Shown here one piece after another: positions 1-64,000 of a DNA stretch of 64,000 nucleotides. The position numbers were made by a program, and so were the translations under genes. The notes beneath the pieces were generated by a model that was given only the letters and a program-made list of their open reading frames with translations, was not told where the DNA came from and did no database searches. The first letter of the stretch is position 1. Each line of letters begins with the position of its first letter. This DNA is from Clostridia bacterium (GTDB taxonomy: Bacteria; Bacillota; Clostridia; Christensenellales; Borkfalkiaceae). Location of the stretch: positions 1 through 64,000 of the forward strand of contig JAFWXO010000022.1 of assembly GCA_017545865.1 (NCBI GenBank), given 5' to 3'.

Positions 1-125
1 GACTTGGAATTGTTATGCATAATAATCTTTCTCCTAAGATTTTCGTTTAGTTTAGTTTAATTTGATTTGATTTTTGCTTTATTTTATTTACCTATTACAA
101 CTATAAGCAAATAAATTACAGCCAC

Positions 126-254
126 TTTTTAAGACGTTAGAAACAAGCAAGACAAGGCTCGCGAAGTGTTTTGGATGAGATTGACCTTGCTGGTCATCGA
201 AGTCAAAACACTAAGCAGAAACGCAGTATTGCGCCGTTTATAACGGATTAAAAA
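126..254 (-). repeat. long-hairpin dispersed element, copy 1 (after purF-like gene)
   Basis: The two ends are imperfect inverted repeats of each other: the left end reads TTTTTAAGACGTTAGAAAC and the complement of the right end reads TTTTTAATCCGTTATAAAC. Inside is a second stem, AGTGTTTTG at 165-173 with CAAAACACT at 204-212, enclosing TGACC/GGTCA. The element ends exactly where the purF-like stop codon begins. Related copies lie at 40393, 55915 and 63680, all in the same orientation relative to the preceding gene. It resembles a MITE or a 3'-UTR structured element; no transposase is seen. Confidence 0.75.
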
Positions 255-1676
255 TTATTTGCCGTTCCAGCAATAAGTGCAAAGCTTACACTTATCAATA
301 CCGATTGATTTACATAAACCTTCTAAGGACTGGAAGTCAACGGTTTTACAATGGAATTTTTCAGCCATTTTTTTGCGCAAGTTTTTACCGCGCTCGGTCT
401 TACCGTCGGCATACTCGGGGATAAACTTTAAGCCTTCTTCCCCTTCGAGTTCAACGATAACGCTTCTTGCAATAAGTTCCATTTCGCTCGTTGAACGGGT
501 AAAGTTTAAATACTTGCAACTATAGAAGATAGGCGGACAAGCCGAACGGATATGAACTTCTTTCGCGCCGTTTTCGTAAAGGAAATCAACAGTTCCTTTA
601 AGTTGAGTTCCGCGAACGATTGAATCGTCAACAAACAAAAGGTTTTTACCGTCTATAAAATGTTCAACGGGTAAAAGTTTTGCCTTTGCAACTTTGTTTC
701 TTTCCGACTGCTTGGACGGAGTAAAACTTCTCGACCAAGTGGGAGTATACTTAATAAAAGGACGGGCAAACGGAATTTTACTTTCCCTTGCATAACCTAT
801 CGCGTGGGGCGTACCGCTATCGGGAACACCTGCAACGTAATCTATATCGTAATTTTTAATTTCTTCAAGTTCGTCACTTGCCATTATCTCGCCGTTTCTA
901 TAACGAGAAAACTCAACGTTAACACCTTCGTAACAAGACGCGGGATAACCGTAATACGTCCAAAGGAAAGAACAAATTTTCATTTCGCTAAGCGCAGGCA
1001 TTAAAACCTTAACCCCGTCAGCTGAAATTTCAACGATTTCGCCAGGGCCTAAATCACGCTCGATTTTATAACCCAACTTGTATGCAGCGAAAGACTCGAA
1101 GGTAACGCAATACCCGTCTTCCCCCTTGCCGAGCACGATGGGAATTCTACCGTATCTATCCCTTGCGGCAATCAAATGGCCATCGTCTTTTAAAATAAGG
1201 ATTGAAGCCGTTCCGTCAATCACGCTTTGCGCAAACCGAATACCTTCGGCAAAACTGTCTTTATGATTGATAAGCGCAGTAACGAGTTCTGTTAAGTTTA
1301 CTTTGCTACCTGAAAGGGTATCAAAATGACCGCCGTACTCGTCAAGATATTCCTTTATAAGTTCTTCAGCGTTGTTAATCTTGCCGATAATACAAATAGC
1401 GTATCTTCCGAGTTTTGAACGGATAAGCAATGGTTGAGGATCGGAATCACTTATGCAACCTATAGCGGAATTACCCGTCATATCGTCAAAAATATCGGCA
1501 AACTTAGTCCTAAAAGGGGAATTTTCTATATTGTGAATCTCCCTTTGAAGCCCGTCTTTTTCATTAAGCGCGGCAAGACCGCCACGCTTAACGCCTAAGT
1601 GCGAGTGGTAGTCAGTTCCGTAAAACACGTTGGAAATTACGTCCGACTTACCTACCGCTCCGAAAAAACCACCCAT
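255..1676 (-). CDS. purF: amidophosphoribosyltransferase-like protein (PurF family) lacking the N-terminal cysteine
   Basis: PurF makes phosphoribosylamine from PRPP and glutamine, the first step of purine synthesis. The protein (473 aa) has an N-terminal class II glutamine-amidotransferase-like domain (about 1-240) and a phosphoribosyltransferase domain with the PRPP loop LLFVDDSIVRGTQLK near 350. It ends in a short cysteine cluster (CKLCTYC). It begins MGGFFGAV, where glutaminase-active relatives begin MCGI: the nucleophile cysteine is glycine. The start is supported by GGGGA a few bases upstream, and no cysteine occurs near the N-terminus. It follows purC by 12 nt in the purE-purC-purF order. 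It may use free ammonia or a partner, or be a paralogue with another role; purF is used here as a family label. Confidence 0.8.
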   Translation of the reverse strand: MGGFFGAVGKSDVISNVFYGTDYHSHLGVKRGGLAALNEKDGLQREIHNIENSPFRTKFADIFDDMTGNSAIGCISDSDPQPLLIRSKLGRYAICIIGKINNAEELIKEYLDEYGGHFDTLSGSKVNLTELVTALINHKDSFAEGIRFAQSVIDGTASILILKDDGHLIAARDRYGRIPIVLGKGEDGYCVTFESFAAYKLGYKIERDLGPGEIVEISADGVKVLMPALSEMKICSFLWTYYGYPASCYEGVNVEFSRYRNGEIMASDELEEIKNYDIDYVAGVPDSGTPHAIGYARESKIPFARPFIKYTPTWSRSFTPSKQSERNKVAKAKLLPVEHFIDGKNLLFVDDSIVRGTQLKGTVDFLYENGAKEVHIRSACPPIFYSCKYLNFTRSTSEMELIARSVIVELEGEEGLKFIPEYADGKTERGKNLRKKMAEKFHCKTVDFQSLEGLCKSIGIDKCKLCTYCWNGK

Positions 1677-1688
1677 TTTCAGTTCCCC

Positions 1689-2375
1689 TTACGCAAAGAA
1701 AAGTTTAGATAAGGTCATAGGATCAATATACTTACCGTCTTTGTAAACTCTCATATTGCCGGAAGCAATTTCATCGATAAGCATAACCGAACCGTCTTTA
1801 TCATAACCGAATTCAAACTTGATATCGTAAAGAACAAGACCCTTTTCCTTAAGGTCGTCAGCAACGATTTTGGTGATTTGTTGAGTCATAACCTTAACGT
1901 CTTCATATTGAGAGTCGGTCATAACGCCAAGAGCAACGAGCCCGTCTTTAGTAACGAGGGGATCGCCAAGTTCGTCGTTTTTAAAAGTCGTTTCAACGTA
2001 TGCAGGAAGATCTGCGCCTTCTTCAATATAATCTCTATAACGGCGTAAGAAACTACCAACTGCTTTGTAACGGCAAATAACTTCTAACCCCTTGCCGAAC
2101 GGCTTTGCAGGTAACACTTCCATAGTGGTGTTTTTAAGGTCTGCGCTAACGTAGTGAGTTTTAATGCCAGCAGCGTTTACCTTTTCAAAGAAGTAAATAG
2201 ACATACGAAGGTTAACGTCACCAACGCCGTCAATAGTTAAACCAACGGAGTTTTCACCCGGGTCAAACACACCGTCTTTACCGGTGCAATCGTCTTTAAA
2301 CTTTAATTCGTAATTACCGTTGTCAAGCGCGTATACGTTTTTGGTTTTACCAGTGTAAACAAGTTTCTTTTCCAT
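1689..2375 (-). CDS. purC: phosphoribosylaminoimidazole-succinocarboxamide synthase
   Basis: SAICAR synthetase joins aspartate to CAIR using ATP in de novo purine synthesis. The 228-aa protein opens with [14 protein letters not shown], the family's N-terminal nucleotide-binding strand. It contains [10 protein letters not shown] and a C-terminal [10 protein letters not shown] segment typical of PurC. I chose the ATG at 2375 because AAGGAG lies just upstream; the longer reading frame to 2450 would run into purE. It sits between purE and the purF-like gene in one minus-strand transcription unit behind a ZTP-type riboswitch. Confidence 0.95.
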
Positions 2376-2409
2376 AAATAATTTTCTCCTTGAAAATATA
2401 GATTTTAAA

Positions 2410-2904
2410 TTAGTTGTTAAATTGAGCGAAAACTTTCGCATCTTTTTCAAGAGCTTTTGCTCTATCGTTTACTTTTTTGTCTTCAAGCTTTTTAGCCAAA
2501 CCTTCATCGGATAACGCAAGCATTTGAACGGCTAATAACGCAGCGTTGCCTGCGCCGTTTATTGCAACCGTTGCAACGGGAACGCCCGTTGGTATTTGAA
2601 CGGTGGATAAGAGCGCGTCCATCCCGTCAAGCGCGGTGGACTTGCAGGGAATACCGATTACGGGAAGAGTCGTCCTAGCGGCAAGAGCGCCTGCAAGGTG
2701 CGCCGCCATACCAGCTGCGGCGATTATTACGCCAAAGCCGTTTTCCTTTGCCTTGCTTGCAAAAACACCTGCTTCTTCAGGGGTTCTATGAGCGGAATAA
2801 ACGTGAACTTCAAACGGAACGCCGAATTCTTTTAAAACGTTAACACCCTTTTCAACGATAGGTAAATCGCTATCGCTACCCATAATAATTGCAACTTTTT
2901 TCAT
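2410..2904 (-). CDS. purE: 5-(carboxyamino)imidazole ribonucleotide mutase, PurE class I
   Basis: PurE class I interconverts N5-CAIR and CAIR. The protein (164 aa, normal length) shows the substrate-binding GSDSD loop at residues 9-13, the SAHRTP motif near 38-43 with the catalytic histidine, and the glycine/alanine-rich [11 protein letters not shown] helix. The start at 2904 is preceded by AAGGAG. It is the first gene after the riboswitch at 2941-3080, so ligand-dependent termination would set expression of purE, purC and the purF-like gene. No purK is seen in the window. Confidence 0.95.
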
Positions 2905-2940
2905 AATTTTCTCCTTAAAACTCATATTAACTTCTCATTA

Positions 2941-3080
2941 AAAAATAAAAAGACGTACTCGCCCCTTGAAAAAGGAAAAAGAAGTACGCCCAGACGGTCG
3001 GCTCAACCAGAAGGTTGCTATCATTTCTGCTCCACTATGGTAAACCATAACTATCCGTCAGTAACAGAAACTCCGAAGTA
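2941..3080 (-). promoter_or_regulatory. ZTP (pfl-type) riboswitch with intrinsic terminator upstream of purE
   Basis: On the minus strand the leader contains GTTACTGACGG, a central TGGAGC segment and, at 2988-2997, CCGTCTGGGC, matching the 3' pseudoknot signature of pfl/ZTP riboswitches. Directly overlapping that signature is a terminator: GGCGTACT (2983-2990) pairs with AGTACGTC (2952-2959), followed by a T-rich tract. Aptamer folding and terminator folding share bases 2988-2990, so they exclude each other. ZTP signals low 10-formyl-THF and fits purine-gene control. The class call rests on motif reading only. Confidence 0.8.
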
Positions 3081-3098
3081 TAATAATTATTTGTAATA

Positions 3099-3127
3099 AT
3101 TATAGCATATCCCCCTAATTTTTACAA
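3099..3127 (-). promoter_or_regulatory. sigma-A promoter for purE operon
   Basis: The -35 is TTGTAA (3122-3127) and the -10 is TATAAT (3099-3104) with a 17-bp spacer. It fires into the riboswitch leader and is back to back with the promoter at 3196. Confidence 0.8.
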
Positions 3128-3195
3128 GCATTTTTACAGTATATTTTAATTTTTTTGAAACTTGAAAAAATTGCCGTTTTTTTATAAAAAAGGTA

Positions 3196-3224
3196 TTGAC
3201 ACGTCATTTTTACAGGGGTATAAT
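3196..3224 (+). promoter_or_regulatory. consensus sigma-A promoter for the 3273 gene
   Basis: A perfect TTGACA (3196-3201), 17-bp spacer and TATAAT (3219-3224). It is among the strongest-looking promoters of the window and serves a single gene. Confidence 0.85.
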
Positions 3225-3237
3225 ATTTGTACAAAAT

Positions 3238-3257
3238 CGTTGTGATAAAACACAACG
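3238..3257 (+). repeat. inverted repeat in 5' leader of the 3273 gene
   Basis: CGTTGTG and CACAACG (7 bp) flank a 6-nt A-rich loop, between the expected transcription start and the AGGAG ribosome binding site. It could be a repressor operator or an mRNA hairpin; nothing identifies the regulator. Confidence 0.5.
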
Positions 3258-3272
3258 CAAAAGGAGATTATT

Positions 3273-4091
3273 ATGGCTAAATTAAAAGACAGATTATGGC
3301 TTTGGGCGCACCCCGAAGGAAAGTATTATAACGAATACGGCAACACTGAAGTTTCCCGTATGACTCCGCTTGAAGGCGCTATGCTTCTTGACTGCACGGG
3401 TCTTTTCATGGTTCCTGCTGGAACTAAGGTAAATCGCCGTCAATACAACATTTCTTTTAAACCCATGCAAAGAGTTGGTTGGGACTTGCTTAGAGATAAC
3501 GACGGTGTTTCTTTAAAAGGCGCGGGCGTTAACCCCGATTTTACGAAAGAACTCATTGAAGAAGCAAAGGAATTTAAAAACATTACTTGCGGTGTATTCG
3601 ATGACTTTATTGCAGGCGGAAGATACAAAAACTTCCCCATTGAAAACATTAGAAAAACCGCCGATATTTTACACAACGGGTGCGACCGTCGTTTAGATAT
3701 GTGGATGGTTCTCTATATTGACGAGTTTGGCGTTGACGAAGAAAAAGATAAAGAATTCTGGCCCTACATTGAACCGTTTGACGGTATTATGCTTTGGACT
3801 ATGGGCGAATCTAACCTTTGGAAGTTTGAAGAAAGATTTAAAATTTACAAGGAAAAAACGGAAGGCAAAAAGAGAATTCTCGGTCTTTACCTTTACAACT
3901 TTGGCGATAACAAGAAAGCAGATCCTAAGGAAGTTGCTTGGCAACTTGACAGATACTATGAACTCCTTAGAAATAAGGAAGTTGACGGAATATGCCTTCA
4001 CACCAACACTATGGCTGACCTTGATCACGAAGGTTACAAAGTTTGCCTTGAGTGGCTTGCTAAACACGCTGACGACGAACTCCCCGAATAA
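3273..4091 (+). CDS. conserved hypothetical protein, possibly TIM-barrel-like
   Basis: I do not recognise a named family. The protein (272 aa) is soluble, with no signal peptide or membrane segment, and is rich in Trp, Asp and Glu. Repeating strand-like segments (ITCGVFDDF, LDMWMVLYIDEF, FDGIMLWTMGE, RILGLYLYNFG, EVDGICLHTNTM) each end in acidic or polar residues, which is the look of a beta/alpha barrel such as a glycoside-hydrolase-like fold. AGGAG precedes the ATG. It is monocistronic: its own consensus promoter, an inverted repeat in the leader and a terminator at 4106. Function is unknown. Confidence 0.6.
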   Translation: MAKLKDRLWLWAHPEGKYYNEYGNTEVSRMTPLEGAMLLDCTGLFMVPAGTKVNRRQYNISFKPMQRVGWDLLRDNDGVSLKGAGVNPDFTKELIEEAKEFKNITCGVFDDFIAGGRYKNFPIENIRKTADILHNGCDRRLDMWMVLYIDEFGVDEEKDKEFWPYIEPFDGIMLWTMGESNLWKFEERFKIYKEKTEGKKRILGLYLYNFGDNKKADPKEVAWQLDRYYELLRNKEVDGICLHTNTMADLDHEGYKVCLEWLAKHADDELPE

Positions 4092-4105
4092 TTTAATTAA
4101 AAACG

Positions 4106-4133
4106 AAAAGCACGCAAATCTGCGTGCTTTTTT
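4106..4133 (+). terminator. intrinsic terminator after the 3273 gene
   Basis: AGCACGCA and TGCGTGCT form an 8-bp stem around a 4-nt loop, followed by a T run. A-rich on the other side, so it may also work on the minus strand for the 4188 gene. Confidence 0.85.
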
Positions 4134-4187
4134 ATTTTGTTATAATTTTTATAGTTTCGGTGTTTTGTTTATCTATAAAAATTTTCT

Positions 4188-4565
4188 TTAATCACCATCT
4201 ATAATATCTATTTTTCTTACAACGGGTTTTACTGCCATAAACGTTTTAACCATTTTCATTTCATATTTTTCTCTAGGCTTAACTAAAACGTTTAAATCTT
4301 TTTGCATTTTTCCAATACCCCAACTAAACGAAATAAGCAATTGCTCATTAACTTCAATTTCAGCAATATCGCCTGTTCTGCCAGTCCATATAACCTCTGA
4401 TTTATTTACGTCCCAAATTTTTACTTTACCTAATAAACCCTCTCCAATCTTTACCTTTACGATACCAATAGGGCTTGACGATGCAATAGGAAACCCACAA
4501 TCTGGACAAACTTTTGCAACGCTTGAAACTTGTTTCCCGCATTCTGGACAATTTATAAGTGCCAT
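4188..4565 (-). CDS. small zinc-ribbon protein of unknown function
   Basis: The protein (125 aa) has an N-terminal zinc ribbon, CPECG near residue 6 and CPDCG near residue 21, followed by about 90 residues predicted to be mostly beta strand (VKVKIGEGLLGKVKIWDV and onward) with no catalytic motif. The ATG at 4565 is chosen because AGGAGG lies directly upstream; an upstream in-frame start at 4604 has no such site. Similar ribbons recur in the 33-36.5 kb cluster. It may be a structural or membrane-stress accessory protein, but this is a guess. Confidence 0.7.
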   Translation of the reverse strand: MALINCPECGKQVSSVAKVCPDCGFPIASSSPIGIVKVKIGEGLLGKVKIWDVNKSEVIWTGRTGDIAEIEVNEQLLISFSWGIGKMQKDLNVLVKPREKYEMKMVKTFMAVKPVVRKIDIIDGD

Positions 4566-4581
4566 TTTCTTTCCTCCTAAA

Positions 4582-4719
4582 TTAACAATAAAAAAGTGCG
4601 CCAACCGAAGTTAACGCACCGAAAACGCAAACTCCGATTGTCGCCAAACAAATTTCAAGCATACGAAAGGATACCCTAACACAATAACCTGATGGAATTT
4701 GCGATTTTACCAAATTCAT
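4582..4719 (-). CDS. possible small hydrophobic ORF (45 codons)
   Basis: An ATG-initiated 45-codon frame ends 16 nt before the start of the 4188 gene, with its stop just ahead of that gene's AGGAGG site. Residues 20-45 are hydrophobic (LATIGVCVFGALTSVGALFY), like a single membrane segment. No Shine-Dalgarno site is visible before its ATG, so expression is doubtful; the coupling to the next gene is the main argument for it. The rest of the 4566-4928 gap holds only the hydrogenase terminator. Confidence 0.25.
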   Translation of the reverse strand: MNLVKSQIPSGYCVRVSFRMLEICLATIGVCVFGALTSVGALFYC

Positions 4720-4852
4720 GTTGTTATTGTGTACAACAAAAAGAAGAATAATTCTTTGTAAAAAGAAAATATCCTACGTCTGCTTATGAAATTTGTTTGG
4801 CATAATCATTGTACCATGCAAAAAAAATTTTTTCAAGCATTTTTTTTAACTA

Positions 4853-4883
4853 AAAAACTCGACCATGATAAAGTCGAGTTCTT
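4853..4883 (-). terminator. terminator after the hydrogenase gene
   Basis: On the minus strand AACTCGAC and GTCGAGTT pair around an 8-nt loop and run into TTTTTT. Confidence 0.8.
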
Positions 4884-4928
4884 TTGTAAAATAATCTTGT
4901 TTGTATGGCAAACAACACCTTTTATGCC

Positions 4929-6449
4929 TTACGGCAAGTCTATTTCGTATAAATCTTTTGGCGGTAAAGGTTTGGTTGAAGTGTTAACAACCTTTTCAAC
5001 TTCGCTAGTTGCCTTTGAAATTGCGATATTCGTGCCCGCGCCTGCAACGCAACCGCCGGGGCAACCCATGCCTTCGATAAGGCAACCGTTTTTCTTGCCC
5101 GCCTTTGCAAGAAGGAGCATTTTTTTGCACTCTTCTAAGCCTTCGGCGTGCTCAATCTTAACTTCAACGCCGGGGTAATATTCTTTAACGCATTTTTCAA
5201 TGGCGCTCGCTACCCCGCCCGCAACCGCGTAACCACGGCCAGCGCCGGTCGCTTCGTGAATAGACCGTTCGCCACGATATTTTTCAAAATCAATTTCTCT
5301 CGCTTCAAAAACACCTAAAAGTTCTTCAAAAGTAATAACGAAGTCAACGTCACTACGAACGCTCAGTCTTGACGCTTCAAGTTTCTTCGCCGCGCAAGGC
5401 CCGATAAACACCACCCTTGCGTTAGGCGTTTTTTGTTTTATCTTTCTTGCAGTTGCAACCATGGGCGTGAGAGCCTGAGAAACCTTGTCAATAAGCGTAG
5501 GGAATTGCTTTTTAGCAAGCATAGCCCAACTTGGACAGCAAGACGTGAGTAAAAACGGAAGTTTTCCCGACACTACTTCGTTAACGTAAGCGTGGGCTTC
5601 GGTAGAACACGCAAAGTCCGCGCCGCTTGCAACTTCGTGAACTTCTTTAAAGCCAACGTCAAGGAGCGCGCCTTTAATCATCGCAATAGAAACGTCACTT
5701 CCGAACTGGCCAACTATTGCAGGCGCAATTTCCGCCACCACGTAATCTCCCTTTTTAATCGCTTGGATCATTTGGAAGATTTGAGATTTATCGGCAATCG
5801 CCGCAAACGGACAACTTACCATACATTGACCGCAACCTAAACACTTATCGTTATCGATAACCGCTCTACCGAGTTCATCGGTTGAAATAGCCTTAATTCC
5901 GCAAGCGGAAGAACAAGGGCGAACTTTATGCGCAATAGCATCGTACGGGCAGGCTTTTTTGCACTTGCCACAGTGAATACATTTTTCTTGGTCGATAACC
6001 GCCTTTCCGCTTTCAAAAGAAATAGCGTTTTTAGGGCAAACGGTTTGGCAGGCTTTCGCAACGCAGTTTCGGCATTGATTTGAAACTTCATACACGTTGT
6101 CTTTACACCTATCGCAAGCGGAAGGGATAACTTGCATAAGAGGTGGCTCGTAATACTTGTCTGAAATATTGCTGTTATCCAAGCCGTCGGTTATATGCAC
6201 GGGCTTGTCAGACGGGTTTAAACTCATACCCATTGCAAGCCTTACTCTTTCAGATGCTATCGCCCTTTCACGATAAATGCTCTCGAAAAAGCGTGGAACT
6301 TCAGTGGGGGTTATTTTATAAGGTATCGCTTCAATACCGTCGTTAACTTTATTCGGCTCACTTTCGTAAGCAACTTTTGCAACTTCTCTAAACACTTCAC
6401 GCCTTAATTTTTTAACGGAAGTGGGAAGTTCTCTAATTTGACCTGCCAT
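4929..6449 (-). CDS. [FeFe] hydrogenase, monomeric, group B-like
   Basis: This enzyme reversibly reduces protons to hydrogen, normally with ferredoxin, in the cytoplasm of anaerobes. The 506-aa protein has cysteine clusters for several [4Fe-4S] centres at about 112-139 (CDRC, CRNC, CQTVCP), 157-167 (CIHCGKCKKACP) and 203-213 (CLGCGQCMVSCP). The H-cluster motifs follow: TSCCPSW at 302-308, GPCAAKK at 350-356 and EGMGCPGGC at 459-467. The unusual cysteine pattern between 112 and 139 and the MGCPGGC form suggest group B rather than the classical group A. It has its own promoter and terminator. The maturases HydE, HydF and HydG are not in the window. Confidence 0.9.
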   Translation of the reverse strand: MAGQIRELPTSVKKLRREVFREVAKVAYESEPNKVNDGIEAIPYKITPTEVPRFFESIYRERAIASERVRLAMGMSLNPSDKPVHITDGLDNSNISDKYYEPPLMQVIPSACDRCKDNVYEVSNQCRNCVAKACQTVCPKNAISFESGKAVIDQEKCIHCGKCKKACPYDAIAHKVRPCSSACGIKAISTDELGRAVIDNDKCLGCGQCMVSCPFAAIADKSQIFQMIQAIKKGDYVVAEIAPAIVGQFGSDVSIAMIKGALLDVGFKEVHEVASGADFACSTEAHAYVNEVVSGKLPFLLTSCCPSWAMLAKKQFPTLIDKVSQALTPMVATARKIKQKTPNARVVFIGPCAAKKLEASRLSVRSDVDFVITFEELLGVFEAREIDFEKYRGERSIHEATGAGRGYAVAGGVASAIEKCVKEYYPGVEVKIEHAEGLEECKKMLLLAKAGKKNGCLIEGMGCPGGCVAGAGTNIAISKATSEVEKVVNTSTKPLPPKDLYEIDLP

Positions 6450-6474
6450 ATATTTATCCTCAAATTTTTTATCT

Positions 6475-6503
6475 ATTATACCAAAACGAGTAAAATTTGT
6501 AAA
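6475..6503 (-). promoter_or_regulatory. promoter for the hydrogenase gene
   Basis: TTTACA (6498-6503), 17-bp spacer, TATAAT (6475-6480). It starts inside the 57-bp gap after the ABC operon, so the hydrogenase can be expressed independently. Confidence 0.75.
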
Positions 6504-6506
6504 CTT

Positions 6507-7160
6507 TTAAATAAGGCGTGATAAAAGCATTTTTCTCTTATCGCTATCGCCAAAATATTCTCTCGGATAGTCGCCATCAATCTTCATATCAAGCGCAACA
6601 ACCCCCTCTTTTAAAATGATTATTCTACCGGCAACCGCAAGCGCCTCGTCAATATCGTGCGTTACGAAAAGCGTTGCCTTTTTATCCTTTTGCCAAGCGG
6701 AAATAAAATAGTTGATAATCGAAATTTTAGTTTTTATATCGAGCGAAGAAAAAGGCTCGTCAAGTAGCATAACTTCACCGCTAGATAAAAACGCCCTTAG
6801 TAAATTTACCCTTTGCTTTTCACCACCCGATAAAGTTTTGGGGTAGCAATCTTTTTTATCCAAAAGGGAAAAATCAATAAGCCCCTTTTCAATCTTTTCT
6901 TCATCGTCACACGCGAGTTTAAGGTTTTGAAAAAGAGTAATCCCGTCAATTAACGCGGGTGACTGAAAAACGAAAGAAACGCTTTTATCTTCAATAAAAC
7001 CTTCGTATTTTATAAGTTTTGAAACGGCTTTAAGTAGCGTCGTTTTTCCAACGCCGGAAGATCCTAAAACACAAGTAATCTCCCCGTCTAAAACCTCTAA
7101 ATTTATTCCGTTTAAAACAACGTTTTCACCGTAACGTACGGTTAAATTTTCTATTTTCAC
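6507..7160 (-). CDS. ABC importer ATP-binding protein, NitT/TauT type
   Basis: ATPase of an importer of the nitrate/sulfonate/taurine type. The protein (217 aa) has Walker A GSSGVGKTT (about 33-41), the signature LSGGEKQRVNLLRA, Walker B VMLLDEPFSSLD and the H-loop LFVTHD. It is somewhat shorter than the usual 240-260 aa. Its ATG overlaps the stop of the permease by 4 nt, as do the two junctions upstream, so all four proteins are probably made in coupled amounts. The transported solute cannot be read from the sequence. Confidence 0.88.
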   Translation of the reverse strand: MKIENLTVRYGENVVLNGINLEVLDGEITCVLGSSGVGKTTLLKAVSKLIKYEGFIEDKSVSFVFQSPALIDGITLFQNLKLACDDEEKIEKGLIDFSLLDKKDCYPKTLSGGEKQRVNLLRAFLSSGEVMLLDEPFSSLDIKTKISIINYFISAWQKDKKATLFVTHDIDEALAVAGRIIILKEGVVALDMKIDGDYPREYFGDSDKRKMLLSRLI

Positions 7161-7900
7161 TTTCTCTTACTCTCCACTATATCAAACGCAAATTTGCCGA
7201 TAAATTCGATGATTATGCCGATAACGCAAACAACGAGCGTCAACGCGAAAAGCATAACCGTATCGTAAATTGCCGCTTCTTGCATCGCGCCGCCAACGCT
7301 ACCGTAAACACTCGCTAAAATTTCCGCCGAAACAGTGAGTTTTAAACCAAAGGAAAAGGCGGAAGAAAAATCGAGATAAAGTTTTGGGAAAAGCGAAGGA
7401 ATATATAGGTATCTAACCTTTTTTATAACTGGCGTTTTATAAACCTTGCACATATCTTCAAGGTCAGTGTTTATTGATTTTAGCGAAGAGTAAACCGCCG
7501 TGTATAAAAGCGGGAATAAGGTTAAAAAGCAAACGTAAACGGGGGCTTCAGTCCTTTTTACTTTTACCAAAATTATAAGTAAAACTGCAAGCGTTGGGAG
7601 TGAGCGCATAACGCTAACAATCGCCCCAAAAACGTTTGCAAAAGCATTAAATTTATATGCAAAACTTGCGGTAATAACGGCAAAAATAGCCGATATTAAA
7701 AACGCTATAACAACCCTTAAAAGCGTTGAAAATAGAGCCGAGTAAAAGAACTTTTCGGTAAACAATTCGCCCACTTTTTTAATCGTGAACGTTGGCGACG
7801 GAACTATAACCGAGTTTTTAACCGTTATATAAAAAATAAACCAAACGGCAAAAACTAAGGCAATTCCGCCTATTGAATACGCCAATCTTTTCCCCATCAA
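7157..7900 (-). CDS. ABC importer permease, NitT/TauT type
   Basis: Inner-membrane channel subunit. The 247-aa protein has about six hydrophobic segments, beginning at residue 8, and a BPD-transport region around FSSAFSFGLKLTVSAEILAS, the coupling loop that contacts the ATPase. It lies between the ATPase and the substrate-binding lipoprotein with 4-nt overlaps on both sides. Related systems move nitrate, sulfonates, or thiamine precursors; no TPP riboswitch lies upstream, which argues mildly against the last. Confidence 0.85.
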   Translation of the reverse strand: MMGKRLAYSIGGIALVFAVWFIFYITVKNSVIVPSPTFTIKKVGELFTEKFFYSALFSTLLRVVIAFLISAIFAVITASFAYKFNAFANVFGAIVSVMRSLPTLAVLLIILVKVKRTEAPVYVCFLTLFPLLYTAVYSSLKSINTDLEDMCKVYKTPVIKKVRYLYIPSLFPKLYLDFSSAFSFGLKLTVSAEILASVYGSVGGAMQEAAIYDTVMLFALTLVVCVIGIIIEFIGKFAFDIVESKRK

Positions 7901-8874
7901 AACTCTCCTTCAAACCAAAAATCATTTGAAATTTCTTTAACGGCGTTTGGGTTTACCGCCTTAATTTTTAACAAAAATTCTTCAATTTCCGCCCTTGAAT
8001 TTTTAGCGGAAACGAACTTTATACTCGACCTTTTTATAGCGTTTTCAGTTAAATTTTGCTCGTTAAAAGATGGGGTTAACCCGTCTTCAAGCCTACCCTT
8101 TATTGCATTGCAAATAGCCGTTTTATTGTCAATTTTTAAGTAATTTTCGCTCGCTTTTATGCCGTTTATAACTGCTTTAACCTTGTCAAAATTGCTACCT
8201 AGCACGCTTTTTTTGGCAACGATAACCGCTTGCGGAAAGCCGTTTTCACTATATAAAGCGCCTAAATCTCCAACGAAATTAAGCGATAATTTATCGGCTT
8301 TAAGGTCCGCCGCTGGCGACGGCGCTAAGTAATAATCGCAGTCAGTAACGCCTATTTCCGTTGGTTTTATAGCGATTAAATTAACCTTATCTTGAGCCTT
8401 CCCCTCGCCGTTTTTAAGTTCGTTAAACGGAACGTTTAAATCGTTTAAAGTTGCTTTTAAGGTAAGACCTGGGATATTTGGAAGTTGCACAACGCCTATC
8501 GTTTTTCCAACTAAATAAGTGGCGTTTTGCTTGGTAATCTCCCCTTCGGTTTTAGATAAAAAGTAAAAATTGCCGTGAGTAATCGTTCCTAAAATTTGAT
8601 AAACGCTACCGCTTCCAAGATATAAAGAAGCAACGTTTATAGGGATAATAGCAACGTCTGCAACGGGGTTTTCGCCGGTTACTTTTGCCGTGATAACGTC
8701 CGACCCAACGATATTATACGAAATTTTGTCGTTACAGTTTTCAATCGCGTAAGAAAGCGAAAGCGCGGGCGCTCCGTCAGGCGCGTAAACGGTTAAAGTT
8801 TCCCCGCCCTTTTTGCAAGCAGGGAAACATAATAATGAAATTATTAAAGTTAAAATTGAGATTAGTCTTTTCAT
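7897..8874 (-). CDS. ABC importer substrate-binding lipoprotein (NMT1/SsuA-like)
   Basis: The protein (325 aa) starts with a lipoprotein signal: MKRLISILTLIISLL, then a lipobox ending in FPAC near residue 20. The mature part begins TLTVYAPDGAPALSLSYAI, the typical opening strand and helix of NMT1-like periplasmic binding proteins, and contains a hinge-like VGKTIGVVQLPNIPGLTL. It would capture the solute outside the membrane and hand it to the 7157 permease. Being a lipoprotein it needs Lgt, encoded at 48398. The ligand is unknown. Confidence 0.82.
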   Translation of the reverse strand: MKRLISILTLIISLLCFPACKKGGETLTVYAPDGAPALSLSYAIENCNDKISYNIVGSDVITAKVTGENPVADVAIIPINVASLYLGSGSVYQILGTITHGNFYFLSKTEGEITKQNATYLVGKTIGVVQLPNIPGLTLKATLNDLNVPFNELKNGEGKAQDKVNLIAIKPTEIGVTDCDYYLAPSPAADLKADKLSLNFVGDLGALYSENGFPQAVIVAKKSVLGSNFDKVKAVINGIKASENYLKIDNKTAICNAIKGRLEDGLTPSFNEQNLTENAIKRSSIKFVSAKNSRAEIEEFLLKIKAVNPNAVKEISNDFWFEGEF

Positions 8875-9665
8875 TTTAAAGTAGTAAGCCCTGGTTTAAG
8901 TTCAACTGCGTTTCCATCAACGGTTGCAAAAACCGTAACGTTTGTTGGGTTATAAATAGATTTTTCTCCGCTACAAATTCTAAGTTTTTTTATAGCGTTT
9001 AAATATTCGCAAAGCTCAATATTAGTTGCATACCAAATGGAACTATCTTCCTTTAAAATATCAAGCGTTTCTGTTAAAACGTGCCAGTTATTTCTATTTT
9101 TAAAATCGTGCGTGTGCCCCCAAATATAAAAAATGGGAAGTTTGCTATAAGACGATAATTTTGTAAAATTCTTAGCATCGCCAACGGCGTTATCGTGATG
9201 GCAAGTGCCTGTCCAGAGCATAAAATTTTCAGGATGAGCGAAAGTTCTTGATTGACCTGCAGTTCTCGCGTAAGAAAAACCAAGCGCTTTTAAAAGAGCC
9301 AAAAGTTCATCGTTATACTTTCCGTTAGGATAAGCGTAACCCGTAACGGGTTTACCCGTCATATCTTCAAGGGCGTTTTTGCAATCGATAAGCTGAGTTA
9401 CCATTTGATCAACGGGAATTCTTTCGTTCCAAAAATGGCTTTTTGTGTGGTTTGCTATCTCGTGAGTTTTAGAAAGTTCAAAAACGTTGCTACTTGATAG
9501 GAAATTTTCACTAGCATTTATCCAACCGCTAACGAGATTGAAGGTTGCTTTCGCCCCGTATTTATCTAAAATCTCAGCAAGTTTTAAGTCTAAAACGTTA
9601 CCATCGTCATACGAAAAGGTTACCGCTTTAGTTTTTTTGTTTGGAAATAAATCAAATAATATCAT
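8871..9665 (-). CDS. polysaccharide deacetylase family protein (NodB-like)
   Basis: Carbohydrate esterase 4 fold. The 264-aa protein has the SYDDG motif near residue 19, the metal-binding HxxxH-type NHTKSH near 87 and a YAYPNGKYND barrel motif. It has no signal peptide, so it is probably cytosolic. The ATG at 9665 follows GGAGAG by a few bases; an upstream TTG frame would lose that site. As the first gene of an operon with an ABC importer it may process the imported compound, an unusual pairing. Confidence 0.82.
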   Translation of the reverse strand: MILFDLFPNKKTKAVTFSYDDGNVLDLKLAEILDKYGAKATFNLVSGWINASENFLSSSNVFELSKTHEIANHTKSHFWNERIPVDQMVTQLIDCKNALEDMTGKPVTGYAYPNGKYNDELLALLKALGFSYARTAGQSRTFAHPENFMLWTGTCHHDNAVGDAKNFTKLSSYSKLPIFYIWGHTHDFKNRNNWHVLTETLDILKEDSSIWYATNIELCEYLNAIKKLRICSGEKSIYNPTNVTVFATVDGNAVELKPGLTTLK

Positions 9666-9699
9666 TGCGCTCTCCAAAAAAATGCTTATTTATATAACA

Positions 9700-9728
9700 A
9701 TTTTAACATTATTTGCTCGTAATTACAA
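9700..9728 (-). promoter_or_regulatory. promoter for the deacetylase-ABC operon
   Basis: TTGTAA (9723-9728), 17-bp spacer, TAAAAT (9700-9705). It lies 54 bp from the divergent AraC promoter, so the regulator could act on both. Confidence 0.7.
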
Positions 9729-9782
9729 CAAATTTTACAAGTTTTTCCTTGTATTTTTTCACGCCGTTTTGTAAAAAATCAC

Positions 9783-9811
9783 TTGACTTTAAGGGGGTTT
9801 CGTTGTAAAAT
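9783..9811 (+). promoter_or_regulatory. promoter giving an apparently leaderless araC-type mRNA
   Basis: TTGACT (9783-9788), 17-bp spacer, TAAAAT (9806-9811). Only six bases separate the -10 from the ATG at 9818, so the predicted +1 is the A of the start codon. No Shine-Dalgarno site is present in that interval. Confidence 0.65.
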
Positions 9812-9817
9812 TTAGCC

Positions 9818-10612
9818 ATGAATCCTTTTATTTCTTGTAGATATACACTCGGCTCAATCTCAACTATCGACGGGGCTTGGAGCTGGACAAACGTTAATAT
9901 TCCCGATAATAAAATTTACGTTATCGAGAAAGGCGAAATTTTCGTTGAGGGCGGTGGCGCAAGTTTTATTGCAAAGGCTGGCGATTTAGTTTTAATCCCT
10001 GCAAACGTTACCCACTCCGCAAGGTTAACGGATAAAAAGTTCGTTAAAAAAAGTTGGATACACTTTGCTATGAAAGAAGGCGTTTCCAACTACTTTTCAA
10101 GTTACGGCGCGCCCGTAAAGATTGAACTTCCCGCGCTTCAAAAAACGCTTAAAACGATAAATGAAGTAATAAAGGCGGGCGAACTTTCCGAGCCTTATAA
10201 AAGTTTGAAAACAAGTTCTGGTATCTTTGAGCTTGTTTCCACTTTTTTAGACGAATCTCTCCCACGCCTTCCCTTACCGCTTGACAATATCGATAAGGCT
10301 ATCGACTTTATAAACGATAACTACACTAAGCAATTTTCCCTTGATTTTTTATCGGAAAAATTCGAGTGTTCAAACAACCACTTTATTAAGAAATTTAAAG
10401 AAAAAACGGGCTATACGCCGATTAAATACCTTGCAATAAGGAAAATTGACGAGGCAAAACGCCTGCTTGAAACAACTCAAATTCCAATAAGCGAAGTTAT
10501 GGAAAGGGTTGGTTATGAAGACGCTTCTTACTTTTCAAAACTGTTTAAAAAACTCGTTGGATACTCGCCTAAGAGTTTTAGAGAAAACGTTGAACAAAAA
10601 CAATTAGTATGA
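9818..10612 (+). CDS. AraC-family transcriptional regulator with cupin sensor domain
   Basis: The 264-aa protein has an N-terminal cupin-like domain (about 1-140: KGEIFVEGGGASFIAKAGDLVLIPANVTH) that normally binds a sugar or similar effector. Two helix-turn-helix motifs follow at the C-terminus (about 165-260), ending in the family signature DASYFSKLFKKLVGYSPKSFR. It overlaps the thioesterase start by 4 nt and is followed by the sialidase-like gene, so it probably controls this operon and perhaps the divergent deacetylase-ABC operon. Translation appears to start without a leader. Confidence 0.88.
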   Translation: MNPFISCRYTLGSISTIDGAWSWTNVNIPDNKIYVIEKGEIFVEGGGASFIAKAGDLVLIPANVTHSARLTDKKFVKKSWIHFAMKEGVSNYFSSYGAPVKIELPALQKTLKTINEVIKAGELSEPYKSLKTSSGIFELVSTFLDESLPRLPLPLDNIDKAIDFINDNYTKQFSLDFLSEKFECSNNHFIKKFKEKTGYTPIKYLAIRKIDEAKRLLETTQIPISEVMERVGYEDASYFSKLFKKLVGYSPKSFRENVEQKQLV

Positions 10613-11337
10613 ATAATAAATTTATAATAAGCACACAAACTTTCGCATCACAATGCGATAAAAACCAAACGCTCCGCCACGACGCTATTCTTAGCATTTT
10701 TCAAGATTTGGCAACCGCTCACTCTATCCAAATGAACGTTGACTACAACACTTTGAAAGAGCGTTCTAACGCCTTTTGGGTTATAACTAAACTCAAGTTT
10801 AAAAAGGTTGGTAAAATTTGCCACAACGAGCCCGTTACGCTTGAAACTTGGCCGTTAAAACCCGATTTAATAAGGTATCTAAGAGATTTCCATATAAGCG
10901 CTAAAAACGGCGAAATTCACGGCTCTTCCGAGTGGTGCATGCTAGATTTTGCAAATCAAACAATTCGCCGTTTAAACACCGTTTGCTACCCCGTAGACTT
11001 AATTCACGAGCAAAAACGAGCAGACGTTACGCCGTTTTTGCGACTTAACGAACAAACTGACGAATCTAATTTATCTTACCGCTATAAAGCCGTTTTATCA
11101 GATATTGATATGAACGGGCACGTTAATAACGTTTCTTATGCCAAGATGGCTTTAAACGCTTTTTCGCTTGACGAGTTCTACTCTCTTTCGTTAAACGCGT
11201 TTGAAATTCACTTTATTTCCCAGTGTTATTTTGGTGATGAAATTTGCATTTATAAAAAAATCGTTGACGATAAAATTTTTATCGACGGTAAAGTTAACGG
11301 CAAGCAAGTTTTCAAGTGCCTATTTTATAACGAATAA
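10609..11337 (+). CDS. acyl-ACP thioesterase
   Basis: Hydrolyses acyl-ACP to free fatty acid in the cytoplasm, setting chain length or disposing of acyl groups. The 242-aa protein consists of two hot-dog domains. The second carries DIDMNGHVNNVSY (about 165-177), which includes the Asn and His of the FatA/FatB-type active site. The N-terminal domain has the long helix HDAILSIFQDLATAHS that packs in the hot-dog fold. The start overlaps the araC stop (ATGA), and the sialidase-like gene follows after 8 nt. Its link to sugar regulation is not obvious. Confidence 0.85.
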   Translation: MNNKFIISTQTFASQCDKNQTLRHDAILSIFQDLATAHSIQMNVDYNTLKERSNAFWVITKLKFKKVGKICHNEPVTLETWPLKPDLIRYLRDFHISAKNGEIHGSSEWCMLDFANQTIRRLNTVCYPVDLIHEQKRADVTPFLRLNEQTDESNLSYRYKAVLSDIDMNGHVNNVSYAKMALNAFSLDEFYSLSLNAFEIHFISQCYFGDEICIYKKIVDDKIFIDGKVNGKQVFKCLFYNE

Positions 11338-11345
11338 TTTTTAAA

Positions 11346-12440
11346 ATGAAAAAAATCGGTAAACAAGTTTTATTTTTACGAACTTCAAGCGAAATTGCGA
11401 GAAACGGCGAAGGTACAATAATAAGATTAAATAACGGAACTTTAATGTTCGCGCTTGACGAATATTATCAAGGCTCTCGCGTTGACCACGCCCCTGCAAG
11501 AATAGTTGCTTATTATTCAACTGACGAAGGCGAAACTTGGGGAAACAAAAGGGTTATTTTAGAAATCGGCGAAAACGAAGAAAACCTTAACTCTCCAAAC
11601 CTTATTATCTTTAATAATGGAGATTTAGGTATGTTTTACGGCGTTTATTCCGTAAACGACGGCACGCTTAACTCTACCCCTCATTTAATACGCTCAAAAG
11701 ATAACGGAAAAACTTGGTCAAAACCCATAAGAATATGCAAAGATAAAAGTATTCATTACATAATGAATAACGACAGAGTAACCGTTTTAAAAAGTGGAAG
11801 AATTATTATTCCGCTCGCCTTTCACGGGCAAGACGTTTCAAATATAACTCCTGGCGAAATACATTTTGCATATTCCGATGACGACGGATTTACTTGGGAT
11901 ATGCTTGAAACGAAAATTGCTTTCCCTTTTGACGATTACACCAAGTTCCAAGAACCTGGAATTTACGAGTTTGAAAACGGCGACTGGTGGGTTTACGCTC
12001 GAACTGCCCTTCGCTATCAATACCAAACTTTCTCGTTTGACGGTGGCAAAACTTTTGAAACGCCAACACCTAACGAATATTTTAGGTCACCCGTTTCGCC
12101 TATGAAGGTTAAAAAAGTTGGCAAATATACCGTTGCCGTTTACAATCCCTTGCCAAACGATGAAACTGCTCCCGTTTGGGGAAGCGTTGCAAGAACGCCT
12201 TACGCTATTGCAGTTAGCCGTGATGACGGAAGGTCTTTAACCTGCAAGCCCGCTAATTTTAACGAGTTTGAGAAAAATTGCTATTATTTAGAAGATGATC
12301 GCTCAAATTATTACTGTTACCCCACCATTTGCGAAGTAAAAGACGGTTTTTTAGTTGCATACTATCACAGCAACGGAACGGAATTTAGCCTTAACAGTAC
12401 CAAGATAACCAAAGTTTTATTTAGCGAACTTGAAAATTAA
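11346..12440 (+). CDS. sialidase-like BNR-repeat protein, cytosolic
   Basis: The 364-aa protein has a six-bladed propeller pattern with Asp-boxes at about 58 (STDEGETW), 117 (SKDNGKTW), 177 (SDDDGFTW), and degenerate ones at 230 and 291. An N-terminal arginine region (FLRTSSEIARNGEGTI) fits an exo-sialidase active site. There is no signal peptide or sortase motif, unlike secreted GH33 enzymes, so it would act on imported oligosaccharide. No RIP motif is evident, so a different glycosidase or an acetyl-sugar enzyme is possible. It is third in the AraC operon. Confidence 0.75.
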   Translation: MKKIGKQVLFLRTSSEIARNGEGTIIRLNNGTLMFALDEYYQGSRVDHAPARIVAYYSTDEGETWGNKRVILEIGENEENLNSPNLIIFNNGDLGMFYGVYSVNDGTLNSTPHLIRSKDNGKTWSKPIRICKDKSIHYIMNNDRVTVLKSGRIIIPLAFHGQDVSNITPGEIHFAYSDDDGFTWDMLETKIAFPFDDYTKFQEPGIYEFENGDWWVYARTALRYQYQTFSFDGGKTFETPTPNEYFRSPVSPMKVKKVGKYTVAVYNPLPNDETAPVWGSVARTPYAIAVSRDDGRSLTCKPANFNEFEKNCYYLEDDRSNYYCYPTICEVKDGFLVAYYHSNGTEFSLNSTKITKVLFSELEN

Positions 12441-12446
12441 AAAAAT

Positions 12447-12480
12447 AAAAAGTGTGGAATTTATCCACACTTTTTTTATT
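12447..12480. terminator. bidirectional terminator, copy A
   Basis: AAAAAGTGTGGA pairs with TCCACACTTTTT around a 5-nt loop. It serves the sialidase-like gene (+) and the convergent 12476 gene (-). The same 30-odd bases recur at 13146. Confidence 0.85.
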
Positions 12481-12835
12481 TTGCTTTTTCTTCAGCACTT
12501 ACCGTTTCTTCAATTTTAACATATTTAGCAGGAAAGAAACACTTAATTCCAAATACTACGAAAATAAATGAAATAATTAATAACGCAAAACCCATTGACG
12601 TAGTTATTGCTTCAAATAAATCAAGCGCCATATAATTAACGTTATAAGCAACGTCTACAATTCCATTTTGCATACCCGTATAGGCATCGCCACCATAAGT
12701 TTCTTTCCAAGGATAACGTTGTAAGCCTGCATTATCCGTTATTGAAACAAACAGTATAATACTAAACACTAATGCTATAAACGCGATTGAAAAATAAAGA
12801 ATCGCAACTATTTTGTTTTGTCTTTTCTCGTACAT
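12476..12835 (-). CDS. two-membrane-segment protein of an XRE-controlled module
   Basis: I do not recognise a family. The 119-aa protein has hydrophobic segments at about 10-31 (ILYFSIAFIALVFSIILF) and 84-105 (MGFALLIISFIFVVFGIKCF), joined by a polar loop, and a short charged tail. AGGAGG precedes its ATG. Its promoter overlaps two palindromic operators and it is divergent from the XRE regulator at 12930, so it is probably the regulated target. The tail runs to the terminator at 12447. Confidence 0.6.
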   Translation of the reverse strand: MYEKRQNKIVAILYFSIAFIALVFSIILFVSITDNAGLQRYPWKETYGGDAYTGMQNGIVDVAYNVNYMALDLFEAITTSMGFALLIISFIFVVFGIKCFFPAKYVKIEETVSAEEKAK

Positions 12836-12858
12836 AATAAAATTTCCTCCTTATTAAA

Positions 12859-12912
12859 CTACCATTTTGGTAGTTATGAATTTATTTTACTACCAAAATG
12901 GTAATATGTCAA
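12859..12912 (-). promoter_or_regulatory. operator-promoter region between the membrane gene and XRE gene
   Basis: Two palindromes, TACCAnnnTGGTA, are centred near 12866 and 12897, about 31 bp (three helical turns) apart and in opposite orientation. The minus promoter is TTGACA (12907-12912), 17-bp spacer, TAAAAT (12884-12889), and the second palindrome fills the spacer, so a bound repressor would block polymerase. No good plus-strand promoter is evident. Confidence 0.75.
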
Positions 12913-12929
12913 GTATAAGGAGTGCTGTT

Positions 12930-13139
12930 ATGGAAATTTTTTTAGGGAAAAATTTAAAAGAACTTAGAATTGAGCATGGGTACACTCAAAAACAAGTTGC
13001 TGATATGTTAAATATAAATAGCGTAACCTATCTTCATTATGAAAAAGATCAACGAGAACCACCCTTATCTCTTTTAGCAGATATGGCTAAACTATATGAA
13101 GTTTCCGTTGATTATTTACTTGGGCTTAAAGATTATTGA
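12930..13139 (+). CDS. XRE-family transcriptional regulator (HTH_3), small
   Basis: The 69-aa protein is a single Cro/CI-type helix-turn-helix domain: NLKELRIEHGYTQKQVADML, then the recognition helix region SVTYLHYEKDQREPPLSLL and the family's closing VDYLLGL. There is no sensor domain. The ATG at 12930 follows AAGGAG; an upstream in-frame start would place coding sequence inside the operators. It probably binds the TACCAnnnTGGTA sites and represses both itself and the 12476 membrane gene. The second module at 36.9 kb has the same plan. Confidence 0.82.
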   Translation: MEIFLGKNLKELRIEHGYTQKQVADMLNINSVTYLHYEKDQREPPLSLLADMAKLYEVSVDYLLGLKDY

Positions 13140-13145
13140 TAAACA

Positions 13146-13179
13146 AAAAAGTGTGGAATTTATCCACACTTTTTTTATT
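13146..13179. terminator. bidirectional terminator, copy B
   Basis: The same AAAAAGTGTGGA stem, loop and T run as at 12447, essentially base for base. It serves the XRE gene (+) and the convergent aminotransferase gene (-). Confidence 0.85.
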
Positions 13180-14392
13180 ATTTCTTTAAAGTTTGTAAAT
13201 AGTCGCCGATTTCATACATCGCTTGTTTTAAAGTTTGATGTTCGGGGAGCATTACAACGCGGAAGTGGTCAGGAGTTTTATAACCAAAACCAGTACCCGC
13301 AACGATTAAAATTTTCTTTGCTTCTAAAAGACCGCGAGCAAATTCTTTATCGTTAGTAACGTTATACCTTTCGGTATCAATTTTCGGGAAGATATAGAAC
13401 GCGCCTTTGTTGGGAACTACCGATAAACCGTCAATTTCGTTAATCGCGCTAACGCAAGCCTCTCTTTGAAGATAAAGTCTACCAGTCGGAGAAATCATTT
13501 CCTTAGTGTATTCAGTATCTTTAAGAGCGGTGGGAACGATAAGTTGCATAAGCGCGTTAGAGCAAAGTCTAACAGACGCTATTACAACGAGCGCTTTTTG
13601 GAGTTCTTCCATCTTTTTGCATTTGCCGCTAAGAACTATCCAACCGCATCTTAAACCGCAAAGGCAATGTGATTTAGATAAACCGTTTAACGTTACGATA
13701 GGAAGATCGGGAGCGAGTTTAGCGAAAGAATTGTGAACTAAACCGTCAAAAACGAGCCTATCGTAAATTTCATCAGAGAACACGATAATATCGTTCTTTC
13801 TTGCAATTTCAGCGATTTGGAGCAAGATTTTATCGGAATATAAAGCGCCGGTCGGGTTGTTCGGGTTGATAACTACGATTGCTTTGGTGCGCTTAGAAAT
13901 CTTTCTTTCAATATCTTCGATATCGGGATTCCACTCGTCTTCTTCATTACAGTCGTAAAATACGGGAACGCCACCTGCGGCAAGAACGGAGTTTGACCAT
14001 AAAGAATATCCCGGGTTGGGCATTAAAACTTCATCACCGGGGTTAACGATAGCGGTGGTAAGCATATTTGCAGCCTCTGAAACGCCGTTGGTAACGAAAA
14101 CGTCGTTCGTGGAAGTTACGGGAACGCCTTTTGATACTTCATAGTCCATAATTGCTTGTAAAGTACCTGCCATACCCCTTAAACCACAGTAACCGAGAGA
14201 TTTTTCAACGTTTTCGATAATATGTGATTTAACAGACTCAGGCATTTTAAAACCAAACGCTGCTGGGTTGCCCGTGTTGAGTTTTAAAACTTTTTGACCT
14301 TCCGCTTCCATTTCAAGCGCTCTGAAAAATACAGGGCCACGGATATCGGAGTGGATATTTTCTAATCTTTCCGCCATAAATTCGTATTGCAT
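13178..14392 (-). CDS. pyridoxal-phosphate aminotransferase, AlaA-like
   Basis: Class I/II aminotransferase, probably forming alanine from pyruvate and glutamate. The 404-aa protein has the N-terminal LNTGNPAAFGF substrate segment, NPNNPTGALY near 177, FSDEIYDRL near 206 and the PLP lysine in LNGLSKSHCLCGLRCGW near 243. It most resembles the E. coli AlaA/YfbQ subgroup. The ATG at 14392 follows AGGTGA; the longer frame to 14455 runs through the promoter. It is monocistronic with its own terminator. Confidence 0.85.
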   Translation of the reverse strand: MQYEFMAERLENIHSDIRGPVFFRALEMEAEGQKVLKLNTGNPAAFGFKMPESVKSHIIENVEKSLGYCGLRGMAGTLQAIMDYEVSKGVPVTSTNDVFVTNGVSEAANMLTTAIVNPGDEVLMPNPGYSLWSNSVLAAGGVPVFYDCNEEDEWNPDIEDIERKISKRTKAIVVINPNNPTGALYSDKILLQIAEIARKNDIIVFSDEIYDRLVFDGLVHNSFAKLAPDLPIVTLNGLSKSHCLCGLRCGWIVLSGKCKKMEELQKALVVIASVRLCSNALMQLIVPTALKDTEYTKEMISPTGRLYLQREACVSAINEIDGLSVVPNKGAFYIFPKIDTERYNVTNDKEFARGLLEAKKILIVAGTGFGYKTPDHFRVVMLPEHQTLKQAMYEIGDYLQTLKK

Positions 14393-14426
14393 AATTTCAC
14401 CTATTTTAATAAGATTTAATATATAA

Positions 14427-14455
14427 ATAATACTCTTTTTAGTGCCTTTTGTCAA
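14427..14455 (-). promoter_or_regulatory. promoter for the aminotransferase gene
   Basis: TTGACA (14450-14455), 17-bp spacer, TATTAT (14427-14432), immediately after the ribosomal-operon terminator. Confidence 0.75.
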
Positions 14456-14456
14456 T

Positions 14457-14487
14457 AAAAAAATGTAGGCGAAAAGCCTACATTTTT
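14457..14487 (-). terminator. terminator of the S10-spc-alpha operon
   Basis: AAAAATGTAGGC pairs with GCCTACATTTTT around a 5-nt loop and ends in a T run, one base after the rplQ stop. Confidence 0.88.
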
Positions 14488-14994
14488 TTAAACTAATTCA
14501 ATAATAGCAACTTCCGCTGCATCACCGCGACGTTGACCTTTAAGATATTTTCTAGTGTAACCGCCGCCTTGGCCGAGTTCTTCTTTTCTATCAGCGTATT
14601 TGGGAGCGATTTCGTTGAATATCTTTTCTACGAGCGGATGATTGATGCCTTTTACTCTTGCTCTAAAATCAGCCTTAGATTCGCCTTTTTCTTTGGTGAA
14701 TTGCAAATCGTAAGTAAGGCTCATGATTTTTCTTCTTGCGTTGAGTTTCTTAGGACCGTCTTTAATAACCTTTTTGGTAACTTCTTTACCCTTAGCATCC
14801 TTAGTGGTAACCGTAGTTTCAACGGTATCAGCATAGGTGTTAACTGCTAAAGTAATGATTTTTTCAACGTAAGGTCTTAATGCGCGAACGTGTCCTTCGG
14901 TAACTTCAATTCTGCCATACCATAAAAGGTTAGACGCTTGATTTCTGAGCACTGCTTTTCTTTGAGTGGTGGTTATACCCATTCTTCCCGGCAT
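14488..14994 (-). CDS. rplQ: 50S ribosomal protein L17, with extra segments
   Basis: L17 binds 23S rRNA near the tunnel exit. The N-terminus (AVLRNQASNLLWYGRIEVT) and C-terminus (GGGYTRKYLKGQRRGDAAEVAIIELV) match the family. At 168 aa it is about 50 residues longer than the usual 115-120; extra charged sequence lies at about 50-85 (VETTVTTKDAKGKEVTKK) and 90-120. Last gene of the alpha operon, 4 nt after rpoA. Confidence 0.95.
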   Translation of the reverse strand: MPGRMGITTTQRKAVLRNQASNLLWYGRIEVTEGHVRALRPYVEKIITLAVNTYADTVETTVTTKDAKGKEVTKKVIKDGPKKLNARRKIMSLTYDLQFTKEKGESKADFRARVKGINHPLVEKIFNEIAPKYADRKEELGQGGGYTRKYLKGQRRGDAAEVAIIELV

Positions 14995-14998
14995 TGTC

Positions 14999-15955
14999 TT
15001 ATTCCTCCTGTTCCTTTAATTTAAGACCGTAACTGTTGAGTTTCAAAATTACTTCGTCAAGCGACTTTTTACCTAAGTTTCTAACCTTAAGCATATCGTC
15101 TTCGGTCTTTTGTGTTAAATCTTCGATAGTGTGGATACCCGCGCGCTTTAAACAGTTGTAAGAACGAACGGAAAGATCCATTTCTTCAATGCTCATTTCC
15201 AAAATCTTCGGAAGCGGATCAGTTGGCGGAGCAACTAAGATGCCAAAGCCAGACATAACGTCCGAAAGGTTTACGAAAATGCTAATGTGTTCCTGAACGA
15301 TTTTAGCCGCTAAGGAAACGATTTCTTTACCCGTGAACGCGCCGTTGGTCCAAACTTCTAAAATAAGTCTATCTCTATCGAGATTTTGACCAACTCTTGC
15401 ATTTTCAACGTTGTAACTTACTTTAGTTACGGGAGTGTAAATAGAATCGATAGCAATATAACCGATTTCACCAGTTTTGTTGCTATCAGCGCTCTTGTAA
15501 CCTCTGCCTCTACCGATAGTTAAGTCAGCATCGAAAATACCGCCTTCGTCAACAGTACAAATGTACTGATCGGGATTGAGAACTTCAACTTCTGCGTCAA
15601 GCTCAATGTCGCCAGCCTTAACTACGCAAGGACCTTCTTTTCTGATGTTTAAAATCTTTTTAAAATCAACGTCAGTCGTGGTAGTCTTAAGAGCGATTGC
15701 TTTTAAGTTTAAAATAATTTCAACAACGTCTTCCTTAACGCCTTTAATAGTTGATAATTCGTGTTTAACGTCAAGATTCGGAGCGAACTTGATACCTTGA
15801 ATAGCAGCGCCAGGAAGCGCGGATAACAAGGTTCTTCTCAAACAGTTACCAACGGTGATACCAAAGCCTTTTTCAAGGGGTTCAACAACGATTTTACAGT
15901 AACTTTTGTCTTCGCTTTCTTCTACCGAAATCTTAGGCATTTCAATTTCCATCAT
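14999..15955 (-). CDS. rpoA: DNA-directed RNA polymerase subunit alpha
   Basis: Alpha dimer is the assembly platform of RNA polymerase. The 318-aa protein has the N-terminal domain with GFGITVGNCLRRTLLSALPGAA (about 29-50) and the C-terminal DNA-binding domain from about 250, including IEEMDLSVRSYNCLKRAGIHTI and VRNLGKKSLDEV, which bind UP elements. Normal length. It lies between rpsD and rplQ. Confidence 0.97.
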   Translation of the reverse strand: MMEIEMPKISVEESEDKSYCKIVVEPLEKGFGITVGNCLRRTLLSALPGAAIQGIKFAPNLDVKHELSTIKGVKEDVVEIILNLKAIALKTTTTDVDFKKILNIRKEGPCVVKAGDIELDAEVEVLNPDQYICTVDEGGIFDADLTIGRGRGYKSADSNKTGEIGYIAIDSIYTPVTKVSYNVENARVGQNLDRDRLILEVWTNGAFTGKEIVSLAAKIVQEHISIFVNLSDVMSGFGILVAPPTDPLPKILEMSIEEMDLSVRSYNCLKRAGIHTIEDLTQKTEDDMLKVRNLGKKSLDEVILKLNSYGLKLKEQEE

Positions 15956-15996
15956 GGAAAACTTACCTCCTAATTATAGTTTGAATCGCGATTATA

Positions 15997-16623
15997 TTAC
16001 TTAGAATACAATTCGACAATCATTTGTTCCTGAATTTGTAAATCAATATCTTCTCTAGTCGGAAGAGCGATTACTTTACCTTCGAGTTTTTCAGCATCAA
16101 ATTCAAGCCACTTAGGAACGTTATTAGCGTGTTCAGTTTGTTTGAACGCTTCAAAGTATTTGTTGCCTCTCTTGTTTTCCTTAACAGCAACCACGTCACC
16201 TGCTTTTAATTGATAAGAAGCAATGTTTACGTTCTTACCGTTAACGGTGAAGTGAGCGTGAGTTACAAGTTGACGCGCAGATGAACGAGAAGGAGCAAAA
16301 CCAAGACGGAATACAACGTTATCAAGTCTTCTTTCTAAAAGAGATAACATGTTTTCACCGGTAACGCCTTTCATTCTATCGGCTTCAACGAAATAATCTT
16401 TAAATTGTTTTTCGAGTACGCCGTAAATTCTCTTTGCCTTTTGTTTTTCAGCAAGTTGAGTGCCGTATTCGGAAACTTTGTGTCTGCCTGCGCCGTGTTG
16501 GCCGGGTGCTACCGGTCTTTGTTCAAACGGGCAAACGGTTTTATAGCACTTTTCGCCTTTTAAGAAAAGTTTGCATCCTGCTCTTCTGCATAAACGACAT
16601 TTTGCGTTTGTATATTTAGCCAT
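15997..16623 (-). CDS. rpsD: 30S ribosomal protein S4, zinc-binding form
   Basis: S4 nucleates 30S assembly by binding the 16S 5' domain and often regulates its own operon. The 208-aa protein keeps four cysteines at the N-terminus (CRLCRRAGC and KCYKTVC), the zinc-containing form, and the S4 RNA-binding domain around LDNVVFRLGFAPSRSSARQLV. It lies between rpsK and rpoA. Confidence 0.97.
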   Translation of the reverse strand: MAKYTNAKCRLCRRAGCKLFLKGEKCYKTVCPFEQRPVAPGQHGAGRHKVSEYGTQLAEKQKAKRIYGVLEKQFKDYFVEADRMKGVTGENMLSLLERRLDNVVFRLGFAPSRSSARQLVTHAHFTVNGKNVNIASYQLKAGDVVAVKENKRGNKYFEAFKQTEHANNVPKWLEFDAEKLEGKVIALPTREDIDLQIQEQMIVELYSK

Positions 16624-16641
16624 TTCCTATATACCTCCCTA

Positions 16642-17028
16642 TTATACTCTACGACGCTTCGGCGGACGGCAACCGTTGTGGGGAATAGGAGAAACGTCTT
16701 TAATAAGAGTTACTTCTACACCGCATACGCCTAATGCTCTAATAGCCGATTCTCTGCCTTGACCTGGGCCTTTTACGTAAACTTCAGCCGATCTTAAGCC
16801 GTGTTCCATAGCAGCTTTTACTGCTACTTCTGCTGCTTGTTGCGCTGCAAACGGAGTGCTCTTTCTCGAACCTCTATAGCCGAGTGCGCCTGCGCTTGCT
16901 TGAGTAATAGCGTTACCGTTCATATCAGTAACGGTTACGATGGTATTGTTGAAAGAAGATTGGATGTGTACCTGACCTTTATCAACTTTTTTAAGTTCTC
17001 TACGTTTTTTAGTAGTAGTTTTAGCCAT
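16642..17028 (-). CDS. rpsK: 30S ribosomal protein S11
   Basis: S11 sits in the 30S platform near the mRNA exit. The 128-aa protein has [34 protein letters not shown] and the C-terminal [18 protein letters not shown] hallmark. The C-terminus is complete. Spacing to rpsM is 18 nt. Confidence 0.97.
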
Positions 17029-17046
17029 AATAACTTATCCCTCCTC

Positions 17047-17424
17047 TTACTTAGATGCAGTCTTTTTCTTAGCGACTGTTCTACGCGGACCTTTTCTAGT
17101 ACGCGCGTTTCTCTTGGAACTTTGACCTCTAACGGGAAGACCTTTTCTATGTCTTACACCACGGAAACAGCCAATTTCCATAAGTCTTTTTACGTTAAGG
17201 TTTACTTCGGTGCGAAGTTCGCCCTCAACTTTGTAGTTGTGGTCGATATATTCTCTAAGTTTAGAGATATCTTCTTCCGTTAAATCCTTAACTCTTGTGT
17301 CAGGATTGATTCCTGTTGCTTTCAAAATTTTAGTTGCGGTCGGTCTACCGATACCATAAATATAAGTGATACCGATTTCAACGCGCTTTTCTCTTGGTAA
17401 ATCTACACCGGCAATACGAGCCAT
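17047..17424 (-). CDS. rpsM: 30S ribosomal protein S13
   Basis: S13 contacts the 50S subunit and P-site tRNA from the 30S head. The 125-aa protein shows [20 protein letters not shown], the helix-hairpin-helix region [12 protein letters not shown] and the basic tail [17 protein letters not shown]. Standard length; follows rpmJ. Confidence 0.97.
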
Positions 17425-17490
17425 TTTTTTAACCCTCCGAAATTAGTTAAATAATAATTTTTTTATTTTAGTTTGGTTTGTAAGAAGTAA

Positions 17491-17607
17491 TTAACCTTGT
17501 TTTTGCTTATGGTTTTTATTCTTGGAACAAATTACCATAACTTTGCCTTCTCTTCTGATGACTCTGCATTTGTCGCACATAGGTTTTACTGATGGTCTTA
17601 CTTTCAT
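17491..17607 (-). CDS. rpmJ: 50S ribosomal protein L36, zinc-binding form
   Basis: A 38-codon ORF between infA and rpsM, easily missed by length cut-offs. It begins [19 protein letters not shown] and keeps the C-x2-C, later Cys and His ([14 protein letters not shown]) ligand set, so it is the zinc-containing form. AGGA-type ribosome binding sequence precedes the ATG at 17607. Its position matches the alpha operon of Firmicutes. Confidence 0.95.
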
Positions 17608-17643
17608 TTTTTATTTCCTCCGATAATTTTTTGATTATAAAAA

Positions 17644-17865
17644 TCAGTTTTTGCTGCGCCATACGATTCTACCTTTGGTTAAATCGTAAGGGCTCATCTC
17701 TATCTTAACTCCGTCACCCGGGATAATCTTAATGTAATTCATTCTAAGTTTTCCTGAAATGTACGCGGTTATGATAAAGCCGTTTGAGAGTTTAACTTTG
17801 AACGTAGCGTTCGGCAATGCTTCGACGATAACGCCTTCTGCCTCAATAACGTCGTTTTTAGACAC
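17644..17865 (-). CDS. infA: translation initiation factor IF-1
   Basis: IF-1 occupies the 30S A site during initiation. The 73-aa OB-fold protein has [35 protein letters not shown] and the closing [20 protein letters not shown] precedes the ATG. It lies between map and rpmJ. Confidence 0.96.
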
Positions 17866-17916
17866 TCTTTATTTACCTCCATTTTTATAATCGCTTGCAA
17901 GTCTTTCTTGCTACTA

Positions 17917-17981
17917 CCTACTCGCCCGCTTCTTCCTTAAGGCTTAAAGTTTACACTGTACCACCAGATTCGGCAAGTAGG
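17917..17981 (-). promoter_or_regulatory. possible structured leader of infA
   Basis: In the 122-bp gap between map and infA, CCTACTTGCC (minus strand, 17972-17981) can pair with GGCGAGTAGG (17917-17926), a 10-bp stem with one G-U pair. Closer to infA, GCAAG and CTTGC form a second small stem. It could be an mRNA processing or regulatory structure; no known leader class is recognised. Confidence 0.3.
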
Positions 17982-17987
17982 AAGTGT

Positions 17988-18725
17988 TTACAGCGTTAAT
18001 ATCTCAACGCCGTTGTCGGTTATTACAACCGTGTTTTCATAGTGCGCTGACGGCATCTTATCCCTTGTAATACAGTCCCACCCGTCTATGTCGACTTGGT
18101 AAGTACCCATATTTATCATAGGTTCGATGGCTAACGTCATGTTCTTTCTAAGTCTAACGCCAGTTCCCCTTCTTCCATAGTTCGGAACTTCAGGATCTTC
18201 GTGGACTTTTCTACCGATACCGTGCCCTACCATCGCTTTTACGACGGAAAAGCCGTTTTTGACAGCGTGCTCTTCTACTTGAGCGCCGATATCGCCAAGC
18301 GCGCTACCTATCATTATGCCTTCAATTCCTTTAAAGAAACACTCTTCGGTTACCCTAACGAGTTTATCCTTCTCAGGCGTTACTTCACCTATACGGAACG
18401 TTCTTGCACCGTCACCGTGGAAACCGTTTAAACACGCGCCCACGTCAACTGAAACGATATCGCCTTCTTTAATAATTCTATTGCCAGGTATTCCGTGCAC
18501 TACTTCTTCGTTAATCGAGATGCAAGCGCTTTTCGGAAACCCGTATAAACCTAAAAAGGAAGGTTTCGCCCCGCAAGACGTTATATAGTTGTGAATAACT
18601 TTGTCGAGTTCCCCCGTAGTCATGCCGGCTTTCACCGTTTGACCCGCTAAATTAAGCGCGTCTCTCACGACTTTACAGGGTTCTCGCATAAGTTCAATTT
18701 CTCTATCCGATTTTATGATTATCAT
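17988..18725 (-). CDS. map: methionine aminopeptidase type I
   Basis: Removes the N-terminal methionine from nascent proteins using two metal ions. The 245-aa pita-bread-fold protein shows the metal ligands in context: VSVDVGACLNGFHGDGART (two Asp), VGHGIGRKVHEDP (His), and near the end AIEPMINMG (Glu). A normal-length type Ia enzyme with no zinc-finger extension. It starts one base after adk ends. Confidence 0.96.
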   Translation of the reverse strand: MIIIKSDREIELMREPCKVVRDALNLAGQTVKAGMTTGELDKVIHNYITSCGAKPSFLGLYGFPKSACISINEEVVHGIPGNRIIKEGDIVSVDVGACLNGFHGDGARTFRIGEVTPEKDKLVRVTEECFFKGIEGIMIGSALGDIGAQVEEHAVKNGFSVVKAMVGHGIGRKVHEDPEVPNYGRRGTGVRLRKNMTLAIEPMINMGTYQVDIDGWDCITRDKMPSAHYENTVVITDNGVEILTL

Positions 18726-18726
18726 C

Positions 18727-19344
18727 TTAACCTAACTTGTTGACAATCTCGTCAAACACGCTGTCAATCGATTGATCGCCGTTGATAACTAAAAGCTTTC
18801 CAGCCTTTTTGTAGTAATCAATAAGCGGCGCAGTTTGATTTTCATAAACGGAAAGCCTGCTCTTTACGGTTTCTTCGTTGTCGTCCGCTCTTTGGTAAAG
18901 TTCTGCGCCACATTTGTCGCAAGTGGTTTTACCATTAAGGAAATCAACGTGATAAGATTCGCCACAAGGACAAACCCTTCTACCCGTAATTCGCTTTAAA
19001 AGTTTTGTTAAGTCAACGTCTATATTAACGACCGTTTCAACGTTTGAAAACTTATCAAGTTCTTCCGCTTGGAAAGTATTCCTCGGGAAACCATCTAATA
19101 AGTAACCGTTCTTACAGTCGTCTTTTGCTAAACGTTGTTTAACGATTTCTACCGTTACTTCATCGGGAACGAGTTGACCTTTATCTATATAAGATTTAGC
19201 AACAACGCCGATGGGAGTTTGTTTTTTAATGTTTTCTCTAAATATATCGCCCGTCGAAATGTGCGGAATAGAGTACTTTTCAGCAAGCCTTGTTGCTTGA
19301 GTACCTTTACCCGCGCCCGGAGCTCCAAGTAATATAACGTTCAT
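18727..19344 (-). CDS. adk: adenylate kinase with zinc lid
   Basis: Interconverts ATP + AMP and 2 ADP. The 205-aa protein has the P-loop [10 protein letters not shown] (about 7-16), [16 protein letters not shown] for AMP binding and a four-cysteine lid (CPCGESYHV and [11 protein letters not shown]), the zinc-containing lid common in Gram-positives. Encoded between secY and map. Confidence 0.96.
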
Positions 19345-19345
19345 C

Positions 19346-20665
19346 TTACTTCAAAAATCCCTTGTAGTTCTTCATCATAATTTGCGATTGAAGCGCAGTG
19401 TTGAACTCGATTGCAACGGATACTACGATGAGCATACCGGTTGCAGTAAATACGCTGTAGCTTTCAGGGCTTATTGCCTTGAATACGATAGACGGAACAA
19501 GCGCGATAAGCGCTAAGAATAACGCGCCGAAAAGAGTAATTCTTCCGCTAATCTTTTTAAGATATTGAGCAGTAGGCTTACCGGGGCGAATACCCATAAT
19601 AAAGCCACCGTTTTGTTGAATACTCTTCGAAATATCGTCCGGATTGAACTGAATTGACGTGTAGAAGTAAGCAAAGAAGATAATGAGTAAACTCAAAACT
19701 ACCATGTAAAGCCAAGAGTTTGTACCCATCCAAGTTGCCCACCATTGACCGAAACTACCGTTAGCCCAGCCAAAGAGCGTCATAATAAGTTCAGGGAAAC
19801 TAAGAATAGAGAACGCGAAGATGAGCGGAAGAACGCCAGTCGAGTTAACCTTAATGGGAATAACCGTCGATTGACCGCCGTACATCTTGTTGCCTTTAAT
19901 TTGCTTAGCGTATTGAACGGGAATCTTTCTTTCAGCAAGTTCAACAGTTACGATGCAAGTGAATACTACTACGATTGCAATAAGCATTGCTATGAGTTTC
20001 CAGAAGTTGTTAAGACCACCTTCAGAAGCCCAAATATTAGTAATCATAGGAATAAACGCTTGACCTGCGCTTGCCAAAATACCCGCAAAAATAAGGAGCG
20101 ATATACCGTTTGAAACACCGTAATCGGTAATTCTCTCGCCAATCCACATAGTAATTACAGTACCCGCCGTAAAGAAGAGTATAACTACTACGTATGCAAG
20201 CCACTTTTGATTGAAAAGCATTTCGCTAAGCGGAGTTGCGTTGTCGGATGCAACTAAGTTTACGTCATACGCCATTAAAATACCAAGCGCTTGCACTACT
20301 GCAAGTAAAATGGTCAAATATCTGGTGTATTGCGAAATCTTTTTACGTCCTTCTTCGCCTTGCTTGGAAAGTCTTTCAAGTGAGGGGATTGCAACTGCAA
20401 GAAGTTGGATGATAATGGACGAGTTAATGTAAGGTCCGATACCCATCGCGAACAAAGTTCCCGATTGAAGCGAACCACCCGTCATCATGTTCATTATGTT
20501 AAGGTAAGAAAGTTCTTCCACCATGCCTTTGGAAATAAGCTCAGAACCAACGCCCGGAACGGGAATATAGCAACCAAACCTATAAACTAACAAAAGCAAT
20601 AAGGTAATATATATCTTAACGCGGATTTCTTTTACCTTAAACGCTTGTTTTAACGTTTCAAACAT
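19346..20665 (-). CDS. secY: protein translocase subunit SecY
   Basis: The channel of the Sec translocon. The 439-aa protein has ten hydrophobic segments, the N-terminal [24 protein letters not shown], the plug region after it and cytosolic loops with [11 protein letters not shown] and [17 protein letters not shown](M)GIRPG, both conserved SecY signatures. Its partner SecE is encoded at 42987; SecG is not seen here. Confidence 0.97.
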
Positions 20666-20700
20666 TTTGTAACCTCCGTCTTATAAGTTAAAGGGATAAA

Positions 20701-21147
20701 TTAAACTAATTCGCAAGTACCGCCGGCTTTCTCGATTGCTTCTTTTGCAGATGCCGAGAATTTAGTAGCCTTAACGGTGAGCGCTACTTTAAGTTCAGCG
20801 TTTCCTAAAACTTTAAGACCAACTGCGTTTTTAACTTCTTTGATAAGACCTGCGCACCATAAAGTTTCAAAATCTACGACTGCGTTTGCTTCAAAGTTGT
20901 TAAGTAAGTCTACGTTAACGATTGCGTAAACTTTTCTAAAATGGTTGTTGAAACCACGTTTGGGAAGTCTTCTGGTAAGGGGCATTTGACCGCCTTCAAA
21001 GCCAGGTCTAACGCCACCGCCACTTCTTGCCCATTGACCTTTGTGGCCCTTACCGCTAGTTTTACCTAAACCAGAACCAGTACCACGGCCAAGTCTCTTA
21101 ACCGATTTTCTGCTGCCTTCAGCAGGTTGTAAAGTATCAATTCTCAT
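20701..21147 (-). CDS. rplO: 50S ribosomal protein L15
   Basis: L15 is a late-assembling 23S-binding protein. The 148-aa protein has the glycine/arginine-rich N-terminal arm ([35 protein letters not shown]) and globular C-domain with VNVDLLNNF. It lies between rpmD and secY as in most bacteria. Confidence 0.96.
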
Positions 21148-21158
21148 TGTGCCACCTC

Positions 21159-21347
21159 TTAAACGTTTTCAACTTTTACAAGGTGAGATACAACTTTTAA
21201 TTGACCTTGTAAAGTCGCGCTGTCAACGAATACTTTGGACTGACCGATTTTCTTAAGACCTAAAGCGGCTACAGTGCCTTTTTGAACTGCGGTACACGAA
21301 ATAGTGCTTTTTACAAGTGTTACTTGTACTTTAACTTCTTTAGCCAT
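21159..21347 (-). CDS. rpmD: 50S ribosomal protein L30
   Basis: Small 62-aa protein with the L30 core: [28 protein letters not shown] and [10 protein letters not shown]. Follows rpsE by 14 nt. The usual arginine of VRST-type cores is replaced but the fold pattern is clear. Confidence 0.93.
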
Positions 21348-21361
21348 TTTTCGTTACCCCC

Positions 21362-21880
21362 TTAGCCCAAAATTTCTTCAACGGTTTTACCGCGAAGCGC
21401 TGCAACTTCTTCAACAGACTTAAGACCGTAAAGTCCTTCAAGCGCTGCTTTTACCATGTTGATAGGGTTGGAAGTTCCGTGAGATTTAGTTCTAATGTTC
21501 TTAACGCCCGCTGCTTCCATAACCGCACGAACAGGACCACCAGCGATAACACCAGTACCTTCTTCTGCGGGGAGCATTACGATAGAACCTCTACCAAACT
21601 TACCTACCGTTTCGTGTGAAATGGTGTTGCCTACGAGTGCAACTTTTCTCATAGCCTTTTTAGCTTGAGCGGACGCTTTATCGATTGCTTCGGGAACTTC
21701 GTTTGCTTTACCCATACCGCAACCTACTCTGCCGTTTTCGTCACCTACAACGACGAGCGCCGCAAATCTCATTTTTCTACCACCCTTAACTACTTTAGTT
21801 ACGCGGTTTACGCAAATGAGTTTTTTGCAAAGGCCGTCTTTTTCTTCTTGTCTTCTGGGAGACTTATTTTCTCTTGCCAT
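21362..21880 (-). CDS. rpsE: 30S ribosomal protein S5
   Basis: S5 helps decoding accuracy and mRNA entry. The 172-aa protein has a dsRNA-binding-like N-domain ([28 protein letters not shown]) and a C-domain with [20 protein letters not shown] and [14 protein letters not shown] normal length and position. Confidence 0.97.
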
Positions 21881-21897
21881 TATGAAATTTCCTCCTA

Positions 21898-22266
21898 TCA
21901 GAATTTAAGGCCGGCTTCTCTTGCGCCGTCTGCTACGCTTTCTACTCTACCAGTGTAAATGTAACCGCCTCTGTCGAATACTACGGTTTCAATACCCTTT
22001 GCAAGAGCGCGCTTAGCAACTTCTTGACCTACAACCTTTGCTGCGTCTTTCTTGGATAAATCTTTTACCATTTCGATAACGCTCTTTTCAACGGTGGAGC
22101 AAGCTACTAAAGTGTTACCTGCAACGTCGTCAATAATTTGAGCGTAAATGTGATTAAGACTTCTGTAAACTGAGAGTCTTGGGCATTCAGCAGTGCCGGA
22201 TACCTTTTTTCTTACTCTTTTATGCCTTTGAATTCTATCGGCATTTTTATCAATCTTAGATATCAT
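21898..22266 (-). CDS. rplR: 50S ribosomal protein L18
   Basis: L18 binds 5S rRNA. The 122-aa protein has [13 protein letters not shown] sequence [20 protein letters not shown] and the C-terminal [26 protein letters not shown] hallmark. Standard length. Confidence 0.97.
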
Positions 22267-22279
22267 ATCAAGTTACTCC

Positions 22280-22822
22280 TTATTTACCAGCCGTCTTACC
22301 TTCCTTACGTTCGATTACTTCATCGCTTAAGCGAATACCGTAACCGTGATAAGGTTCAGGTTTTCTGATGGCTCTGATTTTAGCCGCTTCCGCGCCAACG
22401 AGTTCTTTAGAAATACCTTTTACGGTGATTTCCGTGGGAGACGGACAAGCAAGCGTGATGCCTTCTACTGCCTTGAAATCAACGGTGTGGCTAAGACCTA
22501 CCGATAACACGATGTCTTTACCGTTTTGGGTAACCTTCCAACCAACGCCGTTTACGATAAGCGTTTTAGTGTAACCTGCAGTTACGCCGATTACCATGTT
22601 GTTAAGTAACGCTCTGTATAAGCCGTGTTTAGATTTGGTTGCGTTTTCTTCGTTTTTACGAGAAACTACCGCTTCACCGTTTTCAACTTTAATTTCAATG
22701 TTGTTGCCATCGTAATCTTGAGTAAGAGTTCCTAAAGGACCTTTTACGGTAAATACGTTAGCGTCAACTTTAATTTCTACACCTGCGGGAACTTTAACGG
22801 GTGCTCTACCTATTCTTGACAT
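22280..22822 (-). CDS. rplF: 50S ribosomal protein L6
   Basis: L6 lies near the factor-binding region. The 180-aa protein is the duplicated L6 fold: MSRIGRAPVKVPAGVEI at the N-terminus and the C-terminal EPYHGYGIRLSDEVIERKEGKT signature with KKK-less GKTAGK ending. Normal position after rpsH. Confidence 0.97.
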   Translation of the reverse strand: MSRIGRAPVKVPAGVEIKVDANVFTVKGPLGTLTQDYDGNNIEIKVENGEAVVSRKNEENATKSKHGLYRALLNNMVIGVTAGYTKTLIVNGVGWKVTQNGKDIVLSVGLSHTVDFKAVEGITLACPSPTEITVKGISKELVGAEAAKIRAIRKPEPYHGYGIRLSDEVIERKEGKTAGK

Positions 22823-22836
22823 AGCGCCTTACCCCC

Positions 22837-23229
22837 TTACCAGATGTAAGCAAGAACTTCACCGCCGTGATTTGCGTTTCTTGCTTCTTTATCGGTCATA
22901 ACACCCTTAGGAGTGGAGATAATCGCGATACCAAGACCACCGAGTACTTTCGGGAGTTCATCGTGACCAGCGTAAATTCTCAAACCGGGTTTAGATACCC
23001 TTTTAAGACCGTTAATAACCTTTTCGCCGTTAGGACCATATTTTAAAGTGATCACTAACTTGCTTTGTACTTCTTCTTCAACGAGTTCATAAGAAGTAAT
23101 GTAACCTTCCTGCAATAAAAGTCTTGCGATTTCTTTTTTCATGTTAGATGCAGGAACTTCAACGGACTCATGCTTTGCAATGAGCGCGTTTCTGATTCTA
23201 GTGAGCATATCTGCTATTGGATCTGTCAT
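22837..23229 (-). CDS. rpsH: 30S ribosomal protein S8
   Basis: S8 binds 16S helix 21 and in E. coli is the spc-operon repressor. The 130-aa protein shows [14 protein letters not shown] at the start and [27 protein letters not shown] at the end, both typical. Confidence 0.97.
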
Positions 23230-23244
23230 TTTCTGTTCCTCCTC

Positions 23245-23430
23245 TTACCAACTTGACTTTTTTACACCGGGGATTTGACCTTTATATGCTAAGTTTCTAA
23301 AGCATATACGGCAAATTCCGTATTTACGAAGTACAGAGTGCGGACGACCGCAAATGCTGCATCTCGTATAACCCCTAGTAGAGAACTTAGGAGTTTTTTG
23401 TTGTTTGTTAATCATTGCTTTTTTTGCCAT
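23245..23430 (-). CDS. rpsN: 30S ribosomal protein S14, type Z (zinc)
   Basis: The 61-aa protein is the short zinc form with CSICGRPH and [22 protein letters not shown]. The ATG at 23430 follows AAGGAG; a frame six codons longer has no better site. Its zinc dependence matters because bacteria often replace it by a zinc-free copy in starvation; no such copy is in the window. Confidence 0.97.
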
Positions 23431-23448
23431 AACCGTATTCTCCTTCAA

Positions 23449-24033
23449 TTACGCTTTGAAAGGCATACCCATTGCTTTTAATAATTGGTACGCTTCTTCG
23501 TCGGTTTTAGCGGTGGTTACGAAACAAATATCGAAACCTCTGATCTTTTCTACTTGGTCGTATTGAATTTCAGGGAAGATAAGTTGTTCTTTAATACCCA
23601 TCGCGTAGTTTCCCCTACCGTCGAAGGACTTATCGGGAACACCCTTGAAGTCTCTTACGCGGGGAAGAGCAATTGAAACGAATTTGTCAAAGAACTGATA
23701 CATCTTTTCGCCACGAAGGGTTACTTTGATACCAACGGTCATACCTTCTCTTACCTTGAAGTTAGCAACTGATTTCTTTGCTTTGGTAAGAACGGGCTTT
23801 TGACCACTGATAAGAGCGAGTTCTTTTTCTACGTTTTGAACACTTTTAGCATTGTCCTTAACGTCGCCAAGACCACCGTTGATGGTGATTTTAACGAGCT
23901 TGGGAACTTGGTTAACGTTTTTATAGTTAAATTGCTTCATAAGATAAGGTACAACTTCTGCTTTGTACATATCTTTAACTCTGCAAGCCGATTCGGTTGC
24001 AGTTACTTTAGCAACCTGAGTCTTTTCTGCCAT
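23449..24033 (-). CDS. rplE: 50S ribosomal protein L5
   Basis: L5 binds 5S rRNA and P-site tRNA. The 194-aa protein has [21 protein letters not shown], the [16 protein letters not shown] segment and [20 protein letters not shown]. It carries about 15 extra residues at the N-terminus compared with common 179-aa forms; AAGGAG supports this start. Confidence 0.96.
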
Positions 24034-24052
24034 AATTAGTTCTCCTTAAATT

Positions 24053-24532
24053 TTAAGCGTTTTCAGCTTCTGCCGTTTCAGTCTTAACGGTCTTTTTTCT
24101 GGTAGAAGTCTTTTTAACTTCTGCTACTTCTGCAACTTCTTCAGTTGCGGTTTCTGCTTTTTTCTTCTTAGTAGCTTTCTTGGGTGCTTCTTCTACTGCT
24201 TTTTTGCTAGCTTTTTCAAACTTGCCGTCAAGCGATTTTCCGCACTTTTTGCAAACTCTAACCTTCTTACCGTCAACTTCTGCGTGCGCTACTCTCGTTG
24301 CTTTACCGCAAACGGGGCAGATTACGAGAACGTTTGAAGCGTCGATTGCGCCTTCTTTCTTGATAATTTGGCTGGTTTCTTGAGCGGAACGGGCTTTTTG
24401 GCTCTTAGATTGAACGTTAACGCCTTCAACAACTACTTTGTTTGCCTTGGGCATAACGGCAATAACTTTACCCGTTTTCTTCTTGTCTTTACCCGTAAGA
24501 ACTACTACGTTATCGTTTTTCTTAACTTTCAT
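24053..24532 (-). CDS. rplX: 50S ribosomal protein L24 with charged C-terminal extension
   Basis: L24 starts 50S assembly. The KOW motif is at the N-terminus (NDNVVVLTGKDKKKTGKVIAV), followed by a zinc-ribbon-like CPVCGKATRVAH and CKKCGK. Usual length is about 105 aa; here residues 105-159 form an extra Lys/Glu/Ala/Thr-rich tail (KKATKKKKAETATEEVAEVA) of low complexity that would extend from the ribosome surface. Confidence 0.95.
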   Translation of the reverse strand: MKVKKNDNVVVLTGKDKKKTGKVIAVMPKANKVVVEGVNVQSKSQKARSAQETSQIIKKEGAIDASNVLVICPVCGKATRVAHAEVDGKKVRVCKKCGKSLDGKFEKASKKAVEEAPKKATKKKKAETATEEVAEVAEVKKTSTRKKTVKTETAEAENA

Positions 24533-24542
24533 AATAATCTCC

Positions 24543-24911
24543 TTACAGTACTTCCGGTGCGAGAGAAATTATTTTAATAAATTCTCTTTCACGGAGTTCT
24601 CTTGCTACCGGTCCGAAAATACGAGTTCCTCTCGGTTGCTTGTTGTTATCGATGATAACTGCTGCGTTATCGTCAAACTTAATGTGAGTACCGTCTGCTC
24701 TACGAAGACCTTTAGCGCTTCTTACGATAACCGCCTTAACAACGTCACCTTTCTTAACAGCGCCACCCGGAGTAGCCGTTTTAACACTTGCAACGATAAC
24801 GTCGCCAATGTTACCACATCTTCTGAAAGAACCGCCTAAAACTCTAATGCACATAATTTCTTTTGCGCCGGAGTTATCTGCAACTTTTAATCTGGTTTGT
24901 GGTTGTATCAT
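24543..24911 (-). CDS. rplN: 50S ribosomal protein L14
   Basis: L14 is at the subunit interface and binds silencing factor RsfS in other bacteria. The 122-aa protein has [27 protein letters not shown] and [24 protein letters not shown], both diagnostic. Normal length. Confidence 0.97.
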
Positions 24912-24928
24912 TTTCGTCTCCTCCCGCC

Positions 24929-25183
24929 TTACTTCGCCTTTTCAACGATTTCGGAAACTCTCCAGTTCTTAGTCTTAGAAAGTTTTCTGGTTTCAACGAT
25001 TCTTACTTTATCGCCGATACCGCATTCGTTGAGTTCGTCGTGAGCTTTAAACTTAATAGTTTTGGTAATAGTTTTCTTGTAAAGAGGGTGTTTTCTCTTA
25101 TCGGTAACTTCTACAACAACGGTTTTGTCCATCTTGTCAGAAACTACTAAACCCACTCTTTCTTTTCTTAAATTTCTTTCCAT
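24929..25183 (-). CDS. rpsQ: 30S ribosomal protein S17
   Basis: An 84-aa OB-fold protein with [25 protein letters not shown] and [24 protein letters not shown]17 binds 16S helix 11. Position between rpmC and rplN is standard. Confidence 0.97.
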
Positions 25184-25197
25184 AAAACTCTCCTCCG

Positions 25198-25395
25198 TTA
25201 CGCCTTCTTGATTTCTCTTTCACGGATTTCCGTTTTAACTCTTGCAATATCCTTCTTAACGCCACTAATAACGTTAGGATTTTCAAGTTGACCAGTCGCA
25301 TGACGGAAACGAAGGTTAAACAATTCTTCTTTTAAGGATACGAGTTTCGATGCTAACTCGTCGTTAGTCATTTCTCTTACTTCTTTTGCTTTCAT
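25198..25395 (-). CDS. rpmC: 50S ribosomal protein L29
   Basis: A 65-aa two-helix protein: [18 protein letters not shown] and [20 protein letters not shown], the L29 signature. It sits near the exit tunnel with L23. Its start overlaps the rplP stop by one base. Confidence 0.97.
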
Positions 25396-25823
25396 TAACC
25401 TTCACCGCCTTCTTGACTTTCTTTCTTAACGAACTTCGTCTTGATAGGTAACTTGTGACCTGCAAGACGCATTGCTTCTCTTGCAACGCTTTCTTCTACA
25501 CCAGACATTTCGAACATTACTCTGCCCGGTTTAACTACTGCTACCCAGTATTCAACAGAACCTTTACCTGAACCCATTCTGGTTTCAGCAGGCTTTTGAG
25601 TGATGGGCTTGTGGGGGAAGATATCAATCCAAACCTTACCACCACGCTTAATAAATCTCGCCATTGCGATACGAGCTGCTTCAATCTGGTTGGAAGTAAC
25701 CCAAGCAGGTTCCATAGCAACTAAACCGTATTGACCGTAAGCTATCGTGTTACCTTTGTTAGCCTTACCAGTCATTCTACCGCGATGAACTCTTCTTCTT
25801 TTAACTCTCTTAGGCATCAACAT
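25395..25823 (-). CDS. rplP: 50S ribosomal protein L16
   Basis: L16 contacts A-site tRNA. The 142-aa protein has the start [40 protein letters not shown] and [11 protein letters not shown]. The ATG two codons in is also possible. Follows rpsC by 2 nt. Confidence 0.97.
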
Positions 25824-25825
25824 AA

Positions 25826-26488
25826 TTAAGCTTCGCCTCCTTCAGTCTTCTTCTTTCTGCCCAAAACTTCGCCTTTGTAAATCCATACTTTAATACCGAT
25901 TATACCGAAAGTAGTGTGCGCTTCAGCAAAACCGTAGTCGATATCAGCGCGGAGTGTTTGAAGGGGAATAGAACCTTCGTGATATTGCTCGGAACGAGCG
26001 ATTTCCGCACCGTCAAGTCTACCGCTTACCATAACCTTGATACCTTTAACGCCAAGTCTCATAGCGCGAGAAATAGCTTGTTTCATAGATCTTCTGAAAG
26101 ATGCTCTCTTTTCAAGTTGAGCGGCAACGCCTTCAGCAACGAGTTGAGCGTCACTATCGGGCTTTTTAACTTCTACGATGTTAATTGCGATTTGTTTACC
26201 CTTTGCAATTTTTGCAAGGTTGTTCTTCATAAGTTCGATTTCAGCACCTGCTTTACCGATTAAAACGCCAGGTCTTGCGGTAAATACGGTAACGGTAACT
26301 TTGTTAGCCGCTCTTTCGATTTTTACCGAAGAAACTGCTGCTTGGAAGTAGGTGTTTTTAACGTACTTTCTCAATTCGTAATCTTCTTTAAGGTTAACGG
26401 AGAAAGCTTTTTTATCAGCATACCATTGGGTATCCCAATCTTTAATAATTCCGACTCTTAAACCGTGCGGATTAACTTTTTGTCCCAT
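25826..26488 (-). CDS. rpsC: 30S ribosomal protein S3
   Basis: S3 lines the mRNA entry and has helicase activity with S4 and S5. The 220-aa protein has the N-terminal [12 protein letters not shown], a KH domain with the GXXG loop in [14 protein letters not shown] (about 70-83) and the C-terminal [13 protein letters not shown]. Normal length. Confidence 0.97.
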
Positions 26489-26502
26489 ATCTTCCTCCTT
26501 CC

Positions 26503-26892
26503 TTATTTAGCCATTGCATCAAGAATAATCGTGATGTGGCTAGTACGTTTTAAAATTCTGAACGCTCTGCCGTGCGCCATAGGTCTCATTCTCTTAAGAG
26601 TGGGGCCCATATCAGCGTAAGCAACTGCAACCTTAAGATCATCTTTGTTCATACCAAGGTTGTTTTCAGCGTTAGCAGCAGCGGACAACACAACCTTTTT
26701 AATGGGTTCTGCGCCAGCTTTGTTAGTGTTTTCTAAGATAGCAACCGCGTCGTTAACGCTCTTGCCTCTAATAATGTCAAGTACAACTCTTACTTTGTAA
26801 GGAGAAATTCTGATAAACTTTGCAGTTGCTCTAGCGCGTTTATCTTTGTTTTCTTCAATACGTTGAGTTTTTAATTTCATATTTTTAGCCAT
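26503..26892 (-). CDS. rplV: 50S ribosomal protein L22
   Basis: L22 reaches into the exit tunnel with a long hairpin. The 129-aa protein has [23 protein letters not shown] and the tunnel hairpin region [27 protein letters not shown]. The N-terminus is about 15 residues longer than common. Confidence 0.97.
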
Positions 26893-26903
26893 ACTTATTC
26901 TCC

Positions 26904-27182
26904 TTATCTACCGCCAGTAGTCTTAGCGCCTGCGTGGCCTTTGAACGTTCTGGTGGGAGCAAATTCGCCAAGCTTACAACCAACCATATCTTCGGTGATG
27001 TAAACGGGAACGTGCTTTCTACCGTCGTGAACGGCGATAGTGTGACCTACCATTTGCGGGAAAATCGTGGATGCTCTCGACCAGGTTTTAAGAACGGTCT
27101 TTTTGTTTTCCGCGTTAAGAGCTTCTACTCTTTTTAATAATCTTTCTTGGACGTAAGGTCCTTTTTTAACACTTCTACTCAT
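26904..27182 (-). CDS. rpsS: 30S ribosomal protein S19
   Basis: S19 sits in the 30S head with S13. The 92-aa protein shows [19 protein letters not shown], the [29 protein letters not shown] block and [14 protein letters not shown], all typical. Confidence 0.97.
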
Positions 27183-27197
27183 TTATCGTTCCTCCCG

Positions 27198-28025
27198 TCA
27201 GTTAACTCTCTTCAAAATGAACTTATCGGTTCTTGACTTTTTCTTTCTAGTCTTATAACCAAGTGCAGGTTTACCCCAAGGAGTAACAGGGCCAGATCTA
27301 CCGATAGGCGCTCTACCTTCACCACCACCGTGCGGGTGATCGCAGGGGTTCATAACAGAACCACGAACGGTGGGTCTAATACCCATGTGTCTAACCTTAC
27401 CAGCTTTACCAACTCTGATAATTTCATGATCAAGGTTACCAACTTGGCCGATAGTTGCTTTACATTTAACGAGAATAAGTCTCATTTCACCGCTAGGCAT
27501 CTTAACTTGAGCGTACTTAGCGTCTTTTGCCATAAGTTGAGCAGCGCCGCCCGCAGAACGAACGAGTTGACCGCCCTTACCCGGTTGAAGTTCGATGTTG
27601 TGAATCATAGAACCAACGGGGATATCTTCAATTGCAAGCGCGTTACCAGGTTTAATATCCGCAGTAGAACCACTTAATACCTTATCGCCAACGGTTAAGC
27701 CAACGGGAGCGAGAATATATCTCTTTTCGCCGTCTGCATAGCAAAGTAAAGCGATGTTTGCAGTTCTGTTCGGATCGTATTCGATGGTTTTTACGATTGC
27801 TTCAATACCGTCTTTATTTCTCTTGAAGTCAATAATACGGTATTTTCTCTTGTTTCCGCCACCTTGATGACGAACTGTAATTTTGCCTTGAGCGTTTCTG
27901 CCACCTTTGTGTCTTTGATCTTCAAGTAAAGATCTTTCCGGAGTGGTACACGTAATTTCTTCAAAAGAGCTTACGGTCATAAAACGGCGGGCAGCCGACG
28001 TAGGTTTATATCTTTTAATACCCAT
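27198..28025 (-). CDS. rplB: 50S ribosomal protein L2
   Basis: L2 is near the peptidyl transferase centre and supports subunit joining. The 275-aa protein includes RHKGGGHKR-type [18 protein letters not shown] and the C-terminal [20 protein letters not shown] with the conserved histidine. Normal length. Confidence 0.97.
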
Positions 28026-28044
28026 TTTTATCTTCCTCCATCAA

Positions 28045-28335
28045 TTAAGCCAAAGAGTCGAAGAACTCAATGCCCTTGCTGTCTGCCTTTAATTGAACGA
28101 TGGCTTTCTTGTAAGAAGGAGTGTAACCTTCGTATCTACCCATTCTTTTAAGTTTGCCACGGCAGTTAGCGGTGTTAACGGAATCAACCTTAACGTCGAA
28201 AAGTTTTTCGATAGCAAGTTTGATTTCAGTCTTGTTTGCTTTTTTGTCTACAATAAACACGTACTTTTTAGTAGCGATTTCAGAATAACTCTTTTCAGTT
28301 AAAAGAGGTCTGATAATAATATCTCTTTCTTTCAT
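28045..28335 (-). CDS. rplW: 50S ribosomal protein L23
   Basis: L23 at the tunnel exit is the docking site for trigger factor and SRP. The 96-aa protein has [21 protein letters not shown] and [17 protein letters not shown]. Its start overlaps the rplD stop by one base. Confidence 0.96.
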
Positions 28336-28958
28336 TATTCTCCGTAAACCTCCTCTAATTTTTCAACAGCTTCCTTAGCGATAACAACTACTGCGTTTTT
28401 AACAACTTCGTAGGTGTTGAGTAAGTCAACTGAAATAGTGCTGAGAGTGGGAACGTTTGCAGCCGCTCTAATAACTTGAACGTCGTTGTTGCCCATTACC
28501 ATAAGAACGGTTTTGTCAAGCTTGAACGCGTCAAGGAAAGCAACCATTTCTTTGGTCTTGCCGTTTTCAACAGCCAAATTGTAGATAACGTATAATTGTT
28601 CGTCGGCAATCTTCTTAGAAAGCGCGCTGAAAAGTGCAACTCTCTTTGCAGTAACGTTCATCTTCTTAGAGAAATCTCTTGACTTGGGTGCGAATACTAC
28701 GCCACCTTTAATCCATTGAGGCGCTCTAGTAGAACCTTGACGTGCGCTACCAGTACCTTTTTGTCTATAAGGCTTTTTGCCACCGCCTCTAACTTCGCTT
28801 CTGGTTAAAGTGCTCTTAGTACCTTGGCGTTCGTTAGCAAGACGAGTAACTACTGCTTGGTGAATTAACGGTTCGTTGTATTCAATAGCGAAGATTTCGC
28901 TTAATTCCATAGCGCCAGTTTCTTGGCCTTTCATGTTATAAACTTTAATGCTTGGCAT
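28335..28958 (-). CDS. rplD: 50S ribosomal protein L4
   Basis: L4 reaches into the exit tunnel and in some bacteria represses the S10 operon. The 207-aa protein has the loop [25 protein letters not shown] with [19 protein letters not shown], the family core. Confidence 0.97.
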
Positions 28959-28972
28959 AATTGTTTTCTCCT

Positions 28973-29605
28973 TTAAGCCTTAACGCTCTTGGTTATCGTA
29001 ACGATACCGCCTACTGCCCCAGGAATAGCGCCCTTGATTAAAAGCGCGTTTCTTGCCGTGTCGACTTTCACGATTTCAAGGTTTTGTACGGTTACTCTTT
29101 CGTTACCGTATTGACCGGGCATATGTTTGTTCTTAAATACTCTTGACGGGGAGCTGTTTGCGCCCATAGAACCAACTTCTCTGTGAACAGGGCCAGTACC
29201 GTGAGTCATTTTAAGAGTGTGTTGATTCCATCTCTTAATAACGCCACTAAAACCGTGACCTTTAGTAGTACCAACAACGTCAACCTTGTCGCCTTCTGCG
29301 AAAACTTCAACGGTTACGTTCTTGCCTACTTCATAAGAAGAAAGATCGTCAAATCTGAATTCCTTCAAAACTCTTTGGCAAGCAACGCCTGCTTTCTTGA
29401 ATTGACCAACTTCAGGCTTATTAAGAACGCCTTCTCTTACTTCTTCGAAACCGAGCTTAACTGCAGCGTAGCCATCTTTTTCAACAGTTTTAAGTTGAAC
29501 GATCGGGCACGGACCTGCTTCTACTACGGTTACGGGGATTACTTTTCCGTCAGCGGAAAAGACCTGTGTCATACCTAATTTTTTTCCAATGATTGCTTTA
29601 TTCAT
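28973..29605 (-). CDS. rplC: 50S ribosomal protein L3
   Basis: L3 is an early 50S assembly protein with a loop near the peptidyl transferase centre. The 210-aa protein has [10 protein letters not shown] at the start and [17 protein letters not shown] plus [33 protein letters not shown] in the loop. Confidence 0.97.
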
Positions 29606-29674
29606 CGATAAAGTTCACCTCCATAATATTTACGATTACTCGTATGTTTTTAAACCGCTTTTAGCAGTTTTTGA

Positions 29675-29974
29675 TTAAAGTTTGATTTTAACGTCTACGC
29701 CAGCGGGCAAGTGAATACTTTCAAGTATTTTTGCGTTGGTAGAATAAACGTCGATAAGTCTTTTGTGCGTTCTGATTTCGAACTGTTCTCTGCTATCCTT
29801 ATACTTGTGGGGAGAACGTAAGATAGTTACGATTTCCTTTTCAGTAGGAAGGGGGATAGGTCCGCTAATCTTAGCGCCTGCTTTCTTCATCGTTTCAACG
29901 ATTCTTTCAGTTGCTTGATCAACCATTTTGTGGTCGTAAGCAGCTAATTTGATTCTAATTTTTTGTCCTGCCAT
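29675..29974 (-). CDS. rpsJ: 30S ribosomal protein S10 (NusE)
   Basis: S10 is in the 30S head and also joins NusB in transcription antitermination. The 99-aa protein shows [59 protein letters not shown] and [14 protein letters not shown]. First gene of the 31-gene operon; ActccTTTT-type AAGGAG precedes the ATG. Confidence 0.97.
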
Positions 29975-30044
29975 AATTTTACTCCTTTTTTATACTAACT
30001 GTTAATGTAGTCAACATCGCCGTGTGTGTCATACCCTAAACAAT

Positions 30045-30084
30045 AAAAAAATCATCCGCTACTGTGTTTTTTTGCTGCGAATGA
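30045..30084 (-). terminator. attenuator-like terminator in the rpsJ leader
   Basis: On the minus strand TCATTCGC (30077-30084) pairs with GCGGATGA (30052-30059), with one G-T pair, then seven T residues. It lies about 70 bp before rpsJ and after the operon promoter, so readthrough must be controlled. The 17-nt loop is long for a plain terminator. Confidence 0.65.
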
Positions 30085-30237
30085 CATAATATTACCTTGG
30101 GCATGGTTAGTCGCAAGAGTTAAACTCTCACATTTGTCAACGAAAATTATCTTCCTACCGTTTTTGCGAGTTCCGGAGTCGCAAAAGGGCGTGGTTTAAG
30201 TAACTTTTCGTATCAACCCTATAAACACAGCATATGT

Positions 30238-30266
30238 ATAATATTATATTTTTCAAGTATTGTCAA
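30238..30266 (-). promoter_or_regulatory. main promoter of the S10 operon
   Basis: TTGACA (30261-30266), 17-bp spacer, TATTAT (30238-30243). The leader it makes is about 250 nt and includes a TTTTGCGA/TCGCAAAA hairpin near 30164-30189 and the attenuator at 30045. Confidence 0.78.
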
Positions 30267-30311
30267 ACGTTTTAATGCACTTTTTTAAAAAAATTTTAAT
30301 CAAAAAATGTG

Positions 30312-30340
30312 TTGCAAATTGCGATTTATTGTGCTAAACT
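30312..30340 (+). promoter_or_regulatory. promoter for the mgtE leader and mgtE
   Basis: TTGCAA (30312-30317), 17-bp spacer, TAAACT (30335-30340) with a TG one base upstream (extended -10). It is back to back with the S10 promoter; the 610-bp gap between rpsJ and mgtE is filled by the two leaders. Confidence 0.7.
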
Positions 30341-30407
30341 TAAAGAGTGATATGCAGTACACAATATATTGTATAAGCGCATAAAATAACCAACAAGGAG
30401 TGCGGAT

Positions 30408-30488
30408 ATGGTAACTGACGGTAACCCGCGAAGTAGATTTAAAAAACTAAAAACTTCAAAACCGTACCTTTGGGGCGCATTATTATAA
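30408..30488 (+). CDS. leader peptide upstream of mgtE (26 aa)
   Basis: A 26-codon ORF with AAGGAG spaced 8 nt before its ATG. It starts MVTDGNPRSRFKKLK and ends YLWGALL. Its last codons and stop lie inside the stem CGCATTAT/ATAATGCG (30476-30492), which shares bases with a following palindrome, and the terminator at 30527 lies just beyond. The arrangement is that of a translation-coupled attenuator, comparable in logic to mgtL of Salmonella, though the peptide is not similar. No M-box consensus is visible. Confidence 0.6.
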   Translation: MVTDGNPRSRFKKLKTSKPYLWGALL

Positions 30489-30558
30489 TGCGTATATACG
30501 CACGCGCGCGTTTCTATATATAATATCCCCGCGGTAGGTTTTACCACGGGGCTTTTTT
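30476..30558 (+). promoter_or_regulatory. alternative hairpins and attenuator terminator before mgtE
   Basis: Stem 1: CGCATTAT (30476-30483) with ATAATGCG (30485-30492). Stem 2: the palindrome GCGTATATACGC (30490-30501), which reuses GCG and excludes stem 1. Terminator: CCCCG and GGTA (30527-30536) pair with TACC and CGGGG (30542-30551), then CTTTTTT. Ribosome position on the leader ORF could decide which forms. Confidence 0.7.
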
Positions 30559-30584
30559 ACGCCCTTTAATAAGGAGATGTTATT

Positions 30585-32015
30585 ATGGAAATGAACGAAC
30601 TTAACAACGTAAACGTAGTTCCTGAAAGACCAGACCTTTCAGAAGAACTCTTACTAATAATCAAGAGCGATTTAAAAAACGCCGAAATAAAAGAAAAGCT
30701 TGAAGAGTACCACGATTACGATATCGCCGGTATTATCCCCTTGCTTGATACTGCTGAGCGTAAAAAACTCTACCGCATTTTAGGTGACGAAGCGGTTTCA
30801 GATATTTTCGCTTATCTTGAAAACGTTGAAGATTACATTACCGAACTTGACAACGAAAAAGCAGCCGACATTATTGAAGAGATGGACGCTGACGACGCTA
30901 TCGACGTTTTAGATGAACTTCCAGAAGATAAGAAGGAAGATATTATTAACCTTATCGAACCCGAAGCGCAAGCGGATATTAAACTTATTGATAGTTATGA
31001 CGACGACCAGATCGGTAGCCGAATGACCACCAACTTTATTTCCATTAAGAAATCTTCAACTATCAAACAAGCGATGCGCTCGCTCGTTAAGCAGGCTGCG
31101 GATAACGACAATATCTCCACTATCTACTGCGTGAACGACGATGATACTTTTTACGGCGCAATTGATCTTAGAGATTTGGTTATCGCAAGAGAAGGCACTC
31201 CCCTTGAAGATATTATCGTTACCAACTACCCTTACGTTTACGCGCTCGAAACGACAGCTGAGTGTATCGAACAATTAAAAGACTATTCGGAAGACTCTAT
31301 CCCCGTTTTGAACAAGCACAACGTTTTAATAGGCGCGATAACCGCTTCTGACATCGTTGAGGCGGTTGACGAAGAACTCGGTGACGATTACGCTAAACTT
31401 GCAGGTTTAACGGCGGAAGAAGATTTAGACGAGCCTGTATTTAAAAGCATAACAAAGCGTATTCCTTGGCTTATAATTCTTCTCGTGTTAGGCGTTGGAA
31501 TTGCGGCGGTTATCCAAGGCTTCCAAAACCTTATCCCCACTTCGCTTATAATACTTTACACTTTCCAAAGTTTAATTCTCGGTATGAGCGGTAACGCCGG
31601 CACTCAAAGCTTGGCGGTAACCATTAGAGTGTTGAGTGACGACGAGCTTGGGGCTAAAGAAAAGTTTAAGTTTATGTTTAAAGAACTTAGAGTAGGTTTC
31701 TTAAACGGGCTTATCGTTGGTGGACTTGCGTTTACCGTTATCGGCATCTACGTTCAGTTTTTCGAGCCTACGTTCGTTAGTTCTTTTAACGTTTCGGGTT
31801 TTGCGGTATCTGCGTGCATAGGCTTATCACTCCTCGTTTCAATGGTGATTGCCAGCCTTGACGGAACGCTTATCCCCATCTTCTTTAAAAAGATCGGCAT
31901 TGACCCTGCCGTTGCATCAGGTCCGCTTATCACAACGATAAACGACTTCGTTGCCGTTATCGTATATTACGGCGTTTCAATCTTACTCCTTGTTAAACTA
32001 CTCGGAATTGCATAA
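30585..32015 (+). CDS. mgtE: magnesium transporter MgtE
   Basis: MgtE is a homodimeric Mg2+ channel. The 476-aa protein has the N-terminal superhelical domain (about 25-140, rich in Asp/Glu), two CBS domains (about 150-275, MTTNFISIKK and IVTNYPYVYALE) that sense Mg2+, and five membrane segments from about 300, with the pore GNAGTQSLAVTIR near 343 and a final DFVAVIVYYGVSILLL. AAGGAG precedes the ATG. Expression is probably set by the leader peptide/terminator region upstream. Confidence 0.95.
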   Translation: MEMNELNNVNVVPERPDLSEELLLIIKSDLKNAEIKEKLEEYHDYDIAGIIPLLDTAERKKLYRILGDEAVSDIFAYLENVEDYITELDNEKAADIIEEMDADDAIDVLDELPEDKKEDIINLIEPEAQADIKLIDSYDDDQIGSRMTTNFISIKKSSTIKQAMRSLVKQAADNDNISTIYCVNDDDTFYGAIDLRDLVIAREGTPLEDIIVTNYPYVYALETTAECIEQLKDYSEDSIPVLNKHNVLIGAITASDIVEAVDEELGDDYAKLAGLTAEEDLDEPVFKSITKRIPWLIILLVLGVGIAAVIQGFQNLIPTSLIILYTFQSLILGMSGNAGTQSLAVTIRVLSDDELGAKEKFKFMFKELRVGFLNGLIVGGLAFTVIGIYVQFFEPTFVSSFNVSGFAVSACIGLSLLVSMVIASLDGTLIPIFFKKIGIDPAVASGPLITTINDFVAVIVYYGVSILLLVKLLGIA

Positions 32016-32031
32016 TAAAAAAGCGTGGCTA

Positions 32032-32271
32032 AGCCGAGTCCCCGCAAGGGATTCGGCAACTAAATAAATCCGTAAACGGATTTGTGATATTTGCCTAACG
32101 GCAAGTGATATTGCTAACGCAGTGATATCTTGCTACGCAAGGTTAAGGATTTATTTAATATCACTTTGGCTTTGCCAAAATAACACTGTTTACTTTGTAA
32201 ACAATATCACTTTTAGCCACAAGGCTAAAAATATAACTGCTTATGCAGTTGGCGTTCGCTAACGCTCGGCT
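32032..32271. repeat. hairpin array 1, closed by an outer stem
   Basis: Nine small perfect hairpins are joined by a constant linker: AAATCCGT/ACGGATTT, TTGCC/GGCAA, TGC/GCA, CTTGC/GCAAG on the left with linker GTGATAT; TTTGGC/GCCAAA, TGTTTAC/GTAAACA, TTTTAGCC/GGCTAAAA, ACTGC/GCAGT on the right with the reverse-complement linker ATATCAC or close variants; then GCGTT/AACGC. AAATAAATCC (32062-32071) can also pair with GGATTTATTT (32147-32156). The whole is closed by AGCCGAG (32032) and CTCGGCT (32265). It lies in the mgtE-cyclophilin convergent gap. Confidence 0.8.
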
Positions 32272-32303
32272 AAACTAATTTAACTTTTTGATTTGTGGAT
32301 AAG

Positions 32304-32350
32304 AAAAGCCCACCATATTTCGCTTTTACGAAATATGGTGGGCTATACTT
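32304..32350. terminator. terminator of the YdjG-like/cyclophilin operon
   Basis: AGCCCACCATATTTCG and CGAAATATGGTGGGCT form a 16-bp stem with a short loop; the minus side ends in TTTTC. It may also stop mgtE transcripts that pass the hairpin array. Confidence 0.8.
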
Positions 32351-32362
32351 TTAGTTTGCTTT

Positions 32363-33220
32363 TTATTTCTTAGAACAGCCTGATTTACCGCGCATTTCAG
32401 CGCAAACCTTAAAGGTTGTTGCGGGAAGAACGAAAATATCTTGAGCGTTGTCATCGTCTTTAATAATTTCAAAGGTGGCGTAGTCAACGTCGTCTTCGGT
32501 TGCATATTCCATTTCAACCTTTTCTGCGCCTACTTGCTTGAAATATTCGTTATCTTCGTTAAGGAAATATTCAAAACCGTCTTGATAAGATTGAACGCCG
32601 TCTACACGCTTGCCAACGTAATTCATGCGTAAATAGCCGTTTTCATCTTTAGCGTTATCTACTAAAACATCTTTTAAAGAAGTTAACGAGTCGTTATCAA
32701 TATAACCAAACACGCAGAATTCGCTTGCGTGGAACTTGCCACTATCGGTTAAAACGATTGCAAAGGTTGCCTTTGCGGTATCGTACTTAGCGTCACCCGC
32801 GTCAATATCGAAATCTCTAAGCATAACGAGAGCGCCCGCTTTTACGGTAAGTTCAGATCTTAAACCGTTGTTTGTGAATTCGCCTTTAACTGCGCTACCC
32901 TCGTAAGACTTAACGTCATAACCTTCGGTAAAACCGCCAACCACTAAATAGTCTTGTGATTTAGAAAGGGTTAAAACGGTATCATTATAATAACCGTCTT
33001 CAATCAAAGAGATAACTCTTCCCGTGGTTTCGGGAGCGAAAGTTTCGTATAAGGTAAGGGTTGATTCAACCGTTTTGGTTTCACCGCCAACGGTATAAGT
33101 AACGTTAAAATCTGCGCGACGAACAACGCTACCGTCAATAGTTTCCTTACAACCGCCAAACGAAAGCGCTAAAGCGGAGATAAGAGCAACTGCCATTATT
33201 TTTAAAGAAAGTTTTTTCAT
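32363..33220 (-). CDS. lipoprotein, divergent cyclophilin-like peptidyl-prolyl isomerase
   Basis: The 285-aa protein has a signal peptide (KKLSLKIMAVALISALALS) and lipobox LSFGGC, so it is anchored outside the membrane. The mature part resembles cyclophilins in order: LYETFAPETTGRVISLIEDGYYNDTVL near 60-90, GEFTNNGL near 118, and GALVMLRDFD near 135, but the catalytic Arg/Phe set is not intact. AGGAGG overlaps the stop of the upstream gene; its ATG at 33220 is chosen for this. Last gene of the zinc-ribbon operon. Confidence 0.65.
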   Translation of the reverse strand: MKKLSLKIMAVALISALALSFGGCKETIDGSVVRRADFNVTYTVGGETKTVESTLTLYETFAPETTGRVISLIEDGYYNDTVLTLSKSQDYLVVGGFTEGYDVKSYEGSAVKGEFTNNGLRSELTVKAGALVMLRDFDIDAGDAKYDTAKATFAIVLTDSGKFHASEFCVFGYIDNDSLTSLKDVLVDNAKDENGYLRMNYVGKRVDGVQSYQDGFEYFLNEDNEYFKQVGAEKVEMEYATEDDVDYATFEIIKDDDNAQDIFVLPATTFKVCAEMRGKSGCSKK

Positions 33221-33228
33221 ATTGCCTC

Positions 33229-34308
33229 CTAACTGCAAAAATAAACTACTAACCCAACTAAAGCCACAAGCCCTAGCGACGCGCCAACGGTTGCAAGCAC
33301 TTTAAGGAAAGACACGGGCGACTTGCCCACTACTTTTGCGGTGTTGCCGTTGATATGTACGGAATAGTTTTTCTTTTTATGATTAAAATTAAGTAAGTAT
33401 ACGGGAAGTAAAACGTATTTATAAGTAACTTCCGTGTGAGTGGTGTTAACTCTTATATAGTCAACAACGTCGTAATGATATCTTGAAAGTATTCGTTTTT
33501 TAATTGCGCTATCCATAACGGCTTTTGCTTCATCCCAACACGTTTCAATAGGTTTGTCGGAACGCTTAGCCATAAACCCCGTCATATACTCGCTATCGTA
33601 AACTTTAACGCTTGAATAATCAAACGGCATAATCTTGTTTAAGGTCTTTTGCGAATAAGCGGTGTCAGCATTTATCAAAACGTCGTCAAAAAAATCGTTA
33701 TACACGCCGGAAACGTGTCTCCAAACGATATACGTTTCCGTTCGCCTATTTTTCCCCGACCCCACTACTCTCGTGTGGCGAGTACCAAGCCTTGCGCTAT
33801 AATAAGATTCCGTTTTGCTATCAAAAGTGAACGTTGGTTGATAAACACCGCGAAAGTTTTCCGCATACAAGTTCTTTTTAAAGGACTTTGGCGCAAAGAA
33901 TTTTTTCTTAGCCCACTCCTTTGCCTTTTCAAGCGCAGAATTCTTACTTAACGTAAACGGAATAACGGCGGTTGGCTTAAGCCCTGCAAGTTCCGTGGTT
34001 TTAACAACGTGCGCCGTTCCACAGTACGGGCAACCCGTTGCAGTTTCGCCCATTTTCAAAACGACAACCGCGCCACAGTTTTCACAACGGTAAACCGAAG
34101 ACTCGTCTTTCCACTCTTCAGCGTTTCCAAAAGCCGTTAAAATATCAAGTTCTTCAACGGCGGTTGACTTATCAAAATCGACAACCGTTTCACAATGCTC
34201 GCATTTGAGCATTTGCGTTTCGGGGTCAAAATTCATATTGCCACCGCAGTTTTGGCATTTTACGGTTACCGTTTCCTTTTCACTTTCAAGGAAATCTTTT
34301 TCTAACAT
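33229..34308 (-). CDS. YdjG-like zinc-ribbon membrane protein
   Basis: The 359-aa protein has two zinc ribbons at the N-terminus (CQNCGG and CEHCET near 18-38; CENCGA and CPYCGT near 75-96), then a soluble domain with VIPFTLSKNSALEKAKEWAKKKFFAPKSF, and one C-terminal membrane segment (ATVGASLGLVALVGLVVYF). B. subtilis YdjG, in the pspA-ydjGHI operon, has this plan and recruits YdjI. It follows DUF1858 by 3 nt in an operon with a YdjI-like SPFH protein. Confidence 0.72.
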   Translation of the reverse strand: MLEKDFLESEKETVTVKCQNCGGNMNFDPETQMLKCEHCETVVDFDKSTAVEELDILTAFGNAEEWKDESSVYRCENCGAVVVLKMGETATGCPYCGTAHVVKTTELAGLKPTAVIPFTLSKNSALEKAKEWAKKKFFAPKSFKKNLYAENFRGVYQPTFTFDSKTESYYSARLGTRHTRVVGSGKNRRTETYIVWRHVSGVYNDFFDDVLINADTAYSQKTLNKIMPFDYSSVKVYDSEYMTGFMAKRSDKPIETCWDEAKAVMDSAIKKRILSRYHYDVVDYIRVNTTHTEVTYKYVLLPVYLLNFNHKKKNYSVHINGNTAKVVGKSPVSFLKVLATVGASLGLVALVGLVVYFCS

Positions 34309-34311
34309 AAA

Positions 34312-34503
34312 TTATTTGTTAAGTTTTTCTAATAATTCTTCAAGGTCAATTCCGTGAACCATAGCCGCTTCAGCGATTGTTTCACCGTGAGCGATTGCGC
34401 AACCTAAGCAGTGCATACCGTAGCTGAGTAAAATTTCAGGCGCGTTTTCGTTTAATTCAACTGCTTCCATAATTAAAGTGTCTTTAGTTATCTTCTTTTC
34501 CAT
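34312..34503 (-). CDS. DUF1858 small disulfide-motif protein
   Basis: A 63-aa protein matching the DUF1858 pattern: KDTLIMEAVELNENAPEILLSYGMHCLGCAIAHGETIAEAA. The single CLGC pair near residue 32 is redox-active or metal-binding in relatives associated with hybrid-cluster proteins. It lies between the SPFH and YdjG-like genes. The function here is unknown. Confidence 0.82.
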   Translation of the reverse strand: MEKKITKDTLIMEAVELNENAPEILLSYGMHCLGCAIAHGETIAEAAMVHGIDLEELLEKLNK

Positions 34504-34532
34504 AATTATATACTCCTTGTTTGCTTCTTATA

Positions 34533-35573
34533 TTAAAGTTTATTGCCACAAGACGGGCAGAATTTAGCATTTCCGTCAACTTCCGCTCCACACTCCGAGC
34601 AGAAAGCCTTAGCGTTTTGCTTAGCGCCACACTCCGGGCAGAATTTAGCGGTTTTATTTATTTTCGCTCCGCAATTTGAACAAACTTTGCCTTCAACCGC
34701 TTGAACGGGTTCACTTGGTTTTTGAGAAGACTTGAACGCATCCGCAAAAATTTGCCCCATGCCAAGCCCTGCGCCGATTGAAACGCCAGCGCCCGCCATA
34801 GGATTGCCTTCGTTCTTTGCAGCGTCTTTCATCGCTTCGGCTGCGGCAACCTTCATTAAAACGTCTGTCTTGTCGCCCAAAATGCCGAGTTTGCTTCTTT
34901 CGTCAAGCGCCTTTTCAACTTCCGACGGAACGGACATATTTTCAATGAATAAGTTAGTGAGTTTTAAACCCATCTCATAGAACTTTTCTTGAATACCTTT
35001 TTTGACGAGTTCGTTAAACTCTAAGGTATTACCAGCAAGGTCAATAGCCGAGATTTTACTTTCGCCAAGCGCATCGGAAAGCGCGGATATAAGCATGGTT
35101 TTAAGATAGGAAACTATATCGTCAGTACGGAAAGATGAATCCGTGCCGAAAAGTTCCTTCATAAACACGGCAGGGTCTTCAACCTTAAACGCAAACGCGC
35201 CAAAGCCCCTAACTCTAATAACGCCGAATTCGGGGTCGCGCATCATAATGGGGTTTTGAGTTCCCCACTTAACGTCGGTAAACTGCTTGGTGTTAACGAA
35301 ATAAATATCTAACGTGATAGGCGTTTCAAACGCATATTTCCACGATGCAAGTTTAGTAAGAATAGGGAAAATTTCCGTTTTCAAATCGTAAAGACCCGGA
35401 CCAAAAACGTCCGCTATCTGCCCTTTATAAACGAAAATTGCGCATTGAGATTCTCTTACGGTAAGCGTGGACTTATTGTTTATTTCTTTACCAGCCTTTT
35501 TTAAGGGATATTTGTAAACGATAGTATTGTTTGAACTATCACTCCACTCTATATTAGTCCTAAATAATGCCAT
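34533..35573 (-). CDS. SPFH-domain protein with C-terminal zinc ribbons (YdjI-like)
   Basis: The 346-aa protein has an SPFH-like domain (about 20-215: LTVRESQCAIFVYKGQIADVFGPGLY, RDPEFGVIRVRGFGAFAFKVEDP), a low-complexity glycine/alanine segment, and two zinc ribbons at the end (CSNCGAKINKTAKFCPECG and CSECGAEVDGNAKFCPSCG). This matches B. subtilis YdjI, which acts with PspA at stressed membranes. It is the first gene after a promoter at 35.6 kb. pspA and ydjH are not in the window. Confidence 0.8.
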   Translation of the reverse strand: MALFRTNIEWSDSSNNTIVYKYPLKKAGKEINNKSTLTVRESQCAIFVYKGQIADVFGPGLYDLKTEIFPILTKLASWKYAFETPITLDIYFVNTKQFTDVKWGTQNPIMMRDPEFGVIRVRGFGAFAFKVEDPAVFMKELFGTDSSFRTDDIVSYLKTMLISALSDALGESKISAIDLAGNTLEFNELVKKGIQEKFYEMGLKLTNLFIENMSVPSEVEKALDERSKLGILGDKTDVLMKVAAAEAMKDAAKNEGNPMAGAGVSIGAGLGMGQIFADAFKSSQKPSEPVQAVEGKVCSNCGAKINKTAKFCPECGAKQNAKAFCSECGAEVDGNAKFCPSCGNKL

Positions 35574-35610
35574 AATTCACTCCTTATATTTAAACTTTGT
35601 TTTAAATATA

Positions 35611-35645
35611 CTTTATCGCTTTATATATTGTAGCACACATTTTAA
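35611..35645 (-). promoter_or_regulatory. promoter for the YdjI-like operon
   Basis: On the minus strand TTGTAA, a 17-bp spacer and TACAAT, with TG one base before the -10 (extended). It drives the SPFH, DUF1858, YdjG-like and cyclophilin-like genes. Bases were read by eye, so coordinates are approximate. Confidence 0.6.
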
Positions 35646-35686
35646 TTCTTTACAACAATTTTTAATAAATTTCAATTTTTGGCAAA

Positions 35687-35712
35687 AGAAAAACCCCTTT
35701 TTACAGGGGTCT
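35687..35712 (-). terminator. terminator after the LRR protein gene
   Basis: ACCCCT and AGGGGT pair around a 6-nt loop and run into TTTTC. It separates the LRR gene from the promoter of the YdjI-like operon. Confidence 0.75.
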
Positions 35713-35716
35713 TAAG

Positions 35717-36475
35717 TTAATATTCAATTTTGATGCCACATAACTTGCAGTTCTTATATCTACCACTTGATAAAAACGGGGTTTTAAGATTGCCACCACA
35801 TTTAACGCAAACGTTACTTTTAATGCAGTTATTATAAAGCGTTATAAAAAACGGCGTAGATTGAAAAGCATCGAAAAACGTTGGTTTAATACTTCCTTTT
35901 CTATTCGTTTCTATTCCACGTTTAAACGATGGGAAAAAGTCGTTTAAATCACAGTTTACTTTTTGCAAGTTTTCACAACCTTTAAAGGTTTTTGTAAGAG
36001 CAAATTCAAAACCGCTATCTATCGTTAGCTCGCCAAGATTTACACACCCCATAAACGCTTCTTCCCCAACGCTTTTAATGGTTTTACATAGTGTAACTTC
36101 TTTTAAACCGCTGTTTTTAAACGCCCTATTGCCGATTTTAATTAAAGAAGCAGGCAAATTCACACGCAACAACGAAACGCAGTTTATAAAAGCTTCATCG
36201 CCTATTTCACTAACGGTTTCAGGTAAAAATACGTTTCTAAGTGACTTGCAATCGGCAAACGCCCTTTCGCTAATTCTCGTAACTCCACTCGGAACGAACA
36301 CGTCGCTTCCCGAACTTTGAACGCTTATAAGTTCGCCAAATTTTATAGTGCATTGACTTTTGCCCGAAGTTGAAACCAAATGTTCCGAGCCACAATATTC
36401 ACACCTTAAAAGGCTGCCATCTCCACCTTTTAATTCCGCCCCGCAATTTTCACATTTTAAAAGTAATAATTCCAT
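35717..36475 (-). CDS. BspA-type leucine-rich repeat protein between two zinc ribbons
   Basis: The 252-aa protein has an N-terminal zinc ribbon (CENCGAELKGGDGSLLRCEYCG, about 7-28), about five LRR_5 repeats (RISERAFADCKSLRNVFLP, EIGDEAFINCVSLLRVNLP, KIGNRAFKNSGLKEVTL) and a C-terminal ribbon (CVKCGG and CKLCGI). There is no signal peptide, so unlike most BspA relatives it is probably cytosolic. The ATG at 36475 has no clear Shine-Dalgarno site and starts right after the terminator of the 36516 gene, so it depends on readthrough or an unseen promoter. Confidence 0.75.
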   Translation of the reverse strand: MELLLLKCENCGAELKGGDGSLLRCEYCGSEHLVSTSGKSQCTIKFGELISVQSSGSDVFVPSGVTRISERAFADCKSLRNVFLPETVSEIGDEAFINCVSLLRVNLPASLIKIGNRAFKNSGLKEVTLCKTIKSVGEEAFMGCVNLGELTIDSGFEFALTKTFKGCENLQKVNCDLNDFFPSFKRGIETNRKGSIKPTFFDAFQSTPFFITLYNNCIKSNVCVKCGGNLKTPFLSSGRYKNCKLCGIKIEY

Positions 36476-36476
36476 A

Positions 36477-36508
36477 ATAAAATAATGGGCTACCTTTCGG
36501 CAACCCAT
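36477..36508 (-). terminator. terminator-like hairpin between the 36516 and LRR genes
   Basis: ATGGGTTGCC and GGTAGCCCAT pair (two G-T pairs) around the tetraloop GAAA and are followed by TATTTTATT. The LRR start codon lies in the downstream end. Confidence 0.6.
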
Positions 36509-36515
36509 CTCCTAA

Positions 36516-36863
36516 TTAAAATAAAACGCTTTCAATTTTATATAAAGTGTCACCTAAACCAACGGTTAAAATTGCAACTTTACCATCAGTAAGTTCAACC
36601 TTATATTTAGTACCGTAAATCATGGTTGAACCCTTGCTATCATTTTTAATATCAATTACACCCATAGCAAGAACTTCCGCGCTTTTAACTTTATCACGAG
36701 TAACGATATACTCTTCTTTGTTAGGATAAGTGAACATGAAAGCCATTTCACCTTCATCTTTAGTTAAGTTGATAATCGTTCCTAAAGGAAACGAACTACC
36801 AGATACTTTGCCGATTGACGTTGCAGCCTTAGCTACGTTCTTCATAAAATCTTTGAAACCCAT
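36516..36863 (-). CDS. unknown 115-aa protein of an XRE-controlled module
   Basis: I do not recognise a family. It begins MGFKDFMKNVAKAATSIGKV (an amphipathic helix), then mostly beta-strand sequence (MAFMFTYPNKEEYIVTRDKV, KVAILTVGLGDTLYKIESVLF), with no membrane segment. AAGGAG precedes the ATG. It is divergent from the XRE gene at 37022 and its promoter contains operator sites, so it is likely that regulator's target. The following gene encodes the zinc-ribbon LRR protein. Confidence 0.55.
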   Translation of the reverse strand: MGFKDFMKNVAKAATSIGKVSGSSFPLGTIINLTKDEGEMAFMFTYPNKEEYIVTRDKVKSAEVLAMGVIDIKNDSKGSTMIYGTKYKVELTDGKVAILTVGLGDTLYKIESVLF

Positions 36864-36892
36864 AATTATTCTCCTTAGTTTCTCTAAAATTT

Positions 36893-36965
36893 CTTACTTT
36901 TGTAAGATAATTTAATTATACTCTTACTATTGTAAGAAGTCAAGTATAATTCTTACTTTTGTGAG
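36893..36965 (-). promoter_or_regulatory. three operators and promoter of the second XRE module
   Basis: CTTACnnnnGTAAG palindromes lie at 36893-36906, 36923-36936 and (one mismatch) 36952-36965, 29-30 bp apart. The minus promoter is TTGACT (36938-36943), 17-bp spacer, TATAAT (36915-36920); the middle operator fills the spacer. A TATAAT at 36945-36950 could be the -10 for the XRE gene on the plus strand. Confidence 0.78.
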
Positions 36966-37021
36966 ATAATAATTATATAGACGGTCACTTAATATAAACT
37001 AATTTGGCTTTATGGGTAGGT

Positions 37022-37246
37022 ATGGAAGAGAAAAAGACTTTAAACTACACTTTTGAAGAACGCTTAAAAGAACTTAGAGCGGATAAAGGCGTAGGTCAAA
37101 TTGAACTTGCGAAGGCAATCGGGGTTAGCAACGGAATTATTAGCCTTTGGGAAAACGGGCTTAGAGAACCTAAACTATCCAACCTTATCGCCCTATCAAA
37201 GTACTTTCAGGTTTCGCTTGATTTTATTGCAGGGCTTATTGATTAA
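37022..37246 (+). CDS. XRE-family transcriptional regulator, small
   Basis: The 74-aa protein is a lone helix-turn-helix: RLKELRADKGVGQIELAKAIGVS, recognition region NGIISLWENGLREPKLSNL, closing VSLDFIAGLID. I take the ATG at 37022; GTAGG lies only 3 nt before it, so the start is uncertain and an in-frame TTG at 37004 is possible. It probably binds the CTTACnnnnGTAAG sites. It ends at the 37250 terminator. Confidence 0.8.
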   Translation: MEEKKTLNYTFEERLKELRADKGVGQIELAKAIGVSNGIISLWENGLREPKLSNLIALSKYFQVSLDFIAGLID

Positions 37247-37249
37247 ACA

Positions 37250-37282
37250 AATATCCACGGAAAATCCCGTGGATATTTTTTG
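37250..37282. terminator. bidirectional terminator
   Basis: ATATCCACGG and CCGTGGATAT pair around a short loop, flanked by A and T runs. Serves the XRE gene and the convergent phosphopantetheinyl transferase gene. Confidence 0.82.
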
Positions 37283-37288
37283 CGCTAA

Positions 37289-37912
37289 TTATAAACTAAC
37301 GTTATCGTATAATCTAATATTTTCAACGTTATCCGTTGCAACGGATAAAGAATATTTTTTGCCGTCAAATTCTACCGTAAACGTTTTAACGTTACCCGCT
37401 AAGCCGTTTGAGTTTTCTTTTAAAAAATTACTTTTGTCAAGCTTTTTAAAGAGCGCTTCCTTTTCAGTCCACTTAGTTAAAAGATACCCCTTTTTATCCG
37501 CAGTTAAGGTTTCATACTCGGAAAATTCAACGGCGCTAAGCACTCTTTTTGCAACGCTATCGTTTTCTTTAAAAAACTCAACTTGCAAGTCAACGCCAAC
37601 GGGTTTTTCTGACACGGCAACGGCAACAACCCCATCGCTGTGAGTAAGGGAAAATTCACATTTATCGCATTTCCACTTGCCTGCCTCACTCTTTTCAAAT
37701 TTAATATTTTCTATCTTTTCGCCGAAAGTTCTCGATATTGCGCACTCTAAAAGTTTCCAAACAAAATACTTTTCAGTTCTAACCTTTCCGCTTAAAACCA
37801 AATCAATTTCGTTTTGCCTTTCCTTGCAGTAAACGGCGTTTATTTTGAAGTTGTTGGGAATTTTTGCAACGTAAACGTCAACAAAAATAGGCTTATTTAC
37901 AGCAAACTCCAT
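37289..37912 (-). CDS. 4'-phosphopantetheinyl transferase (Sfp/HetI-like)
   Basis: Transfers phosphopantetheine from CoA to carrier proteins. The 207-aa protein has the HSDG segment near 87, the metal-binding VGVDLQVEFF near 100 and WTEKEALFKKL near 146, the three family motifs. It is larger than AcpS, so it is of the Sfp type, which often serves polyketide or peptide synthases. None is in the window; it may be the cell's general enzyme. Monocistronic. Confidence 0.82.
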   Translation of the reverse strand: MEFAVNKPIFVDVYVAKIPNNFKINAVYCKERQNEIDLVLSGKVRTEKYFVWKLLECAISRTFGEKIENIKFEKSEAGKWKCDKCEFSLTHSDGVVAVAVSEKPVGVDLQVEFFKENDSVAKRVLSAVEFSEYETLTADKKGYLLTKWTEKEALFKKLDKSNFLKENSNGLAGNVKTFTVEFDGKKYSLSVATDNVENIRLYDNVSL

Positions 37913-37994
37913 TACCTTTCGTTAACCTTTTAATAAAAATATCATAAATAATTATACTATTATTAAAGTAAAATTGCAAGCGCTATCATTGACA

Positions 37995-38028
37995 ACAAAA
38001 AGCCCACCGAATTGTCGGTGGGCTTAAT
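37995..38028 (-). terminator. terminator after the repeat lipoprotein gene
   Basis: AGCCCACCGA and TCGGTGGGCT pair around a 4-nt loop; the minus side runs into CTTTTTG. Confidence 0.82.
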
Positions 38029-38033
38029 AATTA

Positions 38034-39680
38034 TTAAAGTCTTAACTCTTCAACATCTGCTAAATCGTCTGTATGGCCAAGGTAAATAACATTTCCGTTT
38101 CTACCAGAAACGTAACCCTTGGTTGCCCTACCACGGAATAAACCGTAATAGTAACCAGTTTTATACATACTTTCACGCATTGCCTTGAAAGTCTTTCTAG
38201 CGTCTTTAGTCTTTTCGAATACGATAATTACGATGTATCTTTCTTCTAAAACGTAAGCGCCTTCAGGATCAACAACGTATTCGTCTTCACCTACTTGAGA
38301 GTAGTAAGTTTCAGTATCTACAACGAAACCAGCATCTTCGTTGTAAAGGTAATCACCGCCGTCAACCTTAGTTGCAGGAACGAAAAGGTTGGGGTCAAAC
38401 GAGAAGTTTTCATCGTTATCAGCAACGTATTTACCAGTTGTTGTATTGAATTTATACTTTTGAGTTTTGTCTGCAGAAGTGTAAGGAGTGTAATTGTCAA
38501 CCTTAGCGTATCTTTCAGCAGTATCAACAACGTAATTACCAGCGCCGTCTTTAACGTAAACTACTAATTGAACGTATGCAGCGCCGTCTTTAACGTAGTC
38601 ACCTAAGTCTTTATCTTTAACGTAGTTACCGTTAGCGTCACGATAGAACTTATCTTTGATAGTGGTTAAACGCTTGTACTCTTCACCGTCTTTATAGAAT
38701 CTTTCAGCGCTGTCTGACTTGTAAGATTCACCATCTTTAACGTAGTTACCGTTTTTGGAAGGAACGTAAGCGTCAATAGTCTTCTTTGCGTAGTTAACGT
38801 CAGTATCTAAAACGTAAGCGTTAGCAGTTCTATCAAACTTGTAGTCGCCTTCTTTATCAGCAACGTAGTTACCGCTTTCGATGAACGCATAGTTGTAATC
38901 TTCATCTAAAACGTAACCGTTAGTTGCAGTATCAAAAACGTAAGGACCTTTCTTTTCTTCGGCATAAGCGGTTTCAGAATAAACAGCGCCGTATTTAGAC
39001 TTAAAGAAAGTACCAGCATCGTCTTGAGCGTAAGCTTCACCGTCAAGTTTATAACGCTTACCGTCAATTTCTAAGAACTTGTCGTTTGCTTCGTCGTAAA
39101 TAAATTTACCAGTAGCGTCAACGGTAAATCTACCACCCTTGTCTTCAACGTACATATCAACGTCATTAGTAAAATAGGTAGAAGTTGAAGCGTCAAAGTA
39201 ATAATCGCCTTCCGCTTTAAGGAAGTAGTTAACGTCTTCGTCTTCAACGAATTTATTTTGAGTTGCATCGTAAACGAAATCACCTAATTCATCAGGAACG
39301 TAACGGCCTTGAACACGGTTGTGAGTGCCGGTTTCGCCCGCTTGAACTTCTCTGAATTTAAGAGCAGTTGTATCGTAAATATAAGCGCCGCCCACAGCTT
39401 CAACGTAGTTACCGTTTTCGATACACTTGAAATATTGCTTTTCAGATAAACTATAGTCTTTCTTAGTTGCAATAAGTTCATAGAAATCGCCTTTTTGCGC
39501 CTTGCCACCAAGAACCTCAGCAGACGCGTAAAGCGATGCGTTTTTGGTCATTGTTACTGAGAAACCCTTGCCTACAAGGTCTGCCTTAATGTCATCCGCG
39601 CTTACTTTACCACAAGCAACGGAGAGCGAAAGAGAACAAACTAAGATTGTTGCGAGAAAAAGTTTGGATAATTTTTTCAC
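38034..39680 (-). CDS. tyrosine/aspartate-rich repeat lipoprotein
   Basis: The 548-aa protein has a signal peptide and lipobox SLSVAC (Cys 23). Residues 26-75 (DDIKADLVGKGFSVTMTK and onward) and the last 75 residues (RYIVIIVFEKTKDARKTFKAM, NVIYLGHTDDLADVEEL) look like two halves of one small alpha/beta domain. Between them lie about 400 residues of degenerate repeats with the theme GxYVxDxxGxYxxDxxxxxYVxDxDxNY. The start codon is GTG, preceded by AGGAG. The repeat region is probably an extended, calcium-binding or adhesive stalk; the function is unknown. Confidence 0.7.
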   Translation of the reverse strand: MKKLSKLFLATILVCSLSLSVACGKVSADDIKADLVGKGFSVTMTKNASLYASAEVLGGKAQKGDFYELIATKKDYSLSEKQYFKCIENGNYVEAVGGAYIYDTTALKFREVQAGETGTHNRVQGRYVPDELGDFVYDATQNKFVEDEDVNYFLKAEGDYYFDASTSTYFTNDVDMYVEDKGGRFTVDATGKFIYDEANDKFLEIDGKRYKLDGEAYAQDDAGTFFKSKYGAVYSETAYAEEKKGPYVFDTATNGYVLDEDYNYAFIESGNYVADKEGDYKFDRTANAYVLDTDVNYAKKTIDAYVPSKNGNYVKDGESYKSDSAERFYKDGEEYKRLTTIKDKFYRDANGNYVKDKDLGDYVKDGAAYVQLVVYVKDGAGNYVVDTAERYAKVDNYTPYTSADKTQKYKFNTTTGKYVADNDENFSFDPNLFVPATKVDGGDYLYNEDAGFVVDTETYYSQVGEDEYVVDPEGAYVLEERYIVIIVFEKTKDARKTFKAMRESMYKTGYYYGLFRGRATKGYVSGRNGNVIYLGHTDDLADVEELRL

Positions 39681-39735
39681 CTTTGCTTTCTCCTAATTGT
39701 ACGCATTATTTCCTATTATACGATAGGATATATCT

Positions 39736-39764
39736 ATTATAAATTAACTTACAGTTAAAGTCAA
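39736..39764 (-). promoter_or_regulatory. promoter for the repeat lipoprotein gene
   Basis: TTGACT (39759-39764), 17-bp spacer, TATAAT (39736-39741); 56 bp of leader before the GTG start. Confidence 0.78.
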
Positions 39765-39879
39765 GATAATTTTGAGATTTTTCACCCGTATATTTTTATA
39801 AAATATAAACAAAATAGCCTGTTTTTTCATTTTTTACAAAACTTTCATAATTGGTAGCGTTTTGTTTGTGTGAAAACTC

Positions 39880-39913
39880 TGGCTAAATAGCCGATTTTAG
39901 CCGTTTATAAGGC
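39880..39913 (-). repeat. truncated copy of the long-hairpin element
   Basis: TGGCTAAATAGCCGATTTTAG followed by CCGTTTATAAGGC matches the right end of the proS copy (55985-56019) with few changes. The other arm is missing. It lies just downstream of the rplL terminator, keeping the family's orientation. Confidence 0.55.
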
Positions 39914-39943
39914 AACAAAAAAAGCGTACAAAAGTACGCTTTT
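39912..39943 (-). terminator. terminator of the rplJ-rplL operon
   Basis: AAAAGCGTAC and GTACGCTTTT pair around a 4-nt loop, ending in a T run on the minus strand. Confidence 0.85.
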
Positions 39944-39959
39944 ATTTGTGGTTTTTAAA

Positions 39960-40328
39960 TTATTCAGCAACAGCAGTAGCGCCTGCTTCTTTAAGTTTAG
40001 CAACCATCTTTTCAGCTTCGTCTTTAGCAACTGCTTCTTTAACGGTGCCCATCTTTTCAACCATGTTCTTAGCTTCAACAAGACCAAGACCAGTAAGTTC
40101 TCTAACTGCCTTGATAACTGCGATCTTGTTAGCGCCAACTTCTTTAAGAACAACGTTGAATTCAGTCTTTTCTTCAACTGCTTCAGCAACGGGAGCAGCA
40201 GCGCCTGCAACTGCAACGGGAGCAGCAGCGCTAACGCCGAATTCTTCTTCGATTGCTTTTACTAAACTGTTAAGTTCCATAACAGTCATACCTTTAATTT
40301 CTTCTATCATTTTTGCAATATCTGCCAT
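39960..40328 (-). CDS. rplL: 50S ribosomal protein L7/L12
   Basis: L7/L12 dimers form the stalk that recruits translational GTPases. The 122-aa protein has the N-terminal dimerisation helices, an Ala/Val-rich hinge ([20 protein letters not shown]) and the C-terminal domain with [24 protein letters not shown]. It is separated from rplJ by 160 bp because a long-hairpin element lies between them. Confidence 0.97.
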
Positions 40329-40392
40329 TTTAAATTTCCTCTCTTTGAATTATTTTTTAATAAAAATTGTTTGATGGTTTATTTATTAAGTG

Positions 40393-40488
40393 TTTTTAGA
40401 CGTTAGAAACAAGCAAGGCGGGTATTTTAGACAAAGTACGCGTACTCCTTCTATATAGCCGATTTGCGCCGTTTTTAACGGATAAAAA
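40393..40488 (-). repeat. long-hairpin element, copy 2 (between rplJ and rplL)
   Basis: Ends TTTTTAGACGTTAGAAAC and, complemented, TTTTTATCCGTTAAAAAC. The arms stay paired inward (GCAA, CGG, TAT, TAG blocks) up to the apex palindrome GTACGCGTAC (40437-40446). The element ends one base before the rplJ stop codon, in the middle of an operon. Confidence 0.75.
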
Positions 40489-40980
40489 TTATTCGCCCAT
40501 CTTCTCGGCAACTCTGTTAAGAGCAACTGCCAAGCCACGAATAAAGTTCGAAAGCGTACCTGCGAGCATGCTGTAAAGCGCGTCTTTCGACGGGATAGAT
40601 GCAAGAGATTCAACGCCTTTTTTGTCAACGTATTCACCGTTAACGTAAGCACTTTTTGCCGAAATTTTATTATCTAACTTCTTAGCGTTTTCAACAACGA
40701 TTTTGGATGCGCCAACTTCATCAGCACCAAACGCAACTGCGGTAGTACCGTTAAGGTCTGCATCAAAACTGTCAACGCCGAGTTCGTTAAACGCTCTTCT
40801 AACAAGCGTGTTCTTAAGCACTTTGTATTCAACGTTGGCTTTTCTGAACGCGTTACGAAGTTCAGTATCTTCTGCAACGGTAAGACCGCTGTAGTTAACT
40901 AAAACAACCGATTTAGCGCTGGAAATTTTAGCCTTAATGTCTTCAACAACCTGCTTTTTAGCCTCTAAATTTGCTGACAA
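40489..40980 (-). CDS. rplJ: 50S ribosomal protein L10
   Basis: L10 anchors the L7/L12 stalk and represses its own operon by binding the leader. The 163-aa protein has KKQVVEDIKAKISSAKSVVLVNYSGLTVAEDTELR at the start and a C-terminal helix for L12. The start codon is TTG at 40980, preceded by GGAGG; no nearby ATG fits. Confidence 0.96.
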   Translation of the reverse strand: MSANLEAKKQVVEDIKAKISSAKSVVLVNYSGLTVAEDTELRNAFRKANVEYKVLKNTLVRRAFNELGVDSFDADLNGTTAVAFGADEVGASKIVVENAKKLDNKISAKSAYVNGEYVDKKGVESLASIPSKDALYSMLAGTLSNFIRGLAVALNRVAEKMGE

Positions 40981-41011
40981 CTCAATTACCTCCGTTATTA
41001 TTTTTGCCTAT

Positions 41012-41135
41012 AAAAAACCGCTCTTTGCCTAGGAATAGCAAAGAGCGGACGAAAAAACGTCTTAACTTTGATAAACCTCGGCAGGTGTAACTAAAAGTTA
41101 CTTAAAAACCGGCTTTCTTCGGCTAATCTTACTTG
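41012..41135 (-). promoter_or_regulatory. L10 leader with attenuator
   Basis: The transcript before rplJ contains the pattern of the ribosomal-protein L10 leader, with GCCGAAGAAAGCCGG and CTGCCGAGG segments, and ends in a strong terminator: CCGCTCTTTGC (41038-41048) with GCAAAGAGCGG (41018-41028), then TTTTTTAT. L10 binding is expected to favour termination. Confidence 0.75.
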
Positions 41136-41138
41136 GAT

Positions 41139-41167
41139 ATGATAACATACCCTATTTTTTTTGTCAA
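41139..41167 (-). promoter_or_regulatory. promoter of rplJ-rplL
   Basis: TTGACA (41162-41167), 17-bp spacer, TATCAT (41139-41144), between rplA and the L10 leader. Confidence 0.78.
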
Positions 41168-41193
41168 ACGATTTTAACAACCGTTTTGATTTT

Positions 41194-41880
41194 TTAGTTT
41201 TTTACTTGAACTTTAACGCCAGGGCCCATAGTGCTTGCTAAAGAAATACTCTTAATGTATTGACCTTTTGCAGCAGCGGGTTTAGCTTTGATGATTGCAT
41301 CGAGAAGCGCGTTGTAGTTTTCAACGAGTTTTTCTCTACCGAAAGACTTTTTACCGATTGAGCAGTGAATAACTGCAGTTTTATCAAGTCTGTATTCAAC
41401 TTTACCAGCTTTAACATCTTTAATTGCTTTTTCAACGTCAGCAGTAACCGTACCAGACTTGGGGTTGGGCATAAGGCCCTTAGGTCCTAAAAGTCTTGCG
41501 ATTCTACCAACCATACCCATCATGTCGGGAGTGGTGATAACAACGTCGTAATCGAACCAGTTTTCGCTTTGAATCTTTGCGATGATTTCTTCAGCGCCAA
41601 CGTAGTCTGCGCCTGCTTTTTCTGCAAGGTCTGCCTTTTCGCCCTTAGCAATAACTAAAACTTTAACGTTTTTACCAGTACCGTTAGGAAGGACGATAAC
41701 GCCTCTAACTTGTTGGTCTGCTTGCTTGGGGTCAACACCGAGTTTGGTGTGGAATTCGATAGTTTCATCGAATTTCGCCTTAGCAGTTGAAAGCACAACG
41801 TCCATTGCTTCGTTTACGTCGTACTGTTTACTTTTGTCAAACGCCTTTAAACTATCAGCGTATTTTTTTCCGAATTTCAT
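41194..41880 (-). CDS. rplA: 50S ribosomal protein L1
   Basis: L1 is the mobile stalk at the E site and an autoregulator. The 228-aa protein has [22 protein letters not shown], the core [22 protein letters not shown] [19 protein letters not shown] and [17 protein letters not shown]. The ATG at 41880 follows GAGGAGG; the longer frame to 41925 is unlikely. Follows rplK. Confidence 0.96.
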
Positions 41881-41893
41881 TATAAACCTCCTC

Positions 41894-41924
41894 GTGGTAC
41901 GTGCGAGATAAAATATCTCTCCCA
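41894..41924 (-). promoter_or_regulatory. putative L1-binding mRNA hairpin before rplA
   Basis: On the mRNA GTGG and CCAC close a structure with inner stem GAGAT/ATCTC. The same conserved parts (GTGGGAGAG and GTACCAC) recur before rplK at 42379 with a different inner stem, so pairing is kept while sequence changes. Confidence 0.55.
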
Positions 41925-41934
41925 CTCTCCTTTA

Positions 41935-42360
41935 TTAGTCTTCTACGGTAACGCCCATACTTCTTGCAGTACCGGCGATCATGCTCATGCACGCTTCAAG
42001 AGTGTTAGCGTTAGTATCTACCATCTTGATTTTAGCAATTTCCTCAACTTGAGCCTTGGTAAGTTTTGCAACTTTGTTCTTGTTGGGGGTTGCACTTGCA
42101 GTTTCTATACCGCACGCCTTTTTAATAAGTTCGGGCGCAGGGGGAGTTTTAAGAATAAACGTGAAAGAACGGTCTTGATAAATAGTGATAACTACGGGAA
42201 TAACGTAGCCTATCTTATCTTGAGTCTTTGCGTTGAATTCTTTAGTGAAACCGGGTAAGTTAATACCGTAAGGTCCGAGTGTTGAACCAACGGGCGGGCC
42301 TGGGGTTGCCTTGCCTGCTTGTAACTGTAACTTAACTACAGCGGTAACTTTTTTAGCCAT
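41935..42360 (-). CDS. rplK: 50S ribosomal protein L11
   Basis: L11 forms the GTPase-associated centre with 23S rRNA. The 141-aa protein has [24 protein letters not shown] and the C-terminal [30 protein letters not shown]. Normal length; 55 nt before rplA. Confidence 0.97.
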
Positions 42361-42378
42361 AATAAATTTCCTCCATTA

Positions 42379-42422
42379 GTGGTACTTGCGTGGCGTCATC
42401 TAAAATTTAACGCCTCTCCCAC
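42379..42422 (-). promoter_or_regulatory. putative L1-binding mRNA hairpin before rplK
   Basis: GTGG/CCAC outer pairs with inner stem GGCGT/ACGCC; shares GTGGGAGAG and GTACCAC with the copy at 41894. L1 autoregulates its operon in other bacteria. Confidence 0.55.
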
Positions 42423-42454
42423 ATATTCTAAAAGGCCGACTTGCCTTTTTAGTC

Positions 42455-42976
42455 TTAAACTTTCTTGAGTAACACGTACTCAACTTCAACTTCAGTTTCC
42501 GTATCGAACATTGCAACTTTAACTTTTGCCTTTTGAGAAGCGTCGTTAAGGTCTAACACCGTGCCGATAAATCCATCAAGCGGGCCAGACACGATTTGAA
42601 CGCTATCGCCTTTTGTAAAGTCAACGTCTTCAACCCTATCTTCAAGGCGCATACGCTTAACTTCTTCTTCGGTGAGCGGAACTGCTTTTCCTTGCGGACC
42701 AACGAAACCCGTTACACCACGAGTGTTGGTAATCAAATACCAAAGTTCGTTAGAGTATACGAGTTTGATAAATACGTAGCAAGGTAAAATTTTACGGAGC
42801 ACAACCTTCTTTTTGCCGTTTGCCTTTTCTTCAATGGTTTGTTCCATAGGAATTTTGATTTCAAGAATTTGTTCTTGCAAATTGCTGTTTTCAATCAATT
42901 TTTCCAAGGTATTCTTAACCATTGCTTCATACCCGGTATTAGTATGAATAACGTACCATCTTGCAACTTCTGCCAT
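42455..42976 (-). CDS. nusG: transcription antitermination protein NusG
   Basis: NusG binds the RNA polymerase clamp and couples to ribosomes or Rho. The 173-aa protein has the NGN domain (WYVIHTNTGYEAMVKNTLEK, LPCYVFIKL, NTRGVTGFVG) and a KOW domain (KGDSVQIVSGPLDGFIGTV, about 118-136). Lies between secE and rplK. Confidence 0.97.
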   Translation of the reverse strand: MAEVARWYVIHTNTGYEAMVKNTLEKLIENSNLQEQILEIKIPMEQTIEEKANGKKKVVLRKILPCYVFIKLVYSNELWYLITNTRGVTGFVGPQGKAVPLTEEEVKRMRLEDRVEDVDFTKGDSVQIVSGPLDGFIGTVLDLNDASQKAKVKVAMFDTETEVEVEYVLLKKV

Positions 42977-42986
42977 AATACGCTCC

Positions 42987-43244
42987 TTACTTACCGATGT
43001 TAGTTAAAAGCTTAAGCAATTGACCAAGACCTAAATCCATAAGCACGATAACAACCGTAAAGCAAAGCACAACGCCGAAAACGACTGCAACTTGCTTAAA
43101 CACTTTACTCTTGGAAGGCCAAGAAACTTTTTTAATTTCCGAAAAAGTTTCCTTGAGTTTTCTGCCCATACGTTTAAAAATATTAGGCTTCTTCTCTTTA
43201 GGTTGAACTTTCTTTTCTTCAACTTTTACTTTATTTTCTTTCAT
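42987..43244 (-). CDS. secE: protein translocase subunit SecE
   Basis: SecE clamps the SecY channel. The 85-aa protein has a charged, Lys-rich N-terminal 25 residues, the conserved FSEIKKVSWPSKSKVFKQ amphipathic segment and one membrane helix (VAVVFGVVLCFTVVIVLMDL). Partner SecY is at 19346. Confidence 0.95.
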   Translation of the reverse strand: MKENKVKVEEKKVQPKEKKPNIFKRMGRKLKETFSEIKKVSWPSKSKVFKQVAVVFGVVLCFTVVIVLMDLGLGQLLKLLTNIGK

Positions 43245-43275
43245 TTTACACCTTTAAGCGATACTTACTTTATTA

Positions 43276-43437
43276 TTATTTGGTTTCCTTGTGAGTAGTA
43301 TGCTTTTTGCAGAAGGGACAATATTTGCTAAGTTCGATTCTGTCGGGAGTGTTCTTTTTGTTCTTATAAACGTCGTAATTTCTTTGCTTACATTCAGTAC
43401 AAGCAAGAGTTATTCTAACTGCATTTCCTTTAGCCAT
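43276..43437 (-). CDS. rpmG: 50S ribosomal protein L33, zinc-binding form
   Basis: A 53-aa protein, short enough to be missed by length filters. It reads [21 protein letters not shown] and ends [15 protein letters not shown], with two CxxC pairs for zinc. The ATG at 43437 follows AGGATGG. It is the first gene of rpmG-secE-nusG-rplK-rplA, the Firmicutes order. Confidence 0.95.
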
Positions 43438-43490
43438 TTTTTAATTCCATCCTAAAAAATTAACACCCCTAAATCTCGGAGTGCTACATT

Positions 43491-43519
43491 ATTTTACATT
43501 ATTGTTATCACCTTGTCAA
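43491..43519 (-). promoter_or_regulatory. promoter of rpmG-secE-nusG-rplKA
   Basis: TTGACA (43514-43519), 17-bp spacer, TAAAAT (43491-43496). Confidence 0.8.
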
Positions 43520-43610
43520 CGTTTTTTCACTCATTTTTGAAAATTTTTTACTCTCGCGTATATATATAGATAGAAAATTGCGCCCCTTTCCACCCTATTT
43601 TTAAAAATAT

Positions 43611-43639
43611 TTGTATTTTTTCAAAAAAAGTGGTATTAT
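43611..43639 (+). promoter_or_regulatory. promoter of trkA-trkH
   Basis: TTGTAT (43611-43616), 17-bp spacer, TATTAT (43634-43639). A GAGATT/AATCTC hairpin follows in the leader at 43648-43664. Confidence 0.65.
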
Positions 43640-43680
43640 ATATTGCGAGATTACTAAAAATCTCATTTTAAGGAAATATT

Positions 43681-45039
43681 ATGAAAGTTATAATATCTGG
43701 CTGTGGCAAAATCGGCACGGCAATACTTCAAAGTTTAATAAAAGAAGAACACGACATCGTGGTTATCGACACGAGCGCGAACGTTATCGAAACAATCTCT
43801 AACCGCTTTGACGTTATAACCCTTTGTGGTAACGGCGCAAGTTACGACGTTTTGGTGGAAGCAGGCGCAAAATCTGCAGACCTTTTTATTTCCGTTACCC
43901 CGTCGGACGAATATAATATGCTCGCTTGTTTCGTCGCGAAAAAATTAGGCGTTAGAAACACCGTTGCAAGAATAAGAAATTCCGAATACAACAACAGCGG
44001 TTTCGATTACATTGAAAACGAACTTGGAATAAGCGTTTCCGTAAACCCCGAATTTTTAACGGCTAAAAAACTCTTTGACGTTTTAAGTTTGCCGTCTGCA
44101 ACTAGTGTTGAAAACTTTTTGGCAAGCGATATGGAAATGATAGAAGTCGTTGTAAAAGACGATTCTAAAATTGAAAATCTTCCACTTTACGAACTTAGAA
44201 AAAAAATCCCGCGCAAGTTTTTAGTGTGCTTAGTTGAAAGAGAAGGTAAAGTTCATATCCCCAACGGTAATTTCATTATAAAGGCTGGAGATAAAGTCGG
44301 TTTATTCGCATCGAAAACGGACGCTAACGAAATTTTAAAATACTTCGGCTACAATAAAAAGCGTATAAAATCAATTATGATAGTTGGAGCGAGCAAGATT
44401 GCGTTTTATCTTTCTAAACTTTTAATCGGCGCGAAAAGTTCGGTTAAAATTATCGATATTGACGAGCAAAAATGTTTAGAGTTTTCCGAAAAACTCGATA
44501 AGGCGACTATCGTTCACGGCAACGGTATGAGCCAAGAACTTTTAATAGAAGAAGGCGTGCTTTCTACCGACGCTCTCGTTACCTTGACCGGTAAAGACGA
44601 GCAAAACGTTTTGATGAGCATTTTTGCAAACAATAAAAACGTTCCTAAAACTATAACTAAAGTAAATCGCGAAGAAATATTAAAACTTTCAAACGAACTT
44701 GGGCTTGACACGGTCGTTTCTCCAAAACAACTCGTTGCCGACTTAATCGTAAGTTACGCCCGCGCGCTTGAAAGTTCAAAAAATAGCAAGATAGAAACTC
44801 TATACAGTCTATTCGGCGGTATGGCGGAAGCGTGCGAGTTTAAAATATTATCAAACTTTAAAACGACCAACGTTCCGCTTAAAGATTTAAACATTAGCAA
44901 ACGAGTTTTAATCGCGGGTATTATTAGAAACGGCGAAACTATTATCCCCTGCGGTGAAGACGTGTTTAGAATAGGAGATAAGGTCATCGTTATAACTGCG
45001 GAAGAACCCGTTTACGACCTTAGCGAGATAATAGGTTAA
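43681..45039 (+). CDS. trkA: Trk system potassium uptake protein TrkA
   Basis: Cytosolic gating ring of the Trk K+ system. The 452-aa protein has two RCK units: each has a Rossmann domain (SGCGKIGTAILQSL at 5-18 with VVIDTS; a degenerate IVGASKIAFYLSKLL at about 234 with KIIDID) and a C-lobe ending near 220 and 452. The first unit keeps the GxGxxG nucleotide site. AAGGA precedes the ATG. trkH follows after 2 nt. Confidence 0.95.
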   Translation: MKVIISGCGKIGTAILQSLIKEEHDIVVIDTSANVIETISNRFDVITLCGNGASYDVLVEAGAKSADLFISVTPSDEYNMLACFVAKKLGVRNTVARIRNSEYNNSGFDYIENELGISVSVNPEFLTAKKLFDVLSLPSATSVENFLASDMEMIEVVVKDDSKIENLPLYELRKKIPRKFLVCLVEREGKVHIPNGNFIIKAGDKVGLFASKTDANEILKYFGYNKKRIKSIMIVGASKIAFYLSKLLIGAKSSVKIIDIDEQKCLEFSEKLDKATIVHGNGMSQELLIEEGVLSTDALVTLTGKDEQNVLMSIFANNKNVPKTITKVNREEILKLSNELGLDTVVSPKQLVADLIVSYARALESSKNSKIETLYSLFGGMAEACEFKILSNFKTTNVPLKDLNISKRVLIAGIIRNGETIIPCGEDVFRIGDKVIVITAEEPVYDLSEIIG

Positions 45040-45041
45040 TT

Positions 45042-46484
45042 ATGAACTATAAACTTATCCTTTCGACGGTGCTTAAAGTTATCAAAATCGAAGCGGTGCT
45101 TATGCTTTTGCCACTTATTACCGCCCTTATTTACAAGGAAGACTGTTTTTATTCCTTTTTGATAACCATGGTCGTGGCGTTCACGATAGCGCACGTCGTT
45201 CAAAAATTCATAAAGCCCGGGGAATTTTATTTCTACGCAAAAGACGGACTTATAACCGTTTCTCTCACTTGGATAGCGGTTTCATTAGTTGGCGCAGTCC
45301 CCTTCGTTTTAAGTGGCGAAATCCCTTCGTTTATCGACGCTTTCTTTGAAACGGTTAGCGGTTTTACCACCACCGGCGCAAGTATTCTTAATGACGTTGA
45401 GTCGATGAGCAAAGGCACTTTAATGTGGAGAAGTTTTTCCCACTTTATCGGCGGTATGGGCGTTCTCGTGTTCATTATGGCTATCACGAGAAAAACCACC
45501 GACCGTCCTATCCATATTTTGCGCGCGGAAATGCCCGGCCCTATCGTAAGCAAACTCGTTCCACGCTCTAAAGATACGGCTAAAATACTCTACCTTATCT
45601 ATATGGGGCTCACGTCTATTTTAGTTGTTCTTTTGCTCTTTGGCGGTATGGACTTATTCGAAAGTTTAACTCATGCTTTCGGCGCGGCGGGCACGGGCGG
45701 TTTCGGCATTAAAAACAACAGTATTGCAGGCTATTCCCCTTATATTCAATGGGTGCTTGCAATAGGTATGCTCGTGTTCGGCATAAACTTTAACCTATTT
45801 TACCTTATACTCTTGAAAAAGATAGGCGTTATCTTTAAAAGTAGCGAACTTAGAACTTACGTTTTAATAGTAATCTCAGCGGTAGCGTTAATTACGTTTA
45901 ATATCTACCCCTTATACAACAACTTTTCTAGCGCTATAAGATCGGCAACCTTCCAAACGTCGTCTATAATGACCACAACGGGCTACGCCACGGCGGACTT
46001 TAACGCTTGGCCGAACCTTTCTAAGATCATCTTGTTCACGCTTATGTTTATAGGCGGATGCGCAGGCTCAACGGCAGGCGGACTTAAAGTTTCAAGAATA
46101 GTTATCGCCCTTAAAAAAATTAAAGCGGAACTTAAAAAACTACTCTATCCAAACACCGTTTCAGTCGTTAAGCTTGACGGGGAAAAGATTGACGAAGGCG
46201 TAACTAGCGGCGTTAGCACCTATATGTCCATATACTTTATATGTTTCGTTATTTTAACGGTGCTTATTTCCTTTAACGGCTTGTCGTTTGAAACGACGGT
46301 TTCTTCAGTTTCGGCTTGCTTTAACAATATCGGCCCTGGTTTTGATTTAGTTGGGCCTACCTCGAACTACTCCGTTTACAACGGTTTTTCCAAAATAGTT
46401 TTATCTATCGCAATGCTACTTGGTAGGCTTGAAATTTACCCCTTATTGTTACTTTTAATGCCAACCACTTGGAAAAAGAAATAA
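45042..46484 (+). CDS. trkH: Trk system potassium uptake protein TrkH
   Basis: The membrane channel subunit of K+ uptake. The 480-aa protein has about ten to twelve hydrophobic segments and four filter-type loops: VSGFTTTGASIL (about 106), AAGTGGFGIKNNS (about 223), MTTTGYATADF and STAGGLKVSRI (about 348), and a final NNIGPGFDLVGP. It works with TrkA upstream; its stop is followed by a terminator. Confidence 0.95.
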   Translation: MNYKLILSTVLKVIKIEAVLMLLPLITALIYKEDCFYSFLITMVVAFTIAHVVQKFIKPGEFYFYAKDGLITVSLTWIAVSLVGAVPFVLSGEIPSFIDAFFETVSGFTTTGASILNDVESMSKGTLMWRSFSHFIGGMGVLVFIMAITRKTTDRPIHILRAEMPGPIVSKLVPRSKDTAKILYLIYMGLTSILVVLLLFGGMDLFESLTHAFGAAGTGGFGIKNNSIAGYSPYIQWVLAIGMLVFGINFNLFYLILLKKIGVIFKSSELRTYVLIVISAVALITFNIYPLYNNFSSAIRSATFQTSSIMTTTGYATADFNAWPNLSKIILFTLMFIGGCAGSTAGGLKVSRIVIALKKIKAELKKLLYPNTVSVVKLDGEKIDEGVTSGVSTYMSIYFICFVILTVLISFNGLSFETTVSSVSACFNNIGPGFDLVGPTSNYSVYNGFSKIVLSIAMLLGRLEIYPLLLLLMPTTWKKK

Positions 46485-46485
46485 T

Positions 46486-46517
46486 TAAAACACGCTACGA
46501 TCGTAGCGTGTTTTTCA
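46486..46517. terminator. bidirectional terminator between trkH and the histidine kinase
   Basis: AAAACACGCTACGA and its exact complement form a 14-bp stem with no real loop, followed by T on both strands. Confidence 0.85.
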
Positions 46518-47585
46518 TTACTTTATATAAACTCTAAATTCCGTGCCTACGTCCAACTCGCTTTCAACTTCAATTTGACCGCCAACGAGTTCTAATATTC
46601 TTTTAACTATGGATAAGCCAAGCCCTAAACCTTTACCGCCGTAATACTTATCCACTTGATAAAACTTTTCAAAAATGTGCTTTTGCGCCTCTTCCGTCAT
46701 ACCGATACCGTTATCGCGGATAGCAACCACAACCTTGTCCTTTTCACGATAAGTCTTAACGTAAATCTTGCCGTTTTTCCTGCTAAACTTTATAGCGTTT
46801 GCCAAGAGATTGAGCCACACTTCTTTTAAAAGGTTTTTATCGCTTTTTATCTTAATAGGTTTCAATTTTAACTCTACGTCTACGTTTTTTTCTTTCAATT
46901 TGCTATCGAGAAGCAAAATGCAATCTTCAATCTGCCCGTCTAAACTAAACCTTTCAAGATCGGTAGTTTCCGTTTGATTGTCAAGCCTTGCAAGTTTCAT
47001 AGAGTTTTCGGATAAAACTGATAAACTTTTACTTTCGTCGATGATAATTCTAAGATATTCGCGTTGTTCTTTAGTTAAATTATCGCTCGCTTCTAAAAGT
47101 TCAGCGTAACCTTTAATCGACGATATAGGCGTTTTAAACTCGTGAGTAAAGTTTGAAACGAAGTCGTTTTTAAGTAGCGCAACCGAGTTTAATTTTTTAA
47201 CCATTTCGTTAAAGTTTGATACCGCCGAGTTAATGTGCGGGTTTTTGGTTATCGGCGCTATTCTTACGGTAAAGTCGCCGTCGGCAATCTTGTTGATGCT
47301 AACGTTAATTTCGTTTACGATATTGAAAACTAAGTGGGTTATCAAAAAGGCAAGCCCAACGCCTATCGCAGAGGAAAAGGTAACGTAAGCGATGACTATC
47401 CAAAAGTTTTTGCCCTGCCCTTCCACGAGATATTCGTTAGTGATGTGGTTTATAAGGTTACCAAGGAATATTCCGACTATCCAAACACCCAAAACGCCTA
47501 TCGTTAAAACCCACGGCGAAATAACGTTTTTGCGCCTATTCCCACCTGTAAACTTAAAAATGCTGGGAGTTTTTTTATTTTTCAT
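46518..47585 (-). CDS. sensor histidine kinase
   Basis: The 355-aa protein has two membrane segments (about 25-45 and 65-88), a short extracellular loop, a HAMP domain (VNEINVSINKIADGDFTVRIA), the phospho-acceptor H-box FTHEFKTPISSIKGYAELL (about 143-161) and ATPase boxes LLANAIKF, DNGIGM and GLGLGLSIV. The extracytoplasmic part is only about 20 residues, so it may sense the membrane itself. The ATG at 47585 overlaps the regulator by 11 nt and follows AGGGG. Confidence 0.9.
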   Translation of the reverse strand: MKNKKTPSIFKFTGGNRRKNVISPWVLTIGVLGVWIVGIFLGNLINHITNEYLVEGQGKNFWIVIAYVTFSSAIGVGLAFLITHLVFNIVNEINVSINKIADGDFTVRIAPITKNPHINSAVSNFNEMVKKLNSVALLKNDFVSNFTHEFKTPISSIKGYAELLEASDNLTKEQREYLRIIIDESKSLSVLSENSMKLARLDNQTETTDLERFSLDGQIEDCILLLDSKLKEKNVDVELKLKPIKIKSDKNLLKEVWLNLLANAIKFSRKNGKIYVKTYREKDKVVVAIRDNGIGMTEEAQKHIFEKFYQVDKYYGGKGLGLGLSIVKRILELVGGQIEVESELDVGTEFRVYIK

Positions 47586-48252
47586 TTCTAACACCCCTGT
47601 ATCCGATGCCCCTAATCGTTTCAACGTCAATTTCCTTAAAGGGAGCAATCTTGTTTCTTATGCGGTTTATGTAAACTTTAACGATATCCTCTTCCGTTTC
47701 GCTATCCCACGCCCAAAACTCTTCAAAGAGTATTGATTTTGAAAAAGAGCGTTCGGGATAGGATAAAAGTTTATAAATTATACCAAACTCCGTTTTTGTT
47801 AAAACAACTTTTTCAACGCCGTTTGAAACGGTTAAAGTGTCGTAATCAAGCACCGTTTCGCCAACGGTTATTTTTCTATCGCTAACGATTTTTGCTCGCC
47901 TTAAAACCGCTTTTATTCTCAAAGAAAGTTCGTCAAACTCAATGGGTTTTACCATATAATCGTCAACCCCAACGTCAAAACCTTGAGATTTATCCGCCAT
48001 AGAACCTTTTGCCGTTACCATAATAGCGGGAATATTATTCCCGTCTTCTCGCACGGTTTTAACAAACGTATACCCGTCCATTATCGGCATCATAGCGTCA
48101 ACGAGCATAATGTCTAAATGGTTTGAAGAAAGTTTTTCAAGCGCGTCTTTCCCGTTTTCCGCAGTAACCACGTTATATCCGAGCGAGCGGAGTTTTATTT
48201 CAATAAGATTTCTTATATTTCTATCGTCTTCAACAACTAAAACGTTAAACAT
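47575..48252 (-). CDS. OmpR-family response regulator
   Basis: The 225-aa protein has a receiver domain (EDD at 8-10, phosphorylation Asp in LVDAMMPIMDGY near 51, KPIEF with the conserved Lys near 103) and a winged-helix DNA-binding domain from about 130 (VLTKTEFGIIYKLLSYPER, VKVYINRIRNKI, IRGIGYRG). It is co-transcribed with the kinase at 46518. Targets are unknown; trkH lies next to it but convergently. Confidence 0.92.
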   Translation of the reverse strand: MFNVLVVEDDRNIRNLIEIKLRSLGYNVVTAENGKDALEKLSSNHLDIMLVDAMMPIMDGYTFVKTVREDGNNIPAIMVTAKGSMADKSQGFDVGVDDYMVKPIEFDELSLRIKAVLRRAKIVSDRKITVGETVLDYDTLTVSNGVEKVVLTKTEFGIIYKLLSYPERSFSKSILFEEFWAWDSETEEDIVKVYINRIRNKIAPFKEIDVETIRGIGYRGVRNEK

Positions 48253-48338
48253 AAAATTCCTCCACGACTATTTTAACATAAATTTTCATCGTTTACACTA
48301 ATTTTGATAATTTTTCACAAACTTATTTTTTTCTCTCG

Positions 48339-48367
48339 TTTACATATTTGAAAAACTGTGCTAAAAT
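48339..48367 (+). promoter_or_regulatory. promoter of lgt operon
   Basis: TTTACA (48339-48344), 17-bp spacer, TAAAAT (48362-48367) with a TG extension before the -10. Confidence 0.7.
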
Positions 48368-48397
48368 ATATAGGAATATATTTTCAAGGAGATTTAT

Positions 48398-49168
48398 ATG
48401 TATCCCCACGAATTGTTTTTTGGAATTCATTTATACGGCGTTATGATAGCGGTTGGCGTTCTTGCCTGCTTTGCCGTTTTATTTATTATCGGCAAGAAAA
48501 AGGGCATCGCTCCGTCTTTTTTAGATTTTACTTTCTATAACGCAATTTTCGCAATAGCGTTCGGCTTTTTCTCGGCAACGCTTTTCCAAGCAACTTATAA
48601 TTATATTGACGATCCTTCCGCAGGTTTCCACCTTGGCGACGGGTTTACCTTTATCGGCGGTTTAATAGGCGGTGTGGTAACTTTCTTGGCAGTTTACTTC
48701 GCGCTTAGAAAAAAATTATCGGGAACGGTTATGCAACTTCTTCCCCTTGCACCGTCTTGCATTACTATTGCGCACGCGTTCGGTAGAATAGGTTGCGCTT
48801 TCGCAGGCTGTTGCTACGGTAAAATTACGGATAGCGCCCTTGCGATGTATAACCACGGCGCAATGAGAGTTCCCGTTCAACTTTACGAGGCGCTTTTCTT
48901 GTTTATTCTCTTTGGCGTGTTAACTTTCTTGTATGTGAAAAAAGATTTTAAACTCACCCTTCCATTGTACCTTGTGTTCTACGGAATTTTCAGATTTATT
49001 ATCGAATATTTCCGCGGGGACGAAAGAGGTAAACTATTTGGCTCGGATATAATCTCCCCGTCACAATTTTGGTCAATTTTAATGGTCGTTATAGGCGTTG
49101 CGCTATTCTTTATCTTGCGTTACCTTTACAAAAAATACGAGTGCAAAGAGAAAAATGAACAAATTTAA
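48398..49168 (+). CDS. lgt: prolipoprotein diacylglyceryl transferase
   Basis: Lgt attaches diacylglycerol to the lipobox cysteine of prolipoproteins in the membrane. The 256-aa protein has about seven membrane segments, the signature HAFGRIGCAFAGCCYG (about 127-142), RVPVQLYEA and EYFRGDERG. The lipoproteins at 7897, 32363 and 38034 would be its substrates. AAGGAG precedes the ATG; the chromate transporter gene overlaps its end by 14 nt. Confidence 0.95.
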   Translation: MYPHELFFGIHLYGVMIAVGVLACFAVLFIIGKKKGIAPSFLDFTFYNAIFAIAFGFFSATLFQATYNYIDDPSAGFHLGDGFTFIGGLIGGVVTFLAVYFALRKKLSGTVMQLLPLAPSCITIAHAFGRIGCAFAGCCYGKITDSALAMYNHGAMRVPVQLYEALFLFILFGVLTFLYVKKDFKLTLPLYLVFYGIFRFIIEYFRGDERGKLFGSDIISPSQFWSILMVVIGVALFFILRYLYKKYECKEKNEQI

Positions 49169-49745
49169 AACTATTTTAAAACTATTTTTAACGATGCTAA
49201 AAGTTGGCGCTTTCACTTTCGGCGGTGGCTACGCTATGATAGCAATTCTCGAACACGAGTTCGTTGAAAAACATAACTGGATTGATAAGGGCGAGTTTTA
49301 TAACGTTGTTGCAATAGCAGAATCAACGCCGGGACCTATCGCCATTAACTCGGCAACTTATATAGGTTATCGCGTTTCGGGAGTTTTGGGCTCTATTTTC
49401 GCAACGCTTGGTATAATTTTGCCGTCGCTTATTATAATTTTTACAATCTCACTCTTTTTCGACGCCTTCTTAGCGTTAAAACCCGTGGCGTATGCGTTTA
49501 AAGGTATTCAAGTTTGCGTTTGTTACCTTATTCTTTCGGCAGGTATTAAAATGTTTATGAAAATGCCGAAAAAGGTTTTACCGTTAACGCTTACCTTGGT
49601 TACTTTGGTTACTTTCGTAACCCTATCGCTATTTGCAATAAAATTCTCGTCTATTTTCTATATTTTAATTGGCGCGGGCGTTTCTATTATCGTTAACTCT
49701 ATAATTTTAGCGAGCAAAAAAGCAAATAAAGGGGGTAAAGACTAA
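49155..49745 (+). CDS. chromate transporter, first half-size subunit
   Basis: CHR-family half transporter. The 196-aa protein has five to six hydrophobic segments and the family motif KVGAFTFGGGYAMIAILEHEFV plus AIAESTPGPIAINSATYIGY. The ATG at 49155 is chosen because it follows AAAGAG and fits the motif position; the frame reaches further upstream inside lgt. Short CHR proteins work as pairs; the partner follows directly. The true substrate may not be chromate. Confidence 0.88.
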   Translation: MNKFKTILKLFLTMLKVGAFTFGGGYAMIAILEHEFVEKHNWIDKGEFYNVVAIAESTPGPIAINSATYIGYRVSGVLGSIFATLGIILPSLIIIFTISLFFDAFLALKPVAYAFKGIQVCVCYLILSAGIKMFMKMPKKVLPLTLTLVTLVTFVTLSLFAIKFSSIFYILIGAGVSIIVNSIILASKKANKGGKD

Positions 49746-50317
49746 TGGTTTACCTTACTTTATTTTTAACCTTTTTAAAAATCGGCGCGGTTTCCTTTGG
49801 CGGTGGTTACGCTATGATTCCGCTTATCCGTGAAGAAGTTTTATTAAACGGTTGGATGAGCGAATCTGAATTTATTAACTTTATCGCCGTTGCCGAGTCA
49901 ACCCCCGGCCCTATCGCCGTTAATATGGCAACGTTTATAGGTAGCCAAGTTGGCGGTATAGGCGGTTCTCTCTTAGCAACGCTCGGCGTGGTGCTCCCGT
50001 CGTTTATAATTATTTTACTTATCGTTGCGGTGTTTAAAAACCTTTTAAAACTCACGGGCGTTACATGGGCGCTTGACGGGATTAAACCCGTTGTAGCGGC
50101 GCTAATTATCGGCACGGGCGCAACGATGATGCTAACAACGCTTTCGGGAATTAAAACGTTTGAAAGTTCCTTTTCGATAGACTATAAGGCGATTATTATT
50201 CTTGCAGTTATAATAACCGTTGCTTCGCTTTACAAAAAACTTTTGAAAAAGAAAATATCGCCGATACTTTTAATTATACTTTCGGCAATACTTGGGCTTA
50301 TACTATATGCTTTGTAA
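49745..50317 (+). CDS. chromate transporter, second half-size subunit
   Basis: The partner subunit, 190 aa, with the same opening motif KIGAVSFGGGYAMIPLIREEV and AVAESTPGPIAVNMATFIG. Its ATG overlaps the previous stop (TAATG), and the next gene overlaps its end by 11 nt. In split CHR systems the two halves insert in opposite orientation. Confidence 0.88.
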   Translation: MVYLTLFLTFLKIGAVSFGGGYAMIPLIREEVLLNGWMSESEFINFIAVAESTPGPIAVNMATFIGSQVGGIGGSLLATLGVVLPSFIIILLIVAVFKNLLKLTGVTWALDGIKPVVAALIIGTGATMMLTTLSGIKTFESSFSIDYKAIIILAVIITVASLYKKLLKKKISPILLIILSAILGLILYAL

Positions 50318-51059
50318 TTATCACACTCACACTAAAAGATGCCGTCACGCAATCGGCACGGATAGAGAATACGTTGAAAGCGCAATAAAGGCGGGAATTA
50401 AAGTTCTCGGCTTTTCTGATCACGCGCCGTATTTGTTTGACGGAAACTATTATTCTTCTTACCGTATGTTTACAAACGAAATTTCCGAATATAAAAATTC
50501 CGTTATGGCGCTTAAACGGGAATACAAAAACGATATTGATATAAAGTTTGGCTTTGAACTTGAATATTATAAGGATAAACACGCTAGGGAAATGGAGTTT
50601 TTAAGAAAGTTTGAGCCTGAATATCTTATCTTAGGGCAACACTTCGTTGGAAGCGAACCGCAAGGCGATTACGTTAGGTTTTTAAACGGTGACGGTGCTC
50701 TTAAAACTTACGTTGACGAGTGCATTGAAGGGCTAAGAACGGGCGACTTTTTGTACCTTGCCCACCCCGACATCGCAGGTTACGATTTTTCTGAAACGGC
50801 AGTTGACAAAGAGTATACGAGATTGCTTGAGTTTTGCAAGCAAAACGGCTACCCTATTGAGATTAACGTTTTAGGCATAACGTCAAACCGCTGGTACAAT
50901 AAACGCAAGATTTTTAGCTTAGCAAAAGAAATCGGAAACGACGTTATTATCGGGATTGACGCGCACTCCCCTTCCGCCATCTCTAAGTCAGCTTACGAGC
51001 GCGCTAAGGAGTTAGTTGAAGGCTTAAACCTTAATATTATCGACAAGTTAGAAATATAA
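50307..51059 (+). CDS. histidinol-phosphatase-like PHP-domain protein
   Basis: PHP fold, metal-dependent phosphoesterase. The 250-aa protein has NYHTHTKRCRHA (metal HxH near 5), GFSDHAPY, ILGQHF, YLAHPDIAGYD and GIDAHSP, matching the HisJ/HisK type. No other histidine genes are in the window, so its substrate could be another sugar or amino-alcohol phosphate. The ATG at 50307 lies within the chromate gene end. It ends at the 51057 terminator. Confidence 0.8.
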   Translation: MLCNYHTHTKRCRHAIGTDREYVESAIKAGIKVLGFSDHAPYLFDGNYYSSYRMFTNEISEYKNSVMALKREYKNDIDIKFGFELEYYKDKHAREMEFLRKFEPEYLILGQHFVGSEPQGDYVRFLNGDGALKTYVDECIEGLRTGDFLYLAHPDIAGYDFSETAVDKEYTRLLEFCKQNGYPIEINVLGITSNRWYNKRKIFSLAKEIGNDVIIGIDAHSPSAISKSAYERAKELVEGLNLNIIDKLEI

Positions 51060-51086
51060 AAAAACGCTCTTACGAGAGCGCTTTTT
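51057..51086. terminator. bidirectional terminator
   Basis: CGCTCT and AGAGCG pair around a 4-nt loop, flanked by A and T runs. It overlaps the stop codon of the 51070 gene. Confidence 0.8.
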
Positions 51087-51618
51087 GTTTGGGTTTTAAA
51101 ACGTGATATTTAAAGATTGACACAACGTTTGCTAAAAGTTCAAACGAATACGATAAAATTGAGAAGATGGGCGCGGATATTAAAATGAAATAGATTACGC
51201 TAAGCGTTGTTGGAACGAGCATTGAAAATCTAACGATTTTTAAACTTCTTATCCTGAAGATAAACGCGTACATAATAAGCCCGATTAAGAAGATTATATC
51301 AACGGGTTTAACCGTATTTAATATCCACAAGTTAACTATAAAATAACTTGCAAGAGATAGCGTTGTGAAAATTATCGGCCAAACAATCGGCGCGAGTTTA
51401 TCTTTCTTTTCGTAAACGTAAAAAGTGAACGTTCTAATAAGCGCAATTATAAGCCCTATCGCCGAAAAATATTCGAGCGAGAAAAACTGCGATAAAATTA
51501 AAAATATTATACACAAAAACTGAAAGAGAAGATAGAGTTCTTTCTTTTTAACGAAATACGAAACGACAACGAACGCCATCGCAAGAAAACTCGTTATAAG
51601 CGCCAAAACGTAAAGCAT
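51070..51618 (-). CDS. YgjV-family inner-membrane protein
   Basis: The 182-aa protein has about six hydrophobic segments and the order of charged and aromatic residues of the YgjV (Imp-YgjV) family: FVVVSYFVKKKELYLLFQF at about 16-34 and a central FTFYVYEKKDKLAPIVWPI. Function of the family is unknown. GAAGGAGG precedes the ATG. Its promoter -35 lies in a 49-bp repeat shared with the 51923 gene. Confidence 0.72.
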   Translation of the reverse strand: MLYVLALITSFLAMAFVVVSYFVKKKELYLLFQFLCIIFLILSQFFSLEYFSAIGLIIALIRTFTFYVYEKKDKLAPIVWPIIFTTLSLASYFIVNLWILNTVKPVDIIFLIGLIMYAFIFRIRSLKIVRFSMLVPTTLSVIYFILISAPIFSILSYSFELLANVVSIFKYHVLKPKQKALS

Positions 51619-51654
51619 AACCCCTCCTTCTCTTAGTATAATAACACAGCAACG

Positions 51655-51724
51655 ATTATATCACCACGTTTTATTTTTTGCAAGCGATTGAAAGGATCGG
51701 TTGAACAAAAACCGCGAACCACGG
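51655..51724 (-). promoter_or_regulatory. promoter of the YgjV gene with 49-bp repeat, copy A
   Basis: TTGCAA (51678-51683), 17-bp spacer, TATAAT (51655-51660). Bases 51676-51724 are identical to 52733-52781 upstream of the 51923 gene; weaker similarity goes on for about 35 bp. The repeat ends at the -35. Confidence 0.7.
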
Positions 51725-51771
51725 CTTTATCGATTACGCCAAAAAACACGATGCTATTTATCACGCCAAGT

Positions 51772-51869
51772 CAAGCCGATTTAATACACGCTAAAGCGTG
51801 ATTACATACGCCTAACGGCAATTACATACTCGCTAACGCGAGATTACATACCAAGCCTAAATCGGCTTG
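51772..51869. repeat. hairpin array 2, closed by a 12-bp outer stem
   Basis: Outer stem CAAGCCGATTTA (51772-51783) with TAAATCGGCTTG (51858-51869). Inside are three hairpins, CACGCT/AGCGTG (51787-51800), GCC/GGC with CTAACG-type loop (51810-51819) and CTCGC/GCGAG (51829-51842), each followed by the identical linker ATTACATA. The TAAC loop recurs in arrays 1 and 3. This fills the 304-bp gap with repeat A and a terminator. Confidence 0.82.
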
Positions 51870-51872
51870 GAT

Positions 51873-51907
51873 AAAAAAAGAACAAGTCGCTTGACTTGTT
51901 CTTTTTT
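51873..51907 (-). terminator. terminator of the 51923 gene
   Basis: AAAAAAGAACAAGTC and GACTTGTTCTTTTTT pair around a 4-nt loop. Confidence 0.85.
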
Positions 51908-51922
51908 GGTGTCCCAAATCAT

Positions 51923-52663
51923 TTAAAACTTTTTCTTTATCCGTTTGACAAGTTGAATAACGTCTTTCATATAGATGCAACCAAGATACAAAACGATGAT
52001 AGGAACACTTAAAAACATGTACCAATATGGGCAAGGTATTATATTATAAAAAAGCTGCAAAACGGGATTTTCAGGACGCATAGAATACATATAATTAACT
52101 TGAATAATGTTTCCCACGTAATCAACAATGTTGTTTTTAATGCAATAGGTGTTAACTGCAAGGTTGATAAAATGAATTGCCGTATAAGAAGCAACAGTTA
52201 TAACGAGCGTCCATAAAATACAGTTTACGTCCAATTTTACAATCTTCAAAAGGAAGAGCAAAATAGGAATTCCTAACTCAAGAGTATGTGGAAAATAATA
52301 CATAACAAAAGTCCAACTAAAAATTTTAAAATCCGCTTGAGCCGTATTGATTACGAGAGCTAACAATGCACCCAGAGCCCAAAGCAACAATAAATTACTT
52401 AGAACTTTATTTTTTGTGAATACCGCAATAGGTAATATCAATGCATTTAAAGAACAAAGATGCAATGGCAAGTATTCAATAGGAGATCCCCACGCAATCA
52501 AATTAAAAACAATTGCCGCTATCCCCGAAAAAGAACTCACGCCCAATACTAGCGTCTTTACTTTTTCGGAGCAATCTTTTAAAAGAAAGTATAGACCGAT
52601 AATAATTACTACGGATAAAATCAGCGTAAAAAAATGTACAATACCAAAAGAGCCCCAAAGCAT
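51923..52663 (-). CDS. YwaF/TIGR02206-family membrane protein
   Basis: The 246-aa protein has about seven hydrophobic segments with the family motifs LPLHLCSLNALILPIAVF (about 74), YYFPHTLELGIPI (about 121) and NYMYSMRPENPVLQLF (about 189) followed by PCPYWYM. Function is unknown. AGGAGG precedes the ATG. It is flanked by hairpin array 2 and by two copies of a promoter repeat, which suggests shuffling of this locus. Confidence 0.78.
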   Translation of the reverse strand: MLWGSFGIVHFFTLILSVVIIIGLYFLLKDCSEKVKTLVLGVSSFSGIAAIVFNLIAWGSPIEYLPLHLCSLNALILPIAVFTKNKVLSNLLLLWALGALLALVINTAQADFKIFSWTFVMYYFPHTLELGIPILLFLLKIVKLDVNCILWTLVITVASYTAIHFINLAVNTYCIKNNIVDYVGNIIQVNYMYSMRPENPVLQLFYNIIPCPYWYMFLSVPIIVLYLGCIYMKDVIQLVKRIKKKF

Positions 52664-52711
52664 AATTTCCTCCTATGTTAAACACAACAAATGTTTGTTA
52701 ACAATGTAAAT

Positions 52712-52781
52712 ATTATATTACACTGATTGATGTTTTGCAAGCGATTGAAAGGATCGGTTGAACAAAAACCGCGAACCACGG
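52712..52781 (-). promoter_or_regulatory. promoter of the YwaF gene with 49-bp repeat, copy B
   Basis: TTGCAA (52735-52740), 17-bp spacer, TATAAT (52712-52717). The repeat at 52733-52781 contains nested inverted repeats, GTTGAA...TTCAAC and GAACC/GGTTC, which look tRNA T-arm-like but do not pair as a T stem. Confidence 0.7.
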
Positions 52782-52798
52782 TTCGATTCAACTGCACC

Positions 52799-52831
52799 AA
52801 AAAACACGAGGCTATCAAGCCCCGTGTTTTT
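52799..52831 (-). terminator. terminator after tRNA-Leu
   Basis: AAAACACG and CGTGTTTT with inner GGCT/AGCC pair, directly after the encoded CCA end. T run on the minus strand. Confidence 0.85.
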
Positions 52832-52914
52832 TGGTGCGGATAACAGGAATCGAACCTGCACGGTCTCCCACAGGATTCTAAGTCCTGCGCGTCTGCCAGT
52901 TCCGCCATATCCGC
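52832..52914 (-). tRNA. tRNA-Leu (UAG anticodon), CCA encoded
   Basis: Acceptor GCGGATA (52908-52914) pairs with TATCCGC (52836-52842), followed by A and CCA (52832-52834). The anticodon stem CAGGA/TCCTG encloses CTTAGAA, anticodon TAG. The variable arm is long, as in class II tRNAs, and the T loop is TTCGATT. It starts 14 nt after deoC and may be co-transcribed with mnmE-deoC. Confidence 0.95.
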
Positions 52915-52928
52915 GAAATTTAGGAAGA

Positions 52929-53570
52929 TTATTCTTCCATTATTTTTACGCCTGCGCTCGTGCCGATACGAGATACGCCAAGCGAGATAAAGTTTAAAGC
53001 GTCTTCCTTAGTTCTTATGCCACCGCTTGCTTTGATAAGCGTTTTTCCGCTTAAGTTTGCCTTCATAATCTTAACAGCGTTTTCAGTTGCAACGCCACCA
53101 GTAAAGCCCGTGCAAGTTTTAACGAAGTCCGCCCCAGCCTTGCAAACGATTTTCGTTGCCAAGGCAATTTCTTCATCGGTTAAAAGCCCCGTTTCAATAA
53201 TAACTTTAACAACGTTACCTTTTGCCGAATCTATAACCGCCTTAATCTCATTTTCAACGAAAAGGGCGTTACCTTCTTTGAGTTTTGCAACGTTTATAAC
53301 CATATCAAACTCGGTTGCCCCGTCTTTTAAAGCCTTTTCCGTTTCAAAAACTTTAACTTCAGTGGCGGATTTGCCGAGCGGAAAGCCTATTACCGTGCAA
53401 ACCTTAACGCCAGTTCCCGCTAAACACTCGCTAGCAAGCTTAACGTCACAGGGGTTTACGCAAACGGACTTAAAGTTATATTTCTTCGCCTCGTTGCAAA
53501 GGGTTTCTATTTCTTTTTCAGTAACCGCGGATTTAAGCGCGGTGTGATCTATGTATTTATTTAATTCCAT
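52929..53570 (-). CDS. deoC: deoxyribose-phosphate aldolase
   Basis: Splits deoxyribose-5-phosphate into glyceraldehyde-3-phosphate and acetaldehyde in nucleoside salvage. The 213-aa TIM-barrel protein has YIDHTALKSAVTEKEI, VCVNPCDVKLA, the Schiff-base lysine in GADFVKTCTGF (about 147) and KASGGIRTKEDAL. It follows mnmE by 1 nt. Confidence 0.95.
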   Translation of the reverse strand: MELNKYIDHTALKSAVTEKEIETLCNEAKKYNFKSVCVNPCDVKLASECLAGTGVKVCTVIGFPLGKSATEVKVFETEKALKDGATEFDMVINVAKLKEGNALFVENEIKAVIDSAKGNVVKVIIETGLLTDEEIALATKIVCKAGADFVKTCTGFTGGVATENAVKIMKANLSGKTLIKASGGIRTKEDALNFISLGVSRIGTSAGVKIMEE

Positions 53571-53571
53571 A

Positions 53572-54915
53572 TTACTTTCCTACGCAAAATTTAGCAAAAA
53601 TCTCGTCAATAATCTCTTCGGTTGCGGTCTTGCCCGTTATTTCACCAAGCGCATTCCAAACGGACTTAACATCTTCGGAAACGATGTCTAAGGGAACGCC
53701 GTCTTCTATGCCAACGAGCGATGCCGAAAGATATTCTTCCGCCTTTTTAAGCGCGTTTAAGTGGCGTTCTTCAACGATGAGTTCGGCGTTTCTATCAATG
53801 CCTTGCGCAAAAGCCTTTTGGTATAAAGCAGACTTTAAACTCTCAATGCCGTCACCCGTTTTTGCGGAAACTACAACGCCGTTTTTATCTCCCGTGAACG
53901 TATCGCTTTTATTATAAACGATAAGGTGGTTGAGATTTTCAACCTTTTGATAAATTTCTTTATCTTGAGCGGTAAGTTCCGCCCCACCGTCAAACACGGC
54001 AACGCAAACGTCAGCCGAGTTTAAGATTTTTTCGGAACGCTCAATGCCCATAAGTTCAATCTCGTCACTTGCCGAGCGGATGCCAGCGGTATCGTATAAA
54101 TCAAACTTAACGCCGTTTATATCGAGAGAGCCTTCAACCACGTCACGCGTAGTGCCCTCTATTGACGAAACGATTGCCTTTTCGTAATTTAAAAGAGCGT
54201 TGAGAATTGAAGACTTGCCAACGTTAGGTCTACCAACGATTGCAACTTTAACGCCGTTTTTAATTTTGCTGCCAGCGTTATAGCCTTTGATAAGGTCAAT
54301 AATCGTTAATTGCGTTTGCTCTAAAGTTTCAACGAGCGTGTCTAAGGCAAGTTCGCCAAGGTCTTCTTCGGGGTAATCAATATCCGCGCCGATTTCCGCT
54401 AAGGCGTAAGTAATTTTATCTTGGAGAGCGGTAACCTTTTCAAACAGTTTTTCACGGTATAAAGAATAACCCGACTTAACCGCCGCCACGCTTTCGCCGT
54501 TTATCATATCGATAAGCCCTTCAGCCGAAGAAAGGGAAAGTTTGCCGTTTAAAAAGGCTCTTTTAGTAAACTCACCGCGCGTTGCGGGGAGCGCGCCGAG
54601 TTCAAACGTTTTTTTCAAAACGCCTTGAGTGATAGCCGTTCCGCCGTGGCAGTGAATTTCAACCATATCTTCGCCCGTGTAACTTTTAGGCGCTTTAAAA
54701 TAAACCGCCATACCAAAATCGGTAAAGCCACCAGCGCAAGAAATTTCGCCAACGTAAAGTTTATACGGCTCGAAATTTTCTACCTTAGTATTTTTGGATA
54801 AGGGGCTAAACATTTTTGATAAAAGGTTTAAACACCCCTCTCCGCTTATTCTTATAATAGCAACACCGCCAACACCGTTGGCGGTTGATATTGCCGAAAT
54901 AATTTCAGTTTTCAT
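53572..54915 (-). CDS. mnmE: tRNA modification GTPase MnmE
   Basis: MnmE with MnmG modifies U34 of certain tRNAs. The 447-aa protein has the N-terminal folate-binding domain with DTISAIST-type TEIISAISTANGVGGVAIIRISG, the G domain GRPNVGKSSILN (about 230), DTAGI and NKSD, and the C-terminal catalytic Cys in FCVGK. The neighbouring tRNA-Leu is of the type that MnmEG acts on in other bacteria only for some isoacceptors. mnmG is not here. Confidence 0.96.
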   Translation of the reverse strand: MKTEIISAISTANGVGGVAIIRISGEGCLNLLSKMFSPLSKNTKVENFEPYKLYVGEISCAGGFTDFGMAVYFKAPKSYTGEDMVEIHCHGGTAITQGVLKKTFELGALPATRGEFTKRAFLNGKLSLSSAEGLIDMINGESVAAVKSGYSLYREKLFEKVTALQDKITYALAEIGADIDYPEEDLGELALDTLVETLEQTQLTIIDLIKGYNAGSKIKNGVKVAIVGRPNVGKSSILNALLNYEKAIVSSIEGTTRDVVEGSLDINGVKFDLYDTAGIRSASDEIELMGIERSEKILNSADVCVAVFDGGAELTAQDKEIYQKVENLNHLIVYNKSDTFTGDKNGVVVSAKTGDGIESLKSALYQKAFAQGIDRNAELIVEERHLNALKKAEEYLSASLVGIEDGVPLDIVSEDVKSVWNALGEITGKTATEEIIDEIFAKFCVGK

Positions 54916-54920
54916 AAGTT

Positions 54921-55769
54921 TTAACTAAACAAATCGTCCCCATCAGATTTTGAAGACGAGCCGTTCTTATCCGAAAATTCAGGGAAGGGATCTTCAGGCG
55001 CTTTTTTAGGCTCGGCGTTTTGATTGCCGTAGGGGTTGTTATAAGGGTTGTTATAGGGGTTATTGTAAGGATTATAACCACCGTAGTTTTGATAGGGGTT
55101 GTGATAGTATTGCTTGAAACTCTTTCTCTCGTTATTTCTCACCACGAATAAGAGTATGCCGAAAAGCGGTGGGTTGAAGAAGATTGAGAAAAGAGAATAA
55201 AGTAGCGCCGATTGCGGACGGTAAAGCCTGAACACCAAGAAGATAATGCTAACTTCAAAGAAGATATAGGCTATATCTAAAATCAAACTTAAAACGTCAA
55301 GAATAGTATAGATAACGTTAGCGCCCATAAACCAACTTAAAAGGAAGGGGCTGGTAATAGTAACGTCAAAATTAAAAATAAGCGCAAAATCGTAAAGATA
55401 ACCGCCAACGAGAACGAGTTGACCGTTAACTTCGCGAACGAAAGCAAAGTTTAACAAAATAGCCAAAACGGTGGTAACAGCGGATAAAATTGCAATCCAA
55501 AGCCCAACGTTTTTAATCTTTTTGCCCCAAACGACTGCTTCCCCAACGATTTTACCAAGTAAAATCCAGTTTAAAAGGGGGAAAATTGCCATCCATCTAC
55601 CCTTTAAAATATTTTGGTTTTTAGCCATTTTAAAGAGCGCTATCGCCATAAAAACGTGACCGATAAGCGGGATAACGAATATTGATATTAAACTTGAGAT
55701 AGCGGTAAACATAGGAGTCATAACCGTATCAAACAAGTGCATTAAATTGATTGCTAAAAAATTGTTCAT
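54921..55769 (-). CDS. membrane protein with tandem NPYN tail
   Basis: I do not recognise a specific family. The 282-aa protein has about six hydrophobic segments (to residue 215) resembling DUF5684-type proteins (LIGHVFMAIALFKMAKNQNILKGRWMAIFPLLNWILLGKI). The tail is YNPYNNPYNNPYNNPYGNQ followed by an acidic, serine-rich end. It is 5 nt before mnmE and probably in the same operon. Function is unknown. Confidence 0.65.
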   Translation of the reverse strand: MNNFLAINLMHLFDTVMTPMFTAISSLISIFVIPLIGHVFMAIALFKMAKNQNILKGRWMAIFPLLNWILLGKIVGEAVVWGKKIKNVGLWIAILSAVTTVLAILLNFAFVREVNGQLVLVGGYLYDFALIFNFDVTITSPFLLSWFMGANVIYTILDVLSLILDIAYIFFEVSIIFLVFRLYRPQSALLYSLFSIFFNPPLFGILLFVVRNNERKSFKQYYHNPYQNYGGYNPYNNPYNNPYNNPYGNQNAEPKKAPEDPFPEFSDKNGSSSKSDGDDLFS

Positions 55770-55807
55770 AAATAAATCCTTTAAAAAGATTTTAACTATC
55801 GTTTATT

Positions 55808-55900
55808 AAAGCCTATTACAACCTATTTAAAGGTTGGGCGAAATCATAGCCTATTGCAACAATATTAAGACGTTAGAAACAAGCAAGACAAGGCTCGCTT
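55808..55900 (-). repeat. CCTATTRCAAC boxes and truncated long-hairpin arm
   Basis: GCCTATTACAACC at about 55811, CCTATTGCAAC at about 55850 and GCCTATTACAACC at 55901 flank a truncated element end (55863-55900, TATTAAGACGTTAGAAAC). The same box precedes the elements at 126 (about 90) and 63680, so it appears to belong to the family. Confidence 0.6.
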
Positions 55901-55914
55901 GCCTATTACAACCA

Positions 55915-56022
55915 TATTAAGACGTTAGAAGCAAGCAAGGCGGTTATTCTAGCCAAAGTACGCGTACTCCTTGTACGGAATCTTTGGCTAAATAGCCGAT
56001 TTGCGCAGTTTATAACGGCTTA
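55915..56022 (-). repeat. long-hairpin element, copy 3 (after proS)
   Basis: Ends TATTAAGACGTTAGAAGC and, complemented, TATTAAGCCGTTATAAAC. Inner pairing TAGCCAAAG (55950-55958) with CTTTGGCTA around a GTACGCGTAC apex. The right end overlaps the TAA stop of proS, so the element supplies it. Confidence 0.75.
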
Positions 56023-57450
56023 ATAGGCGCGGGCAAAGTAAACGATTTTAGAAGCCTTTTTACCGCATACCGCACATACCTTGCCTTCGGCAGAGTCTTC
56101 GGCGATAACGCGGGCGGTGGCTTGAGTTTGCTCTTTGATTTTTTCTTCACATTCACGGCAACCACACCAAGGCGCTTTAACGAAACACTTATTGTCAACA
56201 CCTGCTAAGAGTTCTTCAACGGAATTAGCCCAAACGATACGGCTATCACGGCGTTCTCTTGACTTTTCAAGCATTTCTTTTTGAACGGTTGCTAAAAGTT
56301 CTTTAACGGCAACGGCGTCAAACAAGTTAAGTTCGGCTTTTTCAAGCGTGTCACGACGCATAGTCATCATCTTGCCGTTTTCAATATCACGAGGGCCAAC
56401 TTCAATTCTTACGGGAACACCTTTCATTTCCCACTCGTTGAACTTCCAACCCGGAGTAGCGTCACGCTTGTCAACTTCCGCTCTGATGCCGAGATCACAA
56501 AGGGCATCGCAAAGTTTTTGAGCGTTTTCTAAAACGCCATCTTTGTGCATTGCAATGGGGATAATGATAACTTGGATAGGCGCAACAACGGGCGGAATAA
56601 CAAGACCACGTTGATCGCCGTGCGCCATAATGAGCGCGCCGATAAGACGGGTTGATACGCCCCAGCTCGTTGAATAACCGTATTTAAGCGTTCCGTCTTT
56701 ATCTAAGAACTTCATATCGAAGGCTTTTGCAAAGTTTTGACCTAAGTAGTGAGAAGTGCCGGCTTGCAAACTCTTGCCGTCAAGCATCATTGCTTCCATA
56801 CCGTAAGTTGCAACTGCGCCTGCAAACTTTTCTTTATCCGTTTTTCTACCTGTTAAAACGGGAATTGCCAAGCAGTTCTCAGCAAAATCTTTATACACGC
56901 CGAGCATAGTTTGGGTTTCAATTTCCGCTTCTTCTTCGCTGGCGTGAACGGTGTGGCCTTCTTGCCATAAAAATTCGCTCGTTCTAAGGAAAGGACGGGT
57001 GGTCTTTTCCCAACGCATAACGTTACACCATTGATTGATTAAAATGGGAAGATCGCGATAACTTTCCATCCACTTAGCGTACATATCGCAAATGATAGTT
57101 TCGGAAGTGGGGCGGATAACGAGCGGTTCTTGAAGTTTTTGACCGCCTGCGTGAGTTACGGTTGCAACTTCGGGCGCAAAACCTTCAACGTGTTCCGCTT
57201 CTTTCATAAGATAACTTTGCGGAATTAAAAGGGGGAAATAAGCGTTCTTAACCCCAGTCTTTTTAAAGCGAACGTCAAGTTCTTTTTGAATATTTTCCCA
57301 AATAGCGTAACCGTAAGGACGGATAACCATAGTGCCTTTAACTGGGCCGTAGTCAACGAGCTCTGTTTTCAAGATAACGTCTGTATACCATTTGGGGAAA
57401 TCTTCATTTATATCTGCTATTTCTTTAACGAATTGTTTTTCTTTAGCCAT
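56020..57450 (-). CDS. proS: prolyl-tRNA synthetase, short (archaeal/eukaryote-like) type
   Basis: Charges tRNA-Pro. The 476-aa protein lacks the inserted editing domain of the long bacterial form. It has class II motifs (VRPTSETIICDMYAKWM, RWEKTTRPFLRTSEFLWQEGHT), the anticodon-binding domain from about 285 (VQVIIIPIAMHKDG) and a C-terminal zinc-like domain with CGCRECE and CAVCGK, ending in VYFARAY. AGGTTTTG-type sites are weak; the ATG at 57450 follows AAGAAGG. Confidence 0.95.
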   Translation of the reverse strand: MAKEKQFVKEIADINEDFPKWYTDVILKTELVDYGPVKGTMVIRPYGYAIWENIQKELDVRFKKTGVKNAYFPLLIPQSYLMKEAEHVEGFAPEVATVTHAGGQKLQEPLVIRPTSETIICDMYAKWMESYRDLPILINQWCNVMRWEKTTRPFLRTSEFLWQEGHTVHASEEEAEIETQTMLGVYKDFAENCLAIPVLTGRKTDKEKFAGAVATYGMEAMMLDGKSLQAGTSHYLGQNFAKAFDMKFLDKDGTLKYGYSTSWGVSTRLIGALIMAHGDQRGLVIPPVVAPIQVIIIPIAMHKDGVLENAQKLCDALCDLGIRAEVDKRDATPGWKFNEWEMKGVPVRIEVGPRDIENGKMMTMRRDTLEKAELNLFDAVAVKELLATVQKEMLEKSRERRDSRIVWANSVEELLAGVDNKCFVKAPWCGCRECEEKIKEQTQATARVIAEDSAEGKVCAVCGKKASKIVYFARAY

Positions 57451-57484
57451 AACAAAACCTTCTTATATTATTTACTTGCTTTTA

Positions 57485-57513
57485 ATTATATATACAAAAC
57501 GTAAAAAAGTAAA
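57485..57513 (-). promoter_or_regulatory. promoter of proS
   Basis: TTTACT (57508-57513), 17-bp spacer, TATAAT (57485-57490). Confidence 0.7.
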
Positions 57514-57602
57514 GCGTTTTGCAAAACTGCCCACCATACCTTTACGCGATTTTCGTTTTTTTCATACCTTTTTTACAAAAAAAGCATATTTATACTTTAT
57601 TT

Positions 57603-57624
57603 CACAAAAGATTTGTGCTAAAAT
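57603..57624 (+). promoter_or_regulatory. tkt promoter region with CACAAA palindrome
   Basis: Extended -10 TGCTAAAAT (TAAAAT 57619-57624); the -35 is weak. CACAAA and TTTGTG (57603-57617) form a palindrome with 3-bp centre immediately upstream of the -10, a likely repressor or activator site. Confidence 0.55.
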
Positions 57625-57657
57625 AGAATCGTACTAAAAAATTAAGGAGATTTTCTC

Positions 57658-59628
57658 ATGGAAAACAGCAAACTTACAGTTAACGCTATCCGCGTGTTGT
57701 CTGCAGAAGCCGTTGAAAAGGCTAATTCCGGTCACCCCGGCATTTGTCTTGGCGCAGCGCCCTTAGCATACACTCTTTGGCAGAATTTTATGACGTTTAA
57801 CCCGTCTAACAGCAAAAAATTCTACAACCGCGATAGATTTATTTTATCCGCAGGTCACGGCTCGATGCTCAACTACTCTCTCCTTCACCTTTACGGATAT
57901 AAACTTTCTATTGACGATATTAAGAATTTCCGTCAATTCGGTTCTAAAACTCCCGGTCACCCCGAATTTAACCACACTGACGGTATTGAAGTTTCAACCG
58001 GCCCGTTAGGTCAAGGTATTGCAAACGCCGTTGGTATGGCTATTGCGGAAACTCACCTTGCTTCTCTTTACAATAAAGAAGGCTTCCCCGTAGTTGATCA
58101 CTATACTTATGCTTTGTGTGGTGACGGTTGCTTAATGGAAGGCATTGAATATGAAGCGGCATCGCTTGCAGGCTCACTTAAACTTGGCAAACTTATCGTT
58201 TTATACGATTGCAATGGCATCACTATCGAAGGCGACACTTCTGAAACCTTTAGTGAAGACGTTAAGGCGCGCCACAAAGCGCAAGGTTGGCAAGTTTTAG
58301 AAGTTAAAGACGGTAACGACGTTAACGCTCTTACCAAAGCTATCAAGAAAGCAAAAGCGGAAAAGGAAAAACCGTCGCTTATCGTATGCTACACTCAAAT
58401 CGGCTTTGGCTCTTCTAAACAAGGCTCTGCTTCTTCTCACGGCGCACCGCTCGGCGCGGACTGCCTTGCAGATATGAAGAAAAACCTTGGTTACGACTAT
58501 CCTGAATTCACCGTTCCCGAAGAAGTTTACGCTCACACTAAAAGAGCAATCAACCGCGGTAAAAAGGCTGAAAGAAACTGGAAGAAGATGTTTGCCGAAT
58601 ATCAAAAGGCGTACCCCGAACTTGCTAAAGAGTTTATCGATAGGATGAACGGCGTTATCCCCGAATTTGACTGGGAAGAAGTTTACAAGTTTGAAAAAGA
58701 CGATGCTACTCGTGGAACTGGCGGTACGGTTATCAATAGGCTTGCTCCTAAGCTCCCCACCCTTTTCGGTGGCTCGGCTGACCTTAACCCGTCTACCAAA
58801 ACTTATATGAAAGGCGCTGGCGACTACTCGCCCGCTACTCGTGAAGGTAGAAACGTTCACTTTGGTATTAGAGAACACGCTATGGCGGCTATCTGTAACG
58901 GTCTTTCTTGCCACGGCGGTTTCTTACCGTTCTGTTCAACCTTCTTCGTATTTAGCGATTATATGAAAAACGCTATGCGTTTATCCGCTATTATGAACCT
59001 TAACGTAACTTACGTTTTAACTCACGATTCTATCGGCGTTGGCGAAGACGGTCCTACCCACCAACCCATTGAACATTTAACCGCTCTCCGCTCTATTCCG
59101 AATATGAAGGTGTTCAGACCTTGTGACGGTAGAGAAACGGCAGCAGGCTGGGAAATCGCAGTTAAAGGCAACGGCCCAACGAGTTTAATCTTATCTCGCC
59201 AAACCTTAAAGTCTTACGAAGGCACTGGCAAAGCCGCTCTCAAAGGCGGTTATATCCTTTCCGATAGCGAAAAGAAAACACCCGATCTTATCTTAATCGG
59301 CGCAGGCTCGGAAGTTGAGTGCTGTATGTCCGCTAAAGAAATGCTCAAAGCTGAAGGCGTTGACGTTAGAGTTGTTTCTATGCCCTGTATGGAACTTTTC
59401 GATGCTCAAACCAAGGCTTACAAAGAAAGCGTTCTTCCGTCAAGCGTTAGAGCAAGAGTGTGCGTAGAAGCAGGCTCTACCCTTCCTTGGTATAAGTATG
59501 CAGGCCTTGACGGTAAGATTATCGGTATCGATGAATACGGTTTAAGTGGCCCTGCGAAAGTTCTTTTCAACCACTACGGTTTCACCGCTGAGAACGTTTA
59601 CAACACTGCTAAAGAACTTTTAAAATAA
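57658..59628 (+). CDS. tkt: transketolase
   Basis: Transfers two-carbon units between sugar phosphates in the pentose phosphate pathway, using thiamine diphosphate. The 656-aa full-length protein has [12 protein letters not shown] near 24, [16 protein letters not shown], the TPP motif GDGCLMEGI with a later CNG, and [15 protein letters not shown] near 460. AAGGAG precedes the ATG. Monocistronic with its own terminator. Confidence 0.96.
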
Positions 59629-59640
59629 TTTAACAATTTA

Positions 59641-59672
59641 AAACCGTTGCGGAAATTCCGCAACGGTTTTTT
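59641..59672. terminator. bidirectional terminator between tkt and the PHP-fusion gene
   Basis: AAACCGTTGCGG and CCGCAACGGTTT pair around a 5-nt loop with T on both sides. Confidence 0.85.
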
Positions 59673-61415
59673 TTATTTAAGGAAAAATGGCGTTGAGTTT
59701 ACAATAAAGAATTCGTTTTCACCTTGAACTTCAACGCGAACGAATTTTGAAAGGTCTAAGCCCTTTAAAGAAATAACTTCATTTATCTCGTTTGAGTTAA
59801 AATCTGACTTAACGTATACGAGTTTTTCCGCCGAATATACTCTAAGCTGACAAACGTTGCCGTTTGAACATTTAGCGGAAACTTTAAGGGGTAAGGTCAA
59901 CGCTTCTTCAAGGGAAACTTCGTCACCAGGGAGATACTTTCCTAAACGGATATCCGCCTCGTCAAAGAAAAGCCCTGAAATAACGTGGCGCTTTTTAATA
60001 CAGTCAACCACCGTATCCCTATTTGCTTCGCCGTCGAGATACAAAAAGTTAACGGCGGGGTTATCCATAAAGCGACGGAAACCGAAAAGGTCAACCGAGT
60101 TCATAAGCGCAAACTTTTTGCCTTGAAGCCAAGCTTTTTCAATATCCAAGCCTGATAAGGGGCGCATAGGCTCAACGTCAATCGCGTCAAAATCGTAACC
60201 GATAAAGTAATCGAAATAGGGGTGAGTTGCGCAGATTGCGCCGTTGTGTTTTTTAACGTGAGCGATTGACTTTTTAAGGTACGCGTCAATTTCTTCATCG
60301 GTATATAAACTCTTGGTAAATTCGGTTGAATAACCTTCTTCGTCTATGCCGATAGCCAAGGAGTGATAGGTGTTGTGGCTCTTGGTTTTTGCGTTTTCTT
60401 CCCAGTTGAACGGGTGGTATTCTTGCCCCGTTAAGAATAAAACTTTATCATCGCTATACTTTTCAACGTCAAGCTTGCCGTTATAGGGGGCGGCGTGCTT
60501 GATTGCAAGCGAACAAATATCAAAGCCTTTAAGGCGCATCATCGCGTTTATAGTTCCGGGGTGAGAATCGCAACCGTACCAGTCGAGCGAGTGCATGTGA
60601 ATTGCCATTTTGTAATTAACTTTTTTAGGAAGGGTTTTCTTAACGATAGGCATTTCTTCACTTTCGCCGTTTTTAAAGCGAGCAAAGTAAGCAAACAAGT
60701 TTTTAAGATACTTTTTCCAAAACGATAAAACTTTTGCGTTCTTTTCGCCTTCGTAAACTTCGGGGAATAAAAGTCCGCTTAAAAAGTACATACCCTTGCC
60801 GTAGTTTGCCTTGGCGATAAGCGCGCCGTCACGAACGGCGGGATCCATATACGAACCAAGAACGTCCCACCTATCGTTTAAAAGATAGCAAGATACCGCA
60901 GAAGATCTTATATCTTCGGTTGAATCTTCAGTTTGGGGCTTTCCTTGATAGAAAGTGTTTACTTTTAAGCGCCAGTCAATCATCTCGTCGGGCGTGATAA
61001 CTTCGGGCTCGGAAAAAAGCCTTTGACCTAAAGGCTCAATCCACGGCATCATATAGTTTTTGTAAGGCGTTCTATCCCCTTCAAACATGTGCCCGCAACC
61101 GCCGATAGTTGAAACGTGGCGGTGGATAAGTTGAGTATAGCCAACTTCATCGGCTAAAAAGTAAGGCGCCCAACGCTTGTAATCTTGAGCGAAAAACACG
61201 AATATTCCGCCTGCTTTTACCCAGTTGTTGATATACTCTTCATCGTTTTCAATATAGTCGTTAAACCCATTTTGTTCAACGAAAACAACGTCAAACTTGT
61301 CAAGATAACCCTTTTTAGAATAGTCTATCTTTTCGGGCGAGTAGCCTTGTTCGATTAAAAAATCTTTAAACTTATACTGTGGTTGAAACCAGTGTTCAAA
61401 ATAACCTATTTTCAT
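59673..61415 (-). CDS. ThuA-like/PHP-domain fusion protein
   Basis: The 580-aa protein has an N-terminal half like glutamine-amidotransferase/ThuA folds (about 1-240: FDVVFVEQNGFNDY, AGGIFVFFAQDYKRW, GKGMYFLSGLLFPEVYEG) and a PHP-like domain from about 265 with HMHS (273-276), LTGQEYHPF, ATHPYF and an aspartate-rich end, followed by a beta-rich tail. It has no signal peptide. Last gene of the COG0523 operon, so it may be a zinc-requiring hydrolase or a client of the GTPases. Not recognised as a named enzyme. Confidence 0.6.
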   Translation of the reverse strand: MKIGYFEHWFQPQYKFKDFLIEQGYSPEKIDYSKKGYLDKFDVVFVEQNGFNDYIENDEEYINNWVKAGGIFVFFAQDYKRWAPYFLADEVGYTQLIHRHVSTIGGCGHMFEGDRTPYKNYMMPWIEPLGQRLFSEPEVITPDEMIDWRLKVNTFYQGKPQTEDSTEDIRSSAVSCYLLNDRWDVLGSYMDPAVRDGALIAKANYGKGMYFLSGLLFPEVYEGEKNAKVLSFWKKYLKNLFAYFARFKNGESEEMPIVKKTLPKKVNYKMAIHMHSLDWYGCDSHPGTINAMMRLKGFDICSLAIKHAAPYNGKLDVEKYSDDKVLFLTGQEYHPFNWEENAKTKSHNTYHSLAIGIDEEGYSTEFTKSLYTDEEIDAYLKKSIAHVKKHNGAICATHPYFDYFIGYDFDAIDVEPMRPLSGLDIEKAWLQGKKFALMNSVDLFGFRRFMDNPAVNFLYLDGEANRDTVVDCIKKRHVISGLFFDEADIRLGKYLPGDEVSLEEALTLPLKVSAKCSNGNVCQLRVYSAEKLVYVKSDFNSNEINEVISLKGLDLSKFVRVEVQGENEFFIVNSTPFFLK

Positions 61416-61419
61416 AATT

Positions 61420-62355
61420 TTACACCAACTTTACTAATTGTTCTTCAAAAGGAGGGATAGGGAGAACTTCACTTGACAGATACTCTAAAACGAGTTGTTC
61501 CCCTTCCGTTCCTTTAAATTTTAAGTAGTGAACGATAGCGGTAAGTTTTATCCACGTTTCGTTTTCCACTTTATCGCCTTGATTTAACGCGCACAAATGC
61601 CCTATCGTTTGAATATCGTCCATACAACAAGTGAGCGCGGGGCGAGCGCCGTAAAAAGTGTTCGGCGGAAGTTCATCTGAAAAGAGCGCCAAGCACTCAA
61701 ATTCTACCGTTTTGTTCCTATACCGCTCGATTTGCTCAAAACTGTCAACGTAAAAATCGCCGAAATGTTCGTTTTTTATAACGATTTTATCTCCGCTTAC
61801 GTCGTATGGAAGGTCGGTTGCTAAACTAATTTTTTCACCGAGAGAGTCAAGCGCGATAATTTCAAGCGACGGATTAACCATTTTTAAACTCTTTTTTATC
61901 GTTGACGTTTCTTCCGTGTGATCGCAACGGTTAACGATAACGAGCTCTGAGGTTTTAACCATATCAACCATAATTTGGCGCATAGCCGAAAAATAGTATT
62001 TAAAGGTTGAACCGTCAATAACGCAAATTGTTTGCTGAACGTCAAAGTAAGGCGGGAGTTTAAACTGCAATTTATCCCACGTTTCGTTGAGTTCAACGAA
62101 TACAACGTGCGGTTTGTGAGTTCTAACCGCATCGTTAATATTTTTGTCGTTCCATCTATCTTTATCAAAATACTCGTATTTAGCGTTTAGCGGAGCAAGA
62201 TCGTCGGCGGTAAATTCTTCAATACCGTCTTCTTGCGAAATGATTAAAACTTTACCAAGATCGCCAAAATCTCCACGGAGCAAGGAGTCTTTGATAAAAT
62301 AAGACTTTCCGCTCTCCAAAACTCCCCTAACGAGTATTACTGGAATTCCTGCCAT
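61420..62355 (-). CDS. COG0523-like GTPase, divergent partner
   Basis: The 311-aa protein has a P-loop-like GVLESGKS (about 11-18) and a LVIVNRCDH segment where NKxD is expected (about 137). It lacks the CxCC metal motif and has no His-rich stretch; the C-terminal half differs from CobW. It lies 3 nt after the canonical GTPase, so the two may form a heteromer or act on different clients. Confidence 0.65.
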   Translation of the reverse strand: MAGIPVILVRGVLESGKSYFIKDSLLRGDFGDLGKVLIISQEDGIEEFTADDLAPLNAKYEYFDKDRWNDKNINDAVRTHKPHVVFVELNETWDKLQFKLPPYFDVQQTICVIDGSTFKYYFSAMRQIMVDMVKTSELVIVNRCDHTEETSTIKKSLKMVNPSLEIIALDSLGEKISLATDLPYDVSGDKIVIKNEHFGDFYVDSFEQIERYRNKTVEFECLALFSDELPPNTFYGARPALTCCMDDIQTIGHLCALNQGDKVENETWIKLTAIVHYLKFKGTEGEQLVLEYLSSEVLPIPPFEEQLVKLV

Positions 62356-62358
62356 AGT

Positions 62359-63420
62359 TTAAAAAATATCCTTTAACTTTTCTTTTTGCAAGTTTTTACC
62401 GATTACGCAAACTTTACCGCTAACGTCTGCGCTTCCTAAGCGCACGTCAATAGAGCCTGGAACGTAATCGAAAAACAACCAACCGTCACTTCCGTTTAAA
62501 ACGCCCTTTGCCCTTATTATCTCGCCGAAAACGCCTTCGTCAAACCAAGATAAAATATCTTCAATCCCTTCTTTTGAAAAGTTTTTAGGAGTGAGAGATG
62601 AAAAACTTTCAAACACTTCGTTTGCGTGATGAGAGTGGCAAGCGCAGTTGGGGTCGTTGCAAACGTGCCCGCCGTGTTCGTGGTGTTCGTGGCCGTGCTC
62701 GTGTTCGTGGTGTTCGTGCTCGTGGTCGTGGTGTTCGTGCTCGTGGTCGTGGTCGTGGTGTTCGTGTTCGTGGTGGTGATGAGAACCGTGAGTTGCTTTC
62801 AAGTTCTCAATAAGCATTTCCATAAGCGAAGCGCCGTCTTCTAAATTTTCAAGAAGTACGGTGGTATCTAATTCTTGAACGGGGGTTGTTATTATCGTTG
62901 CGGTTGGGTTGAACTGCTTGATATATTCGCAAGCCGAAATTATTTTTTCTTGAGTGAAATTTTCAGCCTTTGATAAAACTATGGTGTTCGCAGCGTTTAT
63001 TTGGTCTATATAAAACTCGCCGAAGTTTTTGTGGTAAAGCTTAATTTTATTAGCGTCAACCACCGTGCACAAAATATTGATTTTTAAATTTTCGTTCGCA
63101 TCTTTAACGGCGGAAACAACTTCTGAAAGCTTGCCAACGCCCGACGGCTCTATAACGATTCTATCAAGGTTATAAGTTGATAAAAGTTCATTGAGCGCAG
63201 TTTTAAAATTACCCGCAAGCGAACAACAAATACAACCGCTATTTATCTCTTTAACGGAAACGCCAGCGCCGTTTAAAAAAGCGCCGTCAACCCCGATTTC
63301 GCCAAACTCGTTTTCAACAAGAGCAACCCTTTCGGTTTTGAAAATTCTTTCGTATAATTTTTTAATTAAGGTGGTTTTACCCGCCCCTAAAAATCCAGAA
63401 ATAACGTCAACTTTAATCAT
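62359..63420 (-). CDS. COG0523 (CobW/ZNG1-like) metallochaperone GTPase with His-rich loop
   Basis: G3E GTPase family; members deliver zinc, cobalt or nickel to enzymes. The 353-aa protein has the P-loop GFLGAGKT (about 9-16), the CICCSL metal motif (about 64-69), a G-domain switch and, at about 215-262, a His/Glu/Asp-rich stretch with about 30 histidines, then the C-terminal CobW_C domain. AAGGAG precedes the ATG. A perfect 7-1-7 palindrome in the promoter suggests zinc control by Zur. Confidence 0.88.
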
Positions 63421-63435
63421 AGTAAACTCCTTGTT

Positions 63436-63490
63436 TTATGATAACCCTTTTTTATTTAAAATGCAATACTATTGCAATAAAATTGCAATA
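63436..63490 (-). promoter_or_regulatory. promoter and Zur/Fur-type box of the COG0523 operon
   Basis: TTGCAT, 17-bp spacer and TATCAT give the promoter (minus strand). TGCAATAnTATTGCA (63462-63476) is a perfect 7-1-7 palindrome overlapping the -35; a third half-site TTGCAAT follows at 63482. This layout is typical of Fur-family operators, and Zur control of COG0523 genes is known in several bacteria. Confidence 0.7.
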
Positions 63491-63497
63491 AAATACA

Positions 63498-63524
63498 AAT
63501 TCCGCCGTTAAAAACGGCGGAATT
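63498..63524 (-). terminator. hairpin, possible terminator of the surface-protein gene
   Basis: AATTCCGCCGTT and AACGGCGGAATT form a perfect 12-bp stem with a 3-nt loop. The T run on the minus strand is weak. Confidence 0.55.
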
Positions 63525-63540
63525 AGTTTGAGTTGTATGT

Positions 63541-63641
63541 TTGCCTAACGGCAAGTGAGATTTTACGCAAAGCGTAAAGTGGTATTTACCTTGCGGTAAG
63601 TGGTATTCGGCGTTGCCGAGTGATATGCTACCCTTGGTAGC
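63541..63641. repeat. hairpin array 3
   Basis: Five hairpins: TTGCC/GGCAA, TTTACGC/GCGTAAA, TTACC/GGTAA, TCGGC/GCCGA, GCTACC/GGTAGC, with linkers GTGAGAT, GTGGTAT, GTGGTAT and GTGATAT. No strong outer stem is seen. It fills the gap between the COG0523 promoter and long-hairpin copy 4. Confidence 0.8.
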
Positions 63642-63679
63642 GTTGTGGATGTTTTCTTTATTTGCCTATTACAACATAA

Positions 63680-63805
63680 TTTAAGACGTTAGTTTGGGTA
63701 TTAGGCGAGGCTCACGAAGACTATAGGCTGAGATTGACCTTGTTGGTCATCGAAGTCTATAGGCTAAGTAGAAACGATGCATAATGCCCGAAATAACGGA
63801 TTAAA
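63680..63805 (-). repeat. long-hairpin element, copy 4
   Basis: Ends TTTAAGACGTTAGTTTGGG and, complemented, TTTAATCCGTTATTTCGGG: the inner arms differ from the other copies but still match each other over about 27 bp. The core CTTCGATGACCAACAAGG and its GGTCA partner match copy 1. The TAA stop of the 63801 gene lies in its right end. Confidence 0.78.
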
Positions 63806-64000
63806 CGGTGGGTGACCAGTCAACGTTATCATCCACATATATTGCTATGAAGGGGTTACCATCGTAACTTGAAAATTCCCAAACGTGAGAAAGAGCGTAT
63901 TCAATGCCGTTGTAGATAAAACCAACGAGTTTTTTGCCGCTCGGAGCAACGGGGCGCGGAGTTATAGATGAAAGGGTTTTGCCGTATTCGATAACTGCGG
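63801..64000 (-). CDS. C-terminal fragment of a surface protein with InlB-like B repeat (partial)
   Basis: The reading frame enters from beyond the window and ends at TAA (63801-63803). The 65 visible residues contain YGKTLSSITPRPVAPSGKK, the pattern of Listeria-Bacteroides (InlB_B) repeats found in secreted or wall-bound proteins, followed by a short globular end. The stop codon overlaps long-hairpin copy 4. Whether it has a signal or anchor cannot be seen. Confidence 0.7.
   Translation of the reverse strand, partial: AVIEYGKTLSSITPRPVAPSGKKLVGFIYNGIEYALSHVWEFSSYDGNPFIAIYVDDNVDWSPTV

Follow-up and report, generated by a model that had tools for sequence, protein, structure and literature searches.

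A candidate mobile DNA hairpin placed at stop codons and terminators in a genus of Clostridia

Known dispersed repeats and structured target sites

Group IIC introns insert at terminators in one orientation. Integron attC sites have the core consensus RYYYAAC/GTTRRRY, and CALINs lack a nearby integron integrase. Among small repeats, REP/REPIN sequences are mostly extragenic palindromes present in many copies per genome, for which mobilization in trans by RAYTs has been proposed (PMC3116915), and the bcr1-bcr3 repeats of Bacillus cereus are reported to be MITE-like and often located within UTRs or operon gaps (PMC3446304). The choice of terminators by group IIC introns has been described (PMC4424553), and attC is reported to be a palindromic site recognized on its folded bottom strand with the aid of extrahelical bases (PMC3053210).

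The element considered here was found in a 64,000-nt stretch of a Clostridia genome (hereafter the window, meaning the whole stretch analyzed). Like REPINs it is small and dispersed in many copies. However, REPINs are REP doublets with a RAYT gene, whereas here there is a single long hairpin with covarying arms, in one orientation at gene ends, and HUH (Y1) transposase (PF01797) is found in 0/9 genomes of the genus, on which ground membership of the REPIN-RAYT system was rejected. The bcr repeats are likewise small and dispersed, but the available part of their description states no precision with respect to stop codons or terminators (PMC3446304), and it is by description rather than by alignment that the element is set apart from them. 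It shares terminator choice with group IIC introns, which are ribozyme retroelements with a reverse transcriptase (RT); the element in contrast is roughly 100-135 nt long, RT is found in 1/9 genus genomes and not consistently, and no group II intron matched in the window (at gathering score) or at four copy-bearing loci (E<=5), which argues against membership.

The likeness to attC holds if the element is read as a folded strand. Its copies could then belong to an integron-type system as dispersed attC-like sites, the bottom strand of which would fold and be the substrate of the recombinase, and a long imperfect hairpin with conserved mismatches, its sense orientation after stops and its tandem arrays running the same way with different cores would all be consistent with this. 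Yet integron integrase (TIGR02249) is over its cut-off in 0/37 genomes, the element's ends do not fit the consensus cores by eye and no cassette genes are seen between tandem hairpins, so that we regard such an origin as very improbable. Matches to TIGR02249 weaker than the cut-off occur in 31/37 genomes, including the low-copy G006 (G000-G008 are the nine genomes of the genus), and on these counts membership among integron attC sites or CALINs was rejected. Tyrosine recombinases in general give weak matches to the integron-integrase model. IS110 and IS630 (DDE_3) were each found in 0/9 genus genomes, and by the counts given, HUH transposase, RT, IS110, IS630 and integron integrase were all set aside as movers. 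The features tested place the element outside the REPINs, integron sites and group IIC introns. It would be miniature mobile DNA, in itself of a known kind, if the mobile reading as a whole is right, which we hold by a slight balance of judgement.

Copies, fold and covariation of the element

The first-pass annotation had reported four related copies with common inverted ends, each at or inside the stop codon of a purF-like, rplJ, proS or surface gene, and two fragments. A covariance model built from an alignment of 21 type-A copies recovers all four, every one on the minus strand (Table 1). Their gene context holds as described: the rplJ and purF-like stops directly precede the elements, and the proS and surface-type stops lie within the terminal stem, the latter being the TAA of the element's TTTAA end. 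NCBIfam models score above cut-off for L10, L7/L12, L1 and class I proS, and the purF-like gene matches purF under its cut-off (181 vs 350 bits). The end motif, TTAAnnCGTTAnAAAC, makes up two parts of a single long hairpin, its outer and middle stem. In gene sense, copies start at the stop as approximately (A/T)TTTTAA-nC-CGTTATAAAC and finish as GTTTCTAACG-nC-TTAAAA, and two cores, types A and B, occur within these common arms. Four copies that were folded have energies well under those of shuffles (z -5.3 to -6.1). One of the two fragments can be placed, as the half copy beside proS, and a further remnant was found near rplL.

Table 1. Copies of the element and structured RNAs in the window
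Feature	Position (nt)	Strand	Context and scores
Full type-A hairpin element	126..254	-	Adjoins stop of purF-like gene (255-257), offset 0; covariance model 151 bits, E 3e-36; fold -37.8 kcal/mol, z -5.5
Short type-B element, arms as in other copies, core differs	40393..40488 (model 40392-40489)	-	Between rplJ stop (40489-40491) and rplL; 47 bits
Full type-B element	55915..56022 (model start 55862 or 55914, end 56026)	-	proS stop (56020-56022) within terminal stem; fold -39.5 kcal/mol
Half copy retaining just the 3' arm (5' truncation, read in gene sense)	55865..55898	-	Downstream of proS element; 34 nt, 100% identity to type-A query positions 93-126
Full type-A element	63678..63807	-	128 bits, offset 7; surface-type gene upstream, stop in use 63801-63803
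Type-B remnant	39866..39910	-	Just past rplL intrinsic terminator; 45 nt, 84%
ZTP riboswitch	2981..3075	-	Rfam gathering score
Ribosomal L10 leader	41003..41140	-	Rfam gathering score

Other repeats accompany the elements. A 12-nt motif, GCCTATTACAAC, which reads GTTGTAATAGGC in gene sense, occurs repeatedly past their 3' ends at window positions 90, 55811, 55849, 55901 and 63664, and in other species different recurrent tails follow the elements (by eye). By eye, a second repeat family of CGGCAACGCCG-type hairpins trails several elements; within this family lies a match to Gut-1 RNA (RF01706; L040:1774-1850, minus strand, genome C4; E 3e-6, below gathering score); the array at window 63500-63675 resembles this L040 repeat by eye.

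In its own genome (1.59 Mb, 33 contigs) the family is abundant. A pattern search of the whole genome gave 21 hits against 0 for the reversed control, blastn with one copy as query gave 59 pieces, and the covariance model found 38 places at E<=1 and 35 at E<=1.8e-7, counts in which type B is underrepresented because the model lacks it and it scores low. Copies occur in 9/9 genomes of the genus (at least 35, 50, 53, 56, 45, 56, 3, 56 and 38), the eight congeners thus carrying at least 3 to 56 each; the relatives' counts are lower bounds, since in each genome 56 candidates went on to scoring, under stricter filters. Beyond the genus, the same survey, of 61 genomes with these nine included, found copies in 16/28 genomes of the family's other genera and in 1/24 of other families, and in genus g7 one genome has at least 39 copies and another 0. 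An exact 27-mer recurs in 22 stretches of named genomes, all Clostridia or Clostridiales metagenome assemblies; where a source is stated, it is the gut of yak, sheep or goat. The same 27-mer has 0 matches in viral contigs, and phage carriage was rejected on this exact-match search, which a diverged copy would escape. The type-B core is far more confined: among 21 genomes, 14 pieces occur in G000, 2 in G003, 1 in G002 and 0 in the remaining 18. A known structured RNA was ruled out in the window and at four copy-bearing loci: Rfam gave no match on the element in the window at gathering score, and its six matches at the four loci (E<=5), none of which reaches gathering score, are located beside the element or overlap it by a few bases. 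A limited search of titles and abstract openings in the published literature found no description of such a hairpin family.

The two sides of the hairpin covary strongly. Across 21 copies, 95.0% of 777 cells are paired, as against 78.5% in shuffles and at most 44.3% when the structure is slid, although shuffling keeps the relatedness of the copies and the excess is accordingly not a probability; 26/37 pairs have changed on both sides. The foot of the stem is sharp: in 134 copies, pairing at model positions 2-7 runs from 69% to 99% and exceeds that of shuffles, whereas position 1 and fifteen flanking positions pair at or near chance. The ends pair in nearly all copies while their sequence varies with compensation, and the hairpin has conserved mismatches. 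Is it then the RNA that is maintained? The main rival to mobility is a selected 3'-UTR RNA hairpin, serving 3'-end processing, stability or ribosome release and spread by duplication and gene conversion, whose function fixes its distance from the stop. Strong covariation is what such a hairpin would be expected to have, and by eye it extends to a site that three species retain. The manner of change argues otherwise. In 3849 cells from 114 matches in relatives there are 22 G-U, 41 A-C and 124 other mismatches (a count that omits two pairs with G-U as the commonest state), and 66 nearest-neighbour comparisons contain 118 double Watson-Crick changes (56 at isolated pairs, 62 within blocks) alongside single changes, of which 15 involve G-U, 14 A-C and 33 other mismatches. 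Drift of an RNA helix would give G-U well above A-C; since it is not, a folded DNA strand is favoured over ordinary RNA drift, and selection or copying would, on these sequences, act at the level of DNA. The slight A-C excess is also expected of an attC-like site if its bottom strand folds, a weak pointer since the copies are related.

Placement relative to stop codons and terminators

Placement was assessed in 80 stretches around high-scoring matches from 12 relatives, containing 114 matches at E<=0.001; chosen among the matches listed, these stretches are biased to good copies. With short, end-cut and repeated rows dropped, the relatives' matches and 29/35 copies from the own genome gave 134 copies in 13 genomes, and 999 random intergenic positions in the same stretches served as control; ORFs came from a simple script and the copies are related, so all position counts are descriptive. 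A sense stop codon lies at -2 to +17 of the element's first base in 80/134 copies and 50/999 controls, and an antisense gene stop is similarly placed in 0/134. The start falls at the T-run of a terminator-like hairpin in another 23/134 (control 19/999), a class in which L073 and L140 are doubtful, and the two classes together account for 103/134. A previous copy precedes in tandem in 16/134, and 15/134 belong to no class, a few of them looking by eye like missed stops or terminators. Where a match has an upstream neighbour, that gene is same-sense in 102/109 cases. The rule of stop-codon placement in one orientation, drawn by the first-pass annotation from the window, thus extends through the own genome and across species, but the terminator, tandem and unclassed copies show that this rule is incomplete. 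Nor is orientation absolute, since one copy, at rplJ of G002 and outside the set of 134, is inverted (by eye).

The offsets of the 80 stop-class copies are discrete, with 45 within -2 to +2, 1 at 5, 27 at 7 and 7 at 14-17, and 77 of the codons are TAA and 3 TGA. A stop lies 3-23 nt upstream of the element in 1/134. At offsets 7 and 17 the stop in use falls within the arm, and altogether 35/80 stop-class copies carry the gene's working stop within their own arm, so insertion at a gene end would be nearly harmless. The end of a histidine-kinase gene, for example, reads VYL* in G003, with the element, and VYIK* in element-free G000 (by eye). TTTTA[AT] was considered as a common post-stop target and rejected: it stands at offset 0-3 in 1/124 element-free gene ends, where its frequency over the remainder of the 60-nt stretch predicts about 4, and given this rarity no plain sequence target explains stop adjacency.

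These distances bear on two of the rivals. A conventional MITE, moved by a transposase and with inverted repeats at its ends, could insert into AT-rich sequence and be left next to stops, and in one orientation, by purifying selection; the copies are dispersed and short, with inverted ends, TTAA-like sequence at both ends in most copies and patchy copy number. Such selection does not, however, explain why 1/134 has a stop 3-23 nt upstream when 45 lie within -2 to +2, nor the 80:0 orientation. The ends moreover vary with compensation instead of being fixed, and IS630 DDE_3 was found in none of the nine genus genomes, and we think this origin improbable. For the selected mRNA hairpin, exact stop distance and sense orientation are natural, and its hosts are core genes by eye, with one copy inside the rplJ-rplL operon. 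Against it stand the 23/134 copies whose first base falls at a terminator-like T-run, since transcripts would be expected to be scarce past that point.

Several single loci depart from the common arrangement or add to it. At one common site (L054 in G000, L140 in G003) the element abuts an apparent opposite-strand tRNA gene and not a stop, and in L113 (G002) and L157 (G005) elements directly follow the terminator of an apparent T-box leader (all by eye). Tandem copies (L012, L013, L019, L002, L003) often lose the gene-proximal side and keep the 3' arm, as if a newer copy had displaced an older one (by eye).

Turnover between species and the origin of the copies

The rplJ-rplL gap is occupied in 4/9 genus genomes, by type B in G000, by type A with differing cores in G003 and G005 and by inverted type A in G002, and empty in the other five (G001, G004, G006, G007, G008); in this comparison of 20 loci, seven gaps from other genera are empty by eye and four gave no reading. 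Three further comparisons exclude G002 and G008. The rplA site, in seven genomes, is occupied in G003, G005 and G007 (two copies) and empty in G000, G001, G004 and G006. At the rplL terminator, also in seven genomes, copies stand right after the T-run in G003 and G004 (two copies), one genome has a remnant, and G001, G005, G006 and G007 have none. The gene at 46518 is occupied in G003 and G007 and empty in G000, G005 and G006. Across site groups, the core at a given site usually differs from species to species (by eye). A copy at least 97% identical exists elsewhere in the same genome for 34/134 (tandem neighbours counted) and in another genome for 3/134. Like MITEs, then, these are dispersed short copies whose presence or absence differs between species. 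From the occupied and empty sites, the differing cores, the near-identity within genomes and the confinement of type B, it follows that copies spread and turn over, which would proceed by insertion, core conversion or both.

The same comparisons weigh on the selected mRNA hairpin, as several congeners lack the element at the compared sites, G006 has at least 3 copies where the genus's other eight genomes have at least 35-56, and the rplJ copy of G002 is inverted. On the other side, at a gene that looks GAPDH-like by eye, the arms are conserved in three species and the inner stem has changed with compensation (by eye), and arms persisting in this way also fit a host function and count against mobility. 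We consider the RNA hairpin unlikely, if the strongest of the rivals.

The empty-site comparisons gave no clean reconstruction and no target duplication, extra sequence often being present at the right, and no within-strain insertion was seen among the copies examined. TTAA at both ends is palindromic and would look the same with or without a target duplication. In L117 (G002) a direct repeat of the last 15 bases of the gene, AGAAACAAATTATAA, follows the element, as does one of 11 bases in L071 (G000); in both, the coding end and the 3' arm are complementary. Target duplication or the growth of an array may lie behind this. Copying of the left flank into the right arm by snap-back, hinted at by L071, L117 and L185, is weakened by the chance-level pairing outside the foot.

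What is observed are the copy numbers, positions and orientation, the polymorphism between species, the near-identical copies within genomes, and covariation with conserved mismatches and a sharp foot. As between targeting and a selected 3'-UTR function, the alternatives offered by the first-pass annotation, targeted insertion fits better, given the occupied and empty sites, the different bodies at one site, the near-identical copies within a genome and the copies after terminators, which would be little transcribed. We therefore lean, narrowly, towards a non-autonomous mobile DNA hairpin moved in trans by a recombinase that reads the folded strand. Insertion, and not gene conversion alone, would bring the copies, and the folded DNA strand, not RNA, would be what is recognized. 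Stop codon and terminator T-run both mark a gene end, and look-alikes of each occur in the left arm; conjecturing from the offsets, the left junction would form where the arm (TTTTT, TTTAA, TTATAA) resembles its target, be it a terminator T-run or a stop TAA. Cores appear to be exchanged or replaced within persisting arms, and after insertion a copy may take on an RNA role.

On either reading the family is abundant and has no Rfam match in the window or at the four loci. Should the RNA hairpin prove true, tens of genes per genome would bear a new 3'-UTR structure throughout a whole genus. Though less probably than not, these may be the first mobile elements described to aim at gene ends as such, combining a folded single-stranded hairpin recognized by shape instead of end sequence, sense placement exactly at stops or transcript ends, an in-frame stop of their own and core swapping; the targeting stands a fair chance of being a new principle. 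If so, insertion that is unidirectional, precise to the nucleotide and confined to a nearly harmless place would be an answer to the insertion-site problem of compact genomes, and it would imply a recombinase that reads gene ends or folded DNA.
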